NCBI GenBank assembly: GCA_022072445.1
Contig: JAJVHV010000003.1
Span: 135,204 to 199,203, forward strand
Direction of reading: 5' to 3'
From: Phycisphaerae bacterium
GTDB lineage: Bacteria > Planctomycetota > Phycisphaerae > UBA1845 > Fen-1342
DNA length: 64,000 bases
Positions 1-64,000 of the stretch are shown in pieces. The notes beneath the pieces are model-generated. The model had not been told where the DNA came from. It ran no database searches and saw only the letters and a program-made list of their open reading frames with translations. The translations under genes and the position numbers were made by a program. How positions within the stretch are numbered: the first letter of the stretch is position 1; the number at the start of each line of letters is the position of its first letter.

Positions 1-1573
1 TTCGCTGCGCGAGCAGGAAGAGGGCCAGCACGGGCAGGACGATGAGCGTGCTGGCGGCCATGAGCTGGTTCCAGGGCGTGTCGCCGGAGCGGCTCTGAAG
101 GAACTGCAATCCCAGGGCGAGCGTGAACTGCTCCTGGTGCGAGAGGTAGATCAGGGGGCCGACGAGGTCGTTCCAGACGGCCAGGCAGTGGAAGAGGGCG
201 ACGACGGCGAGGGCGGGCGTGCTGAGTGGGATGATGATCCGCCAGAAGCAGCCCCAGCGCGAGCAACCGTCGATCATCGCGGCTTCTTCGAGCTCTTTCG
301 GAATGCCCATGAAGAACTGGCGCAGCAGGAATATGTTGAACGCGCCGCCGAACCAGGCGGGGACCCAGAGCGGCTTGAAGGATCCGATCCAGCCGAGGTT
401 TTTGAAGATCATGTAGGTGGGGACCATGATGACGGGGAAGGGGATCATCATGGTGGCGAGGCAGGCGGCAAACATGAGGTTGCGGCCGCGGAACGGGATG
501 CGGGCGAAGCCGTAGGCGGCGATGCTGCACGAGAGCATGACGCCGGCGAGGCTGAGCACCATGATGATGAGCGTGTTGCGCGTGTAGAGCAGAAAGTCGA
601 ATTGCGGAGAGCGGATTATCTCGCGATAGGGGGCGTAGGTTTCCGGTCGCGTCAGCGAGGCGGGAAAGCCCGCGGCGCCGGGTTCGGCGGCGGGCAGGAA
701 CGCCCTGGGCAGGAAGGTGGGCGCGAAGACTTCCGCTGGCGCTTTCAGGCTGACGCAGACCATCCACAGCAGCGGGATGAGGAACGCGACGGCGACCAGC
801 GCGAGCGCGGCGTAGGCGGCGGCGCGTCCGAGTGCGCGGCGCGGCGCGCGGCGCTGCTGGAGGAGAATGACGAGGGCGGCGAGCACGGCGGCGACAAGGC
901 AGACGAACTGCGAGGCGGTGAAACCGGCGATGTCGGGGACGCGCGGTCCGTCGCCGCGGAAGTGCTCGGTGAGCGGGCGGCCGAGGCCGTAGATGAGGGT
1001 AAACCAGGCGAGGCGCATTCCGTTGCCGCGCTGCCGGCGGAGCGCGGCGAAGACGAGCAGGATCAGGACGAGGACGAGAATTTCGTAAACGGGCGTGGGG
1101 TGTCGCGGAATGCCGGCCGGGGCTTCGGCGCCGGGCGGATAGGAGACTGCCCAGGCGAGGTCGCAGGGCGTGCCGTAGCAGCAGCCGTTGGCGAGACAGG
1201 CGAGCTTGGCGACGATCATGGCCCAGGGGAGGGACTCGGCGATGAGGTCGAGGCGGGCGCGCCAGTCGCGGCGTGCGAACGCGACGAGAGGCAGCGCGAG
1301 GGCGAGATAGGCCAGCGGGCCGCCCCACAGGCCGCCTTTCATGTAGTACGCGAGGCTGAGGTAGCTGGAAGCCGAGGGCAGACCGTGCTGCAGGTCGTAA
1401 AGCAGCTTGGCGCCGGGCACCATTCCGAGGACGTAGAGGAAGCACAGCGCGCTGGCGACGCGGCGCGGCACGTTCAGCCGCCGGCAGGAAAGGAGCGCGG
1501 CGGCGGGGAGCGCGAGCATGCTGAGCACGTAGACGAACGAGTAAGTGCGAAGGCCGAAGATCAGTGGCCACAT
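1..1573 (-). CDS. Lgt-like domain fused to MalG-type sugar ABC permease (partial, 3' end outside window)
   Basis: I translated this strand codon by codon from the ATG at 1573 and found no stop down to base 1, so 524 codons are visible and the C-terminus is cut off by the window edge. Residues 1-245 are a multi-pass membrane domain resembling prolipoprotein diacylglyceryl transferase: NGCCYG at 129-134, a D-L-A-W-A-V-S-Y-P stretch, RHPTPVYE at 157-164, GLGRPLTEHFRGD at 196-208. Where Lgt enzymes carry an HGG motif this one reads KGG. From about residue 255 it becomes a binding-protein-dependent permease with the cytoplasmic EAA loop (EAAMIDGCS from 430). It is the last visible gene of a sugar ABC operon, 34 bases after the MalF-type gene. 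The permease assignment is secure, the Lgt-family assignment is good, and enzyme activity is unproven. Confidence 0.85.
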   Translation of the reverse strand, partial: MWPLIFGLRTYSFVYVLSMLALPAAALLSCRRLNVPRRVASALCFLYVLGMVPGAKLLYDLQHGLPSASSYLSLAYYMKGGLWGGPLAYLALALPLVAFARRDWRARLDLIAESLPWAMIVAKLACLANGCCYGTPCDLAWAVSYPPGAEAPAGIPRHPTPVYEILVLVLILLVFAALRRQRGNGMRLAWFTLIYGLGRPLTEHFRGDGPRVPDIAGFTASQFVCLVAAVLAALVILLQQRRAPRRALGRAAAYAALALVAVAFLIPLLWMVCVSLKAPAEVFAPTFLPRAFLPAAEPGAAGFPASLTRPETYAPYREIIRSPQFDFLLYTRNTLIIMVLSLAGVMLSCSIAAYGFARIPFRGRNLMFAACLATMMIPFPVIMVPTYMIFKNLGWIGSFKPLWVPAWFGGAFNIFLLRQFFMGIPKELEEAAMIDGCSRWGCFWRIIIPLSTPALAVVALFHCLAVWNDLVGPLIYLSHQEQFTLALGLQFLQSRSGDTPWNQLMAASTLIVLPVLALFLLAQR

Positions 1574-1607
1574 GATCGGATCTCGCGGGGGCGGCAGTGC
1601 GGCACGC

Positions 1608-2510
1608 TCAGGCTCCGCGGTAGTGAACCAGCCGGCGGCTGGCGAGGAAGATGAGAGCGGTCATGAGGAGGATGATGAGCAGTTGAATCCAGGCCATGGC
1701 GCTGGCGTAGCCCATCTTGAGGAATCGAAATGCGTTGTCGAAGAGGTACATGGTGTAGAAGTAGGCGCCGCCGTCGGGGCCGGGCTGACCGCGCCACAGG
1801 ATGTAGGGCAGGGCGAAGATCTGCCAGGCGGTGAGGATGGCGATGATGAGGTTGAAGAGCACGACGGGGCTGAGGGCGGGGAGCGTGACGTGCCAGAAGC
1901 GGCGCGGCGGGCCGGCTCCGTCGAGCATGGCGGCTTCGTAGAGCTCTTCGGGAATCTCCTGCAGTCCGGCCAGGAAGATGACGGTGGGCGAGCCGACGAA
2001 CCAGACGCTGATGATGACCAGCGCGGCCATGGCCGAGCCGGCCGAGTTGAACCAGTTGGGCGGCGACAAGCCGGCCCAGTGCCAGGGCTGGTTGAAGATG
2101 CCGGCTTGTGGGTTGAGCATCCACATCCAGACGACGGCGGCGGCGGTGAGCGGGACGATGGTCGGCAGGAAGACGCACGCGCGGAAGAAGGCCTGGCCGC
2201 GGACGCTCTGATTCAGCAGCAGCGCGAGCGCGACGGCGACAATGGTGCTGAGCGGGACGGAGAGCAGCGAGTAGACCAGCGTGTTGCGGACGACCTGGTG
2301 GAATACCGGGTCGGACGCGAGGCGCTGGTAATTCGCGCCGCCGATGAACACGGGCGGCTGGAGCAGCGAATAGTCGCAGAGGCTGATGTAGAGGGACCAG
2401 CCCATGGGGATGGCGAGGAAGAGGAGGAAGCCGAGCCACCAGGGCGAGGTCCAGAGGAGGCCGGCGAGGAGGTTGGATGGGCCGCGCGTGCGCGGTGGAT
2501 TGCGGGTCAT
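1608..2510 (-). CDS. Sugar ABC transporter permease, MalF/UgpA type
   Basis: This is a 300-residue inner-membrane permease. The chosen ATG at 2510 gives MTRNPPRTRGPSNLLAG followed by the first hydrophobic segment; the longer open frame upstream is arginine-rich, has no family likeness and overlaps other genes. Several membrane helices follow and the EAA loop reads EAAMLDGAGPPRRFWHVTLP, the site that docks the transport ATPase. It follows the solute-binding protein gene in the same direction and precedes the MalG-type fusion, so the two permeases should form the membrane channel of one importer. No ATPase gene lies in the window; it may be further left or shared with other importers. Length and motif order are normal for the family. 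Confidence 0.9.
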   Translation of the reverse strand: MTRNPPRTRGPSNLLAGLLWTSPWWLGFLLFLAIPMGWSLYISLCDYSLLQPPVFIGGANYQRLASDPVFHQVVRNTLVYSLLSVPLSTIVAVALALLLNQSVRGQAFFRACVFLPTIVPLTAAAVVWMWMLNPQAGIFNQPWHWAGLSPPNWFNSAGSAMAALVIISVWFVGSPTVIFLAGLQEIPEELYEAAMLDGAGPPRRFWHVTLPALSPVVLFNLIIAILTAWQIFALPYILWRGQPGPDGGAYFYTMYLFDNAFRFLKMGYASAMAWIQLLIILLMTALIFLASRRLVHYRGA

Positions 2511-2528
2511 GAGGGTATGATCGTGGCT

Positions 2529-2837
2529 ATGAGCAATCGGACCCGCAAGCTGCTGAAGGACGCGCTCGCACTTCCGCCGGAGGAGCTGTCGCAATTCATG
2601 GATTCGCTCTGGGCGGCGGCGGCCGAATCCGACGACCCGGATGTGCGCGAGGCATGGGACGCTGAGCTTGCGCGCCGCATCGACGACATCGATTCGGGGT
2701 GTGTCAAGACCGTGGCCTGGGCGAGCGTGCAGCGGGCGCTGCGAAGACTGGTGAGGCATGCTGCCCGCCGTCCCAGTGCACCCATGACGCTCACTGCTCA
2801 CCCCGCCGTTTCGCGGCCATGTGTTGATATTCGTTGA
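2529..2837 (+). CDS. Orphan addiction-module antitoxin-like protein
   Basis: The first 75 residues match the small 'putative addiction module component' family (TIGR02574/PF09720 type): LLKDALALPPEEL at the start, acidic WDAELARRIDDIDSG in the middle and VKTVAW near the end. Members normally stop near 75 residues and precede a RelE/ParE toxin. Here the frame continues for about 25 more residues with no family likeness, and no toxin gene follows. The gene runs against the ABC operon: its start lies within about 20 bases of the divergent permease start, and its end overlaps the 3' end of the binding-protein gene. An alternative in-frame ATG is at 2517. The family call is good; whether it is expressed or functional is unknown. 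Confidence 0.65.
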   Translation: MSNRTRKLLKDALALPPEELSQFMDSLWAAAAESDDPDVREAWDAELARRIDDIDSGCVKTVAWASVQRALRRLVRHAARRPSAPMTLTAHPAVSRPCVDIR

Positions 2838-4125
2838 CGATGAGGTCGATGCGTTGCTGGGTGTAGCGTATCGCCTGTTCGGGCGAGCGGTTGCCGCGGA
2901 GCAGCGTCTGCATCAGGTTGAGCAGTTCGGCCTCGACCTGGGCCCACATCGGCATGCCGGGGAATCCGAAGGCGTCGGGCGACGAGGCGATCTCGTCGAA
3001 GACGCGGACGAACGGGTTCGGGTGCCCGTCGAAGAATGCGGAGCGGGGCGTGCGGAACGGCGAGACCTTGCCGTGCCGCTTGCAGAGCTCCTCCAGCACG
3101 TCGGGGCGCTGCATCCAGGCGAGAAAGACCATCGCGTCGCGCGGGTGCTTCGCGCCCGCCGGAATGACGAACACGTCGGCGCTGGCGAAGACGTGGCGGC
3201 GGCCGGTCGTTGACGACGGGAACGGCGCGACGGCGTAGTCGAGGCTCGGCGCGTAGTTTCGAATCCAGTTCGCCATCCACGGGCCTTGAAAGACCATCGC
3301 CAGGCGGCCGGAGAGGAACGGATTCTCGGCGCTCTCGATCGGGCCGGCAGCGGCTTCGAAATCCAGCGCCGCCTGGCGGCCGAGGCGCTCGCGCATCTGC
3401 CAGATCCACTCGGCGGCGGCGACGCCGGCGGAGGAGTCGAGCGCGTAGCGCTGGCCGTCCCACAGTCGGCCGTCGAAGAAATTCGGCCAGACCCACGACC
3501 ACCAGCCGAGCATCGCCGGCGACATCGTGAAGCCGAGTTGCGTGATTTTTCCCTGCTCGTCGCGGCGTGTGAGGCGTTCGACCGCCTGGTCGAGCTCAGC
3601 GATGGTCTGTGGCGGGCGATCGGGGTCGAGACCGGCCTGACGGAAGAGCGTGCGGTTGTAGTAGAGCGCGATGGTGAAGGGCGTGCTGGGCAGGGCGTAG
3701 AGCTTGCCGTCGTAGCGGCCGAGTTCGAGCCAGATGGGCTTGAGAAGCTCCAGGTCGATCGCGGCGTCGCGCACCAGGTCGTCGAGCGGGAGCAGCGCGT
3801 TCTGCGCGGCGTATTGCGGGACGCGCGAGTCGATCAGGCCGGCGAGGTCGGGCGGGTCGCCGCCGGCCGTGGCGATCAGCAGGCGTTGCTCGATGTTGCT
3901 GACGGCGTTGTACTCGACGAAGAGGCCGCGCTGGGCGCCGACGGTGTTATTGAAGCGGTCGACGAGATCGGTGATGGCGCGGCCTTCGACGCCAGTCCAC
4001 TTTTCCCAGTAGCGGATGACGCGTCGGTTGTCGGGGATTTCGACGCGGCCGCGCGGGCCGAAGGCGAGCAGCAGCGCGGCGGGGGCGATGAGGACGAGCG
4101 CGAGGAGCCAGGAGCGGATGTTCAC
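2791..4125 (-). CDS. Extracellular solute-binding protein, family 1 (sugar ABC importer)
   Basis: This 444-residue protein has an N-terminal hydrophobic signal or anchor followed by the fold pattern of family 1 sugar-binding proteins: VIRYWEKWTG, then GDPPDLAG, DGKLYALPS, LYYNRTLFRQAGLDPDRPP, FLSGRLAMVFQGPW and FVIPAGAKHP. It would capture a sugar outside the membrane and deliver it to the permeases encoded just downstream. There is no cysteine lipobox in the signal region, so it is probably not a lipoprotein; it may stay anchored by its N-terminal helix. That is notable because the last gene of the operon carries an Lgt-like domain. The substrate cannot be read from the sequence; the neighbouring glycosidases suggest beta-gluco-oligosaccharides. 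Confidence 0.9.
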   Translation of the reverse strand: MNIRSWLLALVLIAPAALLLAFGPRGRVEIPDNRRVIRYWEKWTGVEGRAITDLVDRFNNTVGAQRGLFVEYNAVSNIEQRLLIATAGGDPPDLAGLIDSRVPQYAAQNALLPLDDLVRDAAIDLELLKPIWLELGRYDGKLYALPSTPFTIALYYNRTLFRQAGLDPDRPPQTIAELDQAVERLTRRDEQGKITQLGFTMSPAMLGWWSWVWPNFFDGRLWDGQRYALDSSAGVAAAEWIWQMRERLGRQAALDFEAAAGPIESAENPFLSGRLAMVFQGPWMANWIRNYAPSLDYAVAPFPSSTTGRRHVFASADVFVIPAGAKHPRDAMVFLAWMQRPDVLEELCKRHGKVSPFRTPRSAFFDGHPNPFVRVFDEIASSPDAFGFPGMPMWAQVEAELLNLMQTLLRGNRSPEQAIRYTQQRIDLIVNEYQHMAAKRRGEQ

Positions 4126-4156
4126 GCGTGGACGATCTCGCTATTCGTCATGATGG

Positions 4157-4555
4157 GGGGCTCGGCTGGGGGCGCGTTTCGATACTCGGATGCGGCGCTA
4201 GTGCGCTCGACGAAGGCAACTCTCGGTCGGACCCCTCCATTCAGGCTCGCTCCTCGCTCGCCTTCATGGTCGGGGCTCGGCTGGGGGCGCGTTTCGATAC
4301 TCGGATGGGGCGCTCGTGCGCTCGATGCAGACAACTCGCGGTCGAACCCCTCCCTGACGGTCGGGGTTCGGCTGGGGGCGCGTCTCGAGACTCCGATGGG
4401 GCGCTCGTGCGCTCGACGTACGCAACTCGCGGTCGAACCCCTCCATTCAGGCTCGCTCCTCGCTCGCCTTCATGGTCGGGGCTCGGCTGGGAGCGCACTT
4501 GGGGCTCGATCGGGGACGCACTTGGGGCTCGGTTTGGGCGCACGACTTGGGGCGC
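4157..4555. repeat. Direct repeat block, three copies plus one partial
   Basis: This fills the gap between the binding-protein gene and the dockerin-bearing hydrolase. Three copies start near 4157, 4272 and 4363, each opening with GGGGYTCGGCTGGGGGCGCG and carrying RTGCGCTCGA and a CGGTCGRACCCCTCC end; a fourth, diverged partial copy starts at 4478. The same core occurs on the opposite strand near 29506-29535, so this is a dispersed repeat family rather than a local duplication. No convincing gene lies within the block. Confidence 0.8.
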
Positions 4556-4568
4556 GAGGATCATGGCG

Positions 4569-6485
4569 CTAGGCGCCGGTGAGCCGTTCGACGAAGGGTT
4601 CGATGTCGAAGCCATTGATCGATCCATCGCCGTTGACGTCGCCGGCGCAGGGCGTGCAGGGTGTTCCGCCGCCGGTGAGCAGCTCGACGAGCGGGTCGAT
4701 GTCGAATCCGTTGATCGACCCGTCGCAGTTGACGTCGGCGGCGTCGCGCTGCTCGGGGTTGTAGAGGGCGCAATTGTCATAGGCGTCGGCGATGCCGTCG
4801 GCGTCGAGATCGGTCTGGAAGGGCTGGCGCTGCTTGAAGAAGAGCGGGTCGCTGGACTCGGCCAGGCCGAACATGAGGAAGGTGTGATCGACCAGGCCGG
4901 CGTCGAAGGGGATCCACGTCGGATTCGTGACCGAGACGCGCGTCAGTCCGTAGCGGAAGCGCGGGTTGCTGGTGGGCGGCTGATCCTGGGCGAATTCGAG
5001 CGTGGTATCAAAGTCGCCCCAGGCGGCGACCGCTTCGGGCGAATAGACGTTGACGTGGTTGTAGATGCTGTCGGCGGTGTAGCCGCTCGGGCTGACGCCG
5101 GCGGTGAGTCCGTGGCGATAGGGCAGGCCCATGTCTAGGGCGCAGTAGAGCGCATCGGCGCGCTGATGGCGCGTGAAGTAGACCTGGAACGAGGCGTTGC
5201 TGGAGAAGTCGGCGTTGAAGAAGTGCGCCTGGTGCGCCCAGAAGGCGGGAGCGAAGCTGGAGAGATTGTCCGTGAGCGTGCTGTTGCCGCGATAGCTGAT
5301 CTTGGGGCAGTTGGCCGGGTCGAGCCAGCGCGGGGCGACGGCGGTGGCCCGCGGGTGGACGGGCTGACGCAGCGCGAGGCTGACGATCAGCATGTATTCG
5401 TTCCAGGGCGGCAGCCAGCCCAGCGCGTTTCCGTTGGCATCGGCGACCAGCGAGACGCGGCCGTCGAGGCTGGGGTGGATCATCGTCTCGAAGTCGCAGG
5501 TGGCGTACATCTCGTCGGCCAGCGAACCGATCGTCACGTTCTCGATGAAGTGGTTTTTCGCGAAGAGCGCGCCCGCCACCAGAAGCGCCGAGCCGATCGT
5601 GGTGTAGTTGTCATTCCAACCGGGGTAGGGCGTGCCGTTGGACACGTTCATCCAGTGCCACCAGTGGCCCTTGCTGTTGCGCGTGGGCGTGACGCCCGCG
5701 GTGTGGCCGGCGTAGGCTGAGAGGATCGACTCGACGCGTGATTCGGCGTCGGGCAGCAGGTCGAAGCGATCGGCGACGCACAGTCCGAGCAGGGCGAAGC
5801 CGCCGGCGTCAGGCGACGCGGGGTGGAACGGGGCGTCGCCGGAATAGAGCGGCAACGAGTCGCGGACGAGTCCGCTGGGTTGGATTGCGTTCTGGAGATA
5901 CCAGGTGAGGCGTTCGAGCTGGTTGGTGCGCAGGTGGTCGGCCGAGGTGAAGCCGGTCGGCAGGTCGGTGCGCGAGAGCCGCCAGCGATTCCACTGGATG
6001 CCGGAGGGCTGGCCGACGCCGACCAGGACGCCTTCGCCGCGGATGCGGATGTAATTGGTCTGGCCGGCGGCGAAGCGATCGAGCGGGATCGTAGCGGCGA
6101 AGACGCGGGCGGTGTCGACGAACTCGCGGTGAACCTCCGCCAACTCAGCGAGCGACGCGCCCGCCGAGACGACCAGGTCGAACGACTGGCTGAAGCGCTG
6201 ATTGATTGTCATCCGGAAGCGGTAATGCACGGCGTTGGTTGGCACTCCCGCCGGAAGGTCGAAGGCAACGTCGATCTGGTCGCCCTGCCAGCCCATTTCG
6301 GCCGGCCAGACGGCGGTTGTGCCGACTGTGCCGGAGAAGCCGGTTTCATAGGTGAGCGACCAGGGCGGGTCGGCGAAGCTGGTAATCTGAAAGATATCGG
6401 TCGCGGCCCTCGCGGGGGCGACCACGGCCGCGAGCAGCAGGGCAAGCGCGGCCGGCGGCGTGCGGGCGGAAAGGCGGACGTTCAT
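4569..6485 (-). CDS. Secreted glucoamylase/GH144-like protein with dockerin-like C-terminus
   Basis: This 638-residue protein has a signal peptide ending in APARA. The middle (about 200-480) resembles the 'glycoamylase' domain found in GH144 endo-beta-1,2-glucanases: GHWWHWMN, then TIGSALLVAGALFA, LADEMYATCDF, WNEYMLIVSLALR and FWAHQAHFFNADF. The tail has a thrombospondin-3-like DLDADGIADAYDNC, then two EF-hand dockerin-like repeats (DVNCDGSINGFDIDP and DVNGDGSINGFDIEP) separated by a TPCTPC linker. It probably cleaves a polysaccharide outside the cell and may be surface-attached through the tail. Its ATG overlaps the stop of the upstream beta-glucosidase by 4 bases, so the two are co-translated. 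The family call is by motif; bond specificity is not shown. Confidence 0.75.
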   Translation of the reverse strand: MNVRLSARTPPAALALLLAAVVAPARAATDIFQITSFADPPWSLTYETGFSGTVGTTAVWPAEMGWQGDQIDVAFDLPAGVPTNAVHYRFRMTINQRFSQSFDLVVSAGASLAELAEVHREFVDTARVFAATIPLDRFAAGQTNYIRIRGEGVLVGVGQPSGIQWNRWRLSRTDLPTGFTSADHLRTNQLERLTWYLQNAIQPSGLVRDSLPLYSGDAPFHPASPDAGGFALLGLCVADRFDLLPDAESRVESILSAYAGHTAGVTPTRNSKGHWWHWMNVSNGTPYPGWNDNYTTIGSALLVAGALFAKNHFIENVTIGSLADEMYATCDFETMIHPSLDGRVSLVADANGNALGWLPPWNEYMLIVSLALRQPVHPRATAVAPRWLDPANCPKISYRGNSTLTDNLSSFAPAFWAHQAHFFNADFSSNASFQVYFTRHQRADALYCALDMGLPYRHGLTAGVSPSGYTADSIYNHVNVYSPEAVAAWGDFDTTLEFAQDQPPTSNPRFRYGLTRVSVTNPTWIPFDAGLVDHTFLMFGLAESSDPLFFKQRQPFQTDLDADGIADAYDNCALYNPEQRDAADVNCDGSINGFDIDPLVELLTGGGTPCTPCAGDVNGDGSINGFDIEPFVERLTGA

Positions 6486-7909
6486 GGAACTGCTCCTGCG
6501 GCCAGGGCGACGGCGCCCCGGCGAGCGCTCTGTATGAGCTTAGCATACCAGCGGCCGCTGGACTTGATGATGCGGCGCAACGTGCCCGGTTCGCAGCGGA
6601 CAATCCCGAAGCGCTTCGAAAAGCCCTCGCACCACTCAAGGTTGTCCATCAGCGACCAGACGAAATAACCGCGGACATTCACACCCGCGGCCATCGCCGC
6701 CCCGACCGCCGACAGGTGCGATCTCAGATAGGCGATGCGGTCCTGATCGTCGACGTACCCGTGCTCGTCGGGCTGGTCGGGGCAGGCGGCGCCATTCTCG
6801 GTCACGTAAACCGGAAGACCGCCGTAGCGCCGGCTCAGCCAGCAGAGCAGCTCGCGAAAGCCGTCGGGCATGATCGGCCAGTTCATCTCCGTCCGCCGAA
6901 AATCGGGCGGCGTGACAACCTCGGCGTCCATCGGTCCCGCGCCGGCGGCGTGCCGCACGATGTCGCTCGTGTAGTAGTTCAGCGCGATGAAGTCCATCGA
7001 TCGCCGCAGCAGCGCCGCGTCCTCCGCGCTGAACGCCGGAAGCAGATCGCCCAGGCGCTCGCGCATCACCGCCGGATAGTCGCCGAACCAGCACGGATCG
7101 CCGAACCAGCCGGCGAAGTTCTCGACGGCCCGCTGGGCGGCGGCGGCGTCTTCAGGCGAATCGGAAGCAGGAAAGCTGAAGCTCGAGTTGAGCGCAAAGC
7201 TGATCTGGCCGGTGCCGCAGCGCGACGCGCGATAGCCCGCGACGGCGTAGGCGTGGGCGCGCAGCAGATTGTGGCCGGCGCGGTAGCCGGCGGCGCGATC
7301 GCGAAGGCCCGGCGGGTGCACGCCTTCGAAATAGCCGGCGGTGGCCACCACCCAGGGCTCGTTGAGCGTCATCCAGTGCGCGACGCGGTCGCCGAGCCGC
7401 TCGACGACGACGGCGGCGTAGTCGGCGAAGATCGCGGGCATGTCCGGGTTGAGCCAGCCGTTCAGCTCCGATTGCAGGGCGGCGGGCAGGTCCCAGTGAT
7501 AGAGCGTCACGAAGGGTTCGATTCCGGCCCGCAGCAGCGTGTCGACGAGGCGATCGTAGAAATCCAGGCCGGTCGGATTGACCGGGCCGCGGCCGCGGGG
7601 CATGACGCGTGGCCAACTGACGCTGAAGCGGTACGCACGCAGGCTTAGCTCGCGCATCAGCTCAACGTCGGCCCGCCAGCGGTGGTAGTGATCGCACGCC
7701 ATCTCGCCGGTGTCGCCGTCGAGGGTGTTCCCCGGGATGCCGCAGAATTCGTCCCAGATGCTGGGTCCTTTTCGATCTTCGCGGGCGGCCCCTTCGATCT
7801 GGTACGCGGCGGTGGCGGCACCCCAGAAAAATTCGTAGTCGCCTGCCGGCAGCGCGGGAGCGCGCTGGGGGGGAACTGCGTTGGATTGATAGCTGTAACT
7901 ATCTGTCAT
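6482..7909 (-). CDS. Family GH1 beta-glucosidase
   Basis: This 475-residue protein is full length for GH1. The acid/base glutamate is in TLNEPW (E184) and the nucleophile in YVTENGA (E371). FWGAATAAYQIEGA near the N-terminus, LYHWDLP and the late SLMDNLEW are also present. There is no signal peptide, so it acts in the cytoplasm on imported beta-glucosides or short beta-glucans. It is the first gene of the leftward operon and overlaps the next gene by ATGA. The intergenic region upstream is AT-rich and contains a LacI-type operator 77 bases before the start, so induction by a sugar is likely. The start codon has no strong ribosome site. Confidence 0.95.
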   Translation of the reverse strand: MTDSYSYQSNAVPPQRAPALPAGDYEFFWGAATAAYQIEGAAREDRKGPSIWDEFCGIPGNTLDGDTGEMACDHYHRWRADVELMRELSLRAYRFSVSWPRVMPRGRGPVNPTGLDFYDRLVDTLLRAGIEPFVTLYHWDLPAALQSELNGWLNPDMPAIFADYAAVVVERLGDRVAHWMTLNEPWVVATAGYFEGVHPPGLRDRAAGYRAGHNLLRAHAYAVAGYRASRCGTGQISFALNSSFSFPASDSPEDAAAAQRAVENFAGWFGDPCWFGDYPAVMRERLGDLLPAFSAEDAALLRRSMDFIALNYYTSDIVRHAAGAGPMDAEVVTPPDFRRTEMNWPIMPDGFRELLCWLSRRYGGLPVYVTENGAACPDQPDEHGYVDDQDRIAYLRSHLSAVGAAMAAGVNVRGYFVWSLMDNLEWCEGFSKRFGIVRCEPGTLRRIIKSSGRWYAKLIQSARRGAVALAAGAVP

Positions 7910-7985
7910 TTAATCAGTTGCAATCGACTATGGCACGAAGATTGTTCGTGTCTACCATCAAATATAACCGAAAAATATGGTTTTC

Positions 7986-7999
7986 TGAAAGCGGTTGCA
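7986..7999. promoter_or_regulatory. LacI-family operator (TGNAANCGNTTNCA match)
   Basis: The sequence TGAAAGCGGTTGCA fits the LacI/GalR-family operator consensus at every fixed position. It sits in the intergenic region between the divergent beta-glucosidase and PEP-CTERM genes and overlaps the -35 element of the rightward promoter. A bound repressor could block rightward transcription directly and perhaps the leftward operon too. The regulator gene is not in the window. Confidence 0.65.
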
Positions 8000-8023
8000 A
8001 TAATTTCGCGTTCAAGCTAGAAT
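7995..8023 (+). promoter_or_regulatory. Sigma70-type promoter for the rightward cluster
   Basis: TTGCAA (7995-8000) and TAGAAT (8018-8023) are spaced by exactly 17 bases, in a locally AT-rich stretch of an otherwise G+C-rich region. It points to the gene starting at 8142, leaving a leader of about 110 bases. The -35 box overlaps the LacI-type operator. Confidence 0.55.
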
Positions 8024-8141
8024 CGGCGCCGTGTTACCGTTCGGACAGAAGCTCGCTCGCGCGGTCGAGACTTGCGGGCACGCCGTGTTCCCCAAGCCGG
8101 CCTGGACGAGTTCATTTCACCGAGGAACCTGGAGGAGAACT

Positions 8142-8945
8142 ATGAAAGCCCTGAAGGCAAGCGCCGTCCTCGCGATCGTCGGCGCGGTGGCGGCTGCATC
8201 GGCGTCGCCGATCATCAACGGCGCCGTGATCGGCACGCGGATCTGGAACGACGACTCGAACTCGAACCTGTCGACCAGCAACCTTTATCCGGGGTCGATC
8301 ACCATCACCGACGCCGCCCTGGATGGCGACGGGAGCGGCGGCGAGTGGGCCAACCGGCACAACTTCCGGCTCTCCGACGACGGCGGCATCTCGCCCGCCA
8401 TGTTTCTGAACGGCGACGCGTTCACTTTCTTCTCGGACGTGACGATCAGTGGATCGGCGAACGCCGAGGGCGGCCTGAACATCGCGCCGTGGTGGTCGCT
8501 GGATGTCGACGGCAACTTCATGGCGAACACGGAGACCGGCGAAGTGGCGATCTTCGGCGGCCGCCTGCCATTCTACAGCTTCACGTCGAATCACGGCGTG
8601 ACGTACATCAAGGGAACGACAGTGCGCATGGGCGCTGTGTATGACCCGAACAGCCTGTCGCAGGCCGACCCGGCCACGATTCAGTACTTCTATCAGGACG
8701 GCAGCGGCAGCTACAACAGCCCGGTGATCGCGTTCGACGAAGGCAACCCGAATGAAGATCCGCCGCACGGCCGGTGGGGTCTGCTGAACCCGTTCCAGGT
8801 CGGCGGATACTTCCTGCCCAAGATCAAGGCCGGCGATCCGTTGAACGAAAGCACGATCGTCTGGGGCAACATGGAGTACACGCCGGAGCCGGCGTCGCTG
8901 GCGCTGCTGGCGCTGGGCGCGCTCGCGGTTCGGCGTCGCAGGTAG
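8142..8945 (+). CDS. PEP-CTERM sorted secreted protein
   Basis: This 267-residue protein has an Ala-rich signal peptide (MKALKASAVLAIVGAVAA) and a C-terminal sorting tag: TPEPASLALLALGALAVRRRR, i.e. PEP motif, helix and arginine cluster. Exosortase (encoded elsewhere) would cleave at the tag and deliver the protein to the envelope. The start at 8142 is supported by a GGAGGAG ribosome site; the open frame extends further upstream but without a signal sequence. The body has no recognised catalytic domain. It is the first gene downstream of the LacI-controlled promoter, so it may help to bind or display substrate for the sugar locus, which is an inference from position. Confidence 0.85.
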   Translation: MKALKASAVLAIVGAVAAASASPIINGAVIGTRIWNDDSNSNLSTSNLYPGSITITDAALDGDGSGGEWANRHNFRLSDDGGISPAMFLNGDAFTFFSDVTISGSANAEGGLNIAPWWSLDVDGNFMANTETGEVAIFGGRLPFYSFTSNHGVTYIKGTTVRMGAVYDPNSLSQADPATIQYFYQDGSGSYNSPVIAFDEGNPNEDPPHGRWGLLNPFQVGGYFLPKIKAGDPLNESTIVWGNMEYTPEPASLALLALGALAVRRRR

Positions 8946-9053
8946 TCTGGAGAAGCGTGAGCTCCGGAGAGGCGGTTGCGGAAGCCGGCGATCGAGGCCG
9001 ATGGTCGCTTCCGCCCGCCGCCCCGGCAGCGCGTCGAATAGGATGGAACACCC

Positions 9054-9878
9054 ATGTGCGGACTTGGATGTCGGCAGCTTGGATGCGGGAAATGGGCGTT
9101 CACTCTGATTGAGTTGCTGGTTGTGGTCGCGATCATCGCTGTGCTGATCGCGATTTTGCTTCCGTCGCTGCACCTGGCGCGGGAGCAGGCCAAGGGGTCG
9201 GTCTGTTCGTCGAATCTGCACCAGCTTGGGCTGGCAACGACGTACTATGCCGGCGACAACCACGACCGGCTTCCGTACATTCTGGGCGCGACGAACAACG
9301 GTGCCAATGCACCGTTCTACCAGTACCACCAGATCTTCCAGTTCTACACCTACATCAAGGACCTGAAGATCTACGTCTGTCCGAGCGCCAAGGAAGACAA
9401 CTCGGTCAAGAGCTACAACAACTCGTCTTCATCGCACGGCTATTACGTCACGTTCAAGTCGGACGACCGCTACAAGCAGGCCTACCGCGAAGGCTGGTGG
9501 CCGACGATCGACCCGACCGACTACCCCGGTCCCGTCGTGCCGCCGATCTACTCCGAGTACTGGTTCAATGACTGGAGCTGGGCGGCGACCGCGGGTGGAC
9601 AGCCGATTCCCCAGATCAGCGGCGGCTTTCTGAGCAAGATTCCGTATCCGCAGTTCGCGACGGTGATGTGTGATGCGGTGTGGGAGAACCTGAAGTGCCG
9701 GCACCGCGGATCGAACTACTTCGTCTTTCTTGACTCGCACGTCGACCGTGTGGCGCGCGAGAAGTATCTGGATCCCAAGGGACACACGGCCGGAGCGCCG
9801 CGCGACTACGATCCGTTCGCGAACCGCCCGTTCTATGCCTGGGGTCTGACGCGTGAAGGATTCGACGCGCTGCCGTAG
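9054..9878 (+). CDS. Prepilin-type N-cleavage/methylation domain protein (pseudopilin-like)
   Basis: This 274-residue protein has a type IV prepilin leader: ...[26 protein letters not shown], cut before the Phe, with the usual Glu at +5. The body is of the planctomycete DUF1559-like kind: SNLHQLGLA after the helix, ICVCPSA-like YVCPSAKED, and near the end [18 protein letters not shown], the 'H-X9-DG' region in which the final Gly is here Ser. Such proteins are exported and assembled by a type II secretion or pilus-like machine. It lies between the PEP-CTERM protein and the CBM/dockerin protein in one direction, so the three may act together at the surface. Confidence 0.85.
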
Positions 9879-9946
9879 GGCGCGTTCGTCGGGGGCGTTC
9901 GTACATCAGCGGCATCTTTGAACCGACTCTAAGGAGAGTATCGCCC

Positions 9947-11731
9947 ATGCTACATCATCGAATCGCGCGAGCGGCGGTCCTGGGATCGTTGCTCGTGATG
10001 CTCACCGCGCCTCTCGCGCTCGCCTCCGACCTGATCCAGAACGGCAGCATGGAGATCGGCGACGGCGCCGGCGCGATCGACGAGCAGATCGCCGAAAACT
10101 GGACCGAAGTCGGCGTCAACATCGAACGCTCCGCCCAGTACAACGTCGTACCGGCCGGCGCCGGACACGCGCTGAAGGCCTTCGGCGACGGCGACAACAC
10201 CAGCGTGGCGGCGCTTCAGGTGATCGCCAACGTCTCCCCCGGCCAGAGCGTCTCGGCGAGCGCCAAGCTCTTCAGCCCCGCCAACGACAAGCTGCGCGGC
10301 AGCGGTCAGGCCGGCATCGTACTGCAATTCCTCAATCAGTTCGACGGAAACATCTCCTCGTCGGAAACCTACGTGCTGGACGTGAATTCGCCGTCGGACA
10401 CGTGGATTCCCGCGTCGATCGGCCCGATCACGGCCCCGGCCAACACCGCCAAGGTCCGCATCACCTGCCGGCTCAAGTGGAACCTGGGCGATGTGCTGGG
10501 CGCCGGCTACTGGGACGACGTGCAGGTGCTGGTCAACGGGGTGAACAAGGTCGTCAACGGCGACTTCGAGATTGCCGGCCCCAGCCCCGGCCAGAGCCCT
10601 TACGGCATCGAGCACTGGCTTGGCTTCAACGATCAGGAGAAGTCCGATGACGTGGCGCTCGACGGCTCGTTCAGCCTGAAGCTCGGCACGAACTACGGAT
10701 ATTCCGGGCTGTATCAGGACTTCGGCGCGCTGGTCGAGGGCGACGAGATCACGCTCACCGCGTATTACTACAACCCGTCGGCCGACCCGCTGCAGGGCAA
10801 TTCGCGGGCCGGCATCAAGCTCGAGTTCGACTCGGCGATCAGCGCCCCGCCCGAGGAGACGCTCTCCTTCACCGAGAGCGCCACGCCCGACACCTGGACG
10901 CTGGTGACCCACAGCACGACCGTTCCCGACGGCATCACCATCGCGCGGGTCATGATGGTCTACTACGCCGACGGCACGACCAGCGGCTCCGTGCACTTCG
11001 ACTCGGCCTACGCCGAGCGCGGCGGCGATCCGGGCACGAACCAGTTGAGCAACGACAGCTTCGAGTTCGGGCCGGGCGGCTTCAACGGCCTGACCGACTG
11101 GACCGAGCTGAATTCGGACGGCGTGTCGCAGCTCCAGGCGAGCTGCTTCGAGGTCACGGCTCACGACGGCGACTGCACGGCCCGCGGCTTCGGCAACGCG
11201 CCGGCGTTCATCTACCAGGAAATCCCCGTCATTCCGGGCGAGTCGCTCGACATCAGCGCCTATCTGATGACGCCGTCGTTCGAGCCGCTCTCCGGCGCGA
11301 CGGCAAAGTGTGGCGTGAAGGTCGAGTGGTACGCCGGCGGCGTGCCCGACGACATCGACATCGGCACGCCCGGCGACGGCCACACGATCGGCGCCAGCGC
11401 GCCGACCGACACCTGGATTCCGCTGACGATCCACTACGTCATGCCGCCCGGATCGGGCGCGAATCTGCGCTTCACCAACATCATCGAAAAGGGCAACGCG
11501 CTGTCGGGCACGGTCTACGTCGACCTCTGCTCGGCGGTGACAGCCTGCTCGCCGTGTGACGCCAACTGCGACGGCTCGGTCAACGGCTTCGACGTCGATC
11601 CGTTCGTCGGCCTGCTGACCGGCAGCGGGACGCCGTGCGCGAGCTGCTCAGGCGACGTGAACGGCGACGGCTCGGTGAACGGTTTCGACGTTGACGGATT
11701 CGTGGCGGCGCTGACGGGCGGGGGGTGCTGA
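9947..11731 (+). CDS. Large secreted CBM-like repeat protein with dockerin-like C-terminus
   Basis: This 594-residue protein has a signal peptide (ends LALAS) and a good ribosome site (AAGGAGAG). Three similar beta-sandwich units follow, each opening with LIQNGSMEIG, VVNGDFEIAG or LSNDSFEFGP and carrying a late W-x-P/L-V motif, the pattern of carbohydrate-binding modules of the CBM4/9/22-like superfamily. The C-terminus has two dockerin-like EF-hands (DANCDGSVNGFDVDPF and DVNGDGSVNGFDVDGF) separated by a CASCSG linker, closely matching the tail of the hydrolase at 4569-6485. No catalytic domain is evident. A role in holding polysaccharide or scaffolding at the cell surface is inferred. Confidence 0.75.
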   Translation: MLHHRIARAAVLGSLLVMLTAPLALASDLIQNGSMEIGDGAGAIDEQIAENWTEVGVNIERSAQYNVVPAGAGHALKAFGDGDNTSVAALQVIANVSPGQSVSASAKLFSPANDKLRGSGQAGIVLQFLNQFDGNISSSETYVLDVNSPSDTWIPASIGPITAPANTAKVRITCRLKWNLGDVLGAGYWDDVQVLVNGVNKVVNGDFEIAGPSPGQSPYGIEHWLGFNDQEKSDDVALDGSFSLKLGTNYGYSGLYQDFGALVEGDEITLTAYYYNPSADPLQGNSRAGIKLEFDSAISAPPEETLSFTESATPDTWTLVTHSTTVPDGITIARVMMVYYADGTTSGSVHFDSAYAERGGDPGTNQLSNDSFEFGPGGFNGLTDWTELNSDGVSQLQASCFEVTAHDGDCTARGFGNAPAFIYQEIPVIPGESLDISAYLMTPSFEPLSGATAKCGVKVEWYAGGVPDDIDIGTPGDGHTIGASAPTDTWIPLTIHYVMPPGSGANLRFTNIIEKGNALSGTVYVDLCSAVTACSPCDANCDGSVNGFDVDPFVGLLTGSGTPCASCSGDVNGDGSVNGFDVDGFVAALTGGGC

Positions 11732-11757
11732 GGAGGTCCGGGCGCAGTTTGAGACGA

Positions 11758-11795
11758 CAGCGGGCGCAGGGCGCAACAGCGCACCGCGCCCGCTG
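11758..11795. terminator. GC-rich hairpin between convergent genes
   Basis: A perfect 10-bp inverted repeat (CAGCGGGCGC / GCGCCCGCTG) with an 18-base loop lies 27 bases after the stop of the rightward gene and 82 bases from the end of the leftward gene. There is no T-run, so it is at best a weak or factor-assisted bidirectional terminator. Confidence 0.4.
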
Positions 11796-11877
11796 TGCGT
11801 TCATGGGCATGTCGCGGCGCGATTGTGAGGGCGGACCTCGCCCGCTTGCGCCCGCCGCCCACGGCGTGCGGCTGGAT

Positions 11878-12633
11878 CTAGCGACGGCGCCGGATGAGCG
11901 CCGCGGCGCCCACGCCCAGCAGCAGCATGCTGGCCGGCTCGGGCACCACGTCGTTGAACGTGTTGCCGACCACCACATTGTCGATCCAGTTCTTCCCGGT
12001 GTAGTCGCTGCTCTGACGCAGTGCGAAGCCCTCGATCAGGTCGCCGGTCAGCGTTCCCGTGTGCGAGATGCTCGGATCGGTCTCCAGCGTCGGGTTCAGC
12101 CAGAGCTGGCTCTGTCCGGTCGCCGCATCCCATGAAAACACGATGCGATACCACGTGTCGAACGACAGGTCCGAGGCCCACGCCACGCCGGCGCCGAGGT
12201 TGGCGCTGTCGGCGTGAATCGCCAGGCCGTAGTCGCCGCCGCCCGTCGGGGCGATCACGCCCGTGCGGCCGCGAAAGTTGGTGGTGGCGTTCTTGAAGTG
12301 CGTCAGGTATAGCCCCTCGCCGTCGACGCTCGTGATGCCGCCGTTGTCAGCCGCGGGCAGGTTCAGGTCGAGCGCGGCGTAAACCTTGTCGGTGGCGCCC
12401 AGGGCCGGAAACACCAGGCTCACGTCCTCGCCAGAGCCGGCGCTCTGGTCCAGCGTCGCGTAGGAGCCGTTCGACATGATGACCTTGTTGCCGGCCCCGC
12501 TGTGCGCCACCCAGCCGTTGCTGGTGAGCGCGCCGCTGTAGTTAAAGTCGTCGCTGGTCAGAATGCCGGCGCCGGCGGTCCCCGCACATGACAGGATTAG
12601 GGCGGCGGCGATGAGGCTTGACAGTGCTTTCAT
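11878..12633 (-). CDS. PEP-CTERM protein with LamG/concanavalin-like body
   Basis: This 251-residue protein starts at an ATG preceded by AGGAGGA. It has a signal peptide (MKALSSLIAAALILSCAG) and ends in VVPEPASMLLLGVGAAALIRRRR, a standard PEP-CTERM tag. The body contains DDFNYSGAL near the start, WYRIVFSWDAATGQSQLWLNP and NWIDNVVVGNTF, a pattern typical of single-domain LamG-like beta-sandwich proteins of planctomycetes and verrucomicrobia. It would be exported and processed by exosortase. It converges with the CBM/dockerin protein gene. No enzyme function is visible. Confidence 0.85.
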   Translation of the reverse strand: MKALSSLIAAALILSCAGTAGAGILTSDDFNYSGALTSNGWVAHSGAGNKVIMSNGSYATLDQSAGSGEDVSLVFPALGATDKVYAALDLNLPAADNGGITSVDGEGLYLTHFKNATTNFRGRTGVIAPTGGGDYGLAIHADSANLGAGVAWASDLSFDTWYRIVFSWDAATGQSQLWLNPTLETDPSISHTGTLTGDLIEGFALRQSSDYTGKNWIDNVVVGNTFNDVVPEPASMLLLGVGAAALIRRRR

Positions 12634-12942
12634 TCTTGGTTCCTCCTGTGGTCTGAAACTCGATGCCGGTCCGTGAAACTGCGAAGTGGTGTGCAAGCGG
12701 CCGACGAAATGACGCTGCCATCTGGCCGCCGCGCTTCGGCTTCCTTTCCCACTTCGGCGGTGAGTGTAGCGATTTCAATCGCGGATCGCCAACGGCCGTT
12801 GATAAGCATTTGGTCAAAACTGTCAGCTGCCGCGGGCGGCCGACGCACGCGCCACGATCCTCGGGCGCACCCCAGCCGCCGCACGCGGGTGCACTCCCAG
12901 CGCAAGCCCCTGGTGTGCCTCAGAAAACGTCGCCTCGATCCG

Positions 12943-12971
12943 CTGGGGAGCATCGGCGTCTCGCCGGTGCG
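12943..12971 (+). repeat. Single-arm copy of the 'GGGGAGCATCGGC' dispersed repeat
   Basis: The 366-base gap between 12634 and 12999 has no convincing gene. Inside it this 29-base stretch matches, with two differences, one arm of the perfect inverted repeat at 58847-58911 (GGGGAGCATCGGC then GCCGGTGCG). Only one arm is present here. The rest of the gap is G+C-rich sequence in which nothing else was recognised. Confidence 0.6.
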
Positions 12972-12999
12972 AAAGACGCAGTATTTCCCAGGCACGAGG

Positions 13000-13461
13000 C
13001 TAGGCCGGCTTGAAGCGCAGCACGAGTCCGGCGCCGAGCGCCGCCAGCAGAATTCCGACGTAGAACATGGCCGACGGAGACTCCGACGGCCGGTGCCAGA
13101 TCATCGACACGAACACGTTGACGATCGGCGCCAGGCCGAAGACCAGCGGAGCGACGTAGATCGGCTGGCCGCCCGACTTGATGGCGAAAACAATCCCCAG
13201 CGCGCCCGCGGCGCCGAAAACGCCCGCCACCGTCGCCAGCGAGACGCCGCGCGGCGTGAATTTCCACTCCTCCAGACCCGCCGCCAGACACGCCGCCGGA
13301 ATCAGAACGGCGGTGAGAAAGTACGCGATGCCGACGCAGAGAAACGCACGCAGGGCGCTGTTCTTGCCCATGGCAAGCTGCCCCTGGTGAAGCGTAGGAA
13401 CGTACGCTCCCCAACAGACCGCGGTCGCGACGACGAAGACGAGCCATGTCCCGAGCTTCAT
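13000..13461 (-). CDS. EamA/DMT-like small membrane protein
   Basis: This 153-residue protein starts MKLGTWLVFVVATAVCWGAYVP and has about five hydrophobic segments; the late GLAPIVNVFVSMIW and GILLAALGAGLVLRFKPA resemble one half of a drug/metabolite (EamA) transporter. A half-size member would be expected to dimerise. The start at 13461 was chosen because the hydrophobic helix and the family-like GAYVPTLHQGQ begin there; the upstream open frame is charged and unrelated. The substrate is unknown. It stands alone, with no operon partner. Confidence 0.65.
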   Translation of the reverse strand: MKLGTWLVFVVATAVCWGAYVPTLHQGQLAMGKNSALRAFLCVGIAYFLTAVLIPAACLAAGLEEWKFTPRGVSLATVAGVFGAAGALGIVFAIKSGGQPIYVAPLVFGLAPIVNVFVSMIWHRPSESPSAMFYVGILLAALGAGLVLRFKPA

Positions 13462-13618
13462 GCCAGACGTTTCCTTTCCTGCCGATCGGTTGCTCGCACA
13501 GGCATGGCGAAAGAATATCCCGAAGCCGGTGACGCGGCGAGTGGCAAGCACGATGGCGGGTGTGGCGAGCGCGAGGCCACGTGCGTCGGGCAGGAACTCG
13601 CCGCCGCGAGCCGGTGCT

Positions 13619-13663
13619 AAAAAAGCGGAACGGCCCGTCGATTGCTCGAGCGAGCCGTCCGCC
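13619..13663 (-). terminator. Rho-independent terminator of the NDNG lipoprotein gene
   Basis: Read on the minus strand, a GC-rich stem (GCGGACGGC pairing with GCCGTTCCGC, one bulge) is followed at once by six T residues. It lies 80 bases after the stop of the leftward lipoprotein gene, where a terminator is expected. It is the clearest intrinsic terminator in the window. Confidence 0.75.
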
Positions 13664-13742
13664 GTCACTCCCGGGGTCCGCGCTGTCGGGTTGCCCCGAC
13701 CGCTATGTCGATGCTTCGACTGTGTCCACCGAGGTACAGTCG

Positions 13743-14567
13743 CTAGCCGTTGCAGTTGGCGTTGGAGCAGTCGGAACCGAACGTGCCGGTCGCGACATGC
13801 CCGACGTCGCCGACGTCACCGACCGTGATGCCGGGGAAATCCGCCGGAAACGTTCCGTCCTCGGTGTCGTAGCGCAGCTCGCCACGGCCGCGCGAGTCGG
13901 TCGTGATCTGGCCAACGTCGACGCCATTGATGAAGACGCTGAACGTGGTCGCGGCGGCGAAATTCTCGACGCGGGCTCTGAAGCGTTTGCAGCCGCCGGG
14001 CAGGTCGCGATACTCCATCTCGCCTTCAGCGCCGCCGGAGCTGGTCAGCGTGGTTGCGACCTGCGTCGAGCCATCGCCGCACGTCCCACCGCCACCGTTG
14101 TCGTTTCCACCGTTGTCATTGCCCGTGCCGTTATCGTTGCCGTTCTCGTTCTCGGCGCCGTTATCATTGCCGTTCTCGTTCTCGGCGCCGTTATCGTTGC
14201 CGTTCTCGTTTTCGGTACCGTTGTCGTTTCCGACGCCGTTGTCATTGCCGCCGTTGTCGTTGCCGACCCCGTTGTCGTTTTCGTTTTCGGTGCCGTTGTC
14301 GTTGCCCGCGCCATTGTCGTTGGTCGTACCATTGTCGTTGGCGCCGCCGTTGTCATTCGAGCCGCTGTGGCTGCTCTTTCCGTTGTCGTTCGAGCCGCCG
14401 CTCTTGTCGTCATCACCGCCCGGCGGCTTGTTGGGTTTGGCGGCTTGATCGAGCTTGGCGACGCCGTCGCCCAGCAGCAGCGACTCGGGCGCCTCGCCGA
14501 CGCAGCCGATGATGATCAGGGTGGTGAGACCGGCTGCGATCCAACCTGCCCAGCCAACGTGTTTCAT
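13743..14567 (-). CDS. Lipoprotein with long NDNG-repeat linker
   Basis: This 274-residue protein starts at an ATG with a GGAGG ribosome site. The signal peptide ends in a lipobox (LIIIGC), so it should be lipid-anchored. Residues about 60-160 are a low-complexity run of Asn-Asp-Asn-Gly units (NDNG, NENG, GNDNGG), highly acidic and flexible. A small C-terminal domain with four cysteines follows (TCGDGSTQVA, GGCKRFRARVENF, FGSDCSNANCNG at the end) and resembles small beta domains with an 'INGVDVG' turn. The repeat would hold the domain away from the membrane and could bind cations. A strong terminator follows. The function of the end domain is not recognised. Confidence 0.75.
   Translation of the reverse strand: MKHVGWAGWIAAGLTTLIIIGCVGEAPESLLLGDGVAKLDQAAKPNKPPGGDDDKSGGSNDNGKSSHSGSNDNGGANDNGTTNDNGAGNDNGTENENDNGVGNDNGGNDNGVGNDNGTENENGNDNGAENENGNDNGAENENGNDNGTGNDNGGNDNGGGGTCGDGSTQVATTLTSSGGAEGEMEYRDLPGGCKRFRARVENFAAATTFSVFINGVDVGQITTDSRGRGELRYDTEDGTFPADFPGITVGDVGDVGHVATGTFGSDCSNANCNG
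14094..14400. repeat. Degenerate tandem repeat encoding the NDNG linker
   Basis: Units of 9-12 bases built on GTTGTCRTT and GTTCTCGTT are repeated through about 300 bases, including longer direct repeats (GCCGTTCTCGTTCTCGGCGC twice). All lie in one reading frame of the lipoprotein, so length changes in steps of three would be tolerated. This is a likely length-variable site. Confidence 0.8.
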
Positions 14568-14780
14568 GTCGAACCTCCGCGTGTTTCGGTCCCTCGCTCC
14601 TGCCGCCGTTGCACAGCGCCGTGCATCCGACGGCGGCGGCGAGCGAAAAACCGGTACAGGGTGTCCTGGCCGGGCGTTAACAGACAACTGGTTGCGTTCG
14701 GTGGACCAGCGCGGTTGACTTCGACCGGGTGCGGACACTTCGGCAGAGACGAGGGGCGCGGCGGCGATCTGATACACCGC

Positions 14781-14866
14781 GGCCGGCGAAATGTCGGCCG
14801 AGCGGTCGCCGAGATGCCGGCGGGGGCTGGCGAAGTGTCGGCCGTGCGGTCGGCGAAATGTCGGCG
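14781..14866. repeat. Three-copy GGCGAARTGTCGGC repeat in a divergent intergenic gap
   Basis: The 554-base gap between the leftward lipoprotein and the rightward DinB gene holds three copies of a 19-20 base unit at 14781, 14825 and 14848 (core GGCGAARTGTCGGC). A related GGTCGCCGAGATGCCGG lies at 14804-14820. No real gene is seen in the gap; the open frames there are low-complexity and arginine-rich. Confidence 0.6.
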
Positions 14867-15013
14867 TCGCCGAGCCGCCGCGGCTGATTTCCGGACCTTC
14901 GCCGTGCGCGGCATCCCCCAGCGCAATCGACTGGGTTGACTGGGTTTATCGCCCGCCAGCCGCGGCTTCGCACCGCACCACGCGCCCGACCGCAGGTCGG
15001 ATCGCCCGTAGAC

Positions 15014-15040
15014 GGGGGCCGTCGCGCAGCGACAGCCCCC
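15014..15040. repeat. Short hairpin palindrome
   Basis: A 12-bp inverted repeat with one mismatch and a 3-base loop (GGGGGCCGTCGC / GCGACAGCCCCC) lies 80 bases before the DinB start. There is no T-run. It may be a member of a dispersed palindromic repeat family or a structure in the leader. Confidence 0.5.
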
Positions 15041-15121
15041 GGTAACGCCGGACCCCGAATCGTTCGAGCCCGAAGGGCTGATCCTGCGGCCTCGGCCGGC
15101 TATCATCCCACGCGGGCGCCC

Positions 15122-15664
15122 ATGCGGACGGAGCGAATCGTGCAGCGGATCGGACCCGTCATCTCGGCTTCAACAAACCTCGCTGTCATGTACGCAGAAC
15201 GACTCCTTTCGGGCGTCAAACCCGAGATCTTCGCGCGCTTCGCCCGCCCCGGCGGCCAAGTCGTCGCGTCAAATCACGCTGCCTTCGTGTTCGGACATCT
15301 GGCGCTGTATCCGGTTCGCGCCATGGACATGCTCCGCCACCCGCGCGGCGCGACCGAGTATCCGCCGAACTACGAGACGCTCTTCAAGAACGGCGTCGAG
15401 TGCCGGGATGACGCCGACGGCAAACTGTATCCGTCGATGGCCGAGCTCACGCGGAGGTTTTTCGACGGCTATCGCGCTGCGGCGGCGGCCATGCTGGCGA
15501 CGGATGATGCACGGCTGCTCGAGCCGAATCCGGCCGAAGGTCGGATGAAGGAGCTGTTTCCGACGATCGGCGCGGCGCTGAATTTCTACCTGTCGGGTCA
15601 CGTTCAGAGTCACCTCGGGCAGGTCAGCGCCTGGCGCCGCGCGTGGGGTCTGCCGGCGGCCTAG
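15122..15664 (+). CDS. DinB-family protein
   Basis: This 180-residue protein fits the DinB/YfiT four-helix metal-dependent family. Histidines sit at the expected places: SNHAAFVFGHLA in the first third and HVQSHLGQVSAWRRAWG near the C-terminus, the last being the most diagnostic part. The first helix contains a long amphipathic stretch. DinB proteins include mycothiol- or bacillithiol-dependent transferases, but the substrate here cannot be inferred. The ATG at 15122 was chosen over a longer frame because upstream sequence is non-coding in composition. The DAO gene follows after 15 bases, so these could be co-transcribed. Confidence 0.8.
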   Translation: MRTERIVQRIGPVISASTNLAVMYAERLLSGVKPEIFARFARPGGQVVASNHAAFVFGHLALYPVRAMDMLRHPRGATEYPPNYETLFKNGVECRDDADGKLYPSMAELTRRFFDGYRAAAAAMLATDDARLLEPNPAEGRMKELFPTIGAALNFYLSGHVQSHLGQVSAWRRAWGLPAA

Positions 15665-15679
15665 CGGTGAGGAACAAAC

Positions 15680-16684
15680 ATGTCGCGATCGCCGCGACGT
15701 ATCGCCGTGATCGGCGCGGGAGTCTGCGGGCTGAGCAGCGCCATCCGCCTGCGCGAGCGCGGGCACGCCGTTCGCATCGTCGCCCAGCGGCGGAGTCCGC
15801 AGACCACGTCGAACCGCGCCGGAGCGGTCTTCACGCCATTCCGCGTGGAGGGCCACGCGGGCGCGGCCCGCTGGACCGAGGCGTCGCACGCGGTCTATCG
15901 CGGGCTGGCCGGCGTGGCGGCGGGCGTCGGTCTGGCGCGGCTGCGCGAGTACTTCTTCACGCCGCTGGACGAAAGGCCGTGGTGGACCGAATTCGTCGAG
16001 GGCTATGAACGGCTCGCGCCCGTGCCCGCGCCGTACGTCGACGGCCTCGCCGCCACCGTGCCGCGCATGGACATGACGCGCTACATGCCGTGGCTCGAAG
16101 CACAGTTTACGGAGCGCCTGGCTGGCACGATCGAGCCGCGAACCGTCACGACCTTCGATGAGCTGCTCGAAGAAGGATGCGAGATCGTGGTCAATTGCTC
16201 GGGGCTGGGCGCCGCGAAGCTGGCGGACGATCCGGCGGTGATGCCGATGCGCGGGCAGGTGCTGCACGTGGCCAACGCGTGGAGCTGGCGCGAATGTCTG
16301 GTCGAAGAAGGTCGCGGATCGACAACGACGTACGTCTTTCCGTTCGAAGACTACGTGGTCCTGGGCGGCACCTACGAGCGGCACGAACGCGTCGAGCAGA
16401 CCGACGAAGCGACGTTGGCCGCGATCGTCGCGCGTTGTCAGGCGCTGCTGAGCCGCGCCGGCTTCGGCGACGTGCCGGACCTCGACGCACGCCGGCTACG
16501 ATGCTGGGCCGGGCTGCGTCCGGCGCGCGTGCAGCACGGCGCCGACGAGGCCATCCGGCTGGAGCGCGTGGAGCACAGTCCCAGCCGCTGGGTGGTTCAC
16601 AACTACGGACATGGCCGCGCCGGCGTGACGCTTTCGTGGGGCTGCGCCGCGGACGTCGTGCGGCTGGTGGAGGAGATCGGATGA
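15680..16684 (+). CDS. FAD-dependent D-amino-acid oxidase
   Basis: This 334-residue protein has the normal length for the family. The Rossmann FAD motif is IAVIGAGVCGLSSA near the N-terminus. SNRAGAVFTPF, MRGQVLHV, FPFEDYVVLGGTYE and GLRPAR follow, and the DAAO signature is VVHNYGHGRAGVTLSWGCA near the end. It oxidises D-amino acids to imino acids, which become 2-oxo acids, making hydrogen peroxide. A soluble cytoplasmic location is likely. Its stop overlaps the start of the next gene (ATGA), so it is coupled to the SDR. D-amino acids from peptidoglycan turnover are possible substrates. It could alternatively be a related glycine/sarcosine-type oxidase, but the C-terminal signature favours DAAO. 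Confidence 0.85.
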   Translation: MSRSPRRIAVIGAGVCGLSSAIRLRERGHAVRIVAQRRSPQTTSNRAGAVFTPFRVEGHAGAARWTEASHAVYRGLAGVAAGVGLARLREYFFTPLDERPWWTEFVEGYERLAPVPAPYVDGLAATVPRMDMTRYMPWLEAQFTERLAGTIEPRTVTTFDELLEEGCEIVVNCSGLGAAKLADDPAVMPMRGQVLHVANAWSWRECLVEEGRGSTTTYVFPFEDYVVLGGTYERHERVEQTDEATLAAIVARCQALLSRAGFGDVPDLDARRLRCWAGLRPARVQHGADEAIRLERVEHSPSRWVVHNYGHGRAGVTLSWGCAADVVRLVEEIG

Positions 16685-17481
16685 ACGGACAGACGCTGCT
16701 CGATCTGCGCGGCCGCAGGGCGCTGGTGGGCGGAAGCACGCGCGGCATCGGTCGCGCGTCGGCCGAGGCCCTGGCGGGCTGCGGGGCGAGCGTGACGCTG
16801 CTGGCGCGCGACGCGGCCCTGCTTGAGTCGGCGCGCGCGGCGCTCGCGGCGCCCGCCGGACAGAAACACCACGCGCTGGTCGCGGATTTTGAGCGCCCCG
16901 GCGCCGTCGCCGCCGCTGTCGCCGCCCACGTCGCCGACGCGGGGCCGATCGAAATCCTGGTGAATAACACCGGCGGCCCGGCGGGTGGGCCGATCGTCGA
17001 CGCCGGGGCGGGCGAATTCGAGCGCGCGTTTGCCATGCACGTCGTCTGCAACCAGTTGCTCGTGCAGGCATTGCTGCCCGGGATGATTCAACGCGGGTAC
17101 GGTCGCATCATCAACGTCATTTCAACATCCGTGAAGCAGCCGATCCCGGGCCTGGGCGTGTCGAACACGATCCGCGCAGCCGTCGCGAACTGGGCCAAGA
17201 CGCTGGCGGGCGAGGTGGCTGCAAGCGGCGTGACCGTCAACAACGTGCTGCCGGGTTACACCGACACGGAGCGGCTTGGGCAGTTGATCGACGCGACCGC
17301 ACGCCGCACCGGCCGACCGGCCGACGAAGTCAAGCGTGGCATGATCGCGAGCATTCCACTCGGGCGTTTCGCGCGCCCCGACGAAATCGCAGCGGCGGTC
17401 GCATTCCTCGCGTCACCGGCCGCCTCGTACGTCACCGGCATCAACCTCCCCGTCGACGGCGGGCGGCTGTCGACGCTCTGA
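16681..17481 (+). CDS. SDR-family protein lacking the Tyr/Lys catalytic pair
   Basis: This 266-residue protein is a short-chain dehydrogenase/reductase by fold: GGSTRGIGRA cofactor loop (slightly atypical), LVNNTGG, GRIINVIS and a C-terminal YVTGINLPVDGG. The catalytic Y-x-x-x-K is replaced: the aligned place reads S161-N-T-I-R165. This SNxxR variant is known in a subgroup of 3-oxoacyl-ACP-reductase-like SDRs with an imperfect tetrad. It begins inside the last codons of the DAO gene and may act on the 2-oxo acid produced, although that is a guess. Cofactor preference cannot be stated firmly. Confidence 0.85.
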   Translation: MNGQTLLDLRGRRALVGGSTRGIGRASAEALAGCGASVTLLARDAALLESARAALAAPAGQKHHALVADFERPGAVAAAVAAHVADAGPIEILVNNTGGPAGGPIVDAGAGEFERAFAMHVVCNQLLVQALLPGMIQRGYGRIINVISTSVKQPIPGLGVSNTIRAAVANWAKTLAGEVAASGVTVNNVLPGYTDTERLGQLIDATARRTGRPADEVKRGMIASIPLGRFARPDEIAAAVAFLASPAASYVTGINLPVDGGRLSTL

Positions 17482-17669
17482 GCGGCGTACTGTCGCAACT
17501 GGCCGGTCGACGCCGCGACGGGTGAAATCGGGCGGAATTCTCGACGGAGCGCGCCCGCGCGACCGTCTGCCTGTGCAGCCGTGATTGAAGCTGGACCATA
17601 CGCCTGCCGCATGTTGGTCCGACCGCCCGCCGTCCCACTCAGTTTCAGATTGTCGTCCGGAGACTCGTC

Positions 17670-19037
17670 ATGTCGATCGTTCGCTTTTGCCTGTGCAGTC
17701 TGATGCTCGCCGGATTGTCTTTCAACGAGGTTGCGGCGCAACAGCCGCGCGACCTCGCCCCGCTGCTGTCTGAGGTCCGCGAAAAAACGCGCGCACCCGG
17801 GCTGGCCGCGGCCGTCATGCGCGATGGAAAACTCGCCGGTGCGGGCGTCACCGGCGTCCGCCAGCTCAACGACCCGGCGGCGGTCGAGCGTGGCGACCTG
17901 CTCATGATCGGATCCTGCGGCAAGTCGCTCACCCGGCTGCTGATCGGGCGGCTCGTGGACCGCAGGCTGCTCTCGTTCGAGTCCACCCTGAAGGAACTTC
18001 TGCCCGACGTGCCGATGCGCGACGAGTACGCCCGGGTCAGCATCGCCGACCTGCTCGCACATCGCGGCGGGATACAGCCCTACACCGAGATCGGCCCGCG
18101 CCGCACGCCCAAACTCTTCGAGCTAACCGGCACGCCGCGCGAGCAACGCGCCGCGTTCGTGGCGCACGTCCTGAACGAGCCGCCCGCGGCGACGCCCGGC
18201 GCGCGCATGGTGTATTCCAACGCCGGCTACGGCCTGCTCGGCCACGTCGCCGAACGCCTCTTGAAGCAATCGTTCGAGGAAGCTCTGCGCGCCGAGGTGT
18301 TCGAGCCGCTGGCGATGAAGTCGGCGATCGTCGGGTTGCCAAACAGCGGACCGGGCCGGACCGGTCTGTTCGGCCACCGCCGCGACGGGCAGACGTTTCG
18401 GCCGGTCGCGGAGGCGCACGAGCCGCTGGCCGCCATCGCACCCGCTGGCATGATGAGCTGCTCCATTGACGATTTTGCGCGTTTCGCGGCGCAACTCGCC
18501 GCCAACGAGGCCGGCAAGCCCGGCAAGTTCCTCACCGACGCCACCGCCCGGAAGCTGCGCGAGGCACGCCCGGGCGATCCCGACGGCGAGGGTGAAATCT
18601 TTTTCGGCGGCGAAGGGACGTACACCGCAGCGTTTGCGCTCTGGCCGAGCCGCGGCGTGGCGATCGTGGTGGGGACGAACGCGGGCGACAGCGACGACGT
18701 GTGCGAAGCGGCGATCGACGCGCTTCGCGCGGCCTGCGCGCCCGACATTCCGGCGCGCCGCGCGGCGCGCGACGACGCCGCCGCAAGCGGTCCGCGGTAC
18801 GGCTTTATGATCCGCGCTGACGATTCCGGGCGTTGGACCGTCGATCGCGTGGAGGCGGGCTCGGCCGCGGAGCGCGGCGGCGTGAAAGCCGGCGACGTGA
18901 TCGTCGCCATCGACGGCGAGTCGCTGGACAACATCCCGGAGGAGCGGCGCGGCGATCGTCTTCGCAAGAGTCCGCTGAAGATCAGCGTCGAGCGCGACGG
19001 CCGATCCGTCGAGCTGCTGCTCAAGCACGGCGGTTGA
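17670..19037 (+). CDS. Secreted serine hydrolase (beta-lactamase family) with C-terminal PDZ domain
   Basis: This 455-residue protein has an N-terminal signal peptide. The class C beta-lactamase/DD-peptidase fold is marked by S82-C-G-K85 (SxxK) and Y182-S-N184 (YxN), followed by GYGLLGHVAERLL. The usual third motif (HxG/KTG) is not seen; the equivalent region reads FFGGEGTYTAAF. Residues about 370-455 form a PDZ domain (VDRVEAGSAAERGGVKAGD, VIVAIDGESLDN). The combination suggests an envelope esterase or peptidase that recognises peptide ends or oligomerises through PDZ. It stands alone. True beta-lactamase activity is unlikely. Confidence 0.85.
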   Translation: MSIVRFCLCSLMLAGLSFNEVAAQQPRDLAPLLSEVREKTRAPGLAAAVMRDGKLAGAGVTGVRQLNDPAAVERGDLLMIGSCGKSLTRLLIGRLVDRRLLSFESTLKELLPDVPMRDEYARVSIADLLAHRGGIQPYTEIGPRRTPKLFELTGTPREQRAAFVAHVLNEPPAATPGARMVYSNAGYGLLGHVAERLLKQSFEEALRAEVFEPLAMKSAIVGLPNSGPGRTGLFGHRRDGQTFRPVAEAHEPLAAIAPAGMMSCSIDDFARFAAQLAANEAGKPGKFLTDATARKLREARPGDPDGEGEIFFGGEGTYTAAFALWPSRGVAIVVGTNAGDSDDVCEAAIDALRAACAPDIPARRAARDDAAASGPRYGFMIRADDSGRWTVDRVEAGSAAERGGVKAGDVIVAIDGESLDNIPEERRGDRLRKSPLKISVERDGRSVELLLKHGG

Positions 19038-19099
19038 GCAGCGCGGCATCGGGCGCGCTCACCTCGGCACCTGCCGGGCACGCCGGCGCGATCGGGCGC

Positions 19100-19723
19100 C
19101 TATCGCGCCGCGCGGGCCGTCAGCAACGCCGACGCCGCGGCCCATTCGTCCGGCGTGTTGACGTTGGTCCAGCACGCGGCGAATTCGGCGGGTGGCACGG
19201 GTGTTGCGATGCCGCTCGCGCCGCGCAGTTCGTGCAGCGCGAATTCGCCGCGCGCGGCCCGCGCTTCGAGCCGCGGCAGCGCCGTCGGCTCGTAGATCGC
19301 AAACAGCGGCTCGGCGCGTCTCCCGTCGATGGAAGGCAGGATCGCGACGGATCGCTCGCCACGCTGCGCGACGAGCCACTCGATCGCGCGTCGTTCGATC
19401 AGCGGCAGATCGCACGCGACAACCAGCCACGCGGCGCCGGGATGGCGTCGCAACGCGGCCAGGATGCCCGCCAGCGGGCCGGCGGCGTCGGATGCGTCGG
19501 CGATGCGCTCCAGCCCGGCGAGTGCCGGCGGAATTTCGCCGCCGCCCAACAGATGCCGCGGCAGGTCGAGCCCGTCGAACTGCGCGAGAATTTGCTCGAT
19601 CAGCGTTCGGCTGCCGACCGGCAGCAGCGCCTTCGGCCGGCCCATGCGCGAACTCGCGCCGCCCACCAGCACGCCGGCCCGCAGCGTCGTCGCCATCCCG
19701 GGTTTCGCCGAAGCCATTGCCAT
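19100..19723 (-). CDS. mobA: Molybdenum cofactor guanylyltransferase (MobA-like)
   Basis: This roughly 207-residue nucleotidyltransferase has the GTP-binding opening GVLVGGASSRMGRPKALLP, then AGPLAGILAAL, VVACDLPLIERRAIEWL and near the end WTNVNTPDEW, all standard for MobA. It would attach GMP to molybdopterin in the cytoplasm. The open frame runs upstream to 19786, but that extension translates the dispersed palindromic repeat (MGGAGILPAR), so a start at 19723 (or 19696) is more likely; no strong ribosome site decides it. No other molybdenum cofactor gene is adjacent. A paralogous MobA-like transferase for another cofactor cannot be excluded. Confidence 0.8.
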   Translation of the reverse strand: MAMASAKPGMATTLRAGVLVGGASSRMGRPKALLPVGSRTLIEQILAQFDGLDLPRHLLGGGEIPPALAGLERIADASDAAGPLAGILAALRRHPGAAWLVVACDLPLIERRAIEWLVAQRGERSVAILPSIDGRRAEPLFAIYEPTALPRLEARAARGEFALHELRGASGIATPVPPAEFAACWTNVNTPDEWAAASALLTARAAR

Positions 19724-19758
19724 GGACTTTCGCCCGGTGGCTGCCCGTTCCGAGCATC

Positions 19759-19779
19759 GGGCGGGCAGGATGCCCGCCC
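19759..19779. repeat. REP-like palindrome
   Basis: GGGCGGGCA and TGCCCGCCC form a perfect 9-bp stem with a 3-base loop, just upstream of MobA. A related but less perfect copy (GCGGGCCGGATGCCCGCACC) lies at about 43422-43445, inside the end of the receptor-tip gene. Confidence 0.7.
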
Positions 19780-19810
19780 CACCCATGATGCACGATCCTG
19801 CTGGACTACA

Positions 19811-21301
19811 CTAGAACCGCAGGGTGTATTGGAAGTAGAGCAGGCTGACGTTTTCGCTCGCCCCGGTCGCCTGAATCACATCCGAGTCCCAATAGTGCGA
19901 ATAACCGAACAGGAACGTCGAGTGCGCGTCGACCGTCCATTCGAGCGCCAGGTCCAGCTCGCTGCCGACTTCGCGCCCCGCCCCACCGGTCGGATCGCGC
20001 CGCAGCACGCTGCGCGGACTCGTGTAGAGCGCGTCCTGCACCTGCGTCAGCCAGAACATGTGATACGCCGCGCGGGCCGTCAGCGCGTCGTGCGGCTTGA
20101 TCGACACGTTGACGTTCGGGCTGATGATGTTCGGACGCGTCCCTACCTTGACGTAGTTATCCAGCGGCGTCAGACCGGTGGCGAAGAGCGGGTCATACGT
20201 CTGCACCATTCCGTCCGTGGCGTTGCGGTCGCCCGTGGTGATGATGAAGCCGGCCCCGGCCCGCGGCTTGGCGGGCAGGTCAAACGTCCAGCCGGTGTCG
20301 GCGGTGCTGTGCCAGGCCTGCACGGTGTCGCCCGCAAACTTGCCCCACTGTCCCGACACTTCCGTCTCGTAGTCCCACGGCCCGGTCTTGCCCCAGAAGC
20401 GCGAGCCGACCGTGTAGAGCGACAGGTCGCCGACGTGGCCGTTGGGGTTCGTCAGGTCGCCCGTGTGCCGGTGCGCGAACACGTAGGCGTCGACACCGTG
20501 ATCCTTGTTGAGTTTCCACGACCAGTGCGAGCCGTAGAAGTGGCTCTGCTCGTCATAGTCGTCCAGCGTGTGCGTCCCGCCGGTGTCCGCGTCGACCGGC
20601 ACGGGCCGCACGTAAAACACGTCAGCCTTCAGCTTGCCGTCATCCCACAGAATCTTGGCGCCCTCGAAGCGGCGGCGCGTGTTGCTGGTGTCGGAGATGC
20701 CGACCAGGCGCTCCTTGCCGTAGAGCATTTCCTGCCGGCCGACGCGCAAGGTGAGCGGCACATCTTCGCCCAGAAAACGCAGGTCCGCGAAGAACTGGTG
20801 AAAGTCCCAGCGGTTCTCCTGAAACGTCTGCTTCGCGATATTGACCGTTTCGGCGCGGCTGTCGATGCCTTCGAAGTAGATGCGGATCAGCTTGCGGTAG
20901 CGGGCGCTGACGTGCACCAGCCCGCGCCGCAGCACGATCGTGTCCTGCGACGGATCCTGATCGCCGAAACGCCGGTTCATCACGCCCTGAAGCATGACGC
21001 GGTACTCGCCGCCGAACTCCATCCGCCAGTCTTCGCCGATGCGGATGTTCTTGATTGGATCGAAAATGTCAGGCGTGTAGGACTCGGGCGGGCCGTCGAG
21101 ATAGGTGAAATCGTCGTCGTAGCGCAGCTTCTCGTACTTCGGACCACGCTTCGCCGCCGCCGGTTTGCTGGCGGCGCTGGCCGGCTGCGAGGCGGGCGGA
21201 CCGCTCTGCGGCGTCGGGGCGGGCGATTGAGCGCGCAGCTCCAGTGCTGTTACGGCTGCCAGAACCAGGCCCAAGGCAACGTCTGCGTTTCGTCGATACA
21301 T
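19811..21301 (-). CDS. Alginate-export-type outer membrane porin
   Basis: This 496-residue protein has a signal peptide, then a Pro/Ala-rich linker (PTPQSGPPASQPASAASKP), then an outer-membrane beta-barrel of the AlgE/alginate-export domain family: FGGEYRVMLQGVMNR, LRVGRQEMLYGKERLVG and FEGAKILWDDGKLKADVFYV. It ends YFQYTLRF; a terminal Phe is typical of proteins handled by the BAM machine. It probably lets an acidic polysaccharide or oligosaccharide cross the outer membrane, but the true cargo is unknown and no alginate genes lie nearby. The start at 21301 has GGAGAG upstream; the longer frame overlaps the next gene. Confidence 0.8.
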   Translation of the reverse strand: MYRRNADVALGLVLAAVTALELRAQSPAPTPQSGPPASQPASAASKPAAAKRGPKYEKLRYDDDFTYLDGPPESYTPDIFDPIKNIRIGEDWRMEFGGEYRVMLQGVMNRRFGDQDPSQDTIVLRRGLVHVSARYRKLIRIYFEGIDSRAETVNIAKQTFQENRWDFHQFFADLRFLGEDVPLTLRVGRQEMLYGKERLVGISDTSNTRRRFEGAKILWDDGKLKADVFYVRPVPVDADTGGTHTLDDYDEQSHFYGSHWSWKLNKDHGVDAYVFAHRHTGDLTNPNGHVGDLSLYTVGSRFWGKTGPWDYETEVSGQWGKFAGDTVQAWHSTADTGWTFDLPAKPRAGAGFIITTGDRNATDGMVQTYDPLFATGLTPLDNYVKVGTRPNIISPNVNVSIKPHDALTARAAYHMFWLTQVQDALYTSPRSVLRRDPTGGAGREVGSELDLALEWTVDAHSTFLFGYSHYWDSDVIQATGASENVSLLYFQYTLRF

Positions 21302-21389
21302 GTTCTCTCCACGTGCTGACCGCGACGCGCGTGGAGCAGTGAAGATAGCGGATGAATCGCCGTGCCGGTAGAGGACGTTGGCTCGTCCG

Positions 21390-22469
21390 TCAGGCCACTG
21401 CGGCGGGTCGCTCGGCACCCAGAAACTCCAGCGCCGTGCCGCTCAGAATTGACGCTCGCTGCTGCTCGCTCAGCCCCGCGAGCGACTCCACGCACGCTCC
21501 GGGAATCGCTTCCCCCAGCGGGAACGGATAATCCGAACCCAGCGCTACGCGCCGCGCGCTGAACAGCTCCACCAGCCGAGCCAGCGCCGCCGCGTCGTGC
21601 GTCAGCGAATCCACGTAGAACCGCGCCGGCCGAATCTCGGGCGTTCCATCCGAGTTCGTGGCGCCCGTCGGCCCGGCCAGATACGCCTCGGGCGGCACGG
21701 CACAATCGACCGCACACAGGTCCGGTCGGGCGGCAAACCCGTGGCCAATCCTCCCAATCGTGCCGGCGAAGCTCCCGCCCCCATGCGCGAAGCACACCCG
21801 CAAGCGCGGCAACCGCTCGAGCACACCGCCGAAGATCATGGAGCAGATCGCCAGGCACGTTTCGGCCGGCATGCCCACCAGCCAGGGCAGCCAGTACTTC
21901 GGCATGCGCTCGCGCCCCAGCATCTCCCACGGATGCACGAATACGGCCGCGCCCAGGCTCTCGGCCGCCTCAAAGACCGGCCGGACCGCCGCGTCGTCGA
22001 GATTTGCCCCGTTGACGTTCGTCCCGATCTGCACGCCGCTCAGCCCCAGCCCGCCGCTCCGCGACGGCGTCACGCAGCGCTCCAACTCGCGGATCGCCAG
22101 GTCGGCGTCCTGCATCGGGATCGTCGCCAGGCCCAAGAAGTGCTGCGGGTCGGCCGCGATCACGGCGGCAAGGTGATCGTTCAGCCGCCGGGCCAGATCC
22201 AGCGCGTCGGCCGCCTTGGCCCAGTAGCTGAACATCACCGGCACCGTCGAGAGCACCTGCACGTCGACGCGGCTGCGGGCGCAGTCCTCCCGCCGCCGTG
22301 CCGGACTCCAGCAGTTCTCCTCGACCTCGCGGAAGACGCGCTCGCCGATGAGCAGCCGCGCGCGGCACGGCGCGTGGTGCTCGATCCGCACCCACCCGGG
22401 ATAGCCGTAGCGCTCCACCAGGTCGGGCCACGTCTCCGGCAGGATGTGCGTGTGCAGGTCGATCTTCAT
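21390..22469 (-). CDS. 2-Amino-3-carboxymuconate-6-semialdehyde decarboxylase (ACMSD)
   Basis: This 359-residue amidohydrolase-2 protein matches ACMSD along its length: MKIDLHTHILPE (zinc ligands H6, H8), RYGYPGWVRIEHH, NCWSP, VQVLSTVPVMFSYWAKA, VFVHPWEML, KYWLPWLVGMPAET, FAHGGGSFAGTIGRI and LGSDYPFPLGEA (metal Asp). It decarboxylates the ring-opened 3-hydroxyanthranilate product to aminomuconate semialdehyde in tryptophan/kynurenine or nitrobenzoate breakdown. An insert near 270-285 (TGATNSDGTPEIRP) is unusual. No other kynurenine-pathway gene lies close by. The preceding gene in the same direction is an EthD protein. Confidence 0.9.
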   Translation of the reverse strand: MKIDLHTHILPETWPDLVERYGYPGWVRIEHHAPCRARLLIGERVFREVEENCWSPARRREDCARSRVDVQVLSTVPVMFSYWAKAADALDLARRLNDHLAAVIAADPQHFLGLATIPMQDADLAIRELERCVTPSRSGGLGLSGVQIGTNVNGANLDDAAVRPVFEAAESLGAAVFVHPWEMLGRERMPKYWLPWLVGMPAETCLAICSMIFGGVLERLPRLRVCFAHGGGSFAGTIGRIGHGFAARPDLCAVDCAVPPEAYLAGPTGATNSDGTPEIRPARFYVDSLTHDAAALARLVELFSARRVALGSDYPFPLGEAIPGACVESLAGLSEQQRASILSGTALEFLGAERPAAVA

Positions 22470-22551
22470 GCCCGAATCGCCTCATGCGCGGGCCGCGGCC
22501 GCCGCGCGGGGCCGCGGCGCCGCCCAATCGCTTGCCACCGCGCCGCAACCT

Positions 22552-22857
22552 TCAAACCGGCCGCACTTCCGCGAACACGAGGTGCACCAGCTTGCCGGCG
22601 AACCCCATCAGGTCCTTGCCCGCCGCTTTGCCCTCCGGCGAGCCGAGCGCCGCGACCGCCGCCTCCTGCGAGTCGAAGTACATCTCCGCGATGAGATGGT
22701 AATCGGTAGCGCCCATCGGCGAACCGGTGACGCGCGCCACCTCGATCCGCCGCAGCCCCGGCATGCGGCCCGCCAGCGGCGCGTGAACGTCGAAATAGTG
22801 CACGTCGAACGCCTCGGCGTTCTCAGGTTTGCGGTACAGCGCAATGAGCTTGACCAC
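22552..22857 (-). CDS. EthD-domain protein (GTG start)
   Basis: This 101-residue protein begins VVKLIALYRKPENAEAFDVHYF; the GTG at 22857 was chosen because an AAGGAG ribosome site lies 8 bases before it and the fold starts there. The EthD ferredoxin-like domain is shown by HYFDVHAPLAGRMPGL, ATDYHLIAEMYFDSQEAAVAALGSPEG and a final LVHLVFAEVRPV. Members act as small dimeric alpha+beta barrel proteins, some in degradation of ethers or of polyketide intermediates. It lies 82 bases before ACMSD in the same direction, so both may belong to a small catabolic unit. Confidence 0.85.
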   Translation of the reverse strand: MVKLIALYRKPENAEAFDVHYFDVHAPLAGRMPGLRRIEVARVTGSPMGATDYHLIAEMYFDSQEAAVAALGSPEGKAAGKDLMGFAGKLVHLVFAEVRPV

Positions 22858-23145
22858 CGGTGCATCTCCTTCCGAATCGCGGCACGCCCGTTTCGTCGCG
22901 CGCCCTGCCGCCGCGGCATCATAGTGTACTGCCGAACTCGCAACCCGGACCGCTGACGCGTATCCGCCGGCGAGCCGCGAAATGCGGCACACCCGCCCCC
23001 GGCCGTGCCACGCCCCGCCAACCTTCACGCCCGCGCGGCCGCTTTGACCCGCCGCTCCAGACGCCGCATGATCAGCGCTTTCAGCGAGGGCCGGGTCGAT
23101 CACGGCTTCGCCTGAGCTCGATCCTTCGATTGACGCGGAGCCGAC

Positions 23146-24114
23146 ATGAATCGCCTGCAGAGTGCCGCCAGCTCATTTGCCCTACTTCTGCTTCCGCTCC
23201 TGGTGTCGTGTCAGGCGTCGGCGCCGCGCGCCGGGTCCGCGCCACCCGCGAACGCGACCGCCGCCAGTCACGAACCGATCCGCGTCGGCGCCTGGAACAT
23301 CGAATGGCTGGGCACCCCTGAGAGCCGCTCCGGCCCGGCCAAGGGCGTCGCGCAGACGGCCGACGATCTGGCCGAGTACATCGCCGCCGCTCGCGTCGAC
23401 ATCCTCGGCCTCGAAGAAATCGGCGCCAGCGAGCACACCGACCCACCCACCAGCGACACGCTCACCGCCGCCTTTCAGACCGTCTCGCAGCGCGGCGGCG
23501 GCGCGTGGCGGCACCGGCTCTTTCCCGCCCGCAGCGGCCGCAACCAGCTCTGCGGCGTGGCGTGGAACGAGCGTCGCGTGACGCCCGTCGGCGGGCCGCG
23601 CGTCGCGACCGAGCCCAGCGCGCAGAGTGCGCAGGGCAAGCCGCTCTGGTCGCGTCCGCCCTGGGGGCAGACGTTCTCGGCCGGCGACGGGCTGAGCGAT
23701 TTCGTCGTCGTCGTCGTTCACATGAAGAGCGACTACGGCGGAGATTTCGCCGAGCATCGCGCGGGCGAGGCGGCGACGCTGACGCGCGACCTCCGCTCCG
23801 CGTTCACCGACGGCGACCTGCTGATCATCGGCGACGCGAATTGCGACACGCATTCCGAACCCGCCGTCGCAGCGCTGGAACAGGCCGGATTCGTCGACCT
23901 GAACCGCGCTGACACCGCGACCCACCTGCGCTACGGCGCACTGGACCGGGCGTTTGTCCCCGCCGCGCAGCCCGAGTTCGCGGCGTGCAGCTTCGAGGTC
24001 CTCAGCGACGTTTTTCTTCAGCAGCGCGGGCTGACGAAAGACGATTTCAAACGCCGCTTTTCCGATCACTTCATGGTGATTACGACGGTGGCGGTGATGC
24101 CGGATGACGACTGA
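23146..24114 (+). CDS. Endonuclease/exonuclease/phosphatase-family lipoprotein
   Basis: This 322-residue protein has a lipobox signal (LLPLLVSC), so it is lipid-anchored outside the cytoplasm. The DNase I-like fold is marked by IRVGAWNIEWLG (metal Asn), DILGLEEIG (metal Glu), VVVHMKSDYGG, LLIIGDANCD and RFSDHFMVIT near the end (catalytic Asp-His). Such extracellular members degrade DNA or act as phosphodiesterases for nutrient uptake. It stands alone on the plus strand. The substrate is not decided by sequence. Confidence 0.85.
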   Translation: MNRLQSAASSFALLLLPLLVSCQASAPRAGSAPPANATAASHEPIRVGAWNIEWLGTPESRSGPAKGVAQTADDLAEYIAAARVDILGLEEIGASEHTDPPTSDTLTAAFQTVSQRGGGAWRHRLFPARSGRNQLCGVAWNERRVTPVGGPRVATEPSAQSAQGKPLWSRPPWGQTFSAGDGLSDFVVVVVHMKSDYGGDFAEHRAGEAATLTRDLRSAFTDGDLLIIGDANCDTHSEPAVAALEQAGFVDLNRADTATHLRYGALDRAFVPAAQPEFAACSFEVLSDVFLQQRGLTKDDFKRRFSDHFMVITTVAVMPDDD

Positions 24115-24169
24115 TGTGCAGCGGCACGCAAACCACGCAGGTCGCACCGCACCTACAGGCGACGTGAGC

Positions 24170-24196
24170 TTGCCACTGGGATGGGCGTGTTATCTT
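24170..24196 (+). promoter_or_regulatory. Possible promoter of the cysteine-rich peptide gene
   Basis: TTGCCA and TATCTT, separated by 15 bases, lie about 65 bases before the peptide start in a stretch slightly richer in A+T. The short spacer makes this a weak candidate. Confidence 0.3.
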
Positions 24197-24258
24197 GCAG
24201 AGAGGGTCTGCCGGGCGCCTTCGATCGGAGACGATGAAAGGAGTGTAATGATGTTGTC

Positions 24259-24513
24259 ATGCTGCTCTTGTCAAGCCTGCTGATGGTCGCCCCCCCCACC
24301 GCTCCGTTGATCGAAGGTCCCGATGATGGAATCTGCACATCCGGCAGTTGCACCCAGCCGGCAGACCGCGACGACTGCGCATACTGCTGTCCGGGAATAA
24401 TCACCTGCTGCACGTGTTGCGGAAACAACTACACTCCCGGCTCGGCGGGTTGGTACTATTGCCGTGCGTACTGTGCCGACATCCACGGGCCGAAAACCTG
24501 CCCGGGTACTTGA
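24259..24513 (+). CDS. Small secreted peptide with 12 cysteines
   Basis: This 84-residue protein begins MLLLSSLLMVAPPTAP, a plausible export signal, and the remainder carries 12 cysteines: ICTSGSC, CAYCCPG, ITCCTCCG, YYCRAYC and KTCPG. Aromatic residues and glycines lie between them, like disulfide-rich or metal-binding mini-proteins. An AAAGGAG ribosome site ends 15 bases before the chosen ATG, which is long; an ATG nearer to it opens an 11-residue out-of-frame peptide that overlaps the start, so translation coupling is possible. A secreted thioredoxin-fold protein gene follows after 36 bases. I do not recognise the family. Confidence 0.55.
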   Translation: MLLLSSLLMVAPPTAPLIEGPDDGICTSGSCTQPADRDDCAYCCPGIITCCTCCGNNYTPGSAGWYYCRAYCADIHGPKTCPGT

Positions 24514-24549
24514 TGAACGCGCCGAAAATCGCGCAAAGGCTCGGCAACC

Positions 24550-25665
24550 ATGACATCCCTCATCATTCTCGCGCTCCTGGCGTCGGGACCCTCGCGCGCC
24601 GATAAGACCGAAATTCAGGCCCGCGACTGGTTCAACAACCCCGTTTTCCGCATCCACGACGATCGGCGTGTGTTGCTCTTCTTCTTTGAGTGCGCCGACC
24701 CGAAGGCGGGCCGGACGGCTGCCCGTCTGAACAAGCTGGTTCGTCGCGGCGATCTGGTCGTAATCGGCCTCACCGCTGACGACGCCGACGATGCCAAACG
24801 CTTCATCGCCCGGCACAAGGTGAAATTCACCGTCGGAGCGCGCAGCCGCAGCGCCAAACAGTTCGGTTGCGAGCGCCTGCCGACGCTGCGCCTTCTGACG
24901 CGCGGCGACGACGAGCCGATCCGTGAGATCGACGACGCCCGAATTGCCGTCCTCTACGAATCCGACACGATCTACGGCCCGTACGGAAACGAGGACATCA
25001 GTGGCCTGACGACGGCCGACGAGCTGCGCGACTTCGTCCAGAGCGCCGCGGAGGGCAACAACCGCGCCGCCGCAACCTGGAAGCTGCGCCGTGTCAGCGC
25101 GCCGGCCGAATTCCAGTCCTTCGCGGCCGAGCGGCTGGCGGAGGAGACCGACCCGTGGGTGCGCGGCGTCCTGCGCTATCTGTTGAGCAATCCCAGCGCG
25201 ACCGAACCGGATCAGCCGCGCTCACCGTCCGCAACGTACGCAGTCGACTACGGCGGCAACCCGGATGATCCCAAGTGGAGCGCGGTTCGCAGCTTGCGCA
25301 TCGGAGAAGCCAGCGACAGCGCGCAGCTTCGCGACTTGTATGCGAAACACTCCAGCGATACGCCCACCGATGTTCTGGTCCGCCGGCAGGTGGTCGAGCG
25401 GATGGGTAGCATCGCCGATCGCGCTTTGGCGCGTGAGCAACTGCTGTACGCGGTGCGCTCCGACGCCGATCCTTCCATACGCATGATCGCCGCAATGAGA
25501 CTCGGCGAGTTGTGCCAGCCCGGCGACGTGGAGACAGCCGATCTGCTCGACGAGATCGGCGGCGCGGAGCGCGAGCCCCTGCGCGTCCGGCCGATGGTCG
25601 AGTACGTCGCGGAGTACCTGAGAACCGGCATCGAAGACACGCGCCACATGACCGCGCGTCCCTGA
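24550..25665 (+). CDS. Exported thioredoxin-fold protein with C-terminal HEAT-like repeats
   Basis: This 371-residue protein has a signal peptide (MTSLIILALLASGPSRA). Residues about 20-160 have a thioredoxin/AhpC-like order: LLFFFECADPKAG, LVVIGLTADD, KRFIARHKVKFTVG, and a cis-Pro site CERLPTLRLL. Only one cysteine is at the usual active site (CADP rather than CxxC), so it is not a normal disulfide oxidoreductase. Residues 170-370 contain helical repeats of HEAT type (ATWKLRRVSAP..., VVERMGSIADRALAREQLLYAV, AAMRLGELC). It is next to the 12-cysteine peptide gene. A chaperone or redox partner role is an inference. Confidence 0.65.
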   Translation: MTSLIILALLASGPSRADKTEIQARDWFNNPVFRIHDDRRVLLFFFECADPKAGRTAARLNKLVRRGDLVVIGLTADDADDAKRFIARHKVKFTVGARSRSAKQFGCERLPTLRLLTRGDDEPIREIDDARIAVLYESDTIYGPYGNEDISGLTTADELRDFVQSAAEGNNRAAATWKLRRVSAPAEFQSFAAERLAEETDPWVRGVLRYLLSNPSATEPDQPRSPSATYAVDYGGNPDDPKWSAVRSLRIGEASDSAQLRDLYAKHSSDTPTDVLVRRQVVERMGSIADRALAREQLLYAVRSDADPSIRMIAAMRLGELCQPGDVETADLLDEIGGAEREPLRVRPMVEYVAEYLRTGIEDTRHMTARP

Positions 25666-25686
25666 AGTTCTCGCGCCGCAGCGCCC

Positions 25687-27120
25687 CTATTCCCCGCCCT
25701 CGTCACCCTCGGCCGGCGGCGGAACCGCCTCTTCAACCACCGGCGGCTGCGGCTCCGGCGGTTGCGGCTGATTCGTCTGACCCGTCGCCGCGTCGCGCTT
25801 CGGGCGCACCGGCAGGCGGGTCGTGTGGCCCGTCTTGGACGCGTCGGTTTTCTCGCCCTTCGCGCCACGGACAGTGGTCTTCGGGCCGGCGGCCTCCGCC
25901 GCACGACGCTGAGCGCGCGTCGGCAGCTTCTCCAGCCGCGGCTTGAGCTGCTTCTCGAAAATCTCGTCAACCGCCTCGACCAGCTTGCCGCGCTGCTGCG
26001 TCAGCTCCGTCAGCTTCTGGCCCTTCTCCTTCTCATCCTTGGCCGCCGTCACCTTGGCGATCTCGGCGTCGAGCGACTCGAGCTTCGACTTGTCGCGCGC
26101 CAGCCGCCGCGTGGCCTGGTCCTTGCAGTCCTTCAGGATGTCGTTGGCCTTCTGCGTCTGGCCCGCGTCAAGCTGATACTTCGCGATGAAATCCTTGACG
26201 TACTGATCCCACTTCGACTCCCACCCCGGACCCGACGTGCTCGACGCCTGATGCTGCATCCGCCGCGACGAACCCGGCGGCGACGACACCGCCCGGCCGC
26301 CCCGATTGCCATGCGCCACCACCGCCGCCGGCGGAGCCTCGACCGCCGGCGTCTCCATCGGCGGCTCGACCACCACGACGTGCTCCTGCGGCTCGGGGTT
26401 ACCCGGCTCAGAGCCCGGATGCGTGCGAAGATTCGGATTGCGATCCGGACGCAACGGCCGCGCCGCCGGCGGAGCTCCCGCCGACGACTCCGAGACCACC
26501 GCGGCGTCATCCGGCGGCGCCGCTTCCACAGGCGGCTCGGCCTGACTGACGACCTGCGTCTTGGGACGCTGCACGACGCGGTCGTTACTGCGCTGCCGGC
26601 GCGGCTTGCGGAACTCGTCGACCGTCATCTCGCCGGTCACGATCCGCTGAAGCTGGTCTTCGGTCGTCGAGAAACTCTCTTCCATCTGCCTGACGTCGCC
26701 GTCGTGGATCGCCTTCTGCCGCTCGTCGAGGATTTCACGCCATTCGGAGTTGCCGGCGACGATGAACTGCTTGGCCGCCTGATACACGGGCAGCGAACGC
26801 TTGCCCCAGTCCACCAACTCGTCCTGCTCCATCTCGGCGCCCGTCCGCACCTCGAACATGCGGTCGAGCAGGTCGCGCACTTCCTGTCCGTTCGCCCCCA
26901 TGAAGTCGTTCGCCTTCGCGTGCAGCAGCTCCTTCGTGAACGCCGCCTGCTCATCCGTCAGGTCATACTTGCGCACCAGAAAGTTCGCGTACGTGTCGAC
27001 CATCAGGTCGACGTTCATCAGCGAACTCCACCGCGTCTTGGGCTTGTCCTGACCCAGCGCGGCGTCGGCCACGAACAGCACGGCTATCGCGAAAAGCGTC
27101 GCGGTTATGCGACCTTGCAT
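25687..27120 (-). CDS. Exported coiled-coil protein, function unknown
   Basis: This 477-residue protein has a signal peptide ending ALGQ, a helical N-terminal domain (MNVDLMVDTYANFLVRKYDL, FTKELLHAKANDFM), a Pro/Ala-rich linker at about 190-290, and a second helical domain predicted to form a coiled coil (KWDQYVKDFIAKYQLDAGQ, then LARDKSKLESLDAEIAKV). The tail is Pro-rich and ends in Gly/Glu. The two helical parts look alike, with a repeated 'Y-L-(D/T)-x-x-Q-x-x-K/F' start, resembling Spy/CpxP-type or LTXXQ-like periplasmic proteins. I do not recognise a named family. It is convergent with the preceding gene. Confidence 0.7.
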   Translation of the reverse strand: MQGRITATLFAIAVLFVADAALGQDKPKTRWSSLMNVDLMVDTYANFLVRKYDLTDEQAAFTKELLHAKANDFMGANGQEVRDLLDRMFEVRTGAEMEQDELVDWGKRSLPVYQAAKQFIVAGNSEWREILDERQKAIHDGDVRQMEESFSTTEDQLQRIVTGEMTVDEFRKPRRQRSNDRVVQRPKTQVVSQAEPPVEAAPPDDAAVVSESSAGAPPAARPLRPDRNPNLRTHPGSEPGNPEPQEHVVVVEPPMETPAVEAPPAAVVAHGNRGGRAVSSPPGSSRRMQHQASSTSGPGWESKWDQYVKDFIAKYQLDAGQTQKANDILKDCKDQATRRLARDKSKLESLDAEIAKVTAAKDEKEKGQKLTELTQQRGKLVEAVDEIFEKQLKPRLEKLPTRAQRRAAEAAGPKTTVRGAKGEKTDASKTGHTTRLPVRPKRDAATGQTNQPQPPEPQPPVVEEAVPPPAEGDEGGE

Positions 27121-27272
27121 GACGAGATTCTCCCTTGTGTTGGTCGATCCTATCAGCAGTCGGCTGACGGGCAGGACGACCACACGTATTATAGCGATTG
27201 CCGCACCGCCGGTTGCACGGCCCGCTTCCGCCGGCGCGACCAACGTCAGATAAAAACCAGCGTGAGAACTCA

Positions 27273-27950
27273 ATGGGACTGATTTCACCCGCGGTCGTTT
27301 CACCGCCCGCGACACCCGTTCCAAAAGCGTGCCTCCTCGATCTGGACGGAACGCTGCTCGACACCCTCCACGACATCGCGCACGCCGTCAACAGCGGACT
27401 CGAACTTCTCGGACTATCGCCGCTCCCCGCCGACGATTATCGCTACAAGGTCGGCGAAGGCGTGCCCGCCCTCTGCCAGCGAACCATCGGCGATTCGCAC
27501 CCGCACCTGGTGGGCCGCCTGGCCGAACTGGCCCGCGCGATCTACCGCGCCGAGCTCATCCGCCACACGCGGCCCTATCCCGGAGTCGAGGCACTCGTCC
27601 GACGGCTGCGCGGCGCGGGCGTGCGGCTGGGCGTGCTGTCCAACAAACCGCACGACATGACCTGCCGCATCATCGACGCGTTCTGGCCCGACGGCGCATT
27701 CGCCTTCGTCCAGGGCTACGTCGACCACGCCACCCGCAAGCCCAACCCGTTCTTCATCGATCGCTTCTGCCGGACGCTGGACGTCGACGCCGCCGAGATC
27801 TGGGTGATCGGCGACACACCGACCGACGTCGAGGCCGCCCGCCGCGCGGGTGCGCCCTGTATCGCCGTCACGTGGGGGTTCCGCTCGCGCGCCGACCTCT
27901 TGGCCTCGTCGCCATGGCGGATCGTCGATCGACCCGAGGATATTCTGTAG
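27273..27950 (+). CDS. gph: HAD-family phosphatase, phosphoglycolate phosphatase type
   Basis: This 225-residue protein has the HAD motifs: LLDLDGTLLDT (nucleophile Asp), VLSNKPHDM (motif II), then HATRKPNP (motif III Lys) and WVIGDTPTDVEAARRAGAP (motif IV). The cap region after motif I is helical, as in Gph. It would remove phosphate from 2-phosphoglycolate made during DNA repair or by oxygenases; other small sugar phosphates are possible. The start at 27273 follows a short leader with no strong ribosome site. It is divergent from the coiled-coil protein gene. Confidence 0.85.
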   Translation: MGLISPAVVSPPATPVPKACLLDLDGTLLDTLHDIAHAVNSGLELLGLSPLPADDYRYKVGEGVPALCQRTIGDSHPHLVGRLAELARAIYRAELIRHTRPYPGVEALVRRLRGAGVRLGVLSNKPHDMTCRIIDAFWPDGAFAFVQGYVDHATRKPNPFFIDRFCRTLDVDAAEIWVIGDTPTDVEAARRAGAPCIAVTWGFRSRADLLASSPWRIVDRPEDIL

Positions 27951-28164
27951 GCTCTGAAGAGCTTTGGAGAGCAGCCGCCCGCGGCTGCACTCCCGGATGG
28001 GCAGATCCGGTGACATGCTCTCGCCGCCAGGCCTGAGAGCATGCTTCGCACTTGTGCGCATGCTTCGCACTCGCGCGCACCGTTCGTCACTCGCGTTTCA
28101 AGATTCGCTCCTCTTGACGCCACCCACCGCCGGGATGACCATCCCGCCCGCACAGGAGCACCTC

Positions 28165-28626
28165 ATGAAATCCCTCACCCCGCTCGCGCTGGCCCTCTTC
28201 CTCGTCGGCTGCACCGCCGCCCGCGACGACTCCGTCGCCCACCAGGTCCAACGCGTCCTCCAGCGCCAGGCCGACGCCTGGAACCGAGGCGACGTCGACG
28301 CCTTCATGTGCGACTACGTCCGCGGCGACGACCTCACCTTCAGCAGCGGCGGCGAGACCCACCGCGGCTGGGACCAGACGCTGAAGCGCTATCGCGCCCG
28401 CTATCCCGACCGCGCCAGCATGGGAACCCTGCGTTTCGACCAGCTCGAAACGACCCCGCTCGGCGATGCCCACGCCCTCACGCTCGGCCGCTGGCACCTG
28501 ACACGCGCCGTGGGTAACGTCAGCGGAAACTTCTCGCTTATCTGGCGACGCCAGAACGGCGCCTGGCGCATCCTTCACGACCACACCTCGCAGAGCCCCG
28601 CACCCCCAACCCAGCCCGCGCCCTGA
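28165..28626 (+). CDS. NTF2/SnoaL-like lipoprotein
   Basis: This 153-residue protein starts MKSLTPLALALFLVGC with a lipobox Cys and an AGGAG ribosome site. The body is a DUF4440/SnoaL-like cone fold: VLQRQADAWNRGDVDAFM, FSSGGETHRGWDQTLKRY, HALTLGRWHL, FSLIWRRQNGAWRILHDHTS. Such domains bind small ligands or are inactive enzymes. The 213-base gap before it contains a short direct repeat (GCATGCTTCGCACT twice near 28035) and no gene. Confidence 0.8.
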   Translation: MKSLTPLALALFLVGCTAARDDSVAHQVQRVLQRQADAWNRGDVDAFMCDYVRGDDLTFSSGGETHRGWDQTLKRYRARYPDRASMGTLRFDQLETTPLGDAHALTLGRWHLTRAVGNVSGNFSLIWRRQNGAWRILHDHTSQSPAPPTQPAP

Positions 28627-28759
28627 GCCGATCTATCGAAGAAGCTGGCGGCCGGACGAGCGTCCGGCCGCCGGCCGTTGTCCGACCCACCGCGCTGCGA
28701 TCCGGTTGACGCGCGTGGATCGGCATCCCCGTGCCGCTTACGGGCGTCGCCACGGGCCA

Positions 28760-29266
28760 CTACCCTTCAACACCCGCCAGCAGCAGTGCAATGAACGGGT
28801 CGATGTCGAAGCCGTCGACCTTTCCGTCGCCGTTGATGTCCGCGCGGCGCCGGTCGCACGACCCGTACACCAGCATGTAGTGCTCCGGCTCCGTCAGCGC
28901 CATCAGAAACGGCTCCAGGTCGAAGCTGTTCACCCGGCCGTCGCAGTTCAGATCGCCTCGCCGTCCGAATTTCCACCCGACCGCTCCGCCCGACTCGGCC
29001 TCGTTGGCCCCGCCGACCCCCGCCACGTCATCGTGCCGCGGACTCCGCAGCCGGATCCGCTGCATCGACTGCGCCCCGACAAACTCCCCGTCCGCCGTCG
29101 GCGGAACCAGCCGGATCACCGTGATGTCGTCGACGCCGAAGAGGTAAATCGCCTCCGCCGTTTCCAGCGCCTTGCGTGCCTGCACCTCACCACCGCTGCA
29201 CACCGCCAGGCTCGCGGCGTAGCACAGACCGAAGACCGTCGCGGTTGCCAGCATCTTGCGCGTCAT
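28760..29266 (-). CDS. Small secreted dockerin-like EF-hand protein
   Basis: This 168-residue protein has a signal peptide (MTRKMLATATVFGLCYAASLA) and an AAGGAA ribosome site. A short region of unknown function follows (IYLFGVDDITVIRLVPP). The C-terminal half is a pair of calcium loops: DLNCDGRVNSFDLEPF and DINGDGKVDGFDIDPF, close to the tails of the hydrolase at 4569 and the CBM protein at 9947. No catalytic domain is present, so it may be an adaptor or structural piece that uses the same docking system. Confidence 0.8.
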   Translation of the reverse strand: MTRKMLATATVFGLCYAASLAVCSGGEVQARKALETAEAIYLFGVDDITVIRLVPPTADGEFVGAQSMQRIRLRSPRHDDVAGVGGANEAESGGAVGWKFGRRGDLNCDGRVNSFDLEPFLMALTEPEHYMLVYGSCDRRRADINGDGKVDGFDIDPFIALLLAGVEG

Positions 29267-29447
29267 GATCCATTTCCTTGTGCGGTGGCCGGTCTGAGCC
29301 GGCCGGGGCGATCGCGTGTATCCGTCGGCGGCGACGCGCGACCGCTTGTCGTCTGCCGCCGGGGATGATTTCGTGCCTCGCGTCCGAAAATGACACACGC
29401 GGCACGGCGCGCCATCCGAGAGCGTGCTTTCGAGGGTGTCCGCCAGA

Positions 29448-29600
29448 GCCGCGCCCGTCAGGAAGCGGCGGCCCGCGCGATCGCCCCTTCGCGCAGGGCG
29501 CCCCCCAGCCGAGCCCCGAGCGTCAGCGAGGGTTCGACCTGAGCGTGCCTCCGAACTCGGCGATCGTGCCCCATCCGAGCCCCGAGCGTCAGCGCGGGGC
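29448..29600. repeat. Dispersed repeat cluster, GAGCCCCGAGCGTCAGCG core
   Basis: The 393-base gap 29267-29659 has no gene. It holds three related copies, near 29448 (diverged), 29511 and 29577, of a unit with the core GAGCCCCGAGCGTCAGCG. The middle copy continues with AGGGTTCGACC. The same unit in the opposite orientation makes up the block at 4157-4555. Confidence 0.7.
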
Positions 29601-29659
29601 CCTGTCCGCCCGTGGTCGCGGGAACGGATTACCTTGATATTATAGAAATCGGTGTTATG

Positions 29660-31948
29660 CTACACCCCCGCCGCCGCCAGCTTCGGCCCGGCGGGCGGGT
29701 GAAACTCCTTGGTCGACGGCCCGGCCCGCTCCAACGCCTCCAGCACGATCGACCGCGTCAGAACCTCCGGCAGCACGATCACCTCGTCCGGCTTGCCCGC
29801 CGGAACGATGATGTTCAGCGGCACCCCGTTCCGCCCGTGCTTTTGCAGCTCGGCCTGAATCGCCGCACTCGGCTTCGTGAAATCCGCCTTCAGCGGATAC
29901 ACGTTCGCTTCGATCAGCCGCTGCCGCACGGCGTTGGTCTCCAGGATCCACCGCTTATTGGTCTGACAGGTCAGGCACCAGTTTGCCGTGAAATCCACAT
30001 AGACCGTATAACCTTCACCCGCCAGCTTTTCCGCCAGCCCCGGCTCCCACTTCTGCCACGGAATCTTCTGCCACGCGCCGAAGACCTGCTGCCCGCCGAA
30101 CCAGCCGATCACCAGAATCGCGGCACTATAGAGATAGAAAGCCACCGTCCGCCGCCGCGGCGAGTTCAGATCGAGCTTGCCGATCAGCCAGCAGGCCATC
30201 CCCACCGCGCACAGGAACACCAGCCCGGCCATGAACCCGGCCTCGTCGAGCAGCGCATGCAGAATCGAGAGCAGCCAGACCAGCGTGCCCAGCAGCACGA
30301 AGCCCATCAGCTCCTTGAACGTCACCATCCACGCCCCCGGCTTCGGCAGGTAGCGCAGCCAGGCCGGGAACGCCGTCAGCAGCACGTACGGCGCCGCCAG
30401 CCCGACGCCGACCATCATGATCCCGGCACCCATCGCCAGCGCCGGCAACTGCGTCAGGATGCCCAGCGCCGCCCCCAGAAACGGCGCCGTGCACGGCGTC
30501 GCCAACGCGGTGGCCAGCACGCCGTTCATGAACGAGCCGGCGTAGCCCTCGCGTGCGGTGGCTTCTCCCATGGCCGACATCGCGGCGCCGGGGAGCTGGA
30601 TTTCGAAGACGCCGAACAGACTCAGCGCGAACGCCAGCATCACCGCGCACAGGACGACGACGTACGTGGGGCTCTGCATGATGCCGCCCCACGGAGCGCG
30701 AAACGCAACCATGATGATCGCCAGCACGGCAAAGCTGGCGAGGATTCCGCCGGCGTACGTCAGGCCGAACATCAGCAGCCGCGCGCGGCTTTCGCCGGCG
30801 ATCTGCAGAAAGCTGAAGACTTTCAGCGAGATGACCGGCAGCACGCACGGCATGATGTTGAGGATCACGCCACCCAGAAACGCCCAGAAAAACACGAGCG
30901 CCAGCCCCGGTGCGACACCGTTGGCCGGCCCGCCGCCCGCCGCCGCTCCGCCGGCGTCGAGCTGCGCGCTGAAAACCGGCGCGTCGGACTTCGCCACGCT
31001 CGCGTCCGCCGCCGCGACCTGTATCGCCACCTGCCACTCGGCCATCTGCGGCAGAAAGCACTGGCCGCTCTCGTCGCAGGCCTGATATTGAAACAGCCCG
31101 CGCAGCCGGCCCGGGCCGGCCGGAATCTGCGAGTCGGCCAGCTTCAGCGGCACGCGCACGTAGAGCGTGCCGTCGTGCTGCCGGACGCGGCCGACCTCCT
31201 TGATGTCCACGGTTTTCGGAGCACTCCAGAGCTCGCGATCTCGCTGCATCTCGAAGCCGTCGGGCACCGCGACAAACAGCCGCGCGCCGATCAGGCCGGC
31301 GACGCCCGGAACGCGATCTTGAACATGCAGGCCCTTTTCGATCTCGATCGTCAGGCCGAGCTCAAACGTGTCGCCGGCGCGGATCGGCGACTGGCTTACC
31401 GCCGCCACACCCTTCAGGCTCGGCGCGGCCGAGAGCGGCGCCGGCATCGCCGCGCGGGCGTCGGCGAACAGCTTTTCATTCGCCGCCACCCCCATTTGCC
31501 CCTGCACCGGCAGCTTGAGCGACGCGCCGGCGTTGACGATCACGCACGAAATCTTGCACGCCAAAGCCGACACTTCGACCTTGATGTCCAGCGGCGTGCC
31601 CGGCGCGACCGACGCGGCGACGCGCAGCGGCGCCAGGAACACGAGCTTGCCGTGGTACCCCAGATAATCCATGTCCGCGGCGCGGTCGAGTTGTGGCGTC
31701 GGAAAGCGGACGTCGCCGATCTCGACGCCCACGGGCGCCTCGAACTTGAAGCTGGTGGCGAAGCCGGTGTCGAGCAGGATGTAGTGGTAGATGTGCCACT
31801 TTTCGCCGACTGTCACTTCGATCGCCAGCTCGGTTTCGCCACCCGGGCTGACGGCCTGGTGTGCGGCGTGCAGGCGGGCGGTGAAAGTCGGCGGCGGCTC
31901 GGTTTGCAGGGCACAGGCCAGGCACGCGAGGGTGGAAAGAAGCGTCAT
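29660..31948 (-). CDS. dsbD: Thiol:disulfide interchange protein DsbD-like
   Basis: This 762-residue inner-membrane protein has three parts. Residues 1-340 are exported beta domains with paired cysteines (SALACKISC and ACDESGQC). Residues about 360-620 form the eight-helix DsbD core with NIMPCVLPVISLK and ATPCTAPFLG, the two membrane cysteine sites. The C-terminal thioredoxin domain has C658-L-T-C661 in ANWCLTC and a cis-Pro in GVPL. It moves electrons from cytoplasmic thioredoxin to periplasmic disulfide enzymes or cytochrome c maturation. It could be needed for the disulfide-rich secreted proteins of this window, although that link is only inference. Confidence 0.92.
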   Translation of the reverse strand: MTLLSTLACLACALQTEPPPTFTARLHAAHQAVSPGGETELAIEVTVGEKWHIYHYILLDTGFATSFKFEAPVGVEIGDVRFPTPQLDRAADMDYLGYHGKLVFLAPLRVAASVAPGTPLDIKVEVSALACKISCVIVNAGASLKLPVQGQMGVAANEKLFADARAAMPAPLSAAPSLKGVAAVSQSPIRAGDTFELGLTIEIEKGLHVQDRVPGVAGLIGARLFVAVPDGFEMQRDRELWSAPKTVDIKEVGRVRQHDGTLYVRVPLKLADSQIPAGPGRLRGLFQYQACDESGQCFLPQMAEWQVAIQVAAADASVAKSDAPVFSAQLDAGGAAAGGGPANGVAPGLALVFFWAFLGGVILNIMPCVLPVISLKVFSFLQIAGESRARLLMFGLTYAGGILASFAVLAIIMVAFRAPWGGIMQSPTYVVVLCAVMLAFALSLFGVFEIQLPGAAMSAMGEATAREGYAGSFMNGVLATALATPCTAPFLGAALGILTQLPALAMGAGIMMVGVGLAAPYVLLTAFPAWLRYLPKPGAWMVTFKELMGFVLLGTLVWLLSILHALLDEAGFMAGLVFLCAVGMACWLIGKLDLNSPRRRTVAFYLYSAAILVIGWFGGQQVFGAWQKIPWQKWEPGLAEKLAGEGYTVYVDFTANWCLTCQTNKRWILETNAVRQRLIEANVYPLKADFTKPSAAIQAELQKHGRNGVPLNIIVPAGKPDEVIVLPEVLTRSIVLEALERAGPSTKEFHPPAGPKLAAAGV

Positions 31949-32088
31949 GCACGCAGTCTCCGCTGGTACGGGTCGTTCAGCAGATATGGTAGATCAGGTC
32001 CGGCACGCGGGCGAATCCAAGTAGCGGCGCCGTCGCGTCGGGCCTGCTTGCCCCCTTGACAAGCCCGACTTCATAGGAGGGCCGACGC

Positions 32089-32140
32089 TCCGGCCGTGGC
32101 CACGGCGGGCCGACGCTACGGCGGAACAGCGCTACGGCGG
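32089..32140. repeat. Short direct repeat GGGCCGACGCTMCGGC
   Basis: Two near-identical 16-base copies (32089 and 32108) and a third partial copy (GCGCTACGGCGG) lie upstream of the PhyH-type gene in a 233-base gap that otherwise shows nothing. Confidence 0.5.
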
Positions 32141-32181
32141 TTGGCGGCGATATGATGCCCCTACGAGCAGGAGGCACGCCA

Positions 32182-32925
32182 ATGGTGAACGAGCGGAACG
32201 TCGCGCAGTATCGTGAAGAGGGGTACACGCTGGTTGATGAAGTCGTCCCTTCGGCGGAGATGGATGCGATCCAGGCGCCGATCGACGCGTTTGTCGACGA
32301 ATGGTCCAAGGTGATGCGGCCGGAGCATCTGGACAAGCCGCACGTGTGGAACCGGAAGTTTCTCGACATTGCTTCCCACCCGCGGCTGCTGGACGCGGTC
32401 GCGCAGTTCATCGGACCGAACATCGTGGTCTTCAGCACGCACGTGATTTGCAAAGCCAAGGGCGACGGGCTGGCCGTGCCGTGGCACCAGGACGGCAACT
32501 ACTGGCCGCTCGAGCCGATGAACGTCATCACGCTGTGGCTGGCGATCGACGACTCGACCGTCGAAAACGGCTGCATGCGCGTCATTCCGCGGACGCAGAA
32601 CGTCGGACCGATCGAGCACGTCGCGGCCGAGAATCCCGAGACCAAGGTGCTGCACGAGCAGCTCCCGGCGCGGCACGTCGATGAATCCAAGGCGGTGAAT
32701 TGCATTCTCAAGCGCGGCGGCTGCTCGTTTCACGCGCCCTATCTGATACACGGCTCGACGCGGAACACGTCGCCCAAGCGGCGCTGCGGACTGACCATCC
32801 GCTATATGCCGCCGGAGACGAAGATGCTGCGGACCGGGAAGCTGGCCAAGTGGTTCGCGCAGCATCCGCTTTATCTGGTGCGCGGCGTGGATCGGAACAA
32901 GACGAATGTGTATGCGAACGTGTAG
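32182..32925 (+). CDS. Phytanoyl-CoA dioxygenase-family protein
   Basis: This 247-residue protein is an Fe(II)/2-oxoglutarate oxygenase of the PhyH family. The metal ligands are the HxD of VPWHQDGNYW and a late His in PYLIHGSTRNTS; the 2-oxoglutarate Arg is in RRCGLTIRY. The N-terminal FREEGY-like YREEGYTLVDEVVP is typical. The start at 32182 was chosen because it is preceded by an AGGAGG site. The substrate is not predictable. The UroD-family gene follows in the same direction after a short repeat. Confidence 0.88.
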   Translation: MVNERNVAQYREEGYTLVDEVVPSAEMDAIQAPIDAFVDEWSKVMRPEHLDKPHVWNRKFLDIASHPRLLDAVAQFIGPNIVVFSTHVICKAKGDGLAVPWHQDGNYWPLEPMNVITLWLAIDDSTVENGCMRVIPRTQNVGPIEHVAAENPETKVLHEQLPARHVDESKAVNCILKRGGCSFHAPYLIHGSTRNTSPKRRCGLTIRYMPPETKMLRTGKLAKWFAQHPLYLVRGVDRNKTNVYANV

Positions 32926-32940
32926 AGGCCGCGGGTTCTT

Positions 32941-32998
32941 GGTTCCGCGGATGAAGGCAGATTTGGAACCGCGGATGAACGCCGATGAACGCTGATGG
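32941..32998. repeat. CCGCGGATGAA-type repeat
   Basis: GGTTCCGCGGATGAAGGC and GGAACCGCGGATGAACGC are followed by GATGAACGC-type units (three in a row). Similar sequence is often seen between genes in this kind of genome; it has no coding potential. Confidence 0.5.
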
Positions 32999-33069
32999 GA
33001 TTTTGAGAAACTGACATTATCGGCGTTTATCTGCGTGTGTCGGCGGTTTCGAGAGTGGCGGCGGGTCTG

Positions 33070-34152
33070 ATGACATCGCGCGAGCGCATTCTGGCGGCAC
33101 TGGACCGGCGGACGGTTGACCAGCTGCCGATGTGCGAGACGCAGTTCTGGCCGGAGACGCTGGAGCGCTGGCGTTGCGAGGGGTTTCCGCCTGGCGCCGA
33201 TCCGGTGGAGTTTTTCGGGCTTGATCCGATTGCGTGCGTCAACGATCTGTTCGATCCGTCGTTTCAGCTTCCCGAGCGTCTGATCGAGGAAACGGACGAA
33301 TACCGCGTCGATCTCGACCGCTACGGCAAGACGGTCAAGTCGTGGAAGCACTCGAATCACACGCCCAGCATCCTGGCGCCGGGCATTCGCGACGCCGAGG
33401 ACTGGCTGCGCTGCAAGTCCGCGCTGACGCCCGGGGACGCGAAGTTCAACAATCCGGCGGCCGAGTCGCAGTATGCGGAGGCGCGGGCCGCGGGGCAGTT
33501 GCTGGCGATCACGCCGGCCGAGCCGATGTGGTTCGTGCTTTATCTGACGATGGGATTCGAGCATGGGTTGCGGACTCTGGCGCGGCACGCCGACCTGGTG
33601 GCGGACATGGTCGCGACGTACACGGACTACATTCTCGAGATGACGCGGCGGGCCATCGAGCGCGGCTATTGCTTCGACGCGCTGTGGTTCTGGAGCGATC
33701 TGTGCTATCGCAACGGCATGCTGTTCTCGCCCGCCGCGGCACGCCGGCTGGTCCTGCCGCACTGGCGAAGGATCGGGGCGTTCTGCGGCGAGCACGGCAT
33801 GCGTTTCATGTTCCACTGCGACGGCGACGTGCACGAGCTGATTCCGCTGCTGATCGAAGCCGGCTGCGACGCGATTCACCCGCTGGAAGCGCGGGCCGGC
33901 AACGACGTGCGCGACTACAAGGCGCGCTTTGGCGACCGCATCTGCCTGATCGGGAACATCAATGCCGACGTGGTGGCGACGAACGACGTGCGGCAGATCG
34001 AGCGCGAGGTGGCGGCGAAGGTGCCGTTGGCCAGTGCGGGCGGCGGGTACATTTACCACATCGATCACTCGGTGCCGCCGACCGTTTCGCTCGCGTCGTA
34101 TCGGCATCTGCTGGAGTGTGTGCGTCGTGCGGGCGGGCATGCTCACGCCTGA
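33070..34152 (+). CDS. Uroporphyrinogen decarboxylase (URO-D) family protein
   Basis: This 360-residue protein has the URO-D/MtaA fold opening MTSRERILAALDRR and a late FHCDGDVHELIPLLIEAGCDAIHPLEA, with NINADVV and ASAGGGYIYHIDHSVPP near the end. The heme-pathway enzyme HemE has different conserved arginines near its start, so this is more likely a paralogue of the methyltransferase or corrinoid-linked group common in planctomycetes. It follows the PhyH gene and may share its transcript. The reaction is unknown. Confidence 0.85.
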   Translation: MTSRERILAALDRRTVDQLPMCETQFWPETLERWRCEGFPPGADPVEFFGLDPIACVNDLFDPSFQLPERLIEETDEYRVDLDRYGKTVKSWKHSNHTPSILAPGIRDAEDWLRCKSALTPGDAKFNNPAAESQYAEARAAGQLLAITPAEPMWFVLYLTMGFEHGLRTLARHADLVADMVATYTDYILEMTRRAIERGYCFDALWFWSDLCYRNGMLFSPAAARRLVLPHWRRIGAFCGEHGMRFMFHCDGDVHELIPLLIEAGCDAIHPLEARAGNDVRDYKARFGDRICLIGNINADVVATNDVRQIEREVAAKVPLASAGGGYIYHIDHSVPPTVSLASYRHLLECVRRAGGHAHA

Positions 34153-34296
34153 CGGCGCGAGCGACCCGACGAAGTAGCGAATGGCGAGTAGCGAATAACG
34201 AATGGGTGGCACTCGCTAGCGCTTCGTGCTCGGATGGTGGGAAAGACTTTGGTCGCCATCTAGCGCGAGGGGAATGCATGCTCACGCCTGACGGCG
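34137..34296. repeat. 21-base direct repeat flanking the 3' end of the UroD gene
   Basis: GCATGCTCACGCCTGACGGCG, spelled in part as CTCACGCCTGACGGCG, occurs exactly at 34137-34157 and again at 34276-34296. The first copy includes the stop region of the UroD-family gene. It may mark a past duplication or an insertion. Confidence 0.55.
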
Positions 34297-34336
34297 AGCG
34301 CATGCCAGCGGGCGAGAGCGTGCCACCCAACGGTTC

Positions 34337-36028
34337 TTATTCGAGCTCCGTTGCTCCGCCTCCGACGGCCAGTGAGCGATCCGTATCTAGCGACTCGTTG
34401 AGCTCGCGTCCGAGTTCGCAGATGGAGCGCCAGCTTGCCGCGGCGCGGTCCAGCATGCCCAGGTTCTGCAGGGCCAGCGCCACGTTTGGCCGCAGGGCGA
34501 CGCTCTGACCGCCGTCGGCCAGCCGCGACTCCAGCACTTCGACGGTCAGGTCGAACTGGTTGCGCTGGGCGAAGAGCAGGCCGAGTTCGTAATGCACGTC
34601 GAGCGACTCGGGCCGCAGCGTCAGTGCCCGCGCAAACATGGTCAACGCCTCAGCGTCCTGTCCGGCTTCGCGCAGGCAGATTCCAAGCTTGATCAGTGCC
34701 TTGCCGTAACACGGGTTGATCGCCAGCGCCTGCCGCAGGGCCCGTGCGGCGCCATCGGCATGACCCGTCTGCCGCAGCAAGACGCCGTGGCGGTAGTGCA
34801 GGTCGGCCTGGTTCGGCGAGAGTTCGAGTCCCTGGCGGTGGCGTCGGATCTGCATCGACAGCAGGTCGTCGCGTGGCGTGTTGACGCTGGTCGGGCGGGG
34901 TGCCAGGGCGAGGCGCGCCCGGGCTTCGAACTCGGCCCGGAGCTGCAGCCGTGCCGCCTCGGCCAGCAGGAGCGTGCTGTTGGGTTCGAGCGACATGGCC
35001 AGGTTGAAGGTCGCGTCGCTCTCCTGGATTCGGCCGGCGGCGTGCTGCGCCACGCCGAGGCCGACATAGGCGAGGATGACGCGGTCGTTCAGCTCGACGG
35101 CGCTGTTGAACGTGCGTGCGGCCTCGACGAAGCGGCGGGCGCGAAGGTGCTGCGTGCCGAGCTTGATGGTGGCTTCGAGATAGCCGGGCTGAAGCTCCAT
35201 CGCGGCTTCGTACTGCGACACGGCCTCGGCGTCGGAGCCCGCCTTGGCCAGCAGGTCGCCGAGGTGCACGTGGAAGTCGGCGATGCCGGGGTATTTCTCG
35301 ACGACGGCGGAGAGTTTTTCGATGGCGGCGACCAGGTCGCCGCTGGCTTCGAGGGCGGCGGCGTCTTCGATCGGCTCGCCGGTGGTCTGCGGCTCGATCA
35401 GCACGGCGCGTTCGAACTGGTCGATGGCGTCGAGGGAGCGGCCGGCCTGGAGGTAGAGCGATCCGAGGGCGAGCATGATGGTGACGTCGTCGGGTTCGAA
35501 TTCGGCCAGGCATTCGTAGCAGCGGACGGCCTCGGCGACGTCGCGTTGCCGCAGGGCGATGGCGGCGAGCCGTTCGAACGCGTTGCGCAGCCGCGGGCAG
35601 GCGGCGATGGCGCGCTGGTAATAGTCCACGGCGCCGGCGGTCTGGCCGCGGCGCTCGTGGCAGAAGGCGATGGCGAAGAGGACGGCCGGGTCGTTGGGAT
35701 CGACGTCGCGTGCCATGAAGAGATAGCGCAGCGACTCGTCGAGCTGGCCCATTTCGTCGTGTGTGCACGCTAATCCGATGGCCGGCTGAAGCGGCGAGGC
35801 GGACAGCCGCAGCGCGTCGTGGAACGCCGCCCGCGCCTCGCGCAATGCCAAGGAGCGCAGGCAGGCCACGCCGTGCCGCAGGGCCAGGTCGATCGATTTG
35901 GGGCTTTGACTGCGGCGTTGGCGGAGCTCGTCGGCGGAGTCGTCGAGCCGTCCGGGCAACTGGTTTTCAAACGCCGCCAGGAGCTGGCCGAGCAGGCCGG
36001 CGCCCAGCACCTCGAGCAAGGCACTCAT
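34337..36028 (-). CDS. TPR-repeat protein
   Basis: This 563-residue protein is built almost wholly from tetratricopeptide repeats. Clear units are YLFMARDVDPNDPAVLFAIA, YYQRAIAACPRLRNAFERLA, LGSLYLQAGRSLDAIDQFER and FARALTLRPESLDVHYELG. It has no signal peptide, so it is probably a cytoplasmic scaffold for protein-protein contacts. It follows the zinc-ribbon peptide gene in the same direction (gap 65 bases), suggesting one transcript. No partner is evident. Confidence 0.85.
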   Translation of the reverse strand: MSALLEVLGAGLLGQLLAAFENQLPGRLDDSADELRQRRSQSPKSIDLALRHGVACLRSLALREARAAFHDALRLSASPLQPAIGLACTHDEMGQLDESLRYLFMARDVDPNDPAVLFAIAFCHERRGQTAGAVDYYQRAIAACPRLRNAFERLAAIALRQRDVAEAVRCYECLAEFEPDDVTIMLALGSLYLQAGRSLDAIDQFERAVLIEPQTTGEPIEDAAALEASGDLVAAIEKLSAVVEKYPGIADFHVHLGDLLAKAGSDAEAVSQYEAAMELQPGYLEATIKLGTQHLRARRFVEAARTFNSAVELNDRVILAYVGLGVAQHAAGRIQESDATFNLAMSLEPNSTLLLAEAARLQLRAEFEARARLALAPRPTSVNTPRDDLLSMQIRRHRQGLELSPNQADLHYRHGVLLRQTGHADGAARALRQALAINPCYGKALIKLGICLREAGQDAEALTMFARALTLRPESLDVHYELGLLFAQRNQFDLTVEVLESRLADGGQSVALRPNVALALQNLGMLDRAAASWRSICELGRELNESLDTDRSLAVGGGATELE

Positions 36029-36093
36029 CGTCGCTAGAACCCCCGCATGGCGCAGGCCGGCGTCGCGGCCGGGCGTTTACCCGGCGCGGGGCG

Positions 36094-36279
36094 TCACTTG
36101 CGCGGCTTCTTTCCAGGTTTTGGAGCCTCGGGCTGCTCGCTGGTGACACTCTTGGCGTTGATGGGGACCATGAACGCTTTTTGACAGTGTGCACAGCGCA
36201 CGACTTTCCCCCGTGACGATTCCGGCGCGACGATCGTCTGACCGCAGACCAGATTCGGACAAATCAACGTGAGCGCCAT
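36094..36279 (-). CDS. Small zinc-ribbon protein
   Basis: This 61-residue protein has C7 and C12 (ICPNLVC) and C29-x-x-C32 (RCAHC), a small zinc ribbon like the MJ0042/FmdB group, followed by a Lys-rich tail (KPGKKPRK). It may bind nucleic acid or a partner protein. It lies between the half-UvrA gene and the TPR gene, all leftward. The ATG is clear; no strong ribosome site was seen. Confidence 0.7.
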   Translation of the reverse strand: MALTLICPNLVCGQTIVAPESSRGKVVRCAHCQKAFMVPINAKSVTSEQPEAPKPGKKPRK

Positions 36280-36384
36280 GAATGCGACCTCAAGCGAGCG
36301 GTGCCATGCGTTGCACAGTCGCTGTATCGACCAGCGGCGCGGCGCGATTGACTACCCCGGCTCCGGCGCGGCCACGGCGCGTGC

Positions 36385-38358
36385 TTATCGGCGCTGCCGG
36401 CGGTCCGGCGCACGCGGTGGTTCGGCGGCGGGGCGTTTTGTTACCGGTCGGCGGACCGTGGGAATGGGAATCTGCTGCCGGCCGGCCAGATAACTGCCGG
36501 TCAGCGAGGTCTCGCTGGCGGCGACTTCGGCCGGCGCGCCCGAGGCCACCACGCGCCCGCCGCGGACGCCCGGTCCGGGTCCGAAATCGACGAGATGGTC
36601 GGCCGCGAGCATGGTGTCGCGGTCGTGCTCGACGACGATGACGGTGTTGCCCATGTCGCGCAGTTTCCGCAACGAGGCGAGCAGCCGCTGGTTGTCGCGC
36701 GGATGAAGTCCGATACTCGGTTCGTCGAGGACGTAGAGCACGCCGACCAGTCCGCAGCCGATCTGGCTGGCCAGGCGGATGCGCTGCGACTCGCCGCCGG
36801 AGAGCGTCGGCGCCGGGCGGCTGAGGGTGAGATAATCGAGGCCGACGTCGAGCAGGAAGCGAAGTCGGGCTCGGATTTCCTTGAGCGGCTCCTCGGCGAT
36901 GAGGGAGCGTGTGCGGTCGAGCGCGAGGTTTTCGAAGAAGGCCAGGCAGTCGCGAACGGAGAGCTCGCAGACCTGGTGGATGTTGAGCGGCTGGTCGCGT
37001 TGCGCGCTGGAGCGGCCGGTGATGAGGACGGCGAGCGCCGCTGGCGCCAGGCGCGCCCCGCGGCAGGCGCCGCAGCGCGACTGGCGCATGAACTGTTCGT
37101 AATATCCGCGGACCAATTCGGCGCTGGCCTTGCGGTACTTGGCCTTCAGCTCGGCGATGACGCCCTCGAATGTTCCGCCGTGCTTCCACGTTCCGCCGCG
37201 CGTGCGCCATTCGAAAGTGAGGTGTGCGTCGCCGGTGCCGTGCAGCAGCGCGTCGCGGGCTTTTCGCGGCAGGTCACGCCAGGGGGTTTTGAGGTCGAAT
37301 CCGACGTGCCGCGCGACGCCCTCGAGGATGTGGCGGCGCCAGCGGCCGGGCTTGGTGCGGAGCGGGGCGACGCAGGGGGCCAGGATGTTCAGCGACGGAT
37401 CGGGAATGAGCAACTGCTCGTCGAAGTCGAAGCAGGTCCCCAAACCGTCGCAGGCCGGGCACATGCCCTGCGGGCTGTTGAAGCTGAACATCTGCGGCGT
37501 GGGCGGCTCGAAGCTGACGCCGCAATGCGTGCAGGCGAAGTCAGCGGAGAGGAGGATGTCGCGTGCGCTGGCGGCGGGCTGTTCGGCGTTGTCGCGCGTG
37601 CTGGGTGCGTCGCGCTTAGCGGGCGGTTCGATGGCGGCGATCGCGGTGCGGGAACCTTCGCTGAGGGCGGTTTCGAGGGCCTCGGCAAGCCGGCCGCGGA
37701 CTTCGGGGCGGAGTTCGAGACGGTCGACGACGACGTCGACGTCGTGCCGGCGGTAGCGGTCGAGCTCGGGCGGCTCGGCGAGATCGATGATCTCGCCGTC
37801 GACGCGGGCCCGGACGAATCCGGCGCGGAGCAGGTCGGCGAAGAGGTCCTTGTACTCGCCTTTCTGCGCGCGGATTTTGGGCGCCAGCAGGGTGAGGCGC
37901 GTGCCGGCGGGCAGGGCCATGACCTGAGCGATCATCTGCTCGCGCGACTGAGCGGAGATCGGCCGGGCGCAGGTTGTGCAGGTCGGCGTGCCGGCCCGCG
38001 CAAAAAGCACGCGAAGGTAGTCGTGAATTTGCGTGATCGTGCCGACCGTGCTGCGCGGGTTCCAGCCGGTGGACTTCTGTTCGATTGAGATGGCGGGCGA
38101 GAGGCCGCTGATCTGATCGACGTCGGGTTTGGGCAACTGGCCGATGAACTGGCGGGCGTAGGAGCTGAGCGACTCGACGTAGCGTCGCTGCCCTTCGGCA
38201 AAGAGCGTGTCAAACGCGAGCGTGCTCTTGCCGCTGCCCGAGACGCCGGTGAAACAGATCAGCTTGTTTCGCGGGAGCGTGAGCGAAACATCCTTGAGAT
38301 TGTGATCGCGCGCCCCGATTACGCGGATCGCGTCGGTTTCTGCCGCCATGCGTTCCAT
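36385..38358 (-). CDS. Half-length UvrA-type ABC ATPase (N-terminal module only)
   Basis: This 657-residue protein aligns by eye with the first two-thirds of UvrA: Walker A GVSGSGKST (K44), RYVESLSSYARQF, a UvrB-binding-like domain with CTTC, zinc module cysteines ACTHC and CPAC, then LSGGESQRIRLASQ and Walker B LYVLDEPSIGLH. It follows normal UvrA up to SLTGSYLAGRQQIPIP, then adds a basic tail and stops. Full UvrA proteins are about 940 residues, with a second ABC module after this point. The sequence downstream does not encode that module in any frame. This may be a second, specialised UvrA or a remnant. Confidence 0.85.
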   Translation of the reverse strand: MERMAAETDAIRVIGARDHNLKDVSLTLPRNKLICFTGVSGSGKSTLAFDTLFAEGQRRYVESLSSYARQFIGQLPKPDVDQISGLSPAISIEQKSTGWNPRSTVGTITQIHDYLRVLFARAGTPTCTTCARPISAQSREQMIAQVMALPAGTRLTLLAPKIRAQKGEYKDLFADLLRAGFVRARVDGEIIDLAEPPELDRYRRHDVDVVVDRLELRPEVRGRLAEALETALSEGSRTAIAAIEPPAKRDAPSTRDNAEQPAASARDILLSADFACTHCGVSFEPPTPQMFSFNSPQGMCPACDGLGTCFDFDEQLLIPDPSLNILAPCVAPLRTKPGRWRRHILEGVARHVGFDLKTPWRDLPRKARDALLHGTGDAHLTFEWRTRGGTWKHGGTFEGVIAELKAKYRKASAELVRGYYEQFMRQSRCGACRGARLAPAALAVLITGRSSAQRDQPLNIHQVCELSVRDCLAFFENLALDRTRSLIAEEPLKEIRARLRFLLDVGLDYLTLSRPAPTLSGGESQRIRLASQIGCGLVGVLYVLDEPSIGLHPRDNQRLLASLRKLRDMGNTVIVVEHDRDTMLAADHLVDFGPGPGVRGGRVVASGAPAEVAASETSLTGSYLAGRQQIPIPTVRRPVTKRPAAEPPRAPDRRQRR

Positions 38359-38588
38359 CCCATCTTCCGTCGAGGCGGATTATCCGGTGCAGCGTGGTGG
38401 GGCTCAAGCCTGGTTGCCCCGCGGCTTTCGCGCGGCGGAGGCTTGCCAAGCGGAAATCGGAAGCTATACTACGCCGCCGTTGGTGGAGGCGCGTGGCGGC
38501 CGGGTGGCGCAAGTGGTGGTTCGGGGCCTGGCCGTCGATGCGGGAAGAAGCAACGTTCTGAAGAGGGTGTGCGCGGCTTTGGAAATTT

Positions 38589-39233
38589 GTGCCGCGACGC
38601 CGATCGGTCGATAAGAAGACAACTGGCAGGTTAAGGCGTCGCTTCGGCTGGCCGAAGCACGATGCGCCGCGCGTCGCAGAGTTGCGTTCTGGCGACGTGC
38701 CGGCGAGCCCGCCGAGGGCGGCTGTGGTTCAACACGGCAGCGAAACACAAACAGCGGATTTGGCCGCGGCGCTGGCGCGCATTCCCAGCGGTCTATTCGT
38801 GCTCACGTTGCCGTGCCCCGGAGAAGCGGGCGAACCGGCCGGTCCGGGACCGCTGCTGGTCTCGTTCGTCCAGCAGGTGGGCTTCGAGCCGCCGAGGATC
38901 GTGGTCGCGCTGCGGAAAGACCGGCCGATCGCGGCGGCGCTGCGGGCTCGGGATGGATTCGTGCTGAACGTTCTGGGCCAGGAAGACGGCGGGCTGCTCA
39001 AGCGGTTCGCGTCGTCGCGGCTCGACCCCGGCACGGCCTTTGACGGGCTGAATGTCGAGCGGCGGGCGGCGGGCGTGGTGCTGTGCGACGCGGTCGCGGC
39101 CCTGGAGTGCCGGGTCGCTGATTCGTTCGACGGCGGCGATCATCGGCTGGTTGTTGCGGACGTGGTTGCGGGTGTTCGTTTGAGCGATCGTGCGCCGTAC
39201 GTGCACATTCGCCGTGACGGGCTGAGCTATTGA
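38589..39233 (+). CDS. Flavin reductase-like (FMN split-barrel) protein
   Basis: The conserved part runs from AALARIPSGLFVLTL to the end and includes LLVSFVQQVGFEPPRIVVAL, GFVLNVLGQ, FDGLNVERRAAGVVLCDAVAALEC and a late DHRLVVADVVAG, all usual for flavin reductases that supply FMNH2 or bind FMN. With the first ATG the protein has 214 residues; the first 45 are basic and unrelated, so a GTG at 38724 (169 residues) is a reasonable alternative. It stands before a PHP gene with a 119-base gap. The partner enzyme is unknown. Confidence 0.75.
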   Translation: MPRRRSVDKKTTGRLRRRFGWPKHDAPRVAELRSGDVPASPPRAAVVQHGSETQTADLAAALARIPSGLFVLTLPCPGEAGEPAGPGPLLVSFVQQVGFEPPRIVVALRKDRPIAAALRARDGFVLNVLGQEDGGLLKRFASSRLDPGTAFDGLNVERRAAGVVLCDAVAALECRVADSFDGGDHRLVVADVVAGVRLSDRAPYVHIRRDGLSY

Positions 39234-39352
39234 TGGGAAGGCGGCGGCGTTGAAAGCGATTTCGGGCCGGCGTCGGCGGGAGTGATGCGGAAGGGCCGCG
39301 ATGGATCGCGGCGGGCCGTGGGGCAACGCGTTGGTAATTCAGGGGACTGACC

Positions 39353-40090
39353 ATGAACGGGCTGATCTTCAATCTGCACAATCACACGCCGTTCTCCGAC
39401 GGCGCCTACAGCATCGACGAGTTGTGCGACTTGCACCTGTCGCGCAAGGACATCAAGGTCGATGGGATCGGGATCAGCGATCACCTGTTCCGGACGCCGA
39501 CGTCGCGTGTGCCGGCGGACGATCGCGAGTTTGAGCGCATCTTCGCGCCCGAGACGGCGCGTTACCTCGCGGAAGTCCGCGCCGCGCGGGAGCGTTGGGC
39601 CGGCAAGCTGCAGGTTTTTTGCGGGGCGGAGATCCACTGGCCGATGAACAAGGGGCACCTGAACATCATTCGGAATCTGCTCAGCGGGCTGGACTACGTG
39701 CTGGTTGAGACGATCGACTGGGCGGGCCTGACGATGCTGGCGAACCAGGCGCGGCGCTGGCCGTGCCACGTGGGGCTGGCGCATGCCGACGTCGGCGAGC
39801 GTTTCCCCAATACGTCGCAGGACCAGGTCGTCCGGACCATGGCCAACGCGCGGATCTTCTACGAGCTGAACGCCGTGATGATGCCGCTGCGCGAGAGCGA
39901 CCCGTGGCTGAACCTGCTGCCCAAGCACCGCGTCTTCGTGACGCTCGGCACGGACACGCACGACGATCTCACCTGCCTGCGGGCGATCAAGCCGATGTAT
40001 GACCTGCTCGTCAAGACCGGCCTCGACCAGCGCATGCTGCGCTTCGCGCCGGCCAGCGCTCCGCCGCAGCCGCAGGCCGCGACGGCCTAG
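39353..40090 (+). CDS. PHP-domain phosphoesterase
   Basis: This 245-residue protein has the PHP metal motifs: FNLHNHTPFSDGAY (H-x-H), GIGISDHLFRT, VFCGAEIHW, VGLAHADVGE and VTLGTDTHDD at the end. The length suits single-domain histidinol-phosphatase-like members. Substrates may be phosphorylated metabolites. It is separated from the next gene (a lipoprotein) by 138 bases. Family is secure, reaction is not. Confidence 0.85.
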   Translation: MNGLIFNLHNHTPFSDGAYSIDELCDLHLSRKDIKVDGIGISDHLFRTPTSRVPADDREFERIFAPETARYLAEVRAARERWAGKLQVFCGAEIHWPMNKGHLNIIRNLLSGLDYVLVETIDWAGLTMLANQARRWPCHVGLAHADVGERFPNTSQDQVVRTMANARIFYELNAVMMPLRESDPWLNLLPKHRVFVTLGTDTHDDLTCLRAIKPMYDLLVKTGLDQRMLRFAPASAPPQPQAATA

Positions 40091-40228
40091 GCGCGCGGTC
40101 CGCGCCGCGTAACTTCTCATCCTGCTCTCATTCTGCCCACCGTAAGGTGCGCGCCGTGGCGGCGACTTCGCACGAGCGGAGCGCGCCACGAGTGATCGCG
40201 GCGTGTCCGCAGAATTCGGAGCTTCAGG

Positions 40229-40993
40229 ATGTCGACCTCATTCACATCGCGCACCGGCCTGCTTGTCATCGCGTCGGCATGGCTTCTGGCCGGCGGCTGC
40301 AACCTGTTTCTCAACGACCAACTGCCCGCGACGCTCCCCGACTTCGCCTCCGCCACATTCAGCGATCCCACCCGGATCGACAACGCGTTCTTTCCGCTGA
40401 CACCCGGCCGGTCTCTGACGTTCACGGCCGACACTCCGGACGGCGTCGAGCGCAGTGTGGTCGAGACGCTGGCCGAAACGCGGGTGGTGGACGGCGTGCT
40501 GTGCCGCGTGGTTCGCGACCGGGTCTATCTGAACGACGTGCTGGTCGAGGATACGCGCGATTGGTACGCGCAGGACGACGCGGGCAACGTCTGGTACATG
40601 GGCGAAGAGGTTGACAACTACAACTACGATGCGTCGGGCGTGCTGATCGACATCACGCATGAAGGTTCATGGGAGGCCGGCGAGGACGTGGCCGGCCGGG
40701 GTTCGACCGCCCATCCCGGAATCATCATGAAGGCGTCGCCCGCCGCCGGAGATCAGTACCATCAGGAGTATTACGCCGGTGAGGCCGAGGATGAGGCTGA
40801 GGTCGTCGCGACGGCGGTGAGTGTCACGCTGGGCGACAGGTCGGCGTACACCTGTCTCCAGACCCGCGACTTCACCGCGCTGGATTCCGCGCTCAACGAG
40901 TACAAGTACTACGCGCCCGGCGTCGGCCTTGTGCTGGAGGAAGACGTCGGCGGCGGTGGGCGCGTCGAACTGACCGATATTTCGGGCGGCTGA
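40229..40993 (+). CDS. Conserved lipoprotein of unknown function
   Basis: This 254-residue protein has a lipobox (WLLAGGC) after a hydrophobic segment. The body contains IDNAFFPLTPGRSLTF, VYLNDVLVEDTRDWYAQDD and GNVWYMGEE, which I have the impression recurs in conserved hypothetical envelope proteins of several phyla, and YKYYAPGVGLVLEED near the end. There is no catalytic motif I can point to. It would sit on the periplasmic face. No operon partner. Confidence 0.75.
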   Translation: MSTSFTSRTGLLVIASAWLLAGGCNLFLNDQLPATLPDFASATFSDPTRIDNAFFPLTPGRSLTFTADTPDGVERSVVETLAETRVVDGVLCRVVRDRVYLNDVLVEDTRDWYAQDDAGNVWYMGEEVDNYNYDASGVLIDITHEGSWEAGEDVAGRGSTAHPGIIMKASPAAGDQYHQEYYAGEAEDEAEVVATAVSVTLGDRSAYTCLQTRDFTALDSALNEYKYYAPGVGLVLEEDVGGGGRVELTDISGG

Positions 40994-41050
40994 CGTGCTG
41001 CGCCGCGGCGCGGTTTCCGATGCGTCCTGGGGCCGCGTATCATCCCCGCC

Positions 41051-42427
41051 GTGCAAGTGGGACACTCGAAGGCCGACTCGACGCCCGCGTCGCCACTCGA
41101 CGCGACGGCTGACCCGGGGCCCGCAGTAGCGCGGCCCAGCTTCGGGGCGGCGTTGCGCTTCTGGCTGAAGCTGGGGTTCGTCAGCTTCGGCGGGCCGACC
41201 GGGCAGATCGCGATGATGCACACGGAGGTGGTGGAGCGCCGCCGCTGGATCAGCGAGGGCACGTTTCTTCACGCGCTGAACTACTGCATGCTGCTGCCCG
41301 GTCCGGAGGCGCAGCAACTGGCGACCTACATTGGCTGGCTGCTTCATCGCACGTGGGGCGGGGTGGTGGCCGGGGCGCTCTTCGTTCTGCCGTCGGTCGT
41401 GATCCTGTGGGTGCTGAGCTACGTTTATGTTTCATTTGGCCAGGTGCCGTGGATTGCGGCGGTTTTTGACGGGCTGAAACCCGCGGTGGTGGCGATCGTG
41501 GCGGCGGCGGTGCTGCGAATCGGACGCCGCGTCATCCGCAACGGGGTCATGGCGATCATTGCGGCGCTGGCGTTCGTGGCAATCTTCGGTCTGCATGTTC
41601 CGTTTCCGCTGATCATCCTGGGGGCCGCGGTGACCGGCTGGCTGGGGGGGAGGCTCGCGCCGCGCGTGTTCGCGGTCCTGAAGGGTCATGGGGATGCGTC
41701 GGCGAGCGACGCGCGCGGCGGTGGCGAACTCGCCGCGGCAGTCGGCGCCGGGCCGACGCTGGGCCGCGCCGCGCGGGTCGTGCTGCTGTGTGGGGCGCTG
41801 TGGTGGCTGCCGATTCTGCTGGCGGCGGCTCTGCTCGGTTCCGGTCACGCGGTGGTGCGGCAGGGTGTGTTCTTCAGCAAGGCGGCGATGGTGACCTTTG
41901 GCGGGGCGTATGCGGTGTTGCCGTACGTGGCGCAGCAGGCGGTGGAGAAATATGGCTGGCTCACGTCGCGGCAGATGCTCGACGGCCTGGGTTTCGCCGA
42001 GACCACGCCCGGACCGCTCATCATGGTCGTGCAGTACGTGGGGTTTCTGGGCGGGTGGCATCAGCCGGGGACGCTTCCGCCGCTGGTGGCGGCGACGCTG
42101 GGCGCGTTGATCAGCACCTGGGCGACGTTTCTGCCCTGCTTCCTGTGGATATTTCTCGGCGCGCCGTACATCGAGCGACTGCGCGCCAGCCGCCGGCTGA
42201 CCGCGGCGCTGGCGGCGGTGACGGCGGCGGTGGTGGGCGTGGTGCTCAATCTGGCGGTGTGGTTTGCGTTGCAGGTGTTCTGGCCCGCGCCGGGCACGGT
42301 GGATTGGTTTGCGTTGATCGTCGCGGCGGGTGCGTTCGCGGCGCAAGTCTGGTGGCGCTTCGAGGTCATCCCGATCATTCTGGCGGCGGCCTTGCTGGGG
42401 CTGCTGCGGTCGCTGGTGTGCGGCTGA
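41051..42427 (+). CDS. chrA: Chromate transporter, long-chain ChrA type
   Basis: This 458-residue membrane protein has two homologous halves (CHR domains). The first opens FVSFGGPTGQIAMMHTEVVE and LLPGPEAQQLATYIGW; the second has MVTFGGAYAVLPYVAQQAVE and TTPGPLIMVVQYVGFLGGW. It would export chromate (or sulfate-like anions) across the inner membrane. The GTG at 41051 is the only start that keeps the N-terminal half; a GTG at 41057 is equally possible. No chrB regulator lies nearby. Confidence 0.93.
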   Translation: MQVGHSKADSTPASPLDATADPGPAVARPSFGAALRFWLKLGFVSFGGPTGQIAMMHTEVVERRRWISEGTFLHALNYCMLLPGPEAQQLATYIGWLLHRTWGGVVAGALFVLPSVVILWVLSYVYVSFGQVPWIAAVFDGLKPAVVAIVAAAVLRIGRRVIRNGVMAIIAALAFVAIFGLHVPFPLIILGAAVTGWLGGRLAPRVFAVLKGHGDASASDARGGGELAAAVGAGPTLGRAARVVLLCGALWWLPILLAAALLGSGHAVVRQGVFFSKAAMVTFGGAYAVLPYVAQQAVEKYGWLTSRQMLDGLGFAETTPGPLIMVVQYVGFLGGWHQPGTLPPLVAATLGALISTWATFLPCFLWIFLGAPYIERLRASRRLTAALAAVTAAVVGVVLNLAVWFALQVFWPAPGTVDWFALIVAAGAFAAQVWWRFEVIPIILAAALLGLLRSLVCG

Positions 42428-42626
42428 GCGACGCGCTGGCGGGCGCGTCCGAGAAAATCAGTGCCGACGGCCACCCGCGCCGCAGCGGCGAGCCCGCGAC
42501 TTCCGCGCCGCGAACCGGTTTTTCAACGCTGGCGCGGCGCGGTCCGATGTATCCGATGGAGCGCAGGCGCGATCGAGCGCGGCGGCGCGACGCGACTGCC
42601 TGGCCCACTGACCGGGAGCAACCGAC

Positions 42627-43124
42627 ATGAGCCGAACGGCCAGTGCGGCGGCGGCGGAGCGAACGCCCAGAGGACATCGCCACGACGCCCAAGTGTCTCA
42701 CCGCGAGACCGGCCCGTACGTGCTGGCGTTTCAGCTTGCGGACGACGAGTTCGGCGTCGACGTCGCGTGCGTCGCGCGGGTTATCCCGAATGCGGGCGTC
42801 ACGCCGGTCCCCAACTCACCTGCGCACATCCGCGGGCTGTTAAGCCTCGAAGGGCGAATCATCCCGGTCATCGATGCGCGCGTGCGACTGGGACGGCCGA
42901 GGATTTCCGAATCCGCCCAAGCGAGCGTCATCGTTCTGAATGTCGCCGGCGGATTGACCGGGCTGGTGGTCGACGCGGTGGGTGGCGTGCTGCGAGTTGG
43001 TGAAATCGACTGTGCCGCGCCGCCCGCCGGGGCTGGGATGGAGGGGGCGCGATATCTCCGCGGTGTGGCGCGATTGAAGGACCGGTGGCTGGTGCTGCTC
43101 GACGTTGGGCGGGTGTGCGCATGA
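42627..43124 (+). CDS. cheW: CheW-like coupling protein
   Basis: This 165-residue protein has the CheW beta-barrel: [61 protein letters not shown] and [19 protein letters not shown]. It would link a receptor to the CheA kinase. The first gene of a three-gene cassette; its stop overlaps the next start by ATGA, so translation is coupled. The first 25 residues are a basic, likely flexible lead. Confidence 0.93.
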
Positions 43125-43450
43125 GCGGAGCTCGGCAGTCCTGCACGCTGGCACAGATCGACGGGCAGGCCGCGGCGATCGCCGAGATCGCGCAGCAGGC
43201 GAATTTGCTGGCGTTGAACGCGGCGATCGAGGCGGCCCGCGCGGGCGAGCACGGGCTGGCTTTCGCGGCGGTGGCGGACGAGCTGCGCCGACTTGCCGAA
43301 CGCTGCGACGGCGCGGCCCGCGCGATCATGCGCGTGGTTCGCGAGGTCGAGCCGCGTGGCGGTGGCAGGCGGCAGGACGGGGCGCGCGGCGGCACGTCGG
43401 GCAGGAGCCGGCGCCGCGGCCGGGCGGGCCGGATGCCCGCACCCCACTAA
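43121..43450 (+). CDS. Minimal chemoreceptor-tip protein (MCP signalling hairpin only)
   Basis: This 109-residue protein is almost only the conserved tip of a methyl-accepting chemotaxis protein: [40 protein letters not shown] and [12 protein letters not shown]. There is no membrane segment, no sensor and no long methylation helices; a normal cytoplasmic MCP region is about 250 residues. The last 30 residues are Arg/Gly-rich, and the very end ([10 protein letters not shown]) is a translated dispersed palindrome, so the C-terminus may have been rewritten by repeat insertion. It lies between cheW (overlapping ATGA) and cheA, so it may still bind both. Confidence 0.75.
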
Positions 43451-43480
43451 GCGGCGCGGCGGGGCGGTGTGCGTGACGTC

Positions 43481-45562
43481 ATGAGCAACTTCATCGAACT
43501 CACGCCCGACCTGGTGGCCGTCTTTCTGGATGAAGCCCCCACCTATCTCGCCACGATCGAGAACGGCCTGATGGCGCTCGAGCGGGGGGGGTGCGGCGAC
43601 GGAGCTGGCGGCGCCGCGACCTCTTCGGCCGACAACGAGCGTATCGCCGACATTTTTCGTGCCGCCCACAGCCTCAAGGGCGTCGCGGCCTCGCTGGGAT
43701 TTCAGCGCATCGCCGAGCTGACGCACGGGATGGAGTCGCTTTTCGAACAGCTTCGTGGCGGGCGGCGCGTCTTGGATTCGGCCGGCGTTGCGGCGTTGCT
43801 GGGCGCGGTCGACTGTCTGCGCGGGCTGTTGCGCGAATGTGCCACGCCCGGTTCCGGGCCGGTGCCGATCGATGAGGCGCGGGCCGGGCTGCAACGGCTG
43901 CTCGATCAGCCCTGTGCGGCCGCGCCGTCGGCGGCGCTTGGCTCGACCCGCGCGGGGCGCGGAACGGCGGCGGGGGAATCGGAATCGCGCCCCGCTCAGA
44001 TCGCGCCGGGCGACGACGCGACGGTCGAGCTGCACGTTGGATTCGACGAGCAGGCGGTCGACGCGCCGATCCGCGCGTGCATTCTGTTCAACCGCTTCGC
44101 CGGCCTGGGCGTGGTAGTTCGCACAGAGCCGGACATCCGCGAGCTTGATCACGACGCGCCGGACCGCCATTTCAGCTACTGGGTTCGGACGCGTGCCGAT
44201 CACGACGACTTTGCCCGCGCGGTCGAAGACTGCGACATCGCCACGTTCACGCTGCGGGCGCACGCTTCGATGCCGGTCGACGCGTCGGCGGTGGCGCCGG
44301 CGTGCGAAGAACCGCACCCGCTGTCAGCGCCGGAGACGCTTCGCGTCGATGTTGCGCAGATCGACCGGCTGGGCGTGCTGGGCGCCGAGTTGTCCACGAT
44401 CGGGCAGCGAATCACGTCGCTGGTGCGGCGCGTCGAGCGCGTCTCCGGCAGCGCCGAACTCGCCGCTATCGCTCGCGAGCTCGACGCATCGGCGTTGGAA
44501 CTGAATCGCAGCGCCGGCGGGCTGCGGCGCGGTCTGCTCGCCGCGCGGCTGGTCACGATCCGACCGCTCTTTCAGCACGGCGAGCGTCTGGTTCGCGATC
44601 TGGCGGCTTCGCTCGGCAAGTCCATCGAGGTCGTGCTTGAGGGAGCGGACACACGGTTCGACAGGCGACTGCTCGACGAGTTGCTCGACCCGCTTACGCA
44701 CCTCATCCGAAACGCGGTCGATCACGGCGTCGAGGCGCCGGAGTGGCGCGCCGCCGCCGGAAAGTCGCGCAGCGGCCGCATCGTCCTGGCGGCCGGCCAG
44801 CGCGGCGCTGGCGTGTGCATCGACGTGCGCGACGACGGGAGTGGCATCGACTTCGCGGCCGTCCGCCGCCAGATCGTCCAGCAGGGGCTTGCGGGCGCTG
44901 AGCGTGTCGCGCGGATGCCGGATAGCGAGGCCTGCGATTACATCTTCCGGCCGGGGTTTTCCACCGCGGCGCGGGTCACCGAGTTGAGCGGGCGCGGCGT
45001 CGGTCTGGACGTTGTCCGAACGCGGGTGGGCGCGCTGCGCGGTACGGTTTCAGTGCAGAGCCGGCCGGGCGCTGGGACGACGATCTCCATCACGCTTCCG
45101 CTGACGCTGGCCATCACGCGGGCACTGCCGTTCCGCGTTGGGGCGACGGCGTATGCCGTTCCGCTGCAGACCGCCTTCCGGGTTCTTGAACGGGGCCGAC
45201 CGGCGGCGCGGCGAGCGCGCGTGCTGGGTTCAATCGCCGTCGGCGGCGGGCGTGTCCCGCTGGTTGCGCTCGATCACGTTTTGGGCGGCTCGGATGCCGG
45301 TCGCCCGCTTGTCGCACGCACGGCCAGCGCTGGCGGCGTGCTTGTGCTGGGGGCGGACGAACGTCGCGTGGCGGTGGTCGTGGGCGAGTTCCTCGCGCCG
45401 CAGGACCTCGCCGTGCAGCGGCTTCCGCCGGCCTGCGGGGCGATCCCGGCCGTCAGTGGGGCCGCGATCCTGAACGACGGCGCCGTGGCGCTGGTGCTCG
45501 ACGTCGCCGCGATCGTCGAGCGCCTCCCGCCGGGGGTCACTTCTTCCGCTGCACCTTCATGA
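43481..45562 (+). CDS. cheA: CheA-type chemotaxis histidine kinase
   Basis: This roughly 693-residue protein has the normal CheA order. The HPt domain has the phosphorylated His in FRAAHSLKG; a P2-like region (VELHVGFDEQAVDAP) follows; then the dimerisation helices; then the kinase domain with HLIRNAVDHGVE, DDGSGID, GFSTAARVTELSGRGVGLDV and GTTISITLP; and a C-terminal CheW-like domain. A GTG 12 bases upstream is an alternative start. It is the last gene of the cassette; no CheY, CheB or CheR gene is adjacent. Its end overlaps the convergent gene by about 26 bases. Confidence 0.93.
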   Translation: MSNFIELTPDLVAVFLDEAPTYLATIENGLMALERGGCGDGAGGAATSSADNERIADIFRAAHSLKGVAASLGFQRIAELTHGMESLFEQLRGGRRVLDSAGVAALLGAVDCLRGLLRECATPGSGPVPIDEARAGLQRLLDQPCAAAPSAALGSTRAGRGTAAGESESRPAQIAPGDDATVELHVGFDEQAVDAPIRACILFNRFAGLGVVVRTEPDIRELDHDAPDRHFSYWVRTRADHDDFARAVEDCDIATFTLRAHASMPVDASAVAPACEEPHPLSAPETLRVDVAQIDRLGVLGAELSTIGQRITSLVRRVERVSGSAELAAIARELDASALELNRSAGGLRRGLLAARLVTIRPLFQHGERLVRDLAASLGKSIEVVLEGADTRFDRRLLDELLDPLTHLIRNAVDHGVEAPEWRAAAGKSRSGRIVLAAGQRGAGVCIDVRDDGSGIDFAAVRRQIVQQGLAGAERVARMPDSEACDYIFRPGFSTAARVTELSGRGVGLDVVRTRVGALRGTVSVQSRPGAGTTISITLPLTLAITRALPFRVGATAYAVPLQTAFRVLERGRPAARRARVLGSIAVGGGRVPLVALDHVLGGSDAGRPLVARTASAGGVLVLGADERRVAVVVGEFLAPQDLAVQRLPPACGAIPAVSGAAILNDGAVALVLDVAAIVERLPPGVTSSAAPS

Positions 45563-46076
45563 CCTTGGCGCCGGCCGGTTTTCCGTTCACGTACATCGTC
45601 CACTCGGCGCGAATCTCATCCGCCGACACGAGCGTGAGCTTCAGCTCGTGCATGTGGGCGTCCTGCGGCGACTTGAGGTTGGTGGCGTCGAGGAACTTGA
45701 ACACCAGCACGTCGGCGGTGCTGGCCGCGGGGTCGAGGCGCATGCGCGGCTGGTTCCCGGCGGCGCAGTAGTGCGTCAGCAGCAGGGCGTCGCCGTCGAG
45801 GTGGTACATGGTCACCATTTCGTGCGGTGTGTCGCGGAAGAGCGTTTCGACGACGGTGGCACCGCCGGCGGTAAGCCGGTAGCTGATGGACATGGGATTG
45901 CCTGGTTCTCCGGCATCCCCGCCGGTGCCCTCCCACTGGCCGGCCAGCTTGCGGATGGACTCGAACGCGGCCTTGGCGCTGGAGGCGCGTGCGGGTCTGG
46001 CGGCGCTGTCCTGTGCCGCGGCGGAAGTGAGCAACAGACTTAGGACAGCAGTCTTCGAGATTGGCAGCAGCAACAT
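45537..46076 (-). CDS. Secreted DUF1579-like protein
   Basis: This 179-residue protein has a signal peptide (MLLLPISKTAVLSLLLTSAAA). The core LAGQWEGTGGDAGEPGNP, SISYRLTAGGATVVETLF and MVTMYHLDGDALLLTHYC, then GNQPRMRL, describes a lipocalin-like beta-barrel of the DUF1579/calycin-like type common in planctomycetes. It may bind a small molecule; no enzyme motif is present. The 299-base gap after its start, up to 46375, shows no gene. Confidence 0.75.
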   Translation of the reverse strand: MLLLPISKTAVLSLLLTSAAAQDSAARPARASSAKAAFESIRKLAGQWEGTGGDAGEPGNPMSISYRLTAGGATVVETLFRDTPHEMVTMYHLDGDALLLTHYCAAGNQPRMRLDPAASTADVLVFKFLDATNLKSPQDAHMHELKLTLVSADEIRAEWTMYVNGKPAGAKVMKVQRKK

Positions 46077-46375
46077 CGTTTTCTCCGTTCACTTGCAGAT
46101 TCGCGGCTCGGGCAGGGCCGCCTGGTTCGGTGTTCGCGACTGACCATTATGGCGGCGCAACGCCGACGGGTGGAGTGTTGCTTCGGCCTGGGCGGCCCGT
46201 GCTACCCGTGAGCGCGGCGCGGCGGTTCACGAGTCCGCCACAGCAGTATTCAACGCGTGCGAGCGATCTTTTTGGCGAAGTTCACACGAATTCAAGGCAC
46301 CGGCTCGGGCAGTGCCTGGCCTGGCGCGGCGTGGGGTTTGTGGCTTTCGCGAGGGGCGTTAGAATCCCGCTTTCC

Positions 46376-47017
46376 ATGATTCGAGCCTCCGCGCCGCGCC
46401 GATCCGATCCGTCCCGCACCGCGCTGCTGCCGTGCGCCGCCGCGTGCGTGGCGATGTTGCTGACCGCGTGTCAGCCTGGGGCGGAGGCCGAGCTGCGGCA
46501 GCAGGTGGCGCGGCAGGCGTCGGAGCTGGAGCAGAAGAGCAACCAGCTCGCGGCGTGCGAGGCGACGGTCAAGGAGCTGCGGGCGCGGGTGCTGCGCGCC
46601 CAGGGCTTCGACCCCAAGCGGCTCGAGAAGCTCTGCTATCCGACCGATCTGCGGCTGGCGCGGCTGACGGGCGGCTATGACGCGGATGGCCAGCCGGGCG
46701 ATGAAGGCGTGATGGTCTACTTGCAGCCGCTCGATCGCGTTGGCGACGTGGTCAAAGCCGCCGGCGAAATCCGCATCCAGCTCTTCGACCTGGCGGCGCC
46801 TGAGGGAGAGCAGCTCGTCGGCGAGTATCTGTTCGACGTGGACGAGACGGCCAAGCTGTGGTACGGCAAGCTGATGACGCAGCACTTCACGCTGAAGTGC
46901 CCGTGGAAGACGCGGCGTCCCGCGCACGGCGATCTCACCGTCCGCGCGACGTTTGTCGACTACTTCACGACCAACGTGCTGAGCACGCAAGGGGTTTGCG
47001 CCGTGGCACTTCGGTGA
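46376..47017 (+). CDS. Lipoprotein with coiled-coil segment
   Basis: This 213-residue protein has an N-terminal signal with lipobox (MLLTAC), then a coiled coil (ELRQQVARQASELEQKSNQL), then a beta-rich domain (GVMVYLQPLDRVGDVVKAAG and IRIQLFDLAAPEGE). The domain ends FVDYFTTNVLSTQGVCAVALR. The pattern is common to planctomycete conserved lipoproteins, but I know no function. It lies just upstream of tRNA-His. Confidence 0.75.
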   Translation: MIRASAPRRSDPSRTALLPCAAACVAMLLTACQPGAEAELRQQVARQASELEQKSNQLAACEATVKELRARVLRAQGFDPKRLEKLCYPTDLRLARLTGGYDADGQPGDEGVMVYLQPLDRVGDVVKAAGEIRIQLFDLAAPEGEQLVGEYLFDVDETAKLWYGKLMTQHFTLKCPWKTRRPAHGDLTVRATFVDYFTTNVLSTQGVCAVALR

Positions 47018-47150
47018 CGCGGACGGCCGCGCCGCGGCCCTGGCCGACCGGCCCGCCGCGACGGACGACAACTTCCGCCGCACTTTCGTGTTGCCTGGGG
47101 CCGTGCTAATATTCTGAGTTCGGTGTGGGCTTTCGCTCGCTCCGCGCGTG

Positions 47151-47224
47151 GTGAGTGTAGCTCAGTTGGTTAGAGCACAAGGTTGTGGTCCTTGGGGCCG
47201 CGGGTTCGAGTCCCGTCACTCACC
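47151..47224 (+). tRNA. tRNA-His (GTG anticodon)
   Basis: The acceptor arm is GTGAGTG / CACTCAC. The D-arm has AGCTCAGTTGGTTAGAGC; the anticodon arm CAAGG-TTGTGGT-CCTTG gives anticodon GTG; the T-arm is CGGGTTCGAGTCCCG. The base before the first pair (47150) is G and the discriminator (47224) is C, the extra G-1:C73 pair that identifies tRNA-His. No CCA end is encoded. A possible promoter (TAATAT at 47107) is weak. Confidence 0.95.
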
Positions 47225-47340
47225 CTTCTCCACCGCACAACATTGCGCCGCCGGCACCCCGGCGCCGGCCCGCGCCGCGCCCGCGAGAGGGGGCAGGCGG
47301 CGGATTGCGGCGGCGGGTGGAGCCGTGAGGGACGGGAGCG

Positions 47341-47346
47341 TATAAT
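47341..47346 (+). promoter_or_regulatory. Exact TATAAT -10 element upstream of the PilT-type gene
   Basis: The sequence TATAAT occurs 120 bases before the pilT-like start in a strongly G+C-rich region. The -35 region at the proper distance is not recognisable, so this is a tentative promoter only. Confidence 0.3.
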
Positions 47347-47466
47347 AGCGCGTTTACGACGCCCGGGCTCCACGTCCCGCGTCGCGGAGCGAGATTCGTA
47401 GCCGTCGCGGCACGGACCGACCGTTCGTGCCCGGGGCGGCGCAGCGAGGAGTTCGCGGGTTTCATC

Positions 47467-48654
47467 ATGGCAGAGATCGACCAGGCAGCGGAAGTGATCG
47501 AGGCGCCGTTCGAAGCCCCCACCGCCAACGAGCCCATGCTCAACAAGTGGTTCAAGGCGGTCATCAAGCTGAAAGCCTCCGATCTGCACCTGAAGGCGGA
47601 CTTTCCGGCGGCGGTGCGCGTGAAGGGCGTGTCGGGCGGCCGATCGAAGGGCGCGTTGCGTGCGCTGACCGGCGGCCCCTTGGCTGATTCTCTCCTGCGC
47701 AAAGGGCTGATGGAGCTGCTGAACCCCAAGCAGAAGGCGCTGTTCGAGGACAAGGGCGCGATCGACTTCGCCTACGACGTCGGCCCGCCCGGCGACGCCG
47801 ACCGTTTCCGCGTGAACGCGTTTCTGCAGCGCGGCAAGCTGTCGTTCGCGGCGCGGCGCGTGACGCGCGAGATTCGCCGTTTCGAGGAGCTGTATCTGCC
47901 CGAGACGCTCTCGCAGGTGTGCGAGTTTCGCGAGGGCGTGGTGCTGCTGGCCGGGGTGACCGGCTCGGGCAAGTCCACCACGATCGCGGCGATGATCGAC
48001 TGGATCAACGAGCGCGAGGCCGTGCACATCGTCACGCTGGAAGACCCGATCGAGTACCTATTCAGCGACAAGCAGGCCCGCATCAACCAGCGCGAGATCG
48101 GGATCGACTGCCCGACGTTTCACGACGGCCTGAAGTACCTGATGCGCGAGGACCCGGACATCGTGCTGGTCGGCGAGATGCGCGACCTGGAGACGTTTGC
48201 GGCGGCGATCCACGCGGCCGAGACGGGGCACCTGGTCTTCGGGACGATTCACGCGTCGAGCTCGGCACAGACGATCTCGCGCATTCTCGACCTGTTTCCC
48301 GAGACGGAGCGCCGCGCGATGCGTCAGGCGCTGGAATTCAACCTGAAGGCGGTGATCTGCCAGAAGCTGATCAAGAGCATTCACCCCAAGACGCCGGTCG
48401 TCCCGACTGTCGAGGTCATGATCAGCAATCCGTCGGTGCGGAAGCTGATCCGCGAGGAACGCGACAACGAGCTGATCGACGTGATCCGCTCGTGCTATGC
48501 CGACGGCATGGTGGATTTCACCGAGAACCTTCGACGACTGGTCGAAACCGGCTATATTGATCACGCGACGGCCTACGCCGCCTCGCCGAACCCCAACGAG
48601 CTGAAGATGGCACTCAAGGGCATCCGGTCGGGGCAGAGCGCCATTCTGGGCTGA
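47467..48654 (+). CDS. PilT/PilU-type retraction ATPase
   Basis: This 395-residue protein has KASDLHLKADFPAAVRVKG in the N-terminal domain, Walker A GVTGSGKST at about 163-171, VTLEDPIEYLF (Asp box), Walker B DIVLVGEMRDLET and the His box HLVFGTIHASSSAQT, all of PilT type. It would power retraction of a type IV pilus or related filament. It precedes a GspE/PilB relative by 44 bases. The last gene has lost its Walker A lysine, so this one may be the active partner of the pair. Confidence 0.92.
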   Translation: MAEIDQAAEVIEAPFEAPTANEPMLNKWFKAVIKLKASDLHLKADFPAAVRVKGVSGGRSKGALRALTGGPLADSLLRKGLMELLNPKQKALFEDKGAIDFAYDVGPPGDADRFRVNAFLQRGKLSFAARRVTREIRRFEELYLPETLSQVCEFREGVVLLAGVTGSGKSTTIAAMIDWINEREAVHIVTLEDPIEYLFSDKQARINQREIGIDCPTFHDGLKYLMREDPDIVLVGEMRDLETFAAAIHAAETGHLVFGTIHASSSAQTISRILDLFPETERRAMRQALEFNLKAVICQKLIKSIHPKTPVVPTVEVMISNPSVRKLIREERDNELIDVIRSCYADGMVDFTENLRRLVETGYIDHATAYAASPNPNELKMALKGIRSGQSAILG

Positions 48655-48698
48655 GCCCGCGCGGGCTCTCGCGCGAAGCGCGGACGACGGGAGACGAC

Positions 48699-50387
48699 AT
48701 GTTGTCGATGGGTTTTTCCGACCTGCTGGCGCAGCTGCCTGAAACGACGATTTACATCAGCATCGGCAAGCTGGTCGCGCAACTGGCCCTGTTCTCCATC
48801 TGGCTGCTCTTCGCCCAGTGGGTCGACAAGGACGCCGTGGTGGTCAACACCTGGCGCGTGCCGTGGAACCTGGCGACGCTCGGCGCCGGTGTGCCGGCCG
48901 TCCTGCTGATGCTGCTGATTCCTAATTTCTGGATCGGGCTGGCGACGTTCTTCGTCATCACCGCGGTCGAGCTGACGATTTACATCATCCACCGCAACGG
49001 CCTGGTGACCGAAGACACGATGGTCTTCACGCCGTCGCACATGTCGCGGTTGATGAGCCAGGGTTTCGGCCGCAAGCAGAAGCTGCGCGAGGTGAAGGAG
49101 CGCGTCAAGCTCAAGGGCGCCGACCGCAAGTCGGTGGCGATTCCGACCGAGCCGGTGGAGCGCGACCAATACGCCGCCACGCAGGACCTGTTGTTCGACG
49201 GGTTGTGGCGGCGGGCCAGTTTTGTGAACATGATTCCCGCCGGCCAGGCCACCAAGGTCACCTACGAGATCGACGGCATGTCCGTGGATCGCGAGGGCCT
49301 GGCGCGGCCCGATGGCGACGCCGTGCTGGGATATCTCAAGAAGCTGGCCGGCCTGAATCTCGAGGAGCGTCGCAAGCCGCAGATCGGCACGTTTAGCGCC
49401 ACGATCGGCGAGACGAGCGTGCAGATCGAGGTGCACACGGGCGGCTCGACCGCGGGGGAGAAGTTGACGCTGCGCGTCATTGGGGCCGAAGCGGGGTACA
49501 AAACGCCCGACCTGGGCTTCACGACCGAGCAACTGGCGGCGGTGCAGGAGCTGATGCACACGCCGAAGGGCGTGGTGGTTTTCAGCGGGCCGCCCAAGAG
49601 CGGGTTAAGCACGACGATCTACAGCGTGATCCGCACGCACGACGCGTTTCTGAACAACATCCAGACGGTCGAGGGCCGCAAGGAGTACACGCTCGACAAC
49701 GTCACACAGCACGTCTTCAAGCCGTCGGAGGACAAGACGTTTGCCAAGGAGTTCCAGCGCATCGTCCGCACCGACCCCGACATGATCGTCGTGCCGGAGT
49801 TTCGCGACGCCGAGGCCGCCCCGATCGCCTGCAACGCCGCCGATCACAAGCAGAAGATTTACGTCGCGCTGGCGGGCGAGGACTGCTACGACGCGCTGAA
49901 GACCTGGCTGACGATGGTGAACGACAAGGCGTTGCTGGCCAAGAGTCTGCTGGCCGTTTTCAACCAGCGGTTGGTCCGCAAGCTGTGCAACGAGTGCAAG
50001 CAGGCGTACAAGCCGCCGCCGGCGCAGCTTCAGAAGGCGAACCTGCCGCAGGACAAGGTATTCTACCGGCCGCCGGACCAGCAGTTCGACAAGCACGGCA
50101 ATCCGATCGTGTGCCAGAACTGCCACGGCACGGGCTACGTCGGCCGGACGGCGATCTTCGAGATTCTGCTGGTGGACGACGGCCTGCGCGAGGTGATCAA
50201 GCGCGGCGGGGCGATCGCCGACATCCGCACGTATGACGCCAAGCGCGGGGCCGGGGGGCTTCAGCAGCAGGCGCTCAGCAAGGTGCTCGACGGCACGACG
50301 AGCATTCAGGAAGTGATCCGGGTGACGCGCAAGGCCGCGCCGGCGGCCCCGGCCGCGGCGCCGAAGGCGACGACACCGGCGACCTGA
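48699..50387 (+). CDS. Membrane-anchored GspE/PilB-family protein with degenerate Walker A
   Basis: This 562-residue protein has two to three N-terminal membrane segments (about 18-40 and 58-97), which type II/IV ATPases normally lack. The GspE-like core follows: TYEIDGMSVDREG, then the P-loop site, which reads SGPPKSGLSTT (297-305) where a normal one is GxTGSGKST; the lysine is replaced by L303. The Walker B region is PDMIVVPEFRD. The zinc-type cysteines CNECK and CQNCHGTGY are kept. It follows the PilT-type gene. It may be a pseudo-ATPase that docks to the active one, or use another lysine (K300). Confidence 0.85.
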   Translation: MLSMGFSDLLAQLPETTIYISIGKLVAQLALFSIWLLFAQWVDKDAVVVNTWRVPWNLATLGAGVPAVLLMLLIPNFWIGLATFFVITAVELTIYIIHRNGLVTEDTMVFTPSHMSRLMSQGFGRKQKLREVKERVKLKGADRKSVAIPTEPVERDQYAATQDLLFDGLWRRASFVNMIPAGQATKVTYEIDGMSVDREGLARPDGDAVLGYLKKLAGLNLEERRKPQIGTFSATIGETSVQIEVHTGGSTAGEKLTLRVIGAEAGYKTPDLGFTTEQLAAVQELMHTPKGVVVFSGPPKSGLSTTIYSVIRTHDAFLNNIQTVEGRKEYTLDNVTQHVFKPSEDKTFAKEFQRIVRTDPDMIVVPEFRDAEAAPIACNAADHKQKIYVALAGEDCYDALKTWLTMVNDKALLAKSLLAVFNQRLVRKLCNECKQAYKPPPAQLQKANLPQDKVFYRPPDQQFDKHGNPIVCQNCHGTGYVGRTAIFEILLVDDGLREVIKRGGAIADIRTYDAKRGAGGLQQQALSKVLDGTTSIQEVIRVTRKAAPAAPAAAPKATTPAT

Positions 50388-50545
50388 GCCCCGGCGGTCT
50401 ACGGCCTGGGCGGCCGCGGGTCGCCCAGTGGACTTTCGGCGGCGACGGGCGGAACCGGCGGGGGCGGCGGGGAGAGCGCCGTTGTGCCCGCGGGGGCGAA
50501 ATCCTACACTGGTAGGTACTTCGACCAACTTCTTGGGAGCAACTC

Positions 50546-53395
50546 ATGTCACGACCTGCCGTCTTCTCCAGCGCACTGCTTCTTACGCTCGGCACCGCGG
50601 TTTCCGCGGGCCGCGGCCAGCAACTGCCGACCGATCCGACTCTGGTGAGCGGTGAACTGGAAAATGGTCTGCGTTACATCATCCGGCAGCATGCCAACCC
50701 GCCGGGGCGGGCGACGTTGTGGGTGCACATGCACTCGGGCTCGCTGAACGAGACGGATCGGCAGCGGGGGCTGGCGCACTATCTCGAGCACCTGGCGTTC
50801 AACGGTTCGGCGAATTTTCCGCCGGGCTCGGTCGTGCCATTCTTTCAGTCGCTGGGGATGACGTTCGGGCGCGACCAGAACGCCTTCACGAACATGGAGC
50901 AGACGACGTACCAGCTTTCGCTGCCCGACACGAAGGCTGAGACGCTCGGCAAGGGGCTGACGTTTTTCGCCGACATCGTTTCGCGGCTGTCGCTGTTGCC
51001 GGCGGAGATCGACGCGGAGCGGCAGATCATTCAGGAGGAGCGGCGGCGCGGGCTTTCGGGCCGGCAGCGCACGAGCGACTACGTGCTGGAGCACATCGCG
51101 CCGGGGTCGCTCTACAGCCAGCGCGACACGATCGGCACCGAGCAGACCATCGACAGCGTCAACGAGCAGGACTTCCGCGAGTACTACGGCAAGTGGTACG
51201 GCGCCTCGAACGCGACGCTGATGGTCGTCGCCGACGCCGACCCGGCGGAGATCGTCCGGCTGGTGAAGGAGAAGTTCGGCGACGCGCCGAAGAAGCCGCG
51301 GCCGACGCCGCAGGCGCCCGGCGTGAAGGCGTATGAGAAGAGCTTTGCGATCGTGACGAGCGATCCGGAGGTGCGGTCCGAGGACGTGCGGATCACGCGG
51401 CTGGAGCCGGCCCGAGCGCCCACGACGACGGTGAAGCAATATCGCGACGACCTGGTGCTGCGGCTGGCGGAAGGGGCGCTGAATCGGCGGCTGTCGGACA
51501 AGACGTCGCGCGGCGGGACGAGCTATCTGAATGCGCGGGCGTCGGCCGGCAACGACTCGAACGCCGTGTTCATGGCGGAGATTTCGGCCCGGCCGATGCC
51601 GGGAAAGTGGAAGGCGGCGCTGGAGGAGGTCGCGCTGGAATTGCAGCGGGCCCGCGCGTTCGGCTTTACCTCGCGGGAGCTGGAGGATGAGAAGAAAGAG
51701 ACGCTTTCGGGCGCCGAGCGCGCCGTCGAGACCGAGGGTACGCAACTGGCCGGCGCGCTCATCGGCCGGATGAATCGCAGCGTCGGGGGCGGCGAGCCGA
51801 TCATGTCGCCGCAGCAGCGGCTCGACCTGCTCAAGCAGCTTTTGCCCGGTATCTCGCTGGAGGAAGTCGGAAAGCGATTCGCCGCTGAGTTCGACCCGAA
51901 GGCGGTGGCGTTCATCGCGGTGCTGCCGGCGGGCGGCGACGTGCCGAGCGAGGCCGAGCTCCTGGAGATCGGCACGCGCGCCCTGGCGGTGACGCCGACG
52001 CAGGAGGCGGAGCTGGCGCACGCCACGCAGCTCATGAGCGAGCTGCCGACGCCCGGCAAGGTCGCCGAAGGCGGCGAGCACGCCGCCAGCAAAGTCTGGT
52101 CGGGCTGGTTGAGCAACAACGCGCGCGTGCATCACCGCTTCATGGACGAACGCAAGAACGAAGTGTCGGTGACCATCACGCTCTACGGCGGCGAACTGCT
52201 CGAGACCGCCGAGAATCGCGGCATTACGTCGGCGGCGCAGATCGCGTTTTCGCGGCCCGCGACCAAGAAGCTCTCGTCGACCGACATCCGCGAACTCATG
52301 ACCGGCAAGAAAGTCAACGTGGGCGGCGGCGGCGGGTTCGGCGGCCGGGGCGGTGGGCGGCGCGGCGGGCGGGGCGGCGGCGGCGGCTCGGATTCGATCT
52401 CGCTCTCGATCTCGGGCAGCCCCGAGGAGCTCGAAACCGGGTTCCAGCTCGCGCACCTGCTGCTGACGCAGCCGCGGATCGAGCCGGCCGCATTCACCCA
52501 GATGCAGACCACCGTCCGCGAGATGCTGCAGGAGTCGCTCAAGAACCCCATGGCGCTCGGCATGCGCACCGCGGGCGCCGCGCCCTATCCGGCGGACGTG
52601 GCCCGCACGCAGCCGACGACGGTCGAGCAAATCGACAAACTCACCGTCGAGGCGGCCCAGAGCTGGCTTGACAAGCTGATTCGCAATTCGCCGATCGAAG
52701 TCTCGATCGTCGGCGACCTGCCGCGCGAGCGGGCCCTCGAGCTGACGGCCCGCTACGTCGGCTCGCTGCCGCCACGCGACAAGATCGGCACGGAGTCGTT
52801 CGCCGAGCTGCGGCGGCTGAAGCGGCCGGAGGGTCCGCGGACGATCGACAAGACGCTGGAGACGCCGACGGCGCAGGCCTTTGTGCTTTCGGGCTTCTAC
52901 GGCGCCGATGAGCTGAATGTCGCCGACTCGCTGGCGTTGTCGATGGCGGCGCGGATTCTGTCCACCCGCATGGTCAAGGAAGTGCGCGAGGAGGCACAGC
53001 TCGTGTACAGCATCGGAGCCAGCGCGCGGGCCGCGAGCACGTATCCCGGCTTCGGCATCTTCTCGGCCTCGGCGCCGACCGAGCCGGGCAAGGCCGCGGC
53101 GCTGATCGAAAAACTCGGCGCGATGTACGATGCGTTCGCCGCGAGCGGGCCGACCGCCGAGGAGCTCGACGTTGCCAAGAAGCAGATGGCCAACACGCTG
53201 GAAGAGCAGATGCGCGAGCCGGGCTTCTGGAGCGGACAGATCAGCAAGATGACGTTCCGCGGCACCAGCCTGGACGACGTCATGAACGAGCCGGCGGCGT
53301 ACCAGGCGCTGACCGCCCAGCAGATTCAGCAGACCTTCGCCCGCTACGCGGCGGCGAAGAATCGGCTGGTGGTGCGGGTGAAGCCGCAGGAATAG
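50546..53395 (+). CDS. M16-family zinc metallopeptidase (PqqL-like)
   Basis: This 949-residue protein has a signal peptide and a GGGAGC ribosome site. The inverted zinc motif is HYLEH (H78, E81, H82) in the first half, with the third ligand expected in the 'E-x-x-x-I/R-R' region (IIQEERRR). The second half is a catalytically silent M16 domain. It has a Gly/Arg-rich insert at about 592-617, which is unusual. It should degrade peptides in the periplasm. No operon partner. Confidence 0.9.
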   Translation: MSRPAVFSSALLLTLGTAVSAGRGQQLPTDPTLVSGELENGLRYIIRQHANPPGRATLWVHMHSGSLNETDRQRGLAHYLEHLAFNGSANFPPGSVVPFFQSLGMTFGRDQNAFTNMEQTTYQLSLPDTKAETLGKGLTFFADIVSRLSLLPAEIDAERQIIQEERRRGLSGRQRTSDYVLEHIAPGSLYSQRDTIGTEQTIDSVNEQDFREYYGKWYGASNATLMVVADADPAEIVRLVKEKFGDAPKKPRPTPQAPGVKAYEKSFAIVTSDPEVRSEDVRITRLEPARAPTTTVKQYRDDLVLRLAEGALNRRLSDKTSRGGTSYLNARASAGNDSNAVFMAEISARPMPGKWKAALEEVALELQRARAFGFTSRELEDEKKETLSGAERAVETEGTQLAGALIGRMNRSVGGGEPIMSPQQRLDLLKQLLPGISLEEVGKRFAAEFDPKAVAFIAVLPAGGDVPSEAELLEIGTRALAVTPTQEAELAHATQLMSELPTPGKVAEGGEHAASKVWSGWLSNNARVHHRFMDERKNEVSVTITLYGGELLETAENRGITSAAQIAFSRPATKKLSSTDIRELMTGKKVNVGGGGGFGGRGGGRRGGRGGGGGSDSISLSISGSPEELETGFQLAHLLLTQPRIEPAAFTQMQTTVREMLQESLKNPMALGMRTAGAAPYPADVARTQPTTVEQIDKLTVEAAQSWLDKLIRNSPIEVSIVGDLPRERALELTARYVGSLPPRDKIGTESFAELRRLKRPEGPRTIDKTLETPTAQAFVLSGFYGADELNVADSLALSMAARILSTRMVKEVREEAQLVYSIGASARAASTYPGFGIFSASAPTEPGKAAALIEKLGAMYDAFAASGPTAEELDVAKKQMANTLEEQMREPGFWSGQISKMTFRGTSLDDVMNEPAAYQALTAQQIQQTFARYAAAKNRLVVRVKPQE

Positions 53396-53468
53396 AAGTC
53401 AGAAGTCAGAGGTCAGCGTTCGGATCCGGGTTGCGCGCCGTCTCCACGGCGGTGTGCATGGGCGGTTA

Positions 53469-54995
53469 TCATGCCGCGCGCCGCGGTTGAAACGCCGCCG
53501 CCAGCACGCCGGACATGGCGCACAGGCCGGCGGCGATGGCAAAGGCCGTGAAGTAGCTGCCGGTGGCCTGCATCGCCAGATTGCCCAGCGCAACGCCGCT
53601 CACGCCCGCGACGCCATAGGACGTGAAGACCCAGCCGTAGTTCGCGCCCAGGTTGCGCGTTCCGAAGAGATCGGCCGTCAGCGACGGGAAGACCGCGAAG
53701 TTGCCGCCGAAGTTGAAGCCCACGCAGGCGGCGCCGGCGGCGAGCGCGAAGGGCGTCTGGAGCGTGGCGAGCAGGAGCATGGTGGCAGCCTGGAGGAGAA
53801 ACATCGCGGCCATGGCGGCCCGCCGGCCGATGCGGTCGGAGGCCAGACCCCAGACGATGCGGCCGATGGCGTTGAAGACCGCCAGCCACGCGACCGCTTC
53901 AGCGCCGCGCAGCAGCAGCGTCCGTTGCGCCGCGTCATCGGGCGGGGCGGCGGCGCGCGTCGCGGCATCGATCAACTGCTGGCCGGCGAACGGCTTGAGG
54001 ATTCCGATCACCATCAGTCCGGCCAGGGCTCCGCTGAAGAACATCAGCCAGACGACGTAAAACGAGCGCGTCCGCAGCGTCTGCCGCCAGCTCAGGTCGC
54101 GCGAGGCGGCGGCACCGCCCGCCGTGCCGGGCGCGGCTGCCGGAGCCGGCGGATTGCACAACAGCGCAGCCCCGCAGCAGACCGCGACCAGGCAGACAAC
54201 GGCGTGCACGGTGAAGAAGCGCTGGATGCCGTAGCGCTCGATGAAGCCGACGGCGCCGAGAATCCACTTCTGGCTGAAGAGCCACGCCCCCAGGCCGAAG
54301 CCCGCGACCGCGATTCCGGACACGAGCCCTTTGTGCCGCGGGAACCACTTCACCAGAGCCGCGATCGGACAGACATACGCAAAGCCGATCCCGGTGCCGG
54401 CCACCAGACCGACGCTCGCCCAGAGCAGCAGCAGCCGGTCGCGCGCGTCGCCGGAGATCAGGCGGTTGCCCAGCGTCACGCCGGCGACGACGACGGCGGC
54501 GACGATGCCCAGCGGCAGGTAGCGCAGCAGCGGAAAGGCCTGCTCATCCATCCGCCCGACGAGCAGGTGATAGACCAGCAGCAGCGCGATCGTGATGCCG
54601 CCCATCAGCACGCCGTGACACAGGTAGAACGTCGCCAGGTTGTGCGCCTGACTGGCGATGAGAAAGCCCAGCGCCAGAAGGCAGCCGCCGAGCGTCGCCG
54701 TGAAGCGCGGGCCGCGCAAATCCTGCAACCGGCCGGCGAAGACCATTGAGCCGGCGAAGCTCAGCAGGCAGATGCCGAAGGCGTATTTGAGGTGGTTCTG
54801 GCCGATGCCGCCCGCCGCGCTCACGTCGGGCGCGGCGTTGAGCCACTCGCGTTCGAGCGGCTGCCAGAAGATACTGTAACCGTAGACGGTGCCCAGGATG
54901 AGCTGGATGATGATGGCACCGAACAGCACGTGCCAGCGTGTGCGTACCACCGTCGCGGTCCTGCTTGTGGTTTGCTCCAACGCAATCGTCGTCAT
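53469..54995 (-). CDS. MFS transporter, oxalate/formate antiporter (OFA) type
   Basis: This 508-residue protein starts MTTIALEQTTSRTATVVRTR followed by 12 membrane segments. Typical OFA signs are FGAIIIQLILGTVYGYSIFW, the long YVCPIAALVKWFPRHKGLV, and GVASDRIGRR-like GLASDRIGRRAAM. It may carry a small carboxylate. The upstream open frame is unrelated. A 300-base gap to the next gene on the right contains no clear element. A substrate among the aromatic-acid or pyruvate by-products of the adjacent lyases is possible, but this is only inference. Confidence 0.85.
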   Translation of the reverse strand: MTTIALEQTTSRTATVVRTRWHVLFGAIIIQLILGTVYGYSIFWQPLEREWLNAAPDVSAAGGIGQNHLKYAFGICLLSFAGSMVFAGRLQDLRGPRFTATLGGCLLALGFLIASQAHNLATFYLCHGVLMGGITIALLLVYHLLVGRMDEQAFPLLRYLPLGIVAAVVVAGVTLGNRLISGDARDRLLLLWASVGLVAGTGIGFAYVCPIAALVKWFPRHKGLVSGIAVAGFGLGAWLFSQKWILGAVGFIERYGIQRFFTVHAVVCLVAVCCGAALLCNPPAPAAAPGTAGGAAASRDLSWRQTLRTRSFYVVWLMFFSGALAGLMVIGILKPFAGQQLIDAATRAAAPPDDAAQRTLLLRGAEAVAWLAVFNAIGRIVWGLASDRIGRRAAMAAMFLLQAATMLLLATLQTPFALAAGAACVGFNFGGNFAVFPSLTADLFGTRNLGANYGWVFTSYGVAGVSGVALGNLAMQATGSYFTAFAIAAGLCAMSGVLAAAFQPRRAA

Positions 54996-55303
54996 TGTTC
55001 GACAACCTCGCTGCCAGGCGCGCCAGCGCCGATAACCCGAATCCCCCCGCTTCACTTCCTGCCCGGATGTAGGGAAGTGCACGCAAGCGGCGTGCCACGC
55101 GTGGTCCGGCGGGAGACGGGGTGGAGTAGCGGGGTGGGTTGAAACGCGCAGCCCTGCGGGAAACCGCGCTACCCGGCCGTTCGGACGCGCCAATCCTGCC
55201 GAACTGAAGCCGGGAATGGCACTTGCATTGCGCTCATCGCTACGGGCCGGCGCGTCGAGGCTGACGCGGGCGTCGTCTCTGTGAGAATCTAGGAGAGCCG
55301 CAG

Positions 55304-56707
55304 ATGTTGGGTCGCCGAGCGTGGGCTGAGCCGTGGAAAGTGAAGATGGTGGAGCACCTGCGGATGACGACGCGCGGCGAGCGTGAGCGGGCGATCCGGG
55401 AGGCGGGGTTTAACACGTTTCTGCTGCCGAGCGAGCTGGTCTACATCGATCTGCTGACGGATTCGGGCACGTCGGCGATGAGCGACCGGCAGTGGGCCGG
55501 GCTGATGATGGGTGACGAGGCGTACGCGGGGTCGATGAATTTCTATCATCTCGAGGCCGCGGTGCGGAAGTTCTACGGCTACAAGCATCTGATTCCGACG
55601 CACCAGGGGCGCGGGGCCGAGCACATTTTGAGCCAGCTCTGCATCGGATCGGGGCAGATCGTGCCGGGCAACATGTATTTCACGACGACGAAGATGCACC
55701 AGGAGCTGGCGGGCGGGACGTTCGCCGACGTGATCATCGACGCGGCGCACGATCCGGCCAGCGAGCACCCGTTCAAGGGCAACTGCGACCTGGCGAAGAT
55801 CGAGAGGCTGATCCGCGAGTTCGGCGCCGAGAAGATCGCCTATCTGTCGCTCGAGACGAACGTCAACATGGCGGGGGGGCAGCCGTGCAGCCTGGAGAAC
55901 ATTAAGGCGACGTGCGAGCTATGCCACCGGCACGGGATCAAGGTGTTTCTGGACGCGACACGGGCGGTGGAGAACGCGTATTTCATTCAGCAGCGCGAGC
56001 AGGGCTGCGCGCGCATGTCGCTGGCGGAGATCCTGCGCGCCATCTGCGACTGCACCGACGGCTGTACGATGTCGGCCAAGAAGGACGCGCTGGTCAACAT
56101 CGGCGGGTTTCTGGCGGTGAATGACGACGAGCTGGCCGAGCGGGCGCGGAACATGGTCGTGGTGTACGAGGGGCTGCACACGTACGGCGGGCTGGCGGGG
56201 CGCGACATGGAGGCGATGGCGATCGGGATCGAGGAGTCGGTGCAGCTCGATCACATGCACGCGCGGATCGGGCAGGTCGAGTATCTGGGGCACAAGCTGA
56301 TCGACGCGGGTGTGCCGATCGTACGGCCGATCGGCGGGCACGGCATTTTTCTGGATGCCAAGGCGTTTCTGCCGCACGTGCCACGCGAGGAGTTTCCGGC
56401 TCAGGCACTCTCGGCGGCGCTGTACGTCGACTCGGGGGTGCGGGCGATGGAGCGCGGGGCGGTGTCGGCCGGGCGCGACAAGCAGACCGGCAAGCACCTC
56501 TTTCCGGCGCTGGAGCTGGTGCGGCTGACGATTCCGCGGCGGGTGTACACGCAGGCGCACATGGACGTGACGGCGGAGTCCGTGATATCACTCTATGAGG
56601 ATCGCCAGAGCATCGTCGGGTTGCGGTTCACGTACGAGCCGAAATACCTGCGCTTCTTTCAGGCGCGATTCGAGCCGGTGCGCGGCGAGCGGGTGCTGAC
56701 GAACTGA
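55304..56707 (+). CDS. tpl: Tyrosine phenol-lyase
   Basis: This 467-residue PLP enzyme matches the beta-eliminating lyase family closely: NTFLLPSELVYIDLLTDSGT, AMSDRQWAGLMMGDEAYAGS, PTHQGRGAEHIL, CTMSAKKDALVNIGG (PLP lysine) and YEGLHTYGGLAGRDMEAMAI. The region GVRAMERGAVSAGRD carries the arginine and MERG that mark tyrosine phenol-lyase rather than tryptophanase (which has an IEIG/CEIG-type motif). It splits tyrosine into phenol, pyruvate and ammonia. AGGAGAG precedes the start. A tryptophanase gene follows after 54 bases. Confidence 0.88.
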   Translation: MLGRRAWAEPWKVKMVEHLRMTTRGERERAIREAGFNTFLLPSELVYIDLLTDSGTSAMSDRQWAGLMMGDEAYAGSMNFYHLEAAVRKFYGYKHLIPTHQGRGAEHILSQLCIGSGQIVPGNMYFTTTKMHQELAGGTFADVIIDAAHDPASEHPFKGNCDLAKIERLIREFGAEKIAYLSLETNVNMAGGQPCSLENIKATCELCHRHGIKVFLDATRAVENAYFIQQREQGCARMSLAEILRAICDCTDGCTMSAKKDALVNIGGFLAVNDDELAERARNMVVVYEGLHTYGGLAGRDMEAMAIGIEESVQLDHMHARIGQVEYLGHKLIDAGVPIVRPIGGHGIFLDAKAFLPHVPREEFPAQALSAALYVDSGVRAMERGAVSAGRDKQTGKHLFPALELVRLTIPRRVYTQAHMDVTAESVISLYEDRQSIVGLRFTYEPKYLRFFQARFEPVRGERVLTN

Positions 56708-56761
56708 CAGGCGACGCGGCGCGGCGGCGCCCGGAGCGGTCGCCTCATACGGCAGGGACAC

Positions 56762-58120
56762 GTGAAGACGATCATCGAGCCGTTTCGGATCAAGGTGGTG
56801 GAGCCGATCCGCATGACGACGCGCGAGGAGCGCGAGGAGATTCTGCGGCGGGCGGACTTCAACCTGTTCCGGATTCACGCCGACGACGTGCTGATCGACC
56901 TGCTGACCGACAGCGGGACGGGGGCGATGAGCAGCCTGCAATGGTCCGGCGTGATGAAGGGCGACGAGTCGTACGCCGGCGCGAAGAGCTGGTTTGTGTT
57001 GGAGAAGTCGGTGCGCGAGCTGACGGGCTTTGAGCACATTCTGCCGACGCACCAGGGCCGCGCCAGCGAGCGGATCCTGTTCGAGCTGGTCGGCGGACCC
57101 GGCAAGATCGTGCCGAATAACAGCCATTTCGACACGACCCGCGCCAACATCGAACACTCGGGCGCGAAGGCGGTCGATCTGCTGATCGCCGAGGGGCGGC
57201 AGCCGGCGCTGCGGCATCCGTTCAAGGGCAACATGGATGTGGGGGCGCTGGAGCGGCTGATCGCGGAAGTGGGGGCGGCGTCGATTCCGCTCGTGATGCT
57301 GACGGTGACGAACAACAGCGGCGGTGGGCAGCCGGTCAGCCTGGAAAACATCCGCGCTGTGCGGCGCGTCTGCGACCGGCACGGGCTGCCGCTGTTTCTC
57401 GACGCCTGCCGCTTCGCCGAGAACGCCTATTTCATCAAGCGGCGCGAGCCGGGCCAGGCCGACCGGCCGGTGCGGGCCATCGTGCGCGAGATGTTCGACC
57501 TGTGCGACGGCGCCACGATCAGCGCCAAGAAGGACGGGCTGGTGAACATCGGCGGCCTGCTGCTGCTGCGCGACGCCAACCTCGTACGCCGCGCCGACGA
57601 GCTGCTCATTCTGACGGAGGGATTCCTGACCTACGGCGGGCTGGCGGGCCGCGACCTGGAGGCCATGGCGCAGGGCTTCGAAGAGGTGGTGCACGAAGAC
57701 TACCTGCAATACCGCATCCGCAGCACCGAGTATCTGGGGGAGAAGCTGCTGGCGGCGGGCGTTCAGATTGTCGAGCCGCCAGGCGGCCACGCGATCTACA
57801 TTGATGCGGCGGCGTTCTGCTCGCACATCCCGCCGGAGCATTTTCCGGGGCAGGCGCTGGTGGTGGGGCTGTACCGGGAGGCGGGCATCCGAGCCTGCGA
57901 GATCGGGAGCGTGATGTTCGGACAGGGGGGGCGGCGGCCGGCAATGGAGCTGGTGCGGCTGGCGATTCCGCGGCGTGTGTATACGCAGAGCCACATCGAC
58001 TATGTGATCGAGGCGATCGCCGCCGTCCACGCACGGCGCGCGGAGCTTCGGCCGCTGGGGATCATCGAGGAGCCGCCCTCGCTGCGGCACTTCACGGCGC
58101 GATTTCGCGAGCGGGCGTGA
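56762..58120 (+). CDS. tnaA: Tryptophanase
   Basis: This 452-residue PLP enzyme of the same family starts at GTG: EPFRIKVVEPIRMTTREERE, LTDSGTGAMSSLQWSGVMKG, GDESYAGAKSWF, PTHQGRASERILF, ISAKKDGLVNIGG (PLP lysine) and GIRACEIGSVMFG, the last being the tryptophanase-type motif. It cleaves tryptophan to indole, pyruvate and ammonia. It forms a pair with the tyrosine phenol-lyase upstream, so both can release phenol and indole. No TnaC-like leader peptide or tryptophan permease is seen. Confidence 0.88.
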   Translation: MKTIIEPFRIKVVEPIRMTTREEREEILRRADFNLFRIHADDVLIDLLTDSGTGAMSSLQWSGVMKGDESYAGAKSWFVLEKSVRELTGFEHILPTHQGRASERILFELVGGPGKIVPNNSHFDTTRANIEHSGAKAVDLLIAEGRQPALRHPFKGNMDVGALERLIAEVGAASIPLVMLTVTNNSGGGQPVSLENIRAVRRVCDRHGLPLFLDACRFAENAYFIKRREPGQADRPVRAIVREMFDLCDGATISAKKDGLVNIGGLLLLRDANLVRRADELLILTEGFLTYGGLAGRDLEAMAQGFEEVVHEDYLQYRIRSTEYLGEKLLAAGVQIVEPPGGHAIYIDAAAFCSHIPPEHFPGQALVVGLYREAGIRACEIGSVMFGQGGRRPAMELVRLAIPRRVYTQSHIDYVIEAIAAVHARRAELRPLGIIEEPPSLRHFTARFRERA

Positions 58121-58139
58121 CGCCCCGCCGCCCCGCCCG

Positions 58140-58715
58140 TCACGCCGGCGGCCAGGCGCGCTCCAGTTCGTCGGCGAGTTGCTCGAGCTCGGCACGGCGG
58201 TGGCCGGCGAAGGTGCCGCAATCCACCTTACACAGCCGGCCGCAGACCGTCGCGCTCTCAGCGCCGGGAATGACCGTGTCGGCCATGCGGAAGAGCACGT
58301 GATCCTCCTTGAAGATGTGCTGGCGGAGAAGCTCGATATATTCGCGCGCGATTCCGCAGAATCGCGCGACGCCATCGTCGACGCCGCGGCGCACCTCGTC
58401 GAGCGCGGCGGACATGCGGCTGACCAAGGCGCGGCCGACGCGGTGCTCATGCAGCATGACGCCGATGGGCCCCGACTCGCGCGGAATGCCGTGGGCCTCC
58501 AGCACGGGGAAGAGCACGTCTTCCTCCTTGGCGTGGTGGCACACGTCGGCGAAGGCGTGCAGGAAGGTGACGCAGCGCGAAAGCGCTTCGACTTCGAAGT
58601 TGCGGCTCTCGACGGCGCGCCGCACGAGCTGGTCGAACACGCGCAGCACACGTTCGATGATGCGATGCTCGCGGTGCAGATACGCACCGGGGGTGTCGGA
58701 GGGCAACCTGTCCAT
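58140..58715 (-). CDS. Hemerythrin HHE-domain protein
   Basis: This 191-residue protein has histidine- and carboxylate-rich helices: YLHREHRIIERVLRVF, FADVCHHAKEEDVLFP, VMLHEHRVG and ELLRQHIFKEDHVLF, i.e. the diiron ligands of hemerythrin-like oxygen or NO-responsive proteins. A short C-terminal part has VCGRLCKVDCG with cysteines that could bind metal. The ATG at 58715 was chosen because GGAG lies 8 bases upstream; a GTG at 58730 is an alternative. It lies convergent with the tryptophanase gene. Confidence 0.88.
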   Translation of the reverse strand: MDRLPSDTPGAYLHREHRIIERVLRVFDQLVRRAVESRNFEVEALSRCVTFLHAFADVCHHAKEEDVLFPVLEAHGIPRESGPIGVMLHEHRVGRALVSRMSAALDEVRRGVDDGVARFCGIAREYIELLRQHIFKEDHVLFRMADTVIPGAESATVCGRLCKVDCGTFAGHRRAELEQLADELERAWPPA

Positions 58716-58846
58716 CGAGGGAATCTCCACAGTTTGCGTGCTCAGCCCGGTTGCGAGAGTATACGCGACGGGCAGCGAGAGGCAAACACCCTCACTCTGG
58801 CACGCTCCAGTGTACTGCCTCGCAAGCGTGCCACCGTATCCAGCGT

Positions 58847-58911
58847 GGGGAGCATCGGCCTCTGGCCGGTGCGGTCGTGGATTTCACACCGGCCAGAGGC
58901 CGATGCTCCCC
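58847..58911. repeat. Perfect 25-bp inverted repeat with 15-base loop
   Basis: The left arm 58847-58871 and right arm 58887-58911 are perfectly complementary over 25 bases (left arm begins GGGGAGCATCGGCC). The loop is CGGTCGTGGATTTCA. A single-arm copy occurs at 12943. It is a dispersed repetitive element with strong hairpin potential, without a T-run. It lies in the gap between the hemerythrin and the PIG-V-like gene. Confidence 0.9.
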
Positions 58912-58944
58912 GTCCACATGTTGCGATATTCCTGAGGCACTGCA

Positions 58945-60243
58945 CTAGCTAACCATGATCCAGTCTACATATCCGGCCACATAGATCATTTGCAGCAGGG
59001 TCAGCGTGGTGATCACGGCGGTGATCGCCGCGCGGCGTCCCGCCCAGTGCCGCGTGGCAAGCCAGAGGAAGGTGGGCAACCCCATGAGGTGGTAGCGTGT
59101 GATGCCCAGCATGCGCCCGCCGGCGAACGGATCGGGCAGCCAGGCCATCACGAATACCAGAATCGTCACCAGCAGAAGCGGCCGAGGGAGCGGATGCGGA
59201 CGCGCCAGGCCGGCCATCGCCGCGCCCAGCAGCAGCAGGTTGAGCAGGTGATTCCAGTTGCGGCCGTCGGCGAGTTTGTCGACGTCGGCGCGTACGATCC
59301 ACTCGATAGTCTTGAGGGCCGGCTTGAAGACCGGCTGAAGGAACACGGCCTTGCGCCACGCGTTGGGCGGCAGGCGTTTTGCTTCCCACGAAACCTGGGC
59401 GGCGAAGTAGCCGTCGGGACGGCCGTAGTGCTGCCAGAGATATCCGAAATGCACCATGATCCCGCCGACCGACAGCAGCCCCAGAAACGCGGCGCGCAAC
59501 AGACGGAAGTGCAGCGGCCGCGAACCGGCTTGCAGAAGATTCATCAGGAACAGGACCACCGCCAGTACAACGCCGGTGGGGCGCGTCGCCGTGCATGCCG
59601 CGCAAGCGATCGCCGACAGCACGAAGCGGCTCCGGGCGGCCAGCCACAGCGAGAGGGCGATGCACAGAACAAAAACGCCCTCGCTGTATCCGGTCGAGAA
59701 GTACATCGCACCCGGAAATGCACACACCAGCAGGCTGGCACGCAGCGCTGTGGTGTCGTCGGTCAGCCGCCGGCACCAGTCGTGGAAAACAATGACGGCC
59801 AGCAGGCCGGCAACGTGCGAGACCAGCACCAGCGCCAGGTGCGCCGTCCAGTCGCTGACGGGATCGACAGGCGGCGCGGCCCCGCTGGCCAGCGCCACGA
59901 CGCCGCGAATCGCCTGCCAGACCGGCCAGGAGACCAGGGGGGCGAGCGGAAAGAACGCCGTCGCGTCGCCGATGCGGCCGCTGGCGTCCGCGGGCTGATA
60001 GCCGCGGCACATGATCTGAAGGTAGTGGCCCGAATCCCAGCGGATGAACGGGTTCGCCGGCCACCAGTCGCCGCCGCGGCCGTCGCGGTGTTGCGGCGTG
60101 GCGAAGGCGACGACGACGGCCAGGGCGCGCGTCAGCAGGTAGAACGCGACGGTGGCGGCGAGCGGCCCGCGGCGCGCGGCGGCGGGGTGCGGCGCGCGCT
60201 GGGGCGCGTGAGCCGATCCGGCCAGTTCCGGTGGCGCGCTCAC
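58945..60243 (-). CDS. Integral-membrane mannosyltransferase-like protein (PIG-V type)
   Basis: This 432-residue protein starts at a GTG that overlaps the stop of the preceding gene by 4 bases (GTGA). It has about ten membrane segments. A long loop after the first helix has IRWDSGHYLQIMCRGY and later AFFPLAPLVSWPVW, the pattern of GPI-mannosyltransferase 2/PIG-V-like enzymes in bacteria (catalytic Asp within R-W-D). It would transfer a sugar from a lipid-linked donor across the membrane. Coupling to the deacetylase-methyltransferase fusion suggests both act on one cell-envelope glycolipid or polysaccharide. Confidence 0.8.
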   Translation of the reverse strand: MSAPPELAGSAHAPQRAPHPAAARRGPLAATVAFYLLTRALAVVVAFATPQHRDGRGGDWWPANPFIRWDSGHYLQIMCRGYQPADASGRIGDATAFFPLAPLVSWPVWQAIRGVVALASGAAPPVDPVSDWTAHLALVLVSHVAGLLAVIVFHDWCRRLTDDTTALRASLLVCAFPGAMYFSTGYSEGVFVLCIALSLWLAARSRFVLSAIACAACTATRPTGVVLAVVLFLMNLLQAGSRPLHFRLLRAAFLGLLSVGGIMVHFGYLWQHYGRPDGYFAAQVSWEAKRLPPNAWRKAVFLQPVFKPALKTIEWIVRADVDKLADGRNWNHLLNLLLLGAAMAGLARPHPLPRPLLLVTILVFVMAWLPDPFAGGRMLGITRYHLMGLPTFLWLATRHWAGRRAAITAVITTLTLLQMIYVAGYVDWIMVS

Positions 60244-61919
60244 GTGAGTTCGATCTGCATGCCGACTGTGCGGTTCACGAGTGCCGGATGTCTCAGCAGC
60301 GTGACCCGCGCGTTGCGCGGCAGCACTTTGGTCAGCGCCGGGACTTCCGACTCGTATGCATGGATCAGCAGCAATCCGCCGGGCGCCAGGTGCCGCGGCG
60401 CCTGGCCGACCAGCCGCGCGATCAGTTGCTGGTGGAACTTCAGCACGCCACGCGGCATGGCCAGGCCCGACTGCCGCCGGATGAACGGCACGCGCCGCAG
60501 CACGTTCTTGGCCACGTTCATCGCAAACGTGTCGGGCCGGAAGTTGTAGGGCGGGTTGAACGCGATCAGGTCGAATGGCCCGCTGACGCGTTCGAGCAGG
60601 TCGCTCTGCAGGCACTCCATGCTGACGCCATGGCGGCTGGCGTTACGCTGCGCGGTGCGGACGGCGGCCGGGGAGATGTCTACGGCGACGACGCTGCGCC
60701 CCATGCGGGCCATGACGATTCCCACCACGCCGGTGCCGGTGCCCAGATCGAGCACGCGCTGTCCGGGGCGTGAGATCGCGAGCGCCAGTTGGGCGAACGC
60801 GCGGCTGTCGGGCTGCGCCTCGCTCACCCAGATCGGCCCCGGGACCTCCAGCGCGTCGCACAGGCTCTGAACGTCGCTACGAATCTCGGGTGTCGTCTGT
60901 GCGGGCATCGCGGCACGCTCCTCGCTGGCCCATTGGGCATGGTTCATGACGATCCACTCGCGCCGGCGGAGATAGTCGCGCAGCGCCGGCGAGCAGATCG
61001 ACCGCAGCTCCGTCGCGCGCTGCGGCGCCGCCACGTATTCGTGCAGATACGCGATCGGGCAGCCGGCGTCGCGCGCGTCCGGACCGACCGCCGGATGCAG
61101 CAGCAGCTCGACGGAGCCGTAGGGGACGGCGGAGAGTCCGGCGCGGATGGTTCGCAGGCTCATGTTCGCGGTGTAGCTAACGCCGATGAAGTAGTCGGTG
61201 GTCAGCAGGCCGTTGCGCGTCGCGTAGCGCTCGTTGCGCCGCGCGAAGCGATTCAGCAGCACGCGCTTGACGATGTTCGAGTTGAGATAGGGCTGAAGCC
61301 GGCCGCGCAGCCCGCTGTGCGAGTGCGGCAGCTCGCGCGCAATGCGCACGACCGGCACGCCATACTCGGCCGCCAGCCTGCACGTCAGCCGGAAAATCCG
61401 CGGAATCATGTGGACGTGCTGGTGCGAGTTCAGATGATCGATCCGCACGCCGTCGCTCAGCACGCGCTCGATCTGCGCCCGGAACTCCGTCTCGATCTGG
61501 CTGATGCCGCGCGCGTCGCGGGCCGCCGAGAGCAGCCACGCGAATCCCGGCCGCAGCCGCCGGGCGGGCCCCAGCAGCCGGGCGACACGCGCCGGGGGCG
61601 CAACCGGATCGGCCTCGTTCAAGCACAGGTGCACGCCCACCCCCAACCCGGCGCACTCCGGCAGCACGGTCTCGATCGCGTGCCGATACGCAAATCCGTT
61701 CGCCCGCAGACACGTGCTGGTCAGCACGCCTCCCGACCACGCCCGCCGCACCCCTTCATTGAACGCGTACAGCAGCCCCAGATCGTCGGCCTCGAAAATG
61801 ATCGAGCGCCGGCCGACCGCGGCGGCCGCGGGCTCCGCCGTCGAGCCGCACTCCGGCGCGGCGGGCACGCCGGGGGGCATCAGAACGCTTTCCGACGTGG
61901 CCATGCTGCCGTACGCCAT
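60240..61919 (-). CDS. ChbG/YdjC-type carbohydrate deacetylase fused to a class I methyltransferase
   Basis: This 559-residue protein has two domains. Residues about 38-320 are a YdjC/ChbG deacetylase: EADDLGLLYAFNEGV (metal D45-D46), GVHLCLNE (H97) and RIDHLNSHQHVHMIP (D161, H166, H168, H170). Residues about 360-559 are a SAM-dependent methyltransferase: RVLDLGTGTGVVGIV (motif I, from 388), VVAVDISPAAV (SAM ribose site) and DLIAFNPPYNF (N-P-P-Y at 455-458), the last being usual for N- or RNA/protein-glutamine-methylating enzymes. The frame is continuous with no internal start of note. The joined enzyme may deacetylate and methylate amino sugars; this is not known of the family. Confidence 0.85.
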   Translation of the reverse strand: MAYGSMATSESVLMPPGVPAAPECGSTAEPAAAAVGRRSIIFEADDLGLLYAFNEGVRRAWSGGVLTSTCLRANGFAYRHAIETVLPECAGLGVGVHLCLNEADPVAPPARVARLLGPARRLRPGFAWLLSAARDARGISQIETEFRAQIERVLSDGVRIDHLNSHQHVHMIPRIFRLTCRLAAEYGVPVVRIARELPHSHSGLRGRLQPYLNSNIVKRVLLNRFARRNERYATRNGLLTTDYFIGVSYTANMSLRTIRAGLSAVPYGSVELLLHPAVGPDARDAGCPIAYLHEYVAAPQRATELRSICSPALRDYLRRREWIVMNHAQWASEERAAMPAQTTPEIRSDVQSLCDALEVPGPIWVSEAQPDSRAFAQLALAISRPGQRVLDLGTGTGVVGIVMARMGRSVVAVDISPAAVRTAQRNASRHGVSMECLQSDLLERVSGPFDLIAFNPPYNFRPDTFAMNVAKNVLRRVPFIRRQSGLAMPRGVLKFHQQLIARLVGQAPRHLAPGGLLLIHAYESEVPALTKVLPRNARVTLLRHPALVNRTVGMQIELT

Positions 61920-62051
61920 GGATTGTCAACCCGGTGGAGTCCGCCGGCCGACGGCGCAGCGGTGCGGCGTCAGCTTGGCAGAATCTTACCGGCGGGGGGT
62001 ATGTCCGCCTACCGGCCGCGGTGCTGGCGGCGGGACGGTTTGCCGGGCCGG

Positions 62052-63245
62052 CTAGGTCGATCGCGGCCGGAGGTCGAGGCGTGTGCGCGCCGGCCAACCC
62101 GAAAGTAGCAGCTCGGTCCGGCCTTCGAGCACGTCGATCAGCCGCCGGCCGATCAGCTCGCCGCGCCAGCCGACGAGCAGCGCGGGTGTGCCGGCGTCGC
62201 CGTTCTCGCGCGACTCGATCAGCTCGCGGATTCGGCTCGGTCCACCGACCAGGTCGTGGCTGACGCCGGCCTCGTCGCAGATGCAGCGTGCGACAGCGGA
62301 GAGCAGTTCGACGACGGCCTTGCTGATCGGAGTGGGCTCGTGATGCTCGATGGGCTGCGGCCACTCCGACTTCGGGCGTTCGAGGGCGGTGCGGACGGCG
62401 TCGAGCACGTCGCGGGCGATGCGGGCGTTGCGGCCCTGCGGAAAGCCGCGCAGGATGTGCAGGTCTTCCGGCACGCTGGGCTGGCGGCGGGCGATTTCGA
62501 CGGCGATGTCGTCGCGCATGATGGCCCGCGCCGGGCGGTCATGATGCCGCGCCCAGCCGTCGCGCCATTCCAGCAGCGACTCGAGCACCGCCAGCGCCGG
62601 CCGGTCCAGCTTCTTGGCGCCCTTGATCTTGTAGCAGCGGGTCTGCGCCGGCGGGCGGTAGATCGAGGGATCTTCGAAGCGGGCGAACTCCTCGCGGGCC
62701 CACGCCAGACGGCCGCACTTCTCCAGCCGTGTCCGCAGCCGCGCATACGCCGCCGGCAGGTGCGCCACGTCTTCCACCGCGTAGCGCAGTTGCTCGTCGG
62801 TCAGCGGGCGGCGGAGCCAGTCGGTCAACGTCTCGCCCTTGCGGATGCGGCGGCCCAGCACTTCCCCGATCAGGCGCACCAGGTTCAGCGGATAGTGAAA
62901 ACCCGCCAGCCCAGCCGCGATCTGCACGTCGAACACGTTTCGCGGCGGGCGGCCGGTCTTGGCCAGGCAGACTTCGAAGTCCTCCTTGCCGGCGTGCACG
63001 ACCGACGTGACGCGCTCCGAGACCACCAGGTCCCAGAACGGCGACAGGTCGATGTCGGCCGTCGGGTCGATGATCGAGACGCGCCCCTGGTCGGCCACCT
63101 GCACCAGGCACAGGATGGCGTGATAGGTCTCGTCGCGGATGAACTCGGTGTCGAACGCGAACAGTCCCTCGTCTGCCCATTCGCGGCAGCGCGCTTCGAG
63201 CGTGATCTGGTCGTTGACGAATTCGTGACGCGTGATGACTGGCAT
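62052..63245 (-). CDS. rnd: Ribonuclease D
   Basis: This 397-residue protein starts MPVITRHEFVNDQ. The exonuclease domain has FAFDTEFIRDETY (D-x-E), VVHAGKEDFEVCL, NVFDVQIAAGLAGF and YAVEDVAHLPAAY (DEDDy type). HRDC-like helical domains follow (LLEWRDGWARHHDRP). It matures tRNA and other stable RNA 3' ends. Upstream in-frame ATG (63257) and GTG codons exist, so the exact start is not sure. It is leftward and alone. Confidence 0.9.
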   Translation of the reverse strand: MPVITRHEFVNDQITLEARCREWADEGLFAFDTEFIRDETYHAILCLVQVADQGRVSIIDPTADIDLSPFWDLVVSERVTSVVHAGKEDFEVCLAKTGRPPRNVFDVQIAAGLAGFHYPLNLVRLIGEVLGRRIRKGETLTDWLRRPLTDEQLRYAVEDVAHLPAAYARLRTRLEKCGRLAWAREEFARFEDPSIYRPPAQTRCYKIKGAKKLDRPALAVLESLLEWRDGWARHHDRPARAIMRDDIAVEIARRQPSVPEDLHILRGFPQGRNARIARDVLDAVRTALERPKSEWPQPIEHHEPTPISKAVVELLSAVARCICDEAGVSHDLVGGPSRIRELIESRENGDAGTPALLVGWRGELIGRRLIDVLEGRTELLLSGWPARTRLDLRPRST

Positions 63246-63438
63246 GCGGCGGACCATCGCAACGGACGCCGGTGGGTACACCGGCCGGCGCCCTCAGTGT
63301 ATCCGAACCGGGCCGGGAGCGGGCCTCCGCGCGGTGTCCGCAGCCCGGATTTCACGCGTTGACTTTCCCCGGCATTCCGCCGATAGAAGCCGCTGATCGG
63401 TGGCGGAAGCGGCGGTCGGTCGGCCGGCGAAGGCCGCG

Positions 63439-63852
63439 ATGGTGGAGTGCGGCGTGACGATCTCTCCCGAGCAGCGCGAGCGGCTGGCAGCGGCGATCCA
63501 CTCGCACGAATTCCTGCACCGCATCCTGCGTGAGATCGAGAGTGCCCTGCGCGTCGTGTTTCACAGCGATGAGCAGATGAACTGGAAACTCGCGCGGCAG
63601 GCCGCCGAGCAGATTCTGATCGCCGAGATCGTGTGCCGCTATCGCGGCGACTTCGACGGCATCTACCATGCCGTGCGGCGGATGGAGAATGAAGGCCGCC
63701 CGTGGGCCGCCGCCATCCGCGAGCTGGCCGCCGGGATTCACTCCTACTTCACCACGCCGCTGGGGATTATCATGCGGCGAGACCTGTTCGGCGATCAGGC
63801 GGTGTTTCTGTCGCCGGAAGCACTGGACTGGTACCGCAAAGCGGCGGAGTAA
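63439..63852 (+). CDS. Hypothetical helical protein
   Basis: This 137-residue protein (or 150 if the GTG at 63400 is used) is mostly alpha-helical: RERLAAAIHSHEFLHRILRE, LARQAAEQILIAEIVCRYRG and NEGRPWAAAIRELAAGIHSY. I do not recognise the family. It is followed at 14 bases by the exoribonuclease gene in the same direction, so the two are probably co-transcribed. There are several His and Glu residues, but no clear metal site. Confidence 0.55.
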   Translation: MVECGVTISPEQRERLAAAIHSHEFLHRILREIESALRVVFHSDEQMNWKLARQAAEQILIAEIVCRYRGDFDGIYHAVRRMENEGRPWAAAIRELAAGIHSYFTTPLGIIMRRDLFGDQAVFLSPEALDWYRKAAE

Positions 63853-63865
63853 GGGAGTGGGCAAC

Positions 63866-64000
63866 GTGGCAGCGGGACCAACCGCGGAGCGCGGTGCGCG
63901 GCGTTCGATCTCGTCGCTTCAGGCCGGCGAGCGGGTCGACGACGAGATTTTCCTGATCGCGCAGAAGGACCTGCGGACGACCAATACCGGGTCGCTCTAC
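63866..64000 (+). CDS. YhaM-like 3'-5' exoribonuclease (partial, 5' end only)
   Basis: 45 codons are visible before the window ends. After a short lead, SLQAGERVDDEIFLIAQKDL and RTTNTGSLY match the OB-fold start of HD-domain exoribonucleases of the YhaM family. The GTG at 63866 was chosen because AAGGGAG lies 8 bases upstream; a GTG at 63857 is possible. The catalytic HD domain should lie to the right. Confidence 0.6.
   Translation, partial: MAAGPTAERGARRSISSLQAGERVDDEIFLIAQKDLRTTNTGSLY

What the first reader, a model, noticed from the sequence alone, without database searches (positions are those of the whole stretch)
24248..25665. Secreted 12-cysteine peptide next to a single-cysteine thioredoxin-fold/HEAT protein
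The 84-residue peptide has an export-type start and 12 Cys in a short body, including CC and CCxCC clusters. The adjacent exported protein has a thioredoxin fold lacking CxxC. An overlapping 11-residue frame (rich in Cys) opens nearer to the ribosome site. Candidates: a metal-binding or disulfide mini-protein with a dedicated redox or chaperone partner.
Basis: partly seen in the sequence, partly recalled or inferred. Interest (0 to 1): 0.55.

Follow-up and report, generated by a model that had tools for sequence, protein, structure and literature searches.

The report
Secreted cysteine-rich peptide plus dead-thioredoxin partner
A small secreted peptide packed with cysteines and the exported thioredoxin-like protein beside it form a conserved two-gene cassette in uncultured planctomycete bacteria, and in relatives such secreted cysteine-rich genes often sit behind slippery DNA repeats that look like on/off switches.

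Summary
The 84-aa, 12-Cys ORF (24259-24513) is the most Cys-rich of 208 window ORFs of 60-150 aa, and its Cys framework recurs in relatives, directly upstream of the same thioredoxin-fold/HEAT gene at 18 places in 11 genomes. The partner has three cysteines, not one, but the catalytic CxxC is absent in 23 of 23 family members aligned: a redox enzyme is unlikely, a binding partner (chaperone or immunity-like) fits better. The new part is regulation: at 9 of 18 loci repeats sit in the promoter or leader (poly-G between -35 and -10, or (TTCCC)n before the ribosome site). Searched genome-wide, these elements mostly precede exported genes (29 of 32; 18 of 21) and are enriched for secreted Cys-rich ones (11 of 32; 15 of 21, versus 4 of 432 control genes). 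The window copy lacks such a promoter but has a C8 run in its signal sequence. Best reading: a secreted disulfide-rich effector or surface peptide with a dedicated non-catalytic partner, one item of a phase-variable secreted repertoire. Function and switching are inferred, not shown.

The parts
24170..24196 (+). weak promoter-like pair TTGCCA (24170-24175) - 15 nt - TATCTT (24191-24196), in the place where relatives carry repeat-containing promoters
   Evidence: read; the consensus scan finds no promoter here, so this is a guess
24240..24243 (+). ribosome-binding-site-like GGAG
   Evidence: sequence
24248..24283 (+). overlapping 11-residue frame MMLSCCSCQAC, stops before the C8 run
   Evidence: sequence
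24259..24513 (+). secreted Cys-rich peptide, 84 aa, 12 Cys
24290..24297 (+). C8 homopolymer inside the signal-sequence codons; one of two homopolymers of 8 or more in the 64-kb window
   Evidence: background 5 G/C runs of 8 or more in 400 kb of control DNA
24334..24501 (+). Cys framework, first to last Cys; C-terminal half modelled as a helical hairpin
24550..25665 (+). exported thioredoxin-fold + HEAT-repeat partner, 371 aa, no CxxC
24613..24939 (+). N-terminal TlpA/ResA-like thioredoxin domain (about residues 22-130)
25015..25626 (+). helical-repeat (HEAT-like) part (about residues 156-359)
25687..27324 (-). convergent neighbour, not part of the pair: exported protein ending in a 'KLPTR' helical domain that is also the C-terminus of partners of other Cys-rich secreted proteins in this genome

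Best explanation
The locus is a self-contained two-gene cassette. Gene 1 makes a small secreted peptide whose ten to twelve cysteines form disulfides around a helical-hairpin core. Gene 2 makes an exported protein with a thioredoxin fold that has lost its catalytic cysteines, joined to a HEAT-like repeat; it most likely binds the peptide in the periplasm (holding chaperone and/or protection from the peptide) and does no redox chemistry. In relatives the cassette is one item of a larger repertoire of secreted Cys-rich proteins, some with an exported partner of their own, switched on and off by length changes in repeats (poly-G between the -35 and -10 boxes, or (TTCCC)n just before the ribosome site). 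The peptide would act outside the cell, on neighbours or at the cell surface. Shown here: conserved pair, conserved Cys framework, lost CxxC, repeats in promoters or leaders of relatives and their enrichment before exported Cys-rich genes. Inferred: disulfides, binding by the partner, switching, and the outside target.
For: Pair: a single-sequence peptide search of 101 genomes gives 5 best non-self hits that all lie next to partner hits; the profile search of 397 genomes gives 18 places at E<1e-6, all 18 directly upstream of the partner, 4 of them (G085 x3, G368) not used to build the profile. Cys framework: strict inner pattern in 12 of 16 peptide bodies, 8 of 20,000 shuffles. Lost CxxC: 23 of 23; N-domain fold TlpA/ResA-like. 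Independence of location: none of 7 window neighbours matches the flanks held of relatives, only the pair does. Repeats. Enrichment: first genes after poly-G promoters exported-like 29 of 32 versus 125 of 432 control genes, Cys-rich and exported 11 of 32 versus 4 of 432; after (TTCCC)n tracts 18 of 21 and 15 of 21. Spacers of the 50 poly-G promoters spread from 14 to 22 nt, as expected if they change length. Same architecture with other partners.
Against: The window's own copy has no poly-G or (TTCCC)n element; only a C8 run and an unconvincing promoter and start. Poly-G promoters also precede exported proteins that are not Cys-rich (18 of the 29 exported-like). 18 of 50 poly-G sites had no gene by the fixed rule, some because the contig ends. 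Tract lengths come from draft assemblies, one genome per species, so no within-population switching was seen. Five of 16 peptide bodies have an odd Cys count. The peptide model is of moderate confidence (pLDDT 68, three sequences) and has no structural match. Nothing shows that the partner binds the peptide. Three partner genes have no peptide upstream (G000:C7, G003, G004).
Confidence: 0.45

Rival explanations
1. Toxin and immunity. The peptide is a bacteriocin-like toxin released against close relatives; the exported pseudo-thioredoxin/HEAT protein is the immunity protein that neutralises it in the periplasm of the producer.
For: Partner genes without an intact peptide exist (3 without any: G000:C7, G003, G004; 2 more with what looks like a peptide remnant: G088 upstream copy and G037:C72) but none of the 18 strong peptide hits lacks the partner, as with orphan immunity genes. 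The C-terminal half resembles alpha-hairpinins (PDB profile hits to vicilin-buried peptides, best E 0.13). Phase variation would fit a costly weapon.
Against: No gene of a known bacteriocin system was recognised beside the window pair. Window and G008 differ as much in the partner (44% identity) as in the peptide (45%), so the peptide does not change faster. The alpha-hairpinin match is not significant.
Confidence: 0.25
2. Surface or matrix protein. The peptide is cross-linked by disulfides into the envelope, a holdfast or matrix, and the partner escorts it; phase variation changes the surface against phages, grazers or competitors.
For: The repeat-associated set consists of exported proteins in general (29 of 32 and 18 of 21), of several Cys-rich families. 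Disulfide-rich planctomycete walls are recalled from memory, not from a call.
Against: The peptides are short and carry no sorting signal that was recognised; a literature search for Cys-rich planctomycete wall proteins listed seven papers, none on such proteins by title.
Confidence: 0.25
3. Metal-binding peptide (metallothionein- or copper-storage-like) with a partner that docks it.
For: CxxCC pairs, few His, 12 Cys in 60 residues.
Against: Exported; no metal-transport or metal-sensor gene was recognised among the neighbours scanned; even Cys count in 11 of 16. No metal test was possible.
Confidence: 0.1
4. The window copy is a decaying or off-state gene: the start codon is badly placed after the ribosome site, an 11-codon frame competes, and a C8 run sits in the signal sequence.
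For: Sequence of 24240-24300; start problems or stop codons also in G080, G010, G088 (upstream copy) and G037:C72.
Against: The whole Cys framework and the downstream partner are intact, with the framework matching the family.
Confidence: 0.2

Closest known systems
TlpA/ResA/DsbE-type thiol-disulfide oxidoreductases (AhpC-TSA / Thioredoxin_8)
   Same: Thioredoxin fold of the N-terminal domain, export signal
   Different: No CxxC in 23 of 23 members aligned; fused to a HEAT-like repeat; paired with a Cys-rich peptide
Alpha-hairpinins / vicilin-buried peptides of plants
   Same: CxxxC...CxxxC on a helical hairpin in the C-terminal half
   Different: Eight to thirteen Cys instead of four, bacterial, no significant sequence match (best E 0.13)
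Neisserial phase-variable promoters (fetA poly-C, porA) and opa (CTTCT)n repeats (passages of PMC5320596)
   Same: Homopolymer between -35 and -10, or pyrimidine-rich pentamer repeat at the 5' end of a surface-protein gene
   Different: Found in uncultured Planctomycetota, in front of secreted Cys-rich proteins; the pentamer tract lies before the ribosome site; length switching not shown
Bacteriocin-immunity and toxin-immunity pairs
   Same: Small secreted Cys-rich product plus exported partner, partners without peptide
   Different: The peptide matches no Pfam or NCBIfam family and neither protein a PADLOC family; killing not tested

Membership tests
TlpA/ResA thiol-disulfide oxidoreductases | thioredoxin fold | tested here: met
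   Foldseek against PDB: 3fw2 E 6.1e-4, then ResA, CcmG, DsbE entries, probability 1.00 over about 95-128 columns
TlpA/ResA thiol-disulfide oxidoreductases | CxxC active site | tested here: not met
   absent in 23 of 23 family members; present in the two outgroup TlpA-like proteins G038 (CGPC) and G032 (CSVC)
Alpha-hairpinin | two helices linked by disulfides between two CxxxC motifs | tested here: inconclusive
   CxxCC-x11-CxxxC spacing, helices 47-57 and 63-76 in a model of pLDDT 68; PDB profile hits E 0.13-0.63; no usable Foldseek match
Metallothionein or copper-storage protein | metal bound through Cys thiolates | not testable with these tools
   no metal assay; no Pfam match
Promoter-type phase-variable (contingency) locus | homopolymer or short repeat in promoter spacer or leader | tested here: met
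   met at 9 of 18 loci of the family in relatives; not met at the window locus itself, which has only a C8 run in the signal sequence
Promoter-type phase-variable (contingency) locus | tract length varies within a population and changes expression | not testable with these tools
   only between-species differences seen: 15 vs 11, 9 vs 6, 7 vs 7, 18 vs 11 units in orthologues of G037 and G085
Toxin-immunity pair | peptide toxic, partner protective | not testable with these tools
   only gene-content asymmetry available

The most novel reading that the evidence does not exclude
An order of uncultured Planctomycetota carries a contingency secretome: many families of secreted Cys-rich peptides, alone or paired with a dedicated exported non-catalytic partner (pseudo-thioredoxin/HEAT, 'KLPTR'-domain proteins and others), whose expression is randomised cell by cell by slipping repeats, and in one genus by a promoter-leader cassette with (TTCCC)n copied in front of more than ten different genes. 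The pair in the window is one member of this arsenal.
Probability: 0.5. Interest if true: 0.85.

Novelty: new variant of a known kind. Interest (0 to 1): 0.72.

Why it matters
Repeat-driven phase variation is known above all from host-adapted pathogens. Finding its sequence hallmarks in environmental planctomycetes, in front of a rich set of secreted Cys-rich proteins, would point to a free-living arms race (phages, grazers or competitors) and supply many unstudied mini-proteins. A thioredoxin fold that has lost its cysteines yet stays tied to a Cys-rich peptide is a concrete test case for how a redox fold is turned into a binding partner.

Tried and rejected
Redox partner: rejected because CxxC is missing in the whole family. 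Chance ORF: rejected by conservation. Plasmid or phage gene: the partner has no match in 72,556 plasmid records, the peptide none in 50,697 phage records. Known defence system: no PADLOC match. RNA element: no Rfam family in 18000-32000. Programmed frameshift at the start: considered because five loci (window, G080, G010, G088 upstream copy, G037:C72) lack a well-placed start; two of them look decayed, no shared slippery site was seen by eye, so not claimed. The in-frame TGA after MTMK in the G080 peptide is left unexplained. Weak peptide hits in G261, G067, G323, G191, G140 look like chance; G026 and G075 are Cys-rich ORFs without the partner of this family. The poly-G promoter is not special to this order: 69 of 298 genomes of the class have it; only the order was checked for downstream genes. 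A promoter-matched control gave only 12 genes (3 exported-like, 0 Cys-rich), too few, hence the 432-gene control, which is made of all ORFs by a simple rule and not of promoter-first genes. 'Exported-like' means a hydrophobic stretch near the N-terminus by a simple score, not a signal-peptide predictor.

Full report
What is there. The window is part of a 5.25-Mb draft genome (G000, contig C3:135204-199203). Relatives with names are all uncultured planctomycetes: 'uncultured planctomycete isolate PLA1', 'Planctomycetota bacterium isolate B100T1B8', 'Planctomycetota bacterium BroJett003'. That they belong to the class Phycisphaerae is my guess and was not tested. The 84-aa ORF 24259-24513 has 12 Cys and the highest Cys fraction of 208 ORFs of 60-150 aa. 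The partner ORF 24550-25665 (371 aa) starts 36 nt after it. The partner has three Cys (C48, C107, C322), not one.

The pair is conserved. With the window peptide alone as query against 101 genomes, the five best non-self hits (G085, G008, G081 twice, G049) all lie beside partner hits; of the nine non-self hits with E<0.01, six do. Looking upstream of partner hits gave Cys-rich small ORFs at further places. An alignment of 14 peptides (A1) was then searched in 397 genomes: 25 places at E<=0.01, of which 18 at E<1e-6, in 11 genomes. All 18 lie directly upstream of a partner on the same strand. This is partly by construction, since most rows of A1 were found that way; four of the 18 (G085 C179, C87, C53 and G368) were new. 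On the partner side 21 places have a match at E<1e-50; 18 have the peptide, 3 do not (G000:C7, G003, G004). One further partner (G094) is cut by a contig end. Only 13 and 4 candidates per genome were scored at most, so counts may be low. None of seven neighbours of the window pair matches the flanks held of its relatives: the pair is the conserved unit.

The peptide. Sixteen bodies (of 18; two decayed ones left out) share CxxxC-x8-CxxCC-x5-CxxCC-x11-CxxxC with small changes; 12 of 16 match the strict inner pattern, against 8 of 20,000 shuffles of the window body; 11 of 16 have an even Cys count. No Pfam, NCBIfam or PADLOC family matches the window peptide. The AlphaFold2 model (three sequences, mean pLDDT 68) has helices at 39-43, 47-57 and 63-76; Foldseek finds nothing of use in the PDB. 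A profile search of PDB sequences gives only vicilin-buried peptides, which are alpha-hairpinins (recalled), at E 0.13-0.63 over the C-terminal half: a lead, not a result.

The partner. The N-terminal domain is TlpA/ResA-like (3fw2 E 6.1e-4 and many ResA, CcmG and DsbE entries; Pfam HEAT_2 in 11, AhpC-TSA in 10, Thioredoxin_8 in 7 of 16 members). In an alignment with two TlpA-like outgroups that keep CGPC and CSVC, none of 23 family members has CxxC at that place. The paralogue G000:C7 has CFDC, but a few residues earlier. So the fold was kept and the chemistry probably lost.

Repeats in the promoters. Reading upstream of the peptides in relatives showed poly-G runs of 8 or more after TTGAC at four loci (G059, G080, G088 twice) and (TTCCC)n before the ribosome site at five (G037:C76, G085 four times), that is 9 of 18 loci; G008 has a run of ten A and G368 one of five G there; the window, G081 (three), G049, G010 and G037:C72 show none. 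The pattern TTGACN{0,10}G8N{0,6}TANNNT has one match in the whole of G059 and one in G080, both at this cassette; in G088 the two matches precede two other secreted Cys-rich ORFs (the two G088 cassettes themselves miss the pattern's -10 part). In 101 genomes there are 50 distinct sites in 33 genomes, against 2 for the reversed pattern. By a fixed rule (ribosome-site-like motif, ORF of 50 aa or more within 200 nt) 32 of the 50 have a first gene: 29 exported-like, 12 Cys-rich, 11 both; one of these is the family's own G059 peptide. In 432 genes of 464 kb control DNA (20 segments from 13 genomes plus the window) 125 are exported-like and 4 are both (Fisher p 3.5e-12 and 3.1e-11). The 50 spacers range from 14 to 22 nt. 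In 298 genomes of the class the pattern occurs in 69.

The pentamer repeats. In G037, G085 and G084, 25 (TTCCC)n tracts were examined; 21 have a first gene by the rule, 18 exported-like, 15 exported-like and Cys-rich (p 4.8e-20). The two main genomes are of one genus, so these are not independent events. The tracts mostly follow a conserved leader with a promoter such as TTGACCGTCCGATGCCTGTGGGGTATATT; a 104-nt piece of it has 13 matches in G037, 11 in G085, 1 in G068 and 0 in G084 (a few are pieces of one leader). Tract lengths differ between orthologues of G037 and G085: 15/11, 9/6, 7/7, 18/11 units, as far as assemblies can be trusted at repeats.

Other cassettes in the window's own genome. 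A poly-G promoter at G000:C17:44418-44445 precedes a 124-aa secreted protein with 15 Cys, followed by a 459-aa exported partner. The C-terminal domain of that partner (ending KLPTRAQR) has 13 matches in G000, including the convergent neighbour of our pair, and two more such partners (C12, C24) have a secreted Cys-rich ORF directly upstream. In G017 and G026 Cys-rich peptides precede another exported family (27% identity between the two partners). So 'Cys-rich secreted protein plus exported partner' is a recurring theme with different partners.

Reading. Lost catalytic site, constant pairing, several partner families and repeat control fit a secreted effector or surface peptide with a dedicated binding partner better than a redox couple. 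Partners without peptide, never the reverse, would fit immunity, but also a partner with a second role. The C8 run in the window peptide's signal sequence lies where slippage would shift the frame; with a background of 5 G/C runs of 8 or more in 400 kb this is unlikely to be chance, but it is a single case. Homopolymer spacers that change promoter strength (fetA, porA) and pentamer repeats (opa) are known in Neisseria (passages of PMC5320596). Six literature searches (listings and abstract starts seen, plus passages of PMC11266412, PMC5460018 and PMC5320596) showed nothing on this family or on phase variation in Planctomycetota; the library holds only open-licence papers.

Noticed in passing
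window 25687-27324 (-); G000:C17, C3, C8, C12, C15, C19, C24, C25, C4: A C-terminal helical domain ending in KLPTRAQR, with LTxxQ-like motifs (resemblance recalled, not tested), has 13 matches in this genome and is shared by partners of Cys-rich secreted proteins; no Pfam domain was reported for it.
   Followed up: partly
G037 and G085, e.g. L013:800-903: A promoter-leader cassette of about 100 nt with a (TTCCC)n tail is copied in front of more than ten different secreted Cys-rich genes.
   Followed up: partly
298 genomes of the class: Poly-G promoter spacers occur across the class; the genes behind them outside the order were not looked at.
   Followed up: no
G032:C1:2970234-2972712 (L242): A poly-G promoter precedes a 231-aa Cys-rich lipoprotein-like protein followed by a TlpA-like protein that keeps CxxC: possibly a relative of the pair with the active site intact.
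   Followed up: partly
L244, L248, L171, L164: Exported proteins of about 300 aa also sit behind poly-G or (TTCCC)n elements; the three scanned (L244, L248, L171) have no Pfam match above cut-off.
   Followed up: no
L009 (G080): The peptide frame has an in-frame TGA four codons after its best-placed ATG (MTMK*SKSIVIAV...).
   Followed up: no
G085 C50, C53, C87, C175; start of G000:C17: Contigs end in or next to these repeats, so the repertoire is probably under-counted in drafts.
   Followed up: no

Follow-up and report, generated by a model that had tools for sequence, protein, structure and literature searches.

A YdjC/ChbG-type deacetylase fused to a predicted class I methyltransferase and linked to a PIG-V-like glycosyltransferase in six Planctomycetota genomes

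The window examined here, a stretch of 64,000 nucleotides of planctomycete DNA, contains a gene whose predicted product is a YdjC/ChbG-type deacetylase joined to a class I methyltransferase that resembles PrmC, RsmC and GenN. The gene is linked, in all six genomes that carry it, to the gene of a PIG-V-like glycosyltransferase. We propose, as a reading about which we are evenly divided, that the two proteins form a self-contained envelope-sugar module, in which a polyprenyl-phosphate-HexNAc would be deacetylated in the manner of NaxD, N-methylated, and then transferred by the GT-C enzyme. The parts are familiar; the combination of a YdjC-methyltransferase fusion with a GT-C enzyme is one for which the first-pass annotation of this DNA knew of no named system, and our search of openly licensed papers returned no description of the architecture and nothing relevant to it.

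The fusion gene and its neighbour

The features discussed below are the following.

60240..61919, minus strand: fusion gene, 559 aa, YdjC/ChbG-type deacetylase, linker and class I SAM methyltransferase
60945..61811, minus strand: YdjC deacetylase domain, residues ~37-325
Residues ~326-362 of the fusion: variable linker
60243..60833, minus strand: methyltransferase domain, residues ~363-559
58945..60243, minus strand: GT-C glycosyltransferase of the PIG-V family, 432 aa from a GTG start
60240..60243, minus strand: stop/start overlap GTGA, 4 bp, junction ...CTCACGTGAGCG...

The open reading frame of the fusion is uninterrupted, with no internal stop, and the source genome contains one full-length copy of it. 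Pfam YdjC (PF04794) matches residues 40-318 (8.6e-50, 170.5 bits against a cut-off of 29.7) and the Pfam methyltransferase small domain matches residues 385-463 (6.3e-18). The AlphaFold model of the fusion was built with six sequences (pLDDT 74, pTM 0.69). The glycosyltransferase had been read as starting on a GTG that overlaps the stop of the fusion, which is what the junction displays, and translational coupling of the two genes is likely.

Conservation of the fusion and of its linkage to the glycosyltransferase

Among 100 related genomes, five other Planctomycetota (G016, G019, G022, G026 and G048) carry the fusion as well, at 59-63% identity in this search and at 58-63% over all searches. 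Six full-length matches, those of these carriers only, are present in a 397-genome sample of the class, and in a 392-genome sample of the phylum the window's own fusion is the single match. The six carriers span two families (f1 and f4), and the fusion is the sole YdjC gene above the Pfam cut-off in each of them. Identity to the window's fusion amounts to 60-66% in the deacetylase domain, 63-69% in the methyltransferase domain and 22-46% in the linker. In the closest pair, dN/dS is ~0.13 for the deacetylase, ~0.05 for the methyltransferase and ~0.18 for the glycosyltransferase; both domains of the fusion are under purifying selection.

The fusion is not an artefact, since it recurs in five other assemblies and since its methyltransferase half has a dN/dS of only ~0.05. 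A frameshift or a misassembly between 60840 and 60960, which the first-pass annotation had raised as one of two threats to its reading, is thus ruled out by the orthologous fusions and by the selection on the domains.

The gene for the PIG-V-like glycosyltransferase lies directly downstream of the fusion, on the same strand, overlapping it or within ~25 bp of it, in 6/6 genomes; the co-occurrence of the two genes, which had been suggested as a check, therefore holds, and in none of these genomes are they unlinked. No other neighbour is common to the six fusions: further sharing is confined to the near-identical pair G016/G026, at greater distance lie unrelated genes (SelB, tRNA synthetase, QueG, signal peptidase), and conserved RNase D or hemerythrin neighbours were not found near the other fusions. 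The trees of the fusion and of the glycosyltransferase conflict at a single split of moderate support and otherwise agree, and because of this split we do not claim strict co-inheritance.

There is no sign of recent horizontal transfer, the f4 copy being as far from the f1 copies as most f1 copies are from each other. A two-pattern scan of viral contigs found no fusion; in plasmids no match covers 80% of the fusion query and, among the matches listed, only YdjC/HpnK proteins occur.

The deacetylase half

The active site of ChbG consists of D10, D11, H61, H125 and H206 (PMC9402603). In the alignment to the ChbG structure 7vi8, these residues correspond to D45, D46, H97, H166 and H275 of the fusion, the match of H275 to H206 resting on a weak second alignment to 7vi8, and all five are invariant in the six fusions. 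The key residues listed in the first-pass annotation can be amended on this basis: D45-D46 and H166, which is catalytic in ChbG, are retained, H168 and H170 are conserved but lie outside the ChbG active-site set, and H97 and H275, both mapped from that set, have to be added. The first half of the fusion model matches ChbG-type structures with Z of 22-27 (27.2 for 2i5i, 25.8 for 7vi8). The half thus exceeds the curated Pfam cut-off of the YdjC family, has the active-site residues D, D, H, H, H and matches the fold; both its family and its active site lend good support to the predicted deacetylation chemistry.

The domain family, the fold and the active-site residues are those of ChbG, but ChbG is a single-domain protein whereas the fusion has two domains, is not accompanied by a chb operon and scores well under the cut-off of the chitin disaccharide deacetylase equivalog (NCBIfam PRK02134, 96 vs 227 bits). 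A role in chitobiose utilization is unlikely.

The top NCBIfam match of the fusion is HpnK (TIGR03473), which could point to a hopanoid head-group deacetylase of this type combined with a methyltransferase. However, the score of 132.1 bits falls short of the 232.6 bits that the HpnK model requires, and a squalene-hopene cyclase model gives weak, partial matches only in the six (draft) genomes, so that we regard a hopanoid role as extremely improbable.

The methyltransferase half

The second half of the fusion presents all the features of a class I enzyme of the N-methyltransferase type: a Rossmann fold, motif I and an N-x-P-Y motif IV. Motif I is DLGTGTG (391-397), of which D391, G393, G395 and G397 are kept in the alignment of the six fusions, as are D414, D440 and N455-x-P457-Y458; the segments SGLAMPR (484-490) and HAYESEV (520-526) are also conserved. 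Position 456 is either P or L. The motif is NPPY in the window's fusion (455-458), as the first-pass annotation had it along with motif I, but it is not invariant: 3/6 fusions read NLPY, and the conserved form is therefore N-[P/L]-P-Y. Both NPPY and NLPY are known in N-methyltransferases.

The best fold matches of this half are PrmA, PrmC, RsmC and N6AMT1 (Z ~18-20), and GenN is among its best PDB sequence matches. GenN, the gentamicin 3''-N-methyltransferase, is a PrmC-like enzyme that methylates an amino group of a gentamicin sugar, its substrates being soluble pseudo-oligosaccharides (PMC12689558). It differs from the fusion in belonging to an antibiotic pathway, in not being fused to a deacetylase and in its motif, NSPT in place of N-[P/L]-P-Y. 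The family of NodS is absent among the 19 Pfam matches at E up to 0.1.

Given the likeness of this half to PrmC, PrmA and RsmC in both sequence and fold, it may be asked whether it is a housekeeping PrmC/RsmC-like enzyme that was fused by chance and has no functional link to the deacetylase. We find this very improbable: the fusion is kept at 58-63% identity in six genomes of two families with a low dN/dS in its methyltransferase (~0.05), PrmC-like genes are present separately in the genomes, and the score is far under the PrmC cut-offs (74.2 vs 199.1 bits for the release-factor methyltransferase TIGR03534). A standalone orthologue of this half was not found in the 100 related genomes, where only PrmC-level matches of about 54 bits or less occur.

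Fold and motif support N-methylation, and nitrogen is most likely the methylated atom, although amides and rings are among the targets of N-[P/L]-P-Y enzymes too. The same lipid-carrier pathway could also operate with the methyl group placed elsewhere than on the freed amine, either on a sugar oxygen (hydroxyl or carboxyl) or on a different part of the glycolipid; class I methyltransferase families do mix N- and O-acceptors, and O-methyltransferases such as UbiG are among the weaker matches. That the best matches and folds are N-methyltransferases with N-[P/L]-P-Y, one of which acts on an amino sugar, and that in relatives the partner of YdjC is a formyltransferase, which is also an amine-modifying enzyme (see below), makes this alternative unlikely in our opinion, if worth keeping in mind.

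The glycosyltransferase

The downstream protein matches PIG-V (PF04188; 4.3e-8, 33.4 bits against a cut-off of 22.4) and no PDB sequence relative was found at E up to 1. A GT-C fold is seen in its AlphaFold model (pLDDT 86.8), with matches to ALG12 (Z 21.7), PMT4 (Z 20.0), ArnT (Z 18.5) and PimE (Z 13.3). The fusion-linked copies are 36-47% identical to that of the window, and R68-W69-D70-x-G72-H73-Y74 is invariant across the six. GT-C enzymes take lipid-phosphate or lipid-diphosphate sugar donors, and from the fold we therefore expect that the PIG-V-like enzyme uses a lipid-phosphate donor.

More distant PIG-V paralogues are present in the family, in other contexts. In many genomes of family f1 (L165-L174), a PIG-V paralogue recurs with a laccase-type oxidoreductase, a zinc dehydrogenase, a HEAT-repeat protein and a racemase. 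In the source genome, a PIG-V paralogue adjoins the gene of a 782-aa protein (G000:C41, L175:3843-6191) which matches HEAT and DUF6288 and is also the protein that the squalene-hopene cyclase model picks up there, with 41 bits.

YdjC genes elsewhere in the phylum

For comparison with the fusion we collected 66 loci of single-domain YdjC genes in the phylum; in one of them (G076), YdjC is instead fused to a formyltransferase. An ArnC-like GT2 is encoded on the same strand within 1.5 kb in 39/66 loci, or in 35/60 after removal of the loci used to seed the model search. The GT2s beside YdjC that we classified obtain their best scores with ArnC or PgfS models, at values under the cut-offs of these models. 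PMT_2 GT-C enzymes are found near YdjC in three loci. In G514 (L176:3964-7351), a PIG-V protein, an ArnC-like GT2 and YdjC are encoded by three consecutive genes, with no methyltransferase; this run may represent an unfused version of the pathway proposed here, minus the methyltransferase. On a Gastranaerophilales contig, a YdjC gene lies beside GT2-like and ArnT-like open reading frames, as judged by eye from the translations.

In G076 (L047:9253-11190), the YdjC deacetylase is fused to a formyltransferase (PF00551), and in G074 (L049:8267-9938) the genes of YdjC and of a formyltransferase (PF00551) are overlapping neighbours, beside a GT2. In these two relatives YdjC is tied to a second kind of enzyme that modifies amines, and the former locus is a second type of YdjC fusion.

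Two other associations were observed in the phylum. A UbiA prenyltransferase is encoded immediately upstream of YdjC in several planctomycetes (L183:5959-7074, L184:4109-5053, L192:4047-4997), and an LPG_synthase_TM protein (MprF flippase type) is encoded near YdjC and a GT2 (L214:633-1634, L206:5962-7179), an arrangement reminiscent of the C. difficile hexSDF operon (PMC10128005).

An ArnC-like GT2 was found neither beside the five orthologous fusions nor among the window genes by this fusion. ArnC-like GT2s are nevertheless encoded in 6/6 carrier genomes, where they are unlinked to the fusion, occur in non-conserved contexts and are weaker matches than the YdjC-paired ones. LpxC is also encoded in 6/6 carriers. 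The presence of these genes makes both carrier-linked sugars and lipid A plausible in these organisms.

This context also bears on the nature of the substrate. ChbG works on diacetylchitobiose (PMC9402603) and GenN on soluble compounds (PMC12689558), and the fusion might likewise act on soluble UDP-HexNAc, on a chitooligosaccharide or on the amino sugar of a secondary metabolite, the GT-C enzyme then using a downstream product. But the fusion is immediately coupled to a GT-C enzyme, a user of lipid-phosphate donors, genes for chitobiose use or antibiotic clusters were not seen next to the fusions, and YdjC genes in the phylum pair with polyprenyl-phosphate GT2s. A soluble substrate is, in our view, improbable. 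Genome context points to a HexNAc linked to polyprenyl phosphate as the most likely substrate, by analogy with NaxD.

Proposed pathway and comparison with known systems

The YdjC enzyme NaxD deacetylates undecaprenyl-phosphate-linked GalNAc, which leads to the addition of galactosamine to lipid A (PMC11279074). In the pathway that we propose, an ArnC-like GT2 encoded elsewhere in the genome would first make polyprenyl-phosphate-HexNAc on the cytoplasmic face of the membrane. The NaxD-like YdjC half would then remove the acetyl group, and the methyltransferase half would N-methylate the freed amine with SAM, the fusion passing the amine directly from one domain to the other. Last, the PIG-V-like GT-C enzyme would take the N-methylated amino sugar off its lipid carrier and attach it to an acceptor at the outer face of this membrane; candidate acceptors are lipid A, some other glycolipid and a protein. 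The first-pass annotation had predicted a small pathway for a methylated, deacetylated amino sugar, and although its residue list was partly off, as described above, this prediction fits all the evidence, including the fusion-glycosyltransferase link conserved in 6/6 genomes.

A more specific version, which we put forward tentatively as possible rather than probable, is that the fusion is a bifunctional lipid-carrier enzyme, which deacetylates and N-methylates an amino sugar linked to polyprenyl phosphate and supplies a GT-C enzyme that adds the N-methyl amino sugar to a glycolipid of the planctomycete envelope, lipid A perhaps. It would then be a NaxD pathway with built-in methylation, and would belong with several relatives where different enzymes, fused or neighbouring, cap the freed amine.

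One of the closest parallels is FlmF2-NaxD of Francisella, where a YdjC-family deacetylase acts on undecaprenyl-phosphate-HexNAc, has an ArnC-like GT2 as partner and provides an amino sugar for lipid A. Here, in contrast, a methyltransferase domain is added (to our knowledge NaxD has none), the transferase is PIG-V-like, the GT2 is not adjacent, and substrate and acceptor are those we propose from context. In the ArnC-ArnD-ArnT system of L-Ara4N, a lipid-phosphate amino sugar is likewise deacylated on its carrier and transferred by a GT-C enzyme, whose fold matches that of the window's enzyme (Z 18.5, as above). ArnT is, however, only 13% identical to it, the system has no methylation step, and ArnD is a NodB-type deformylase, not a YdjC protein. 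The predicted order of the two reactions of the fusion is that of NodB and NodS, which deacetylate GlcNAc and then N-methylate the same nitrogen in a SAM-dependent reaction (PMC5080398); these are separate proteins of other families that act on chitooligomers, whereas the fusion is a single protein and has no match to the Pfam family of NodS.

In well-studied bacteria, both surface charge and resistance to cationic peptides are altered by deacetylated amino sugars on lipid A. If our proposal is true, a fused deacetylase-methyltransferase adds N-methylation to the amino-sugar chemistry of lipid A, and offers a direct way into the envelope sugars of planctomycetes, about which little is known. 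The pattern seen across the phylum, YdjC with an ArnC-like GT2 and methyltransferase or formyltransferase add-ons, leads to predictions that are open to lipid mass spectrometry.

Other genes in the window

Elsewhere in the window, a gene that exceeds the NCBIfam cut-off for tyrosine phenol-lyase is in tandem with a tryptophanase-like gene (55304-56707 and 56762-58120, plus strand), and the gene of an MFS transporter (53469-55193, minus strand) is divergent from this pair.
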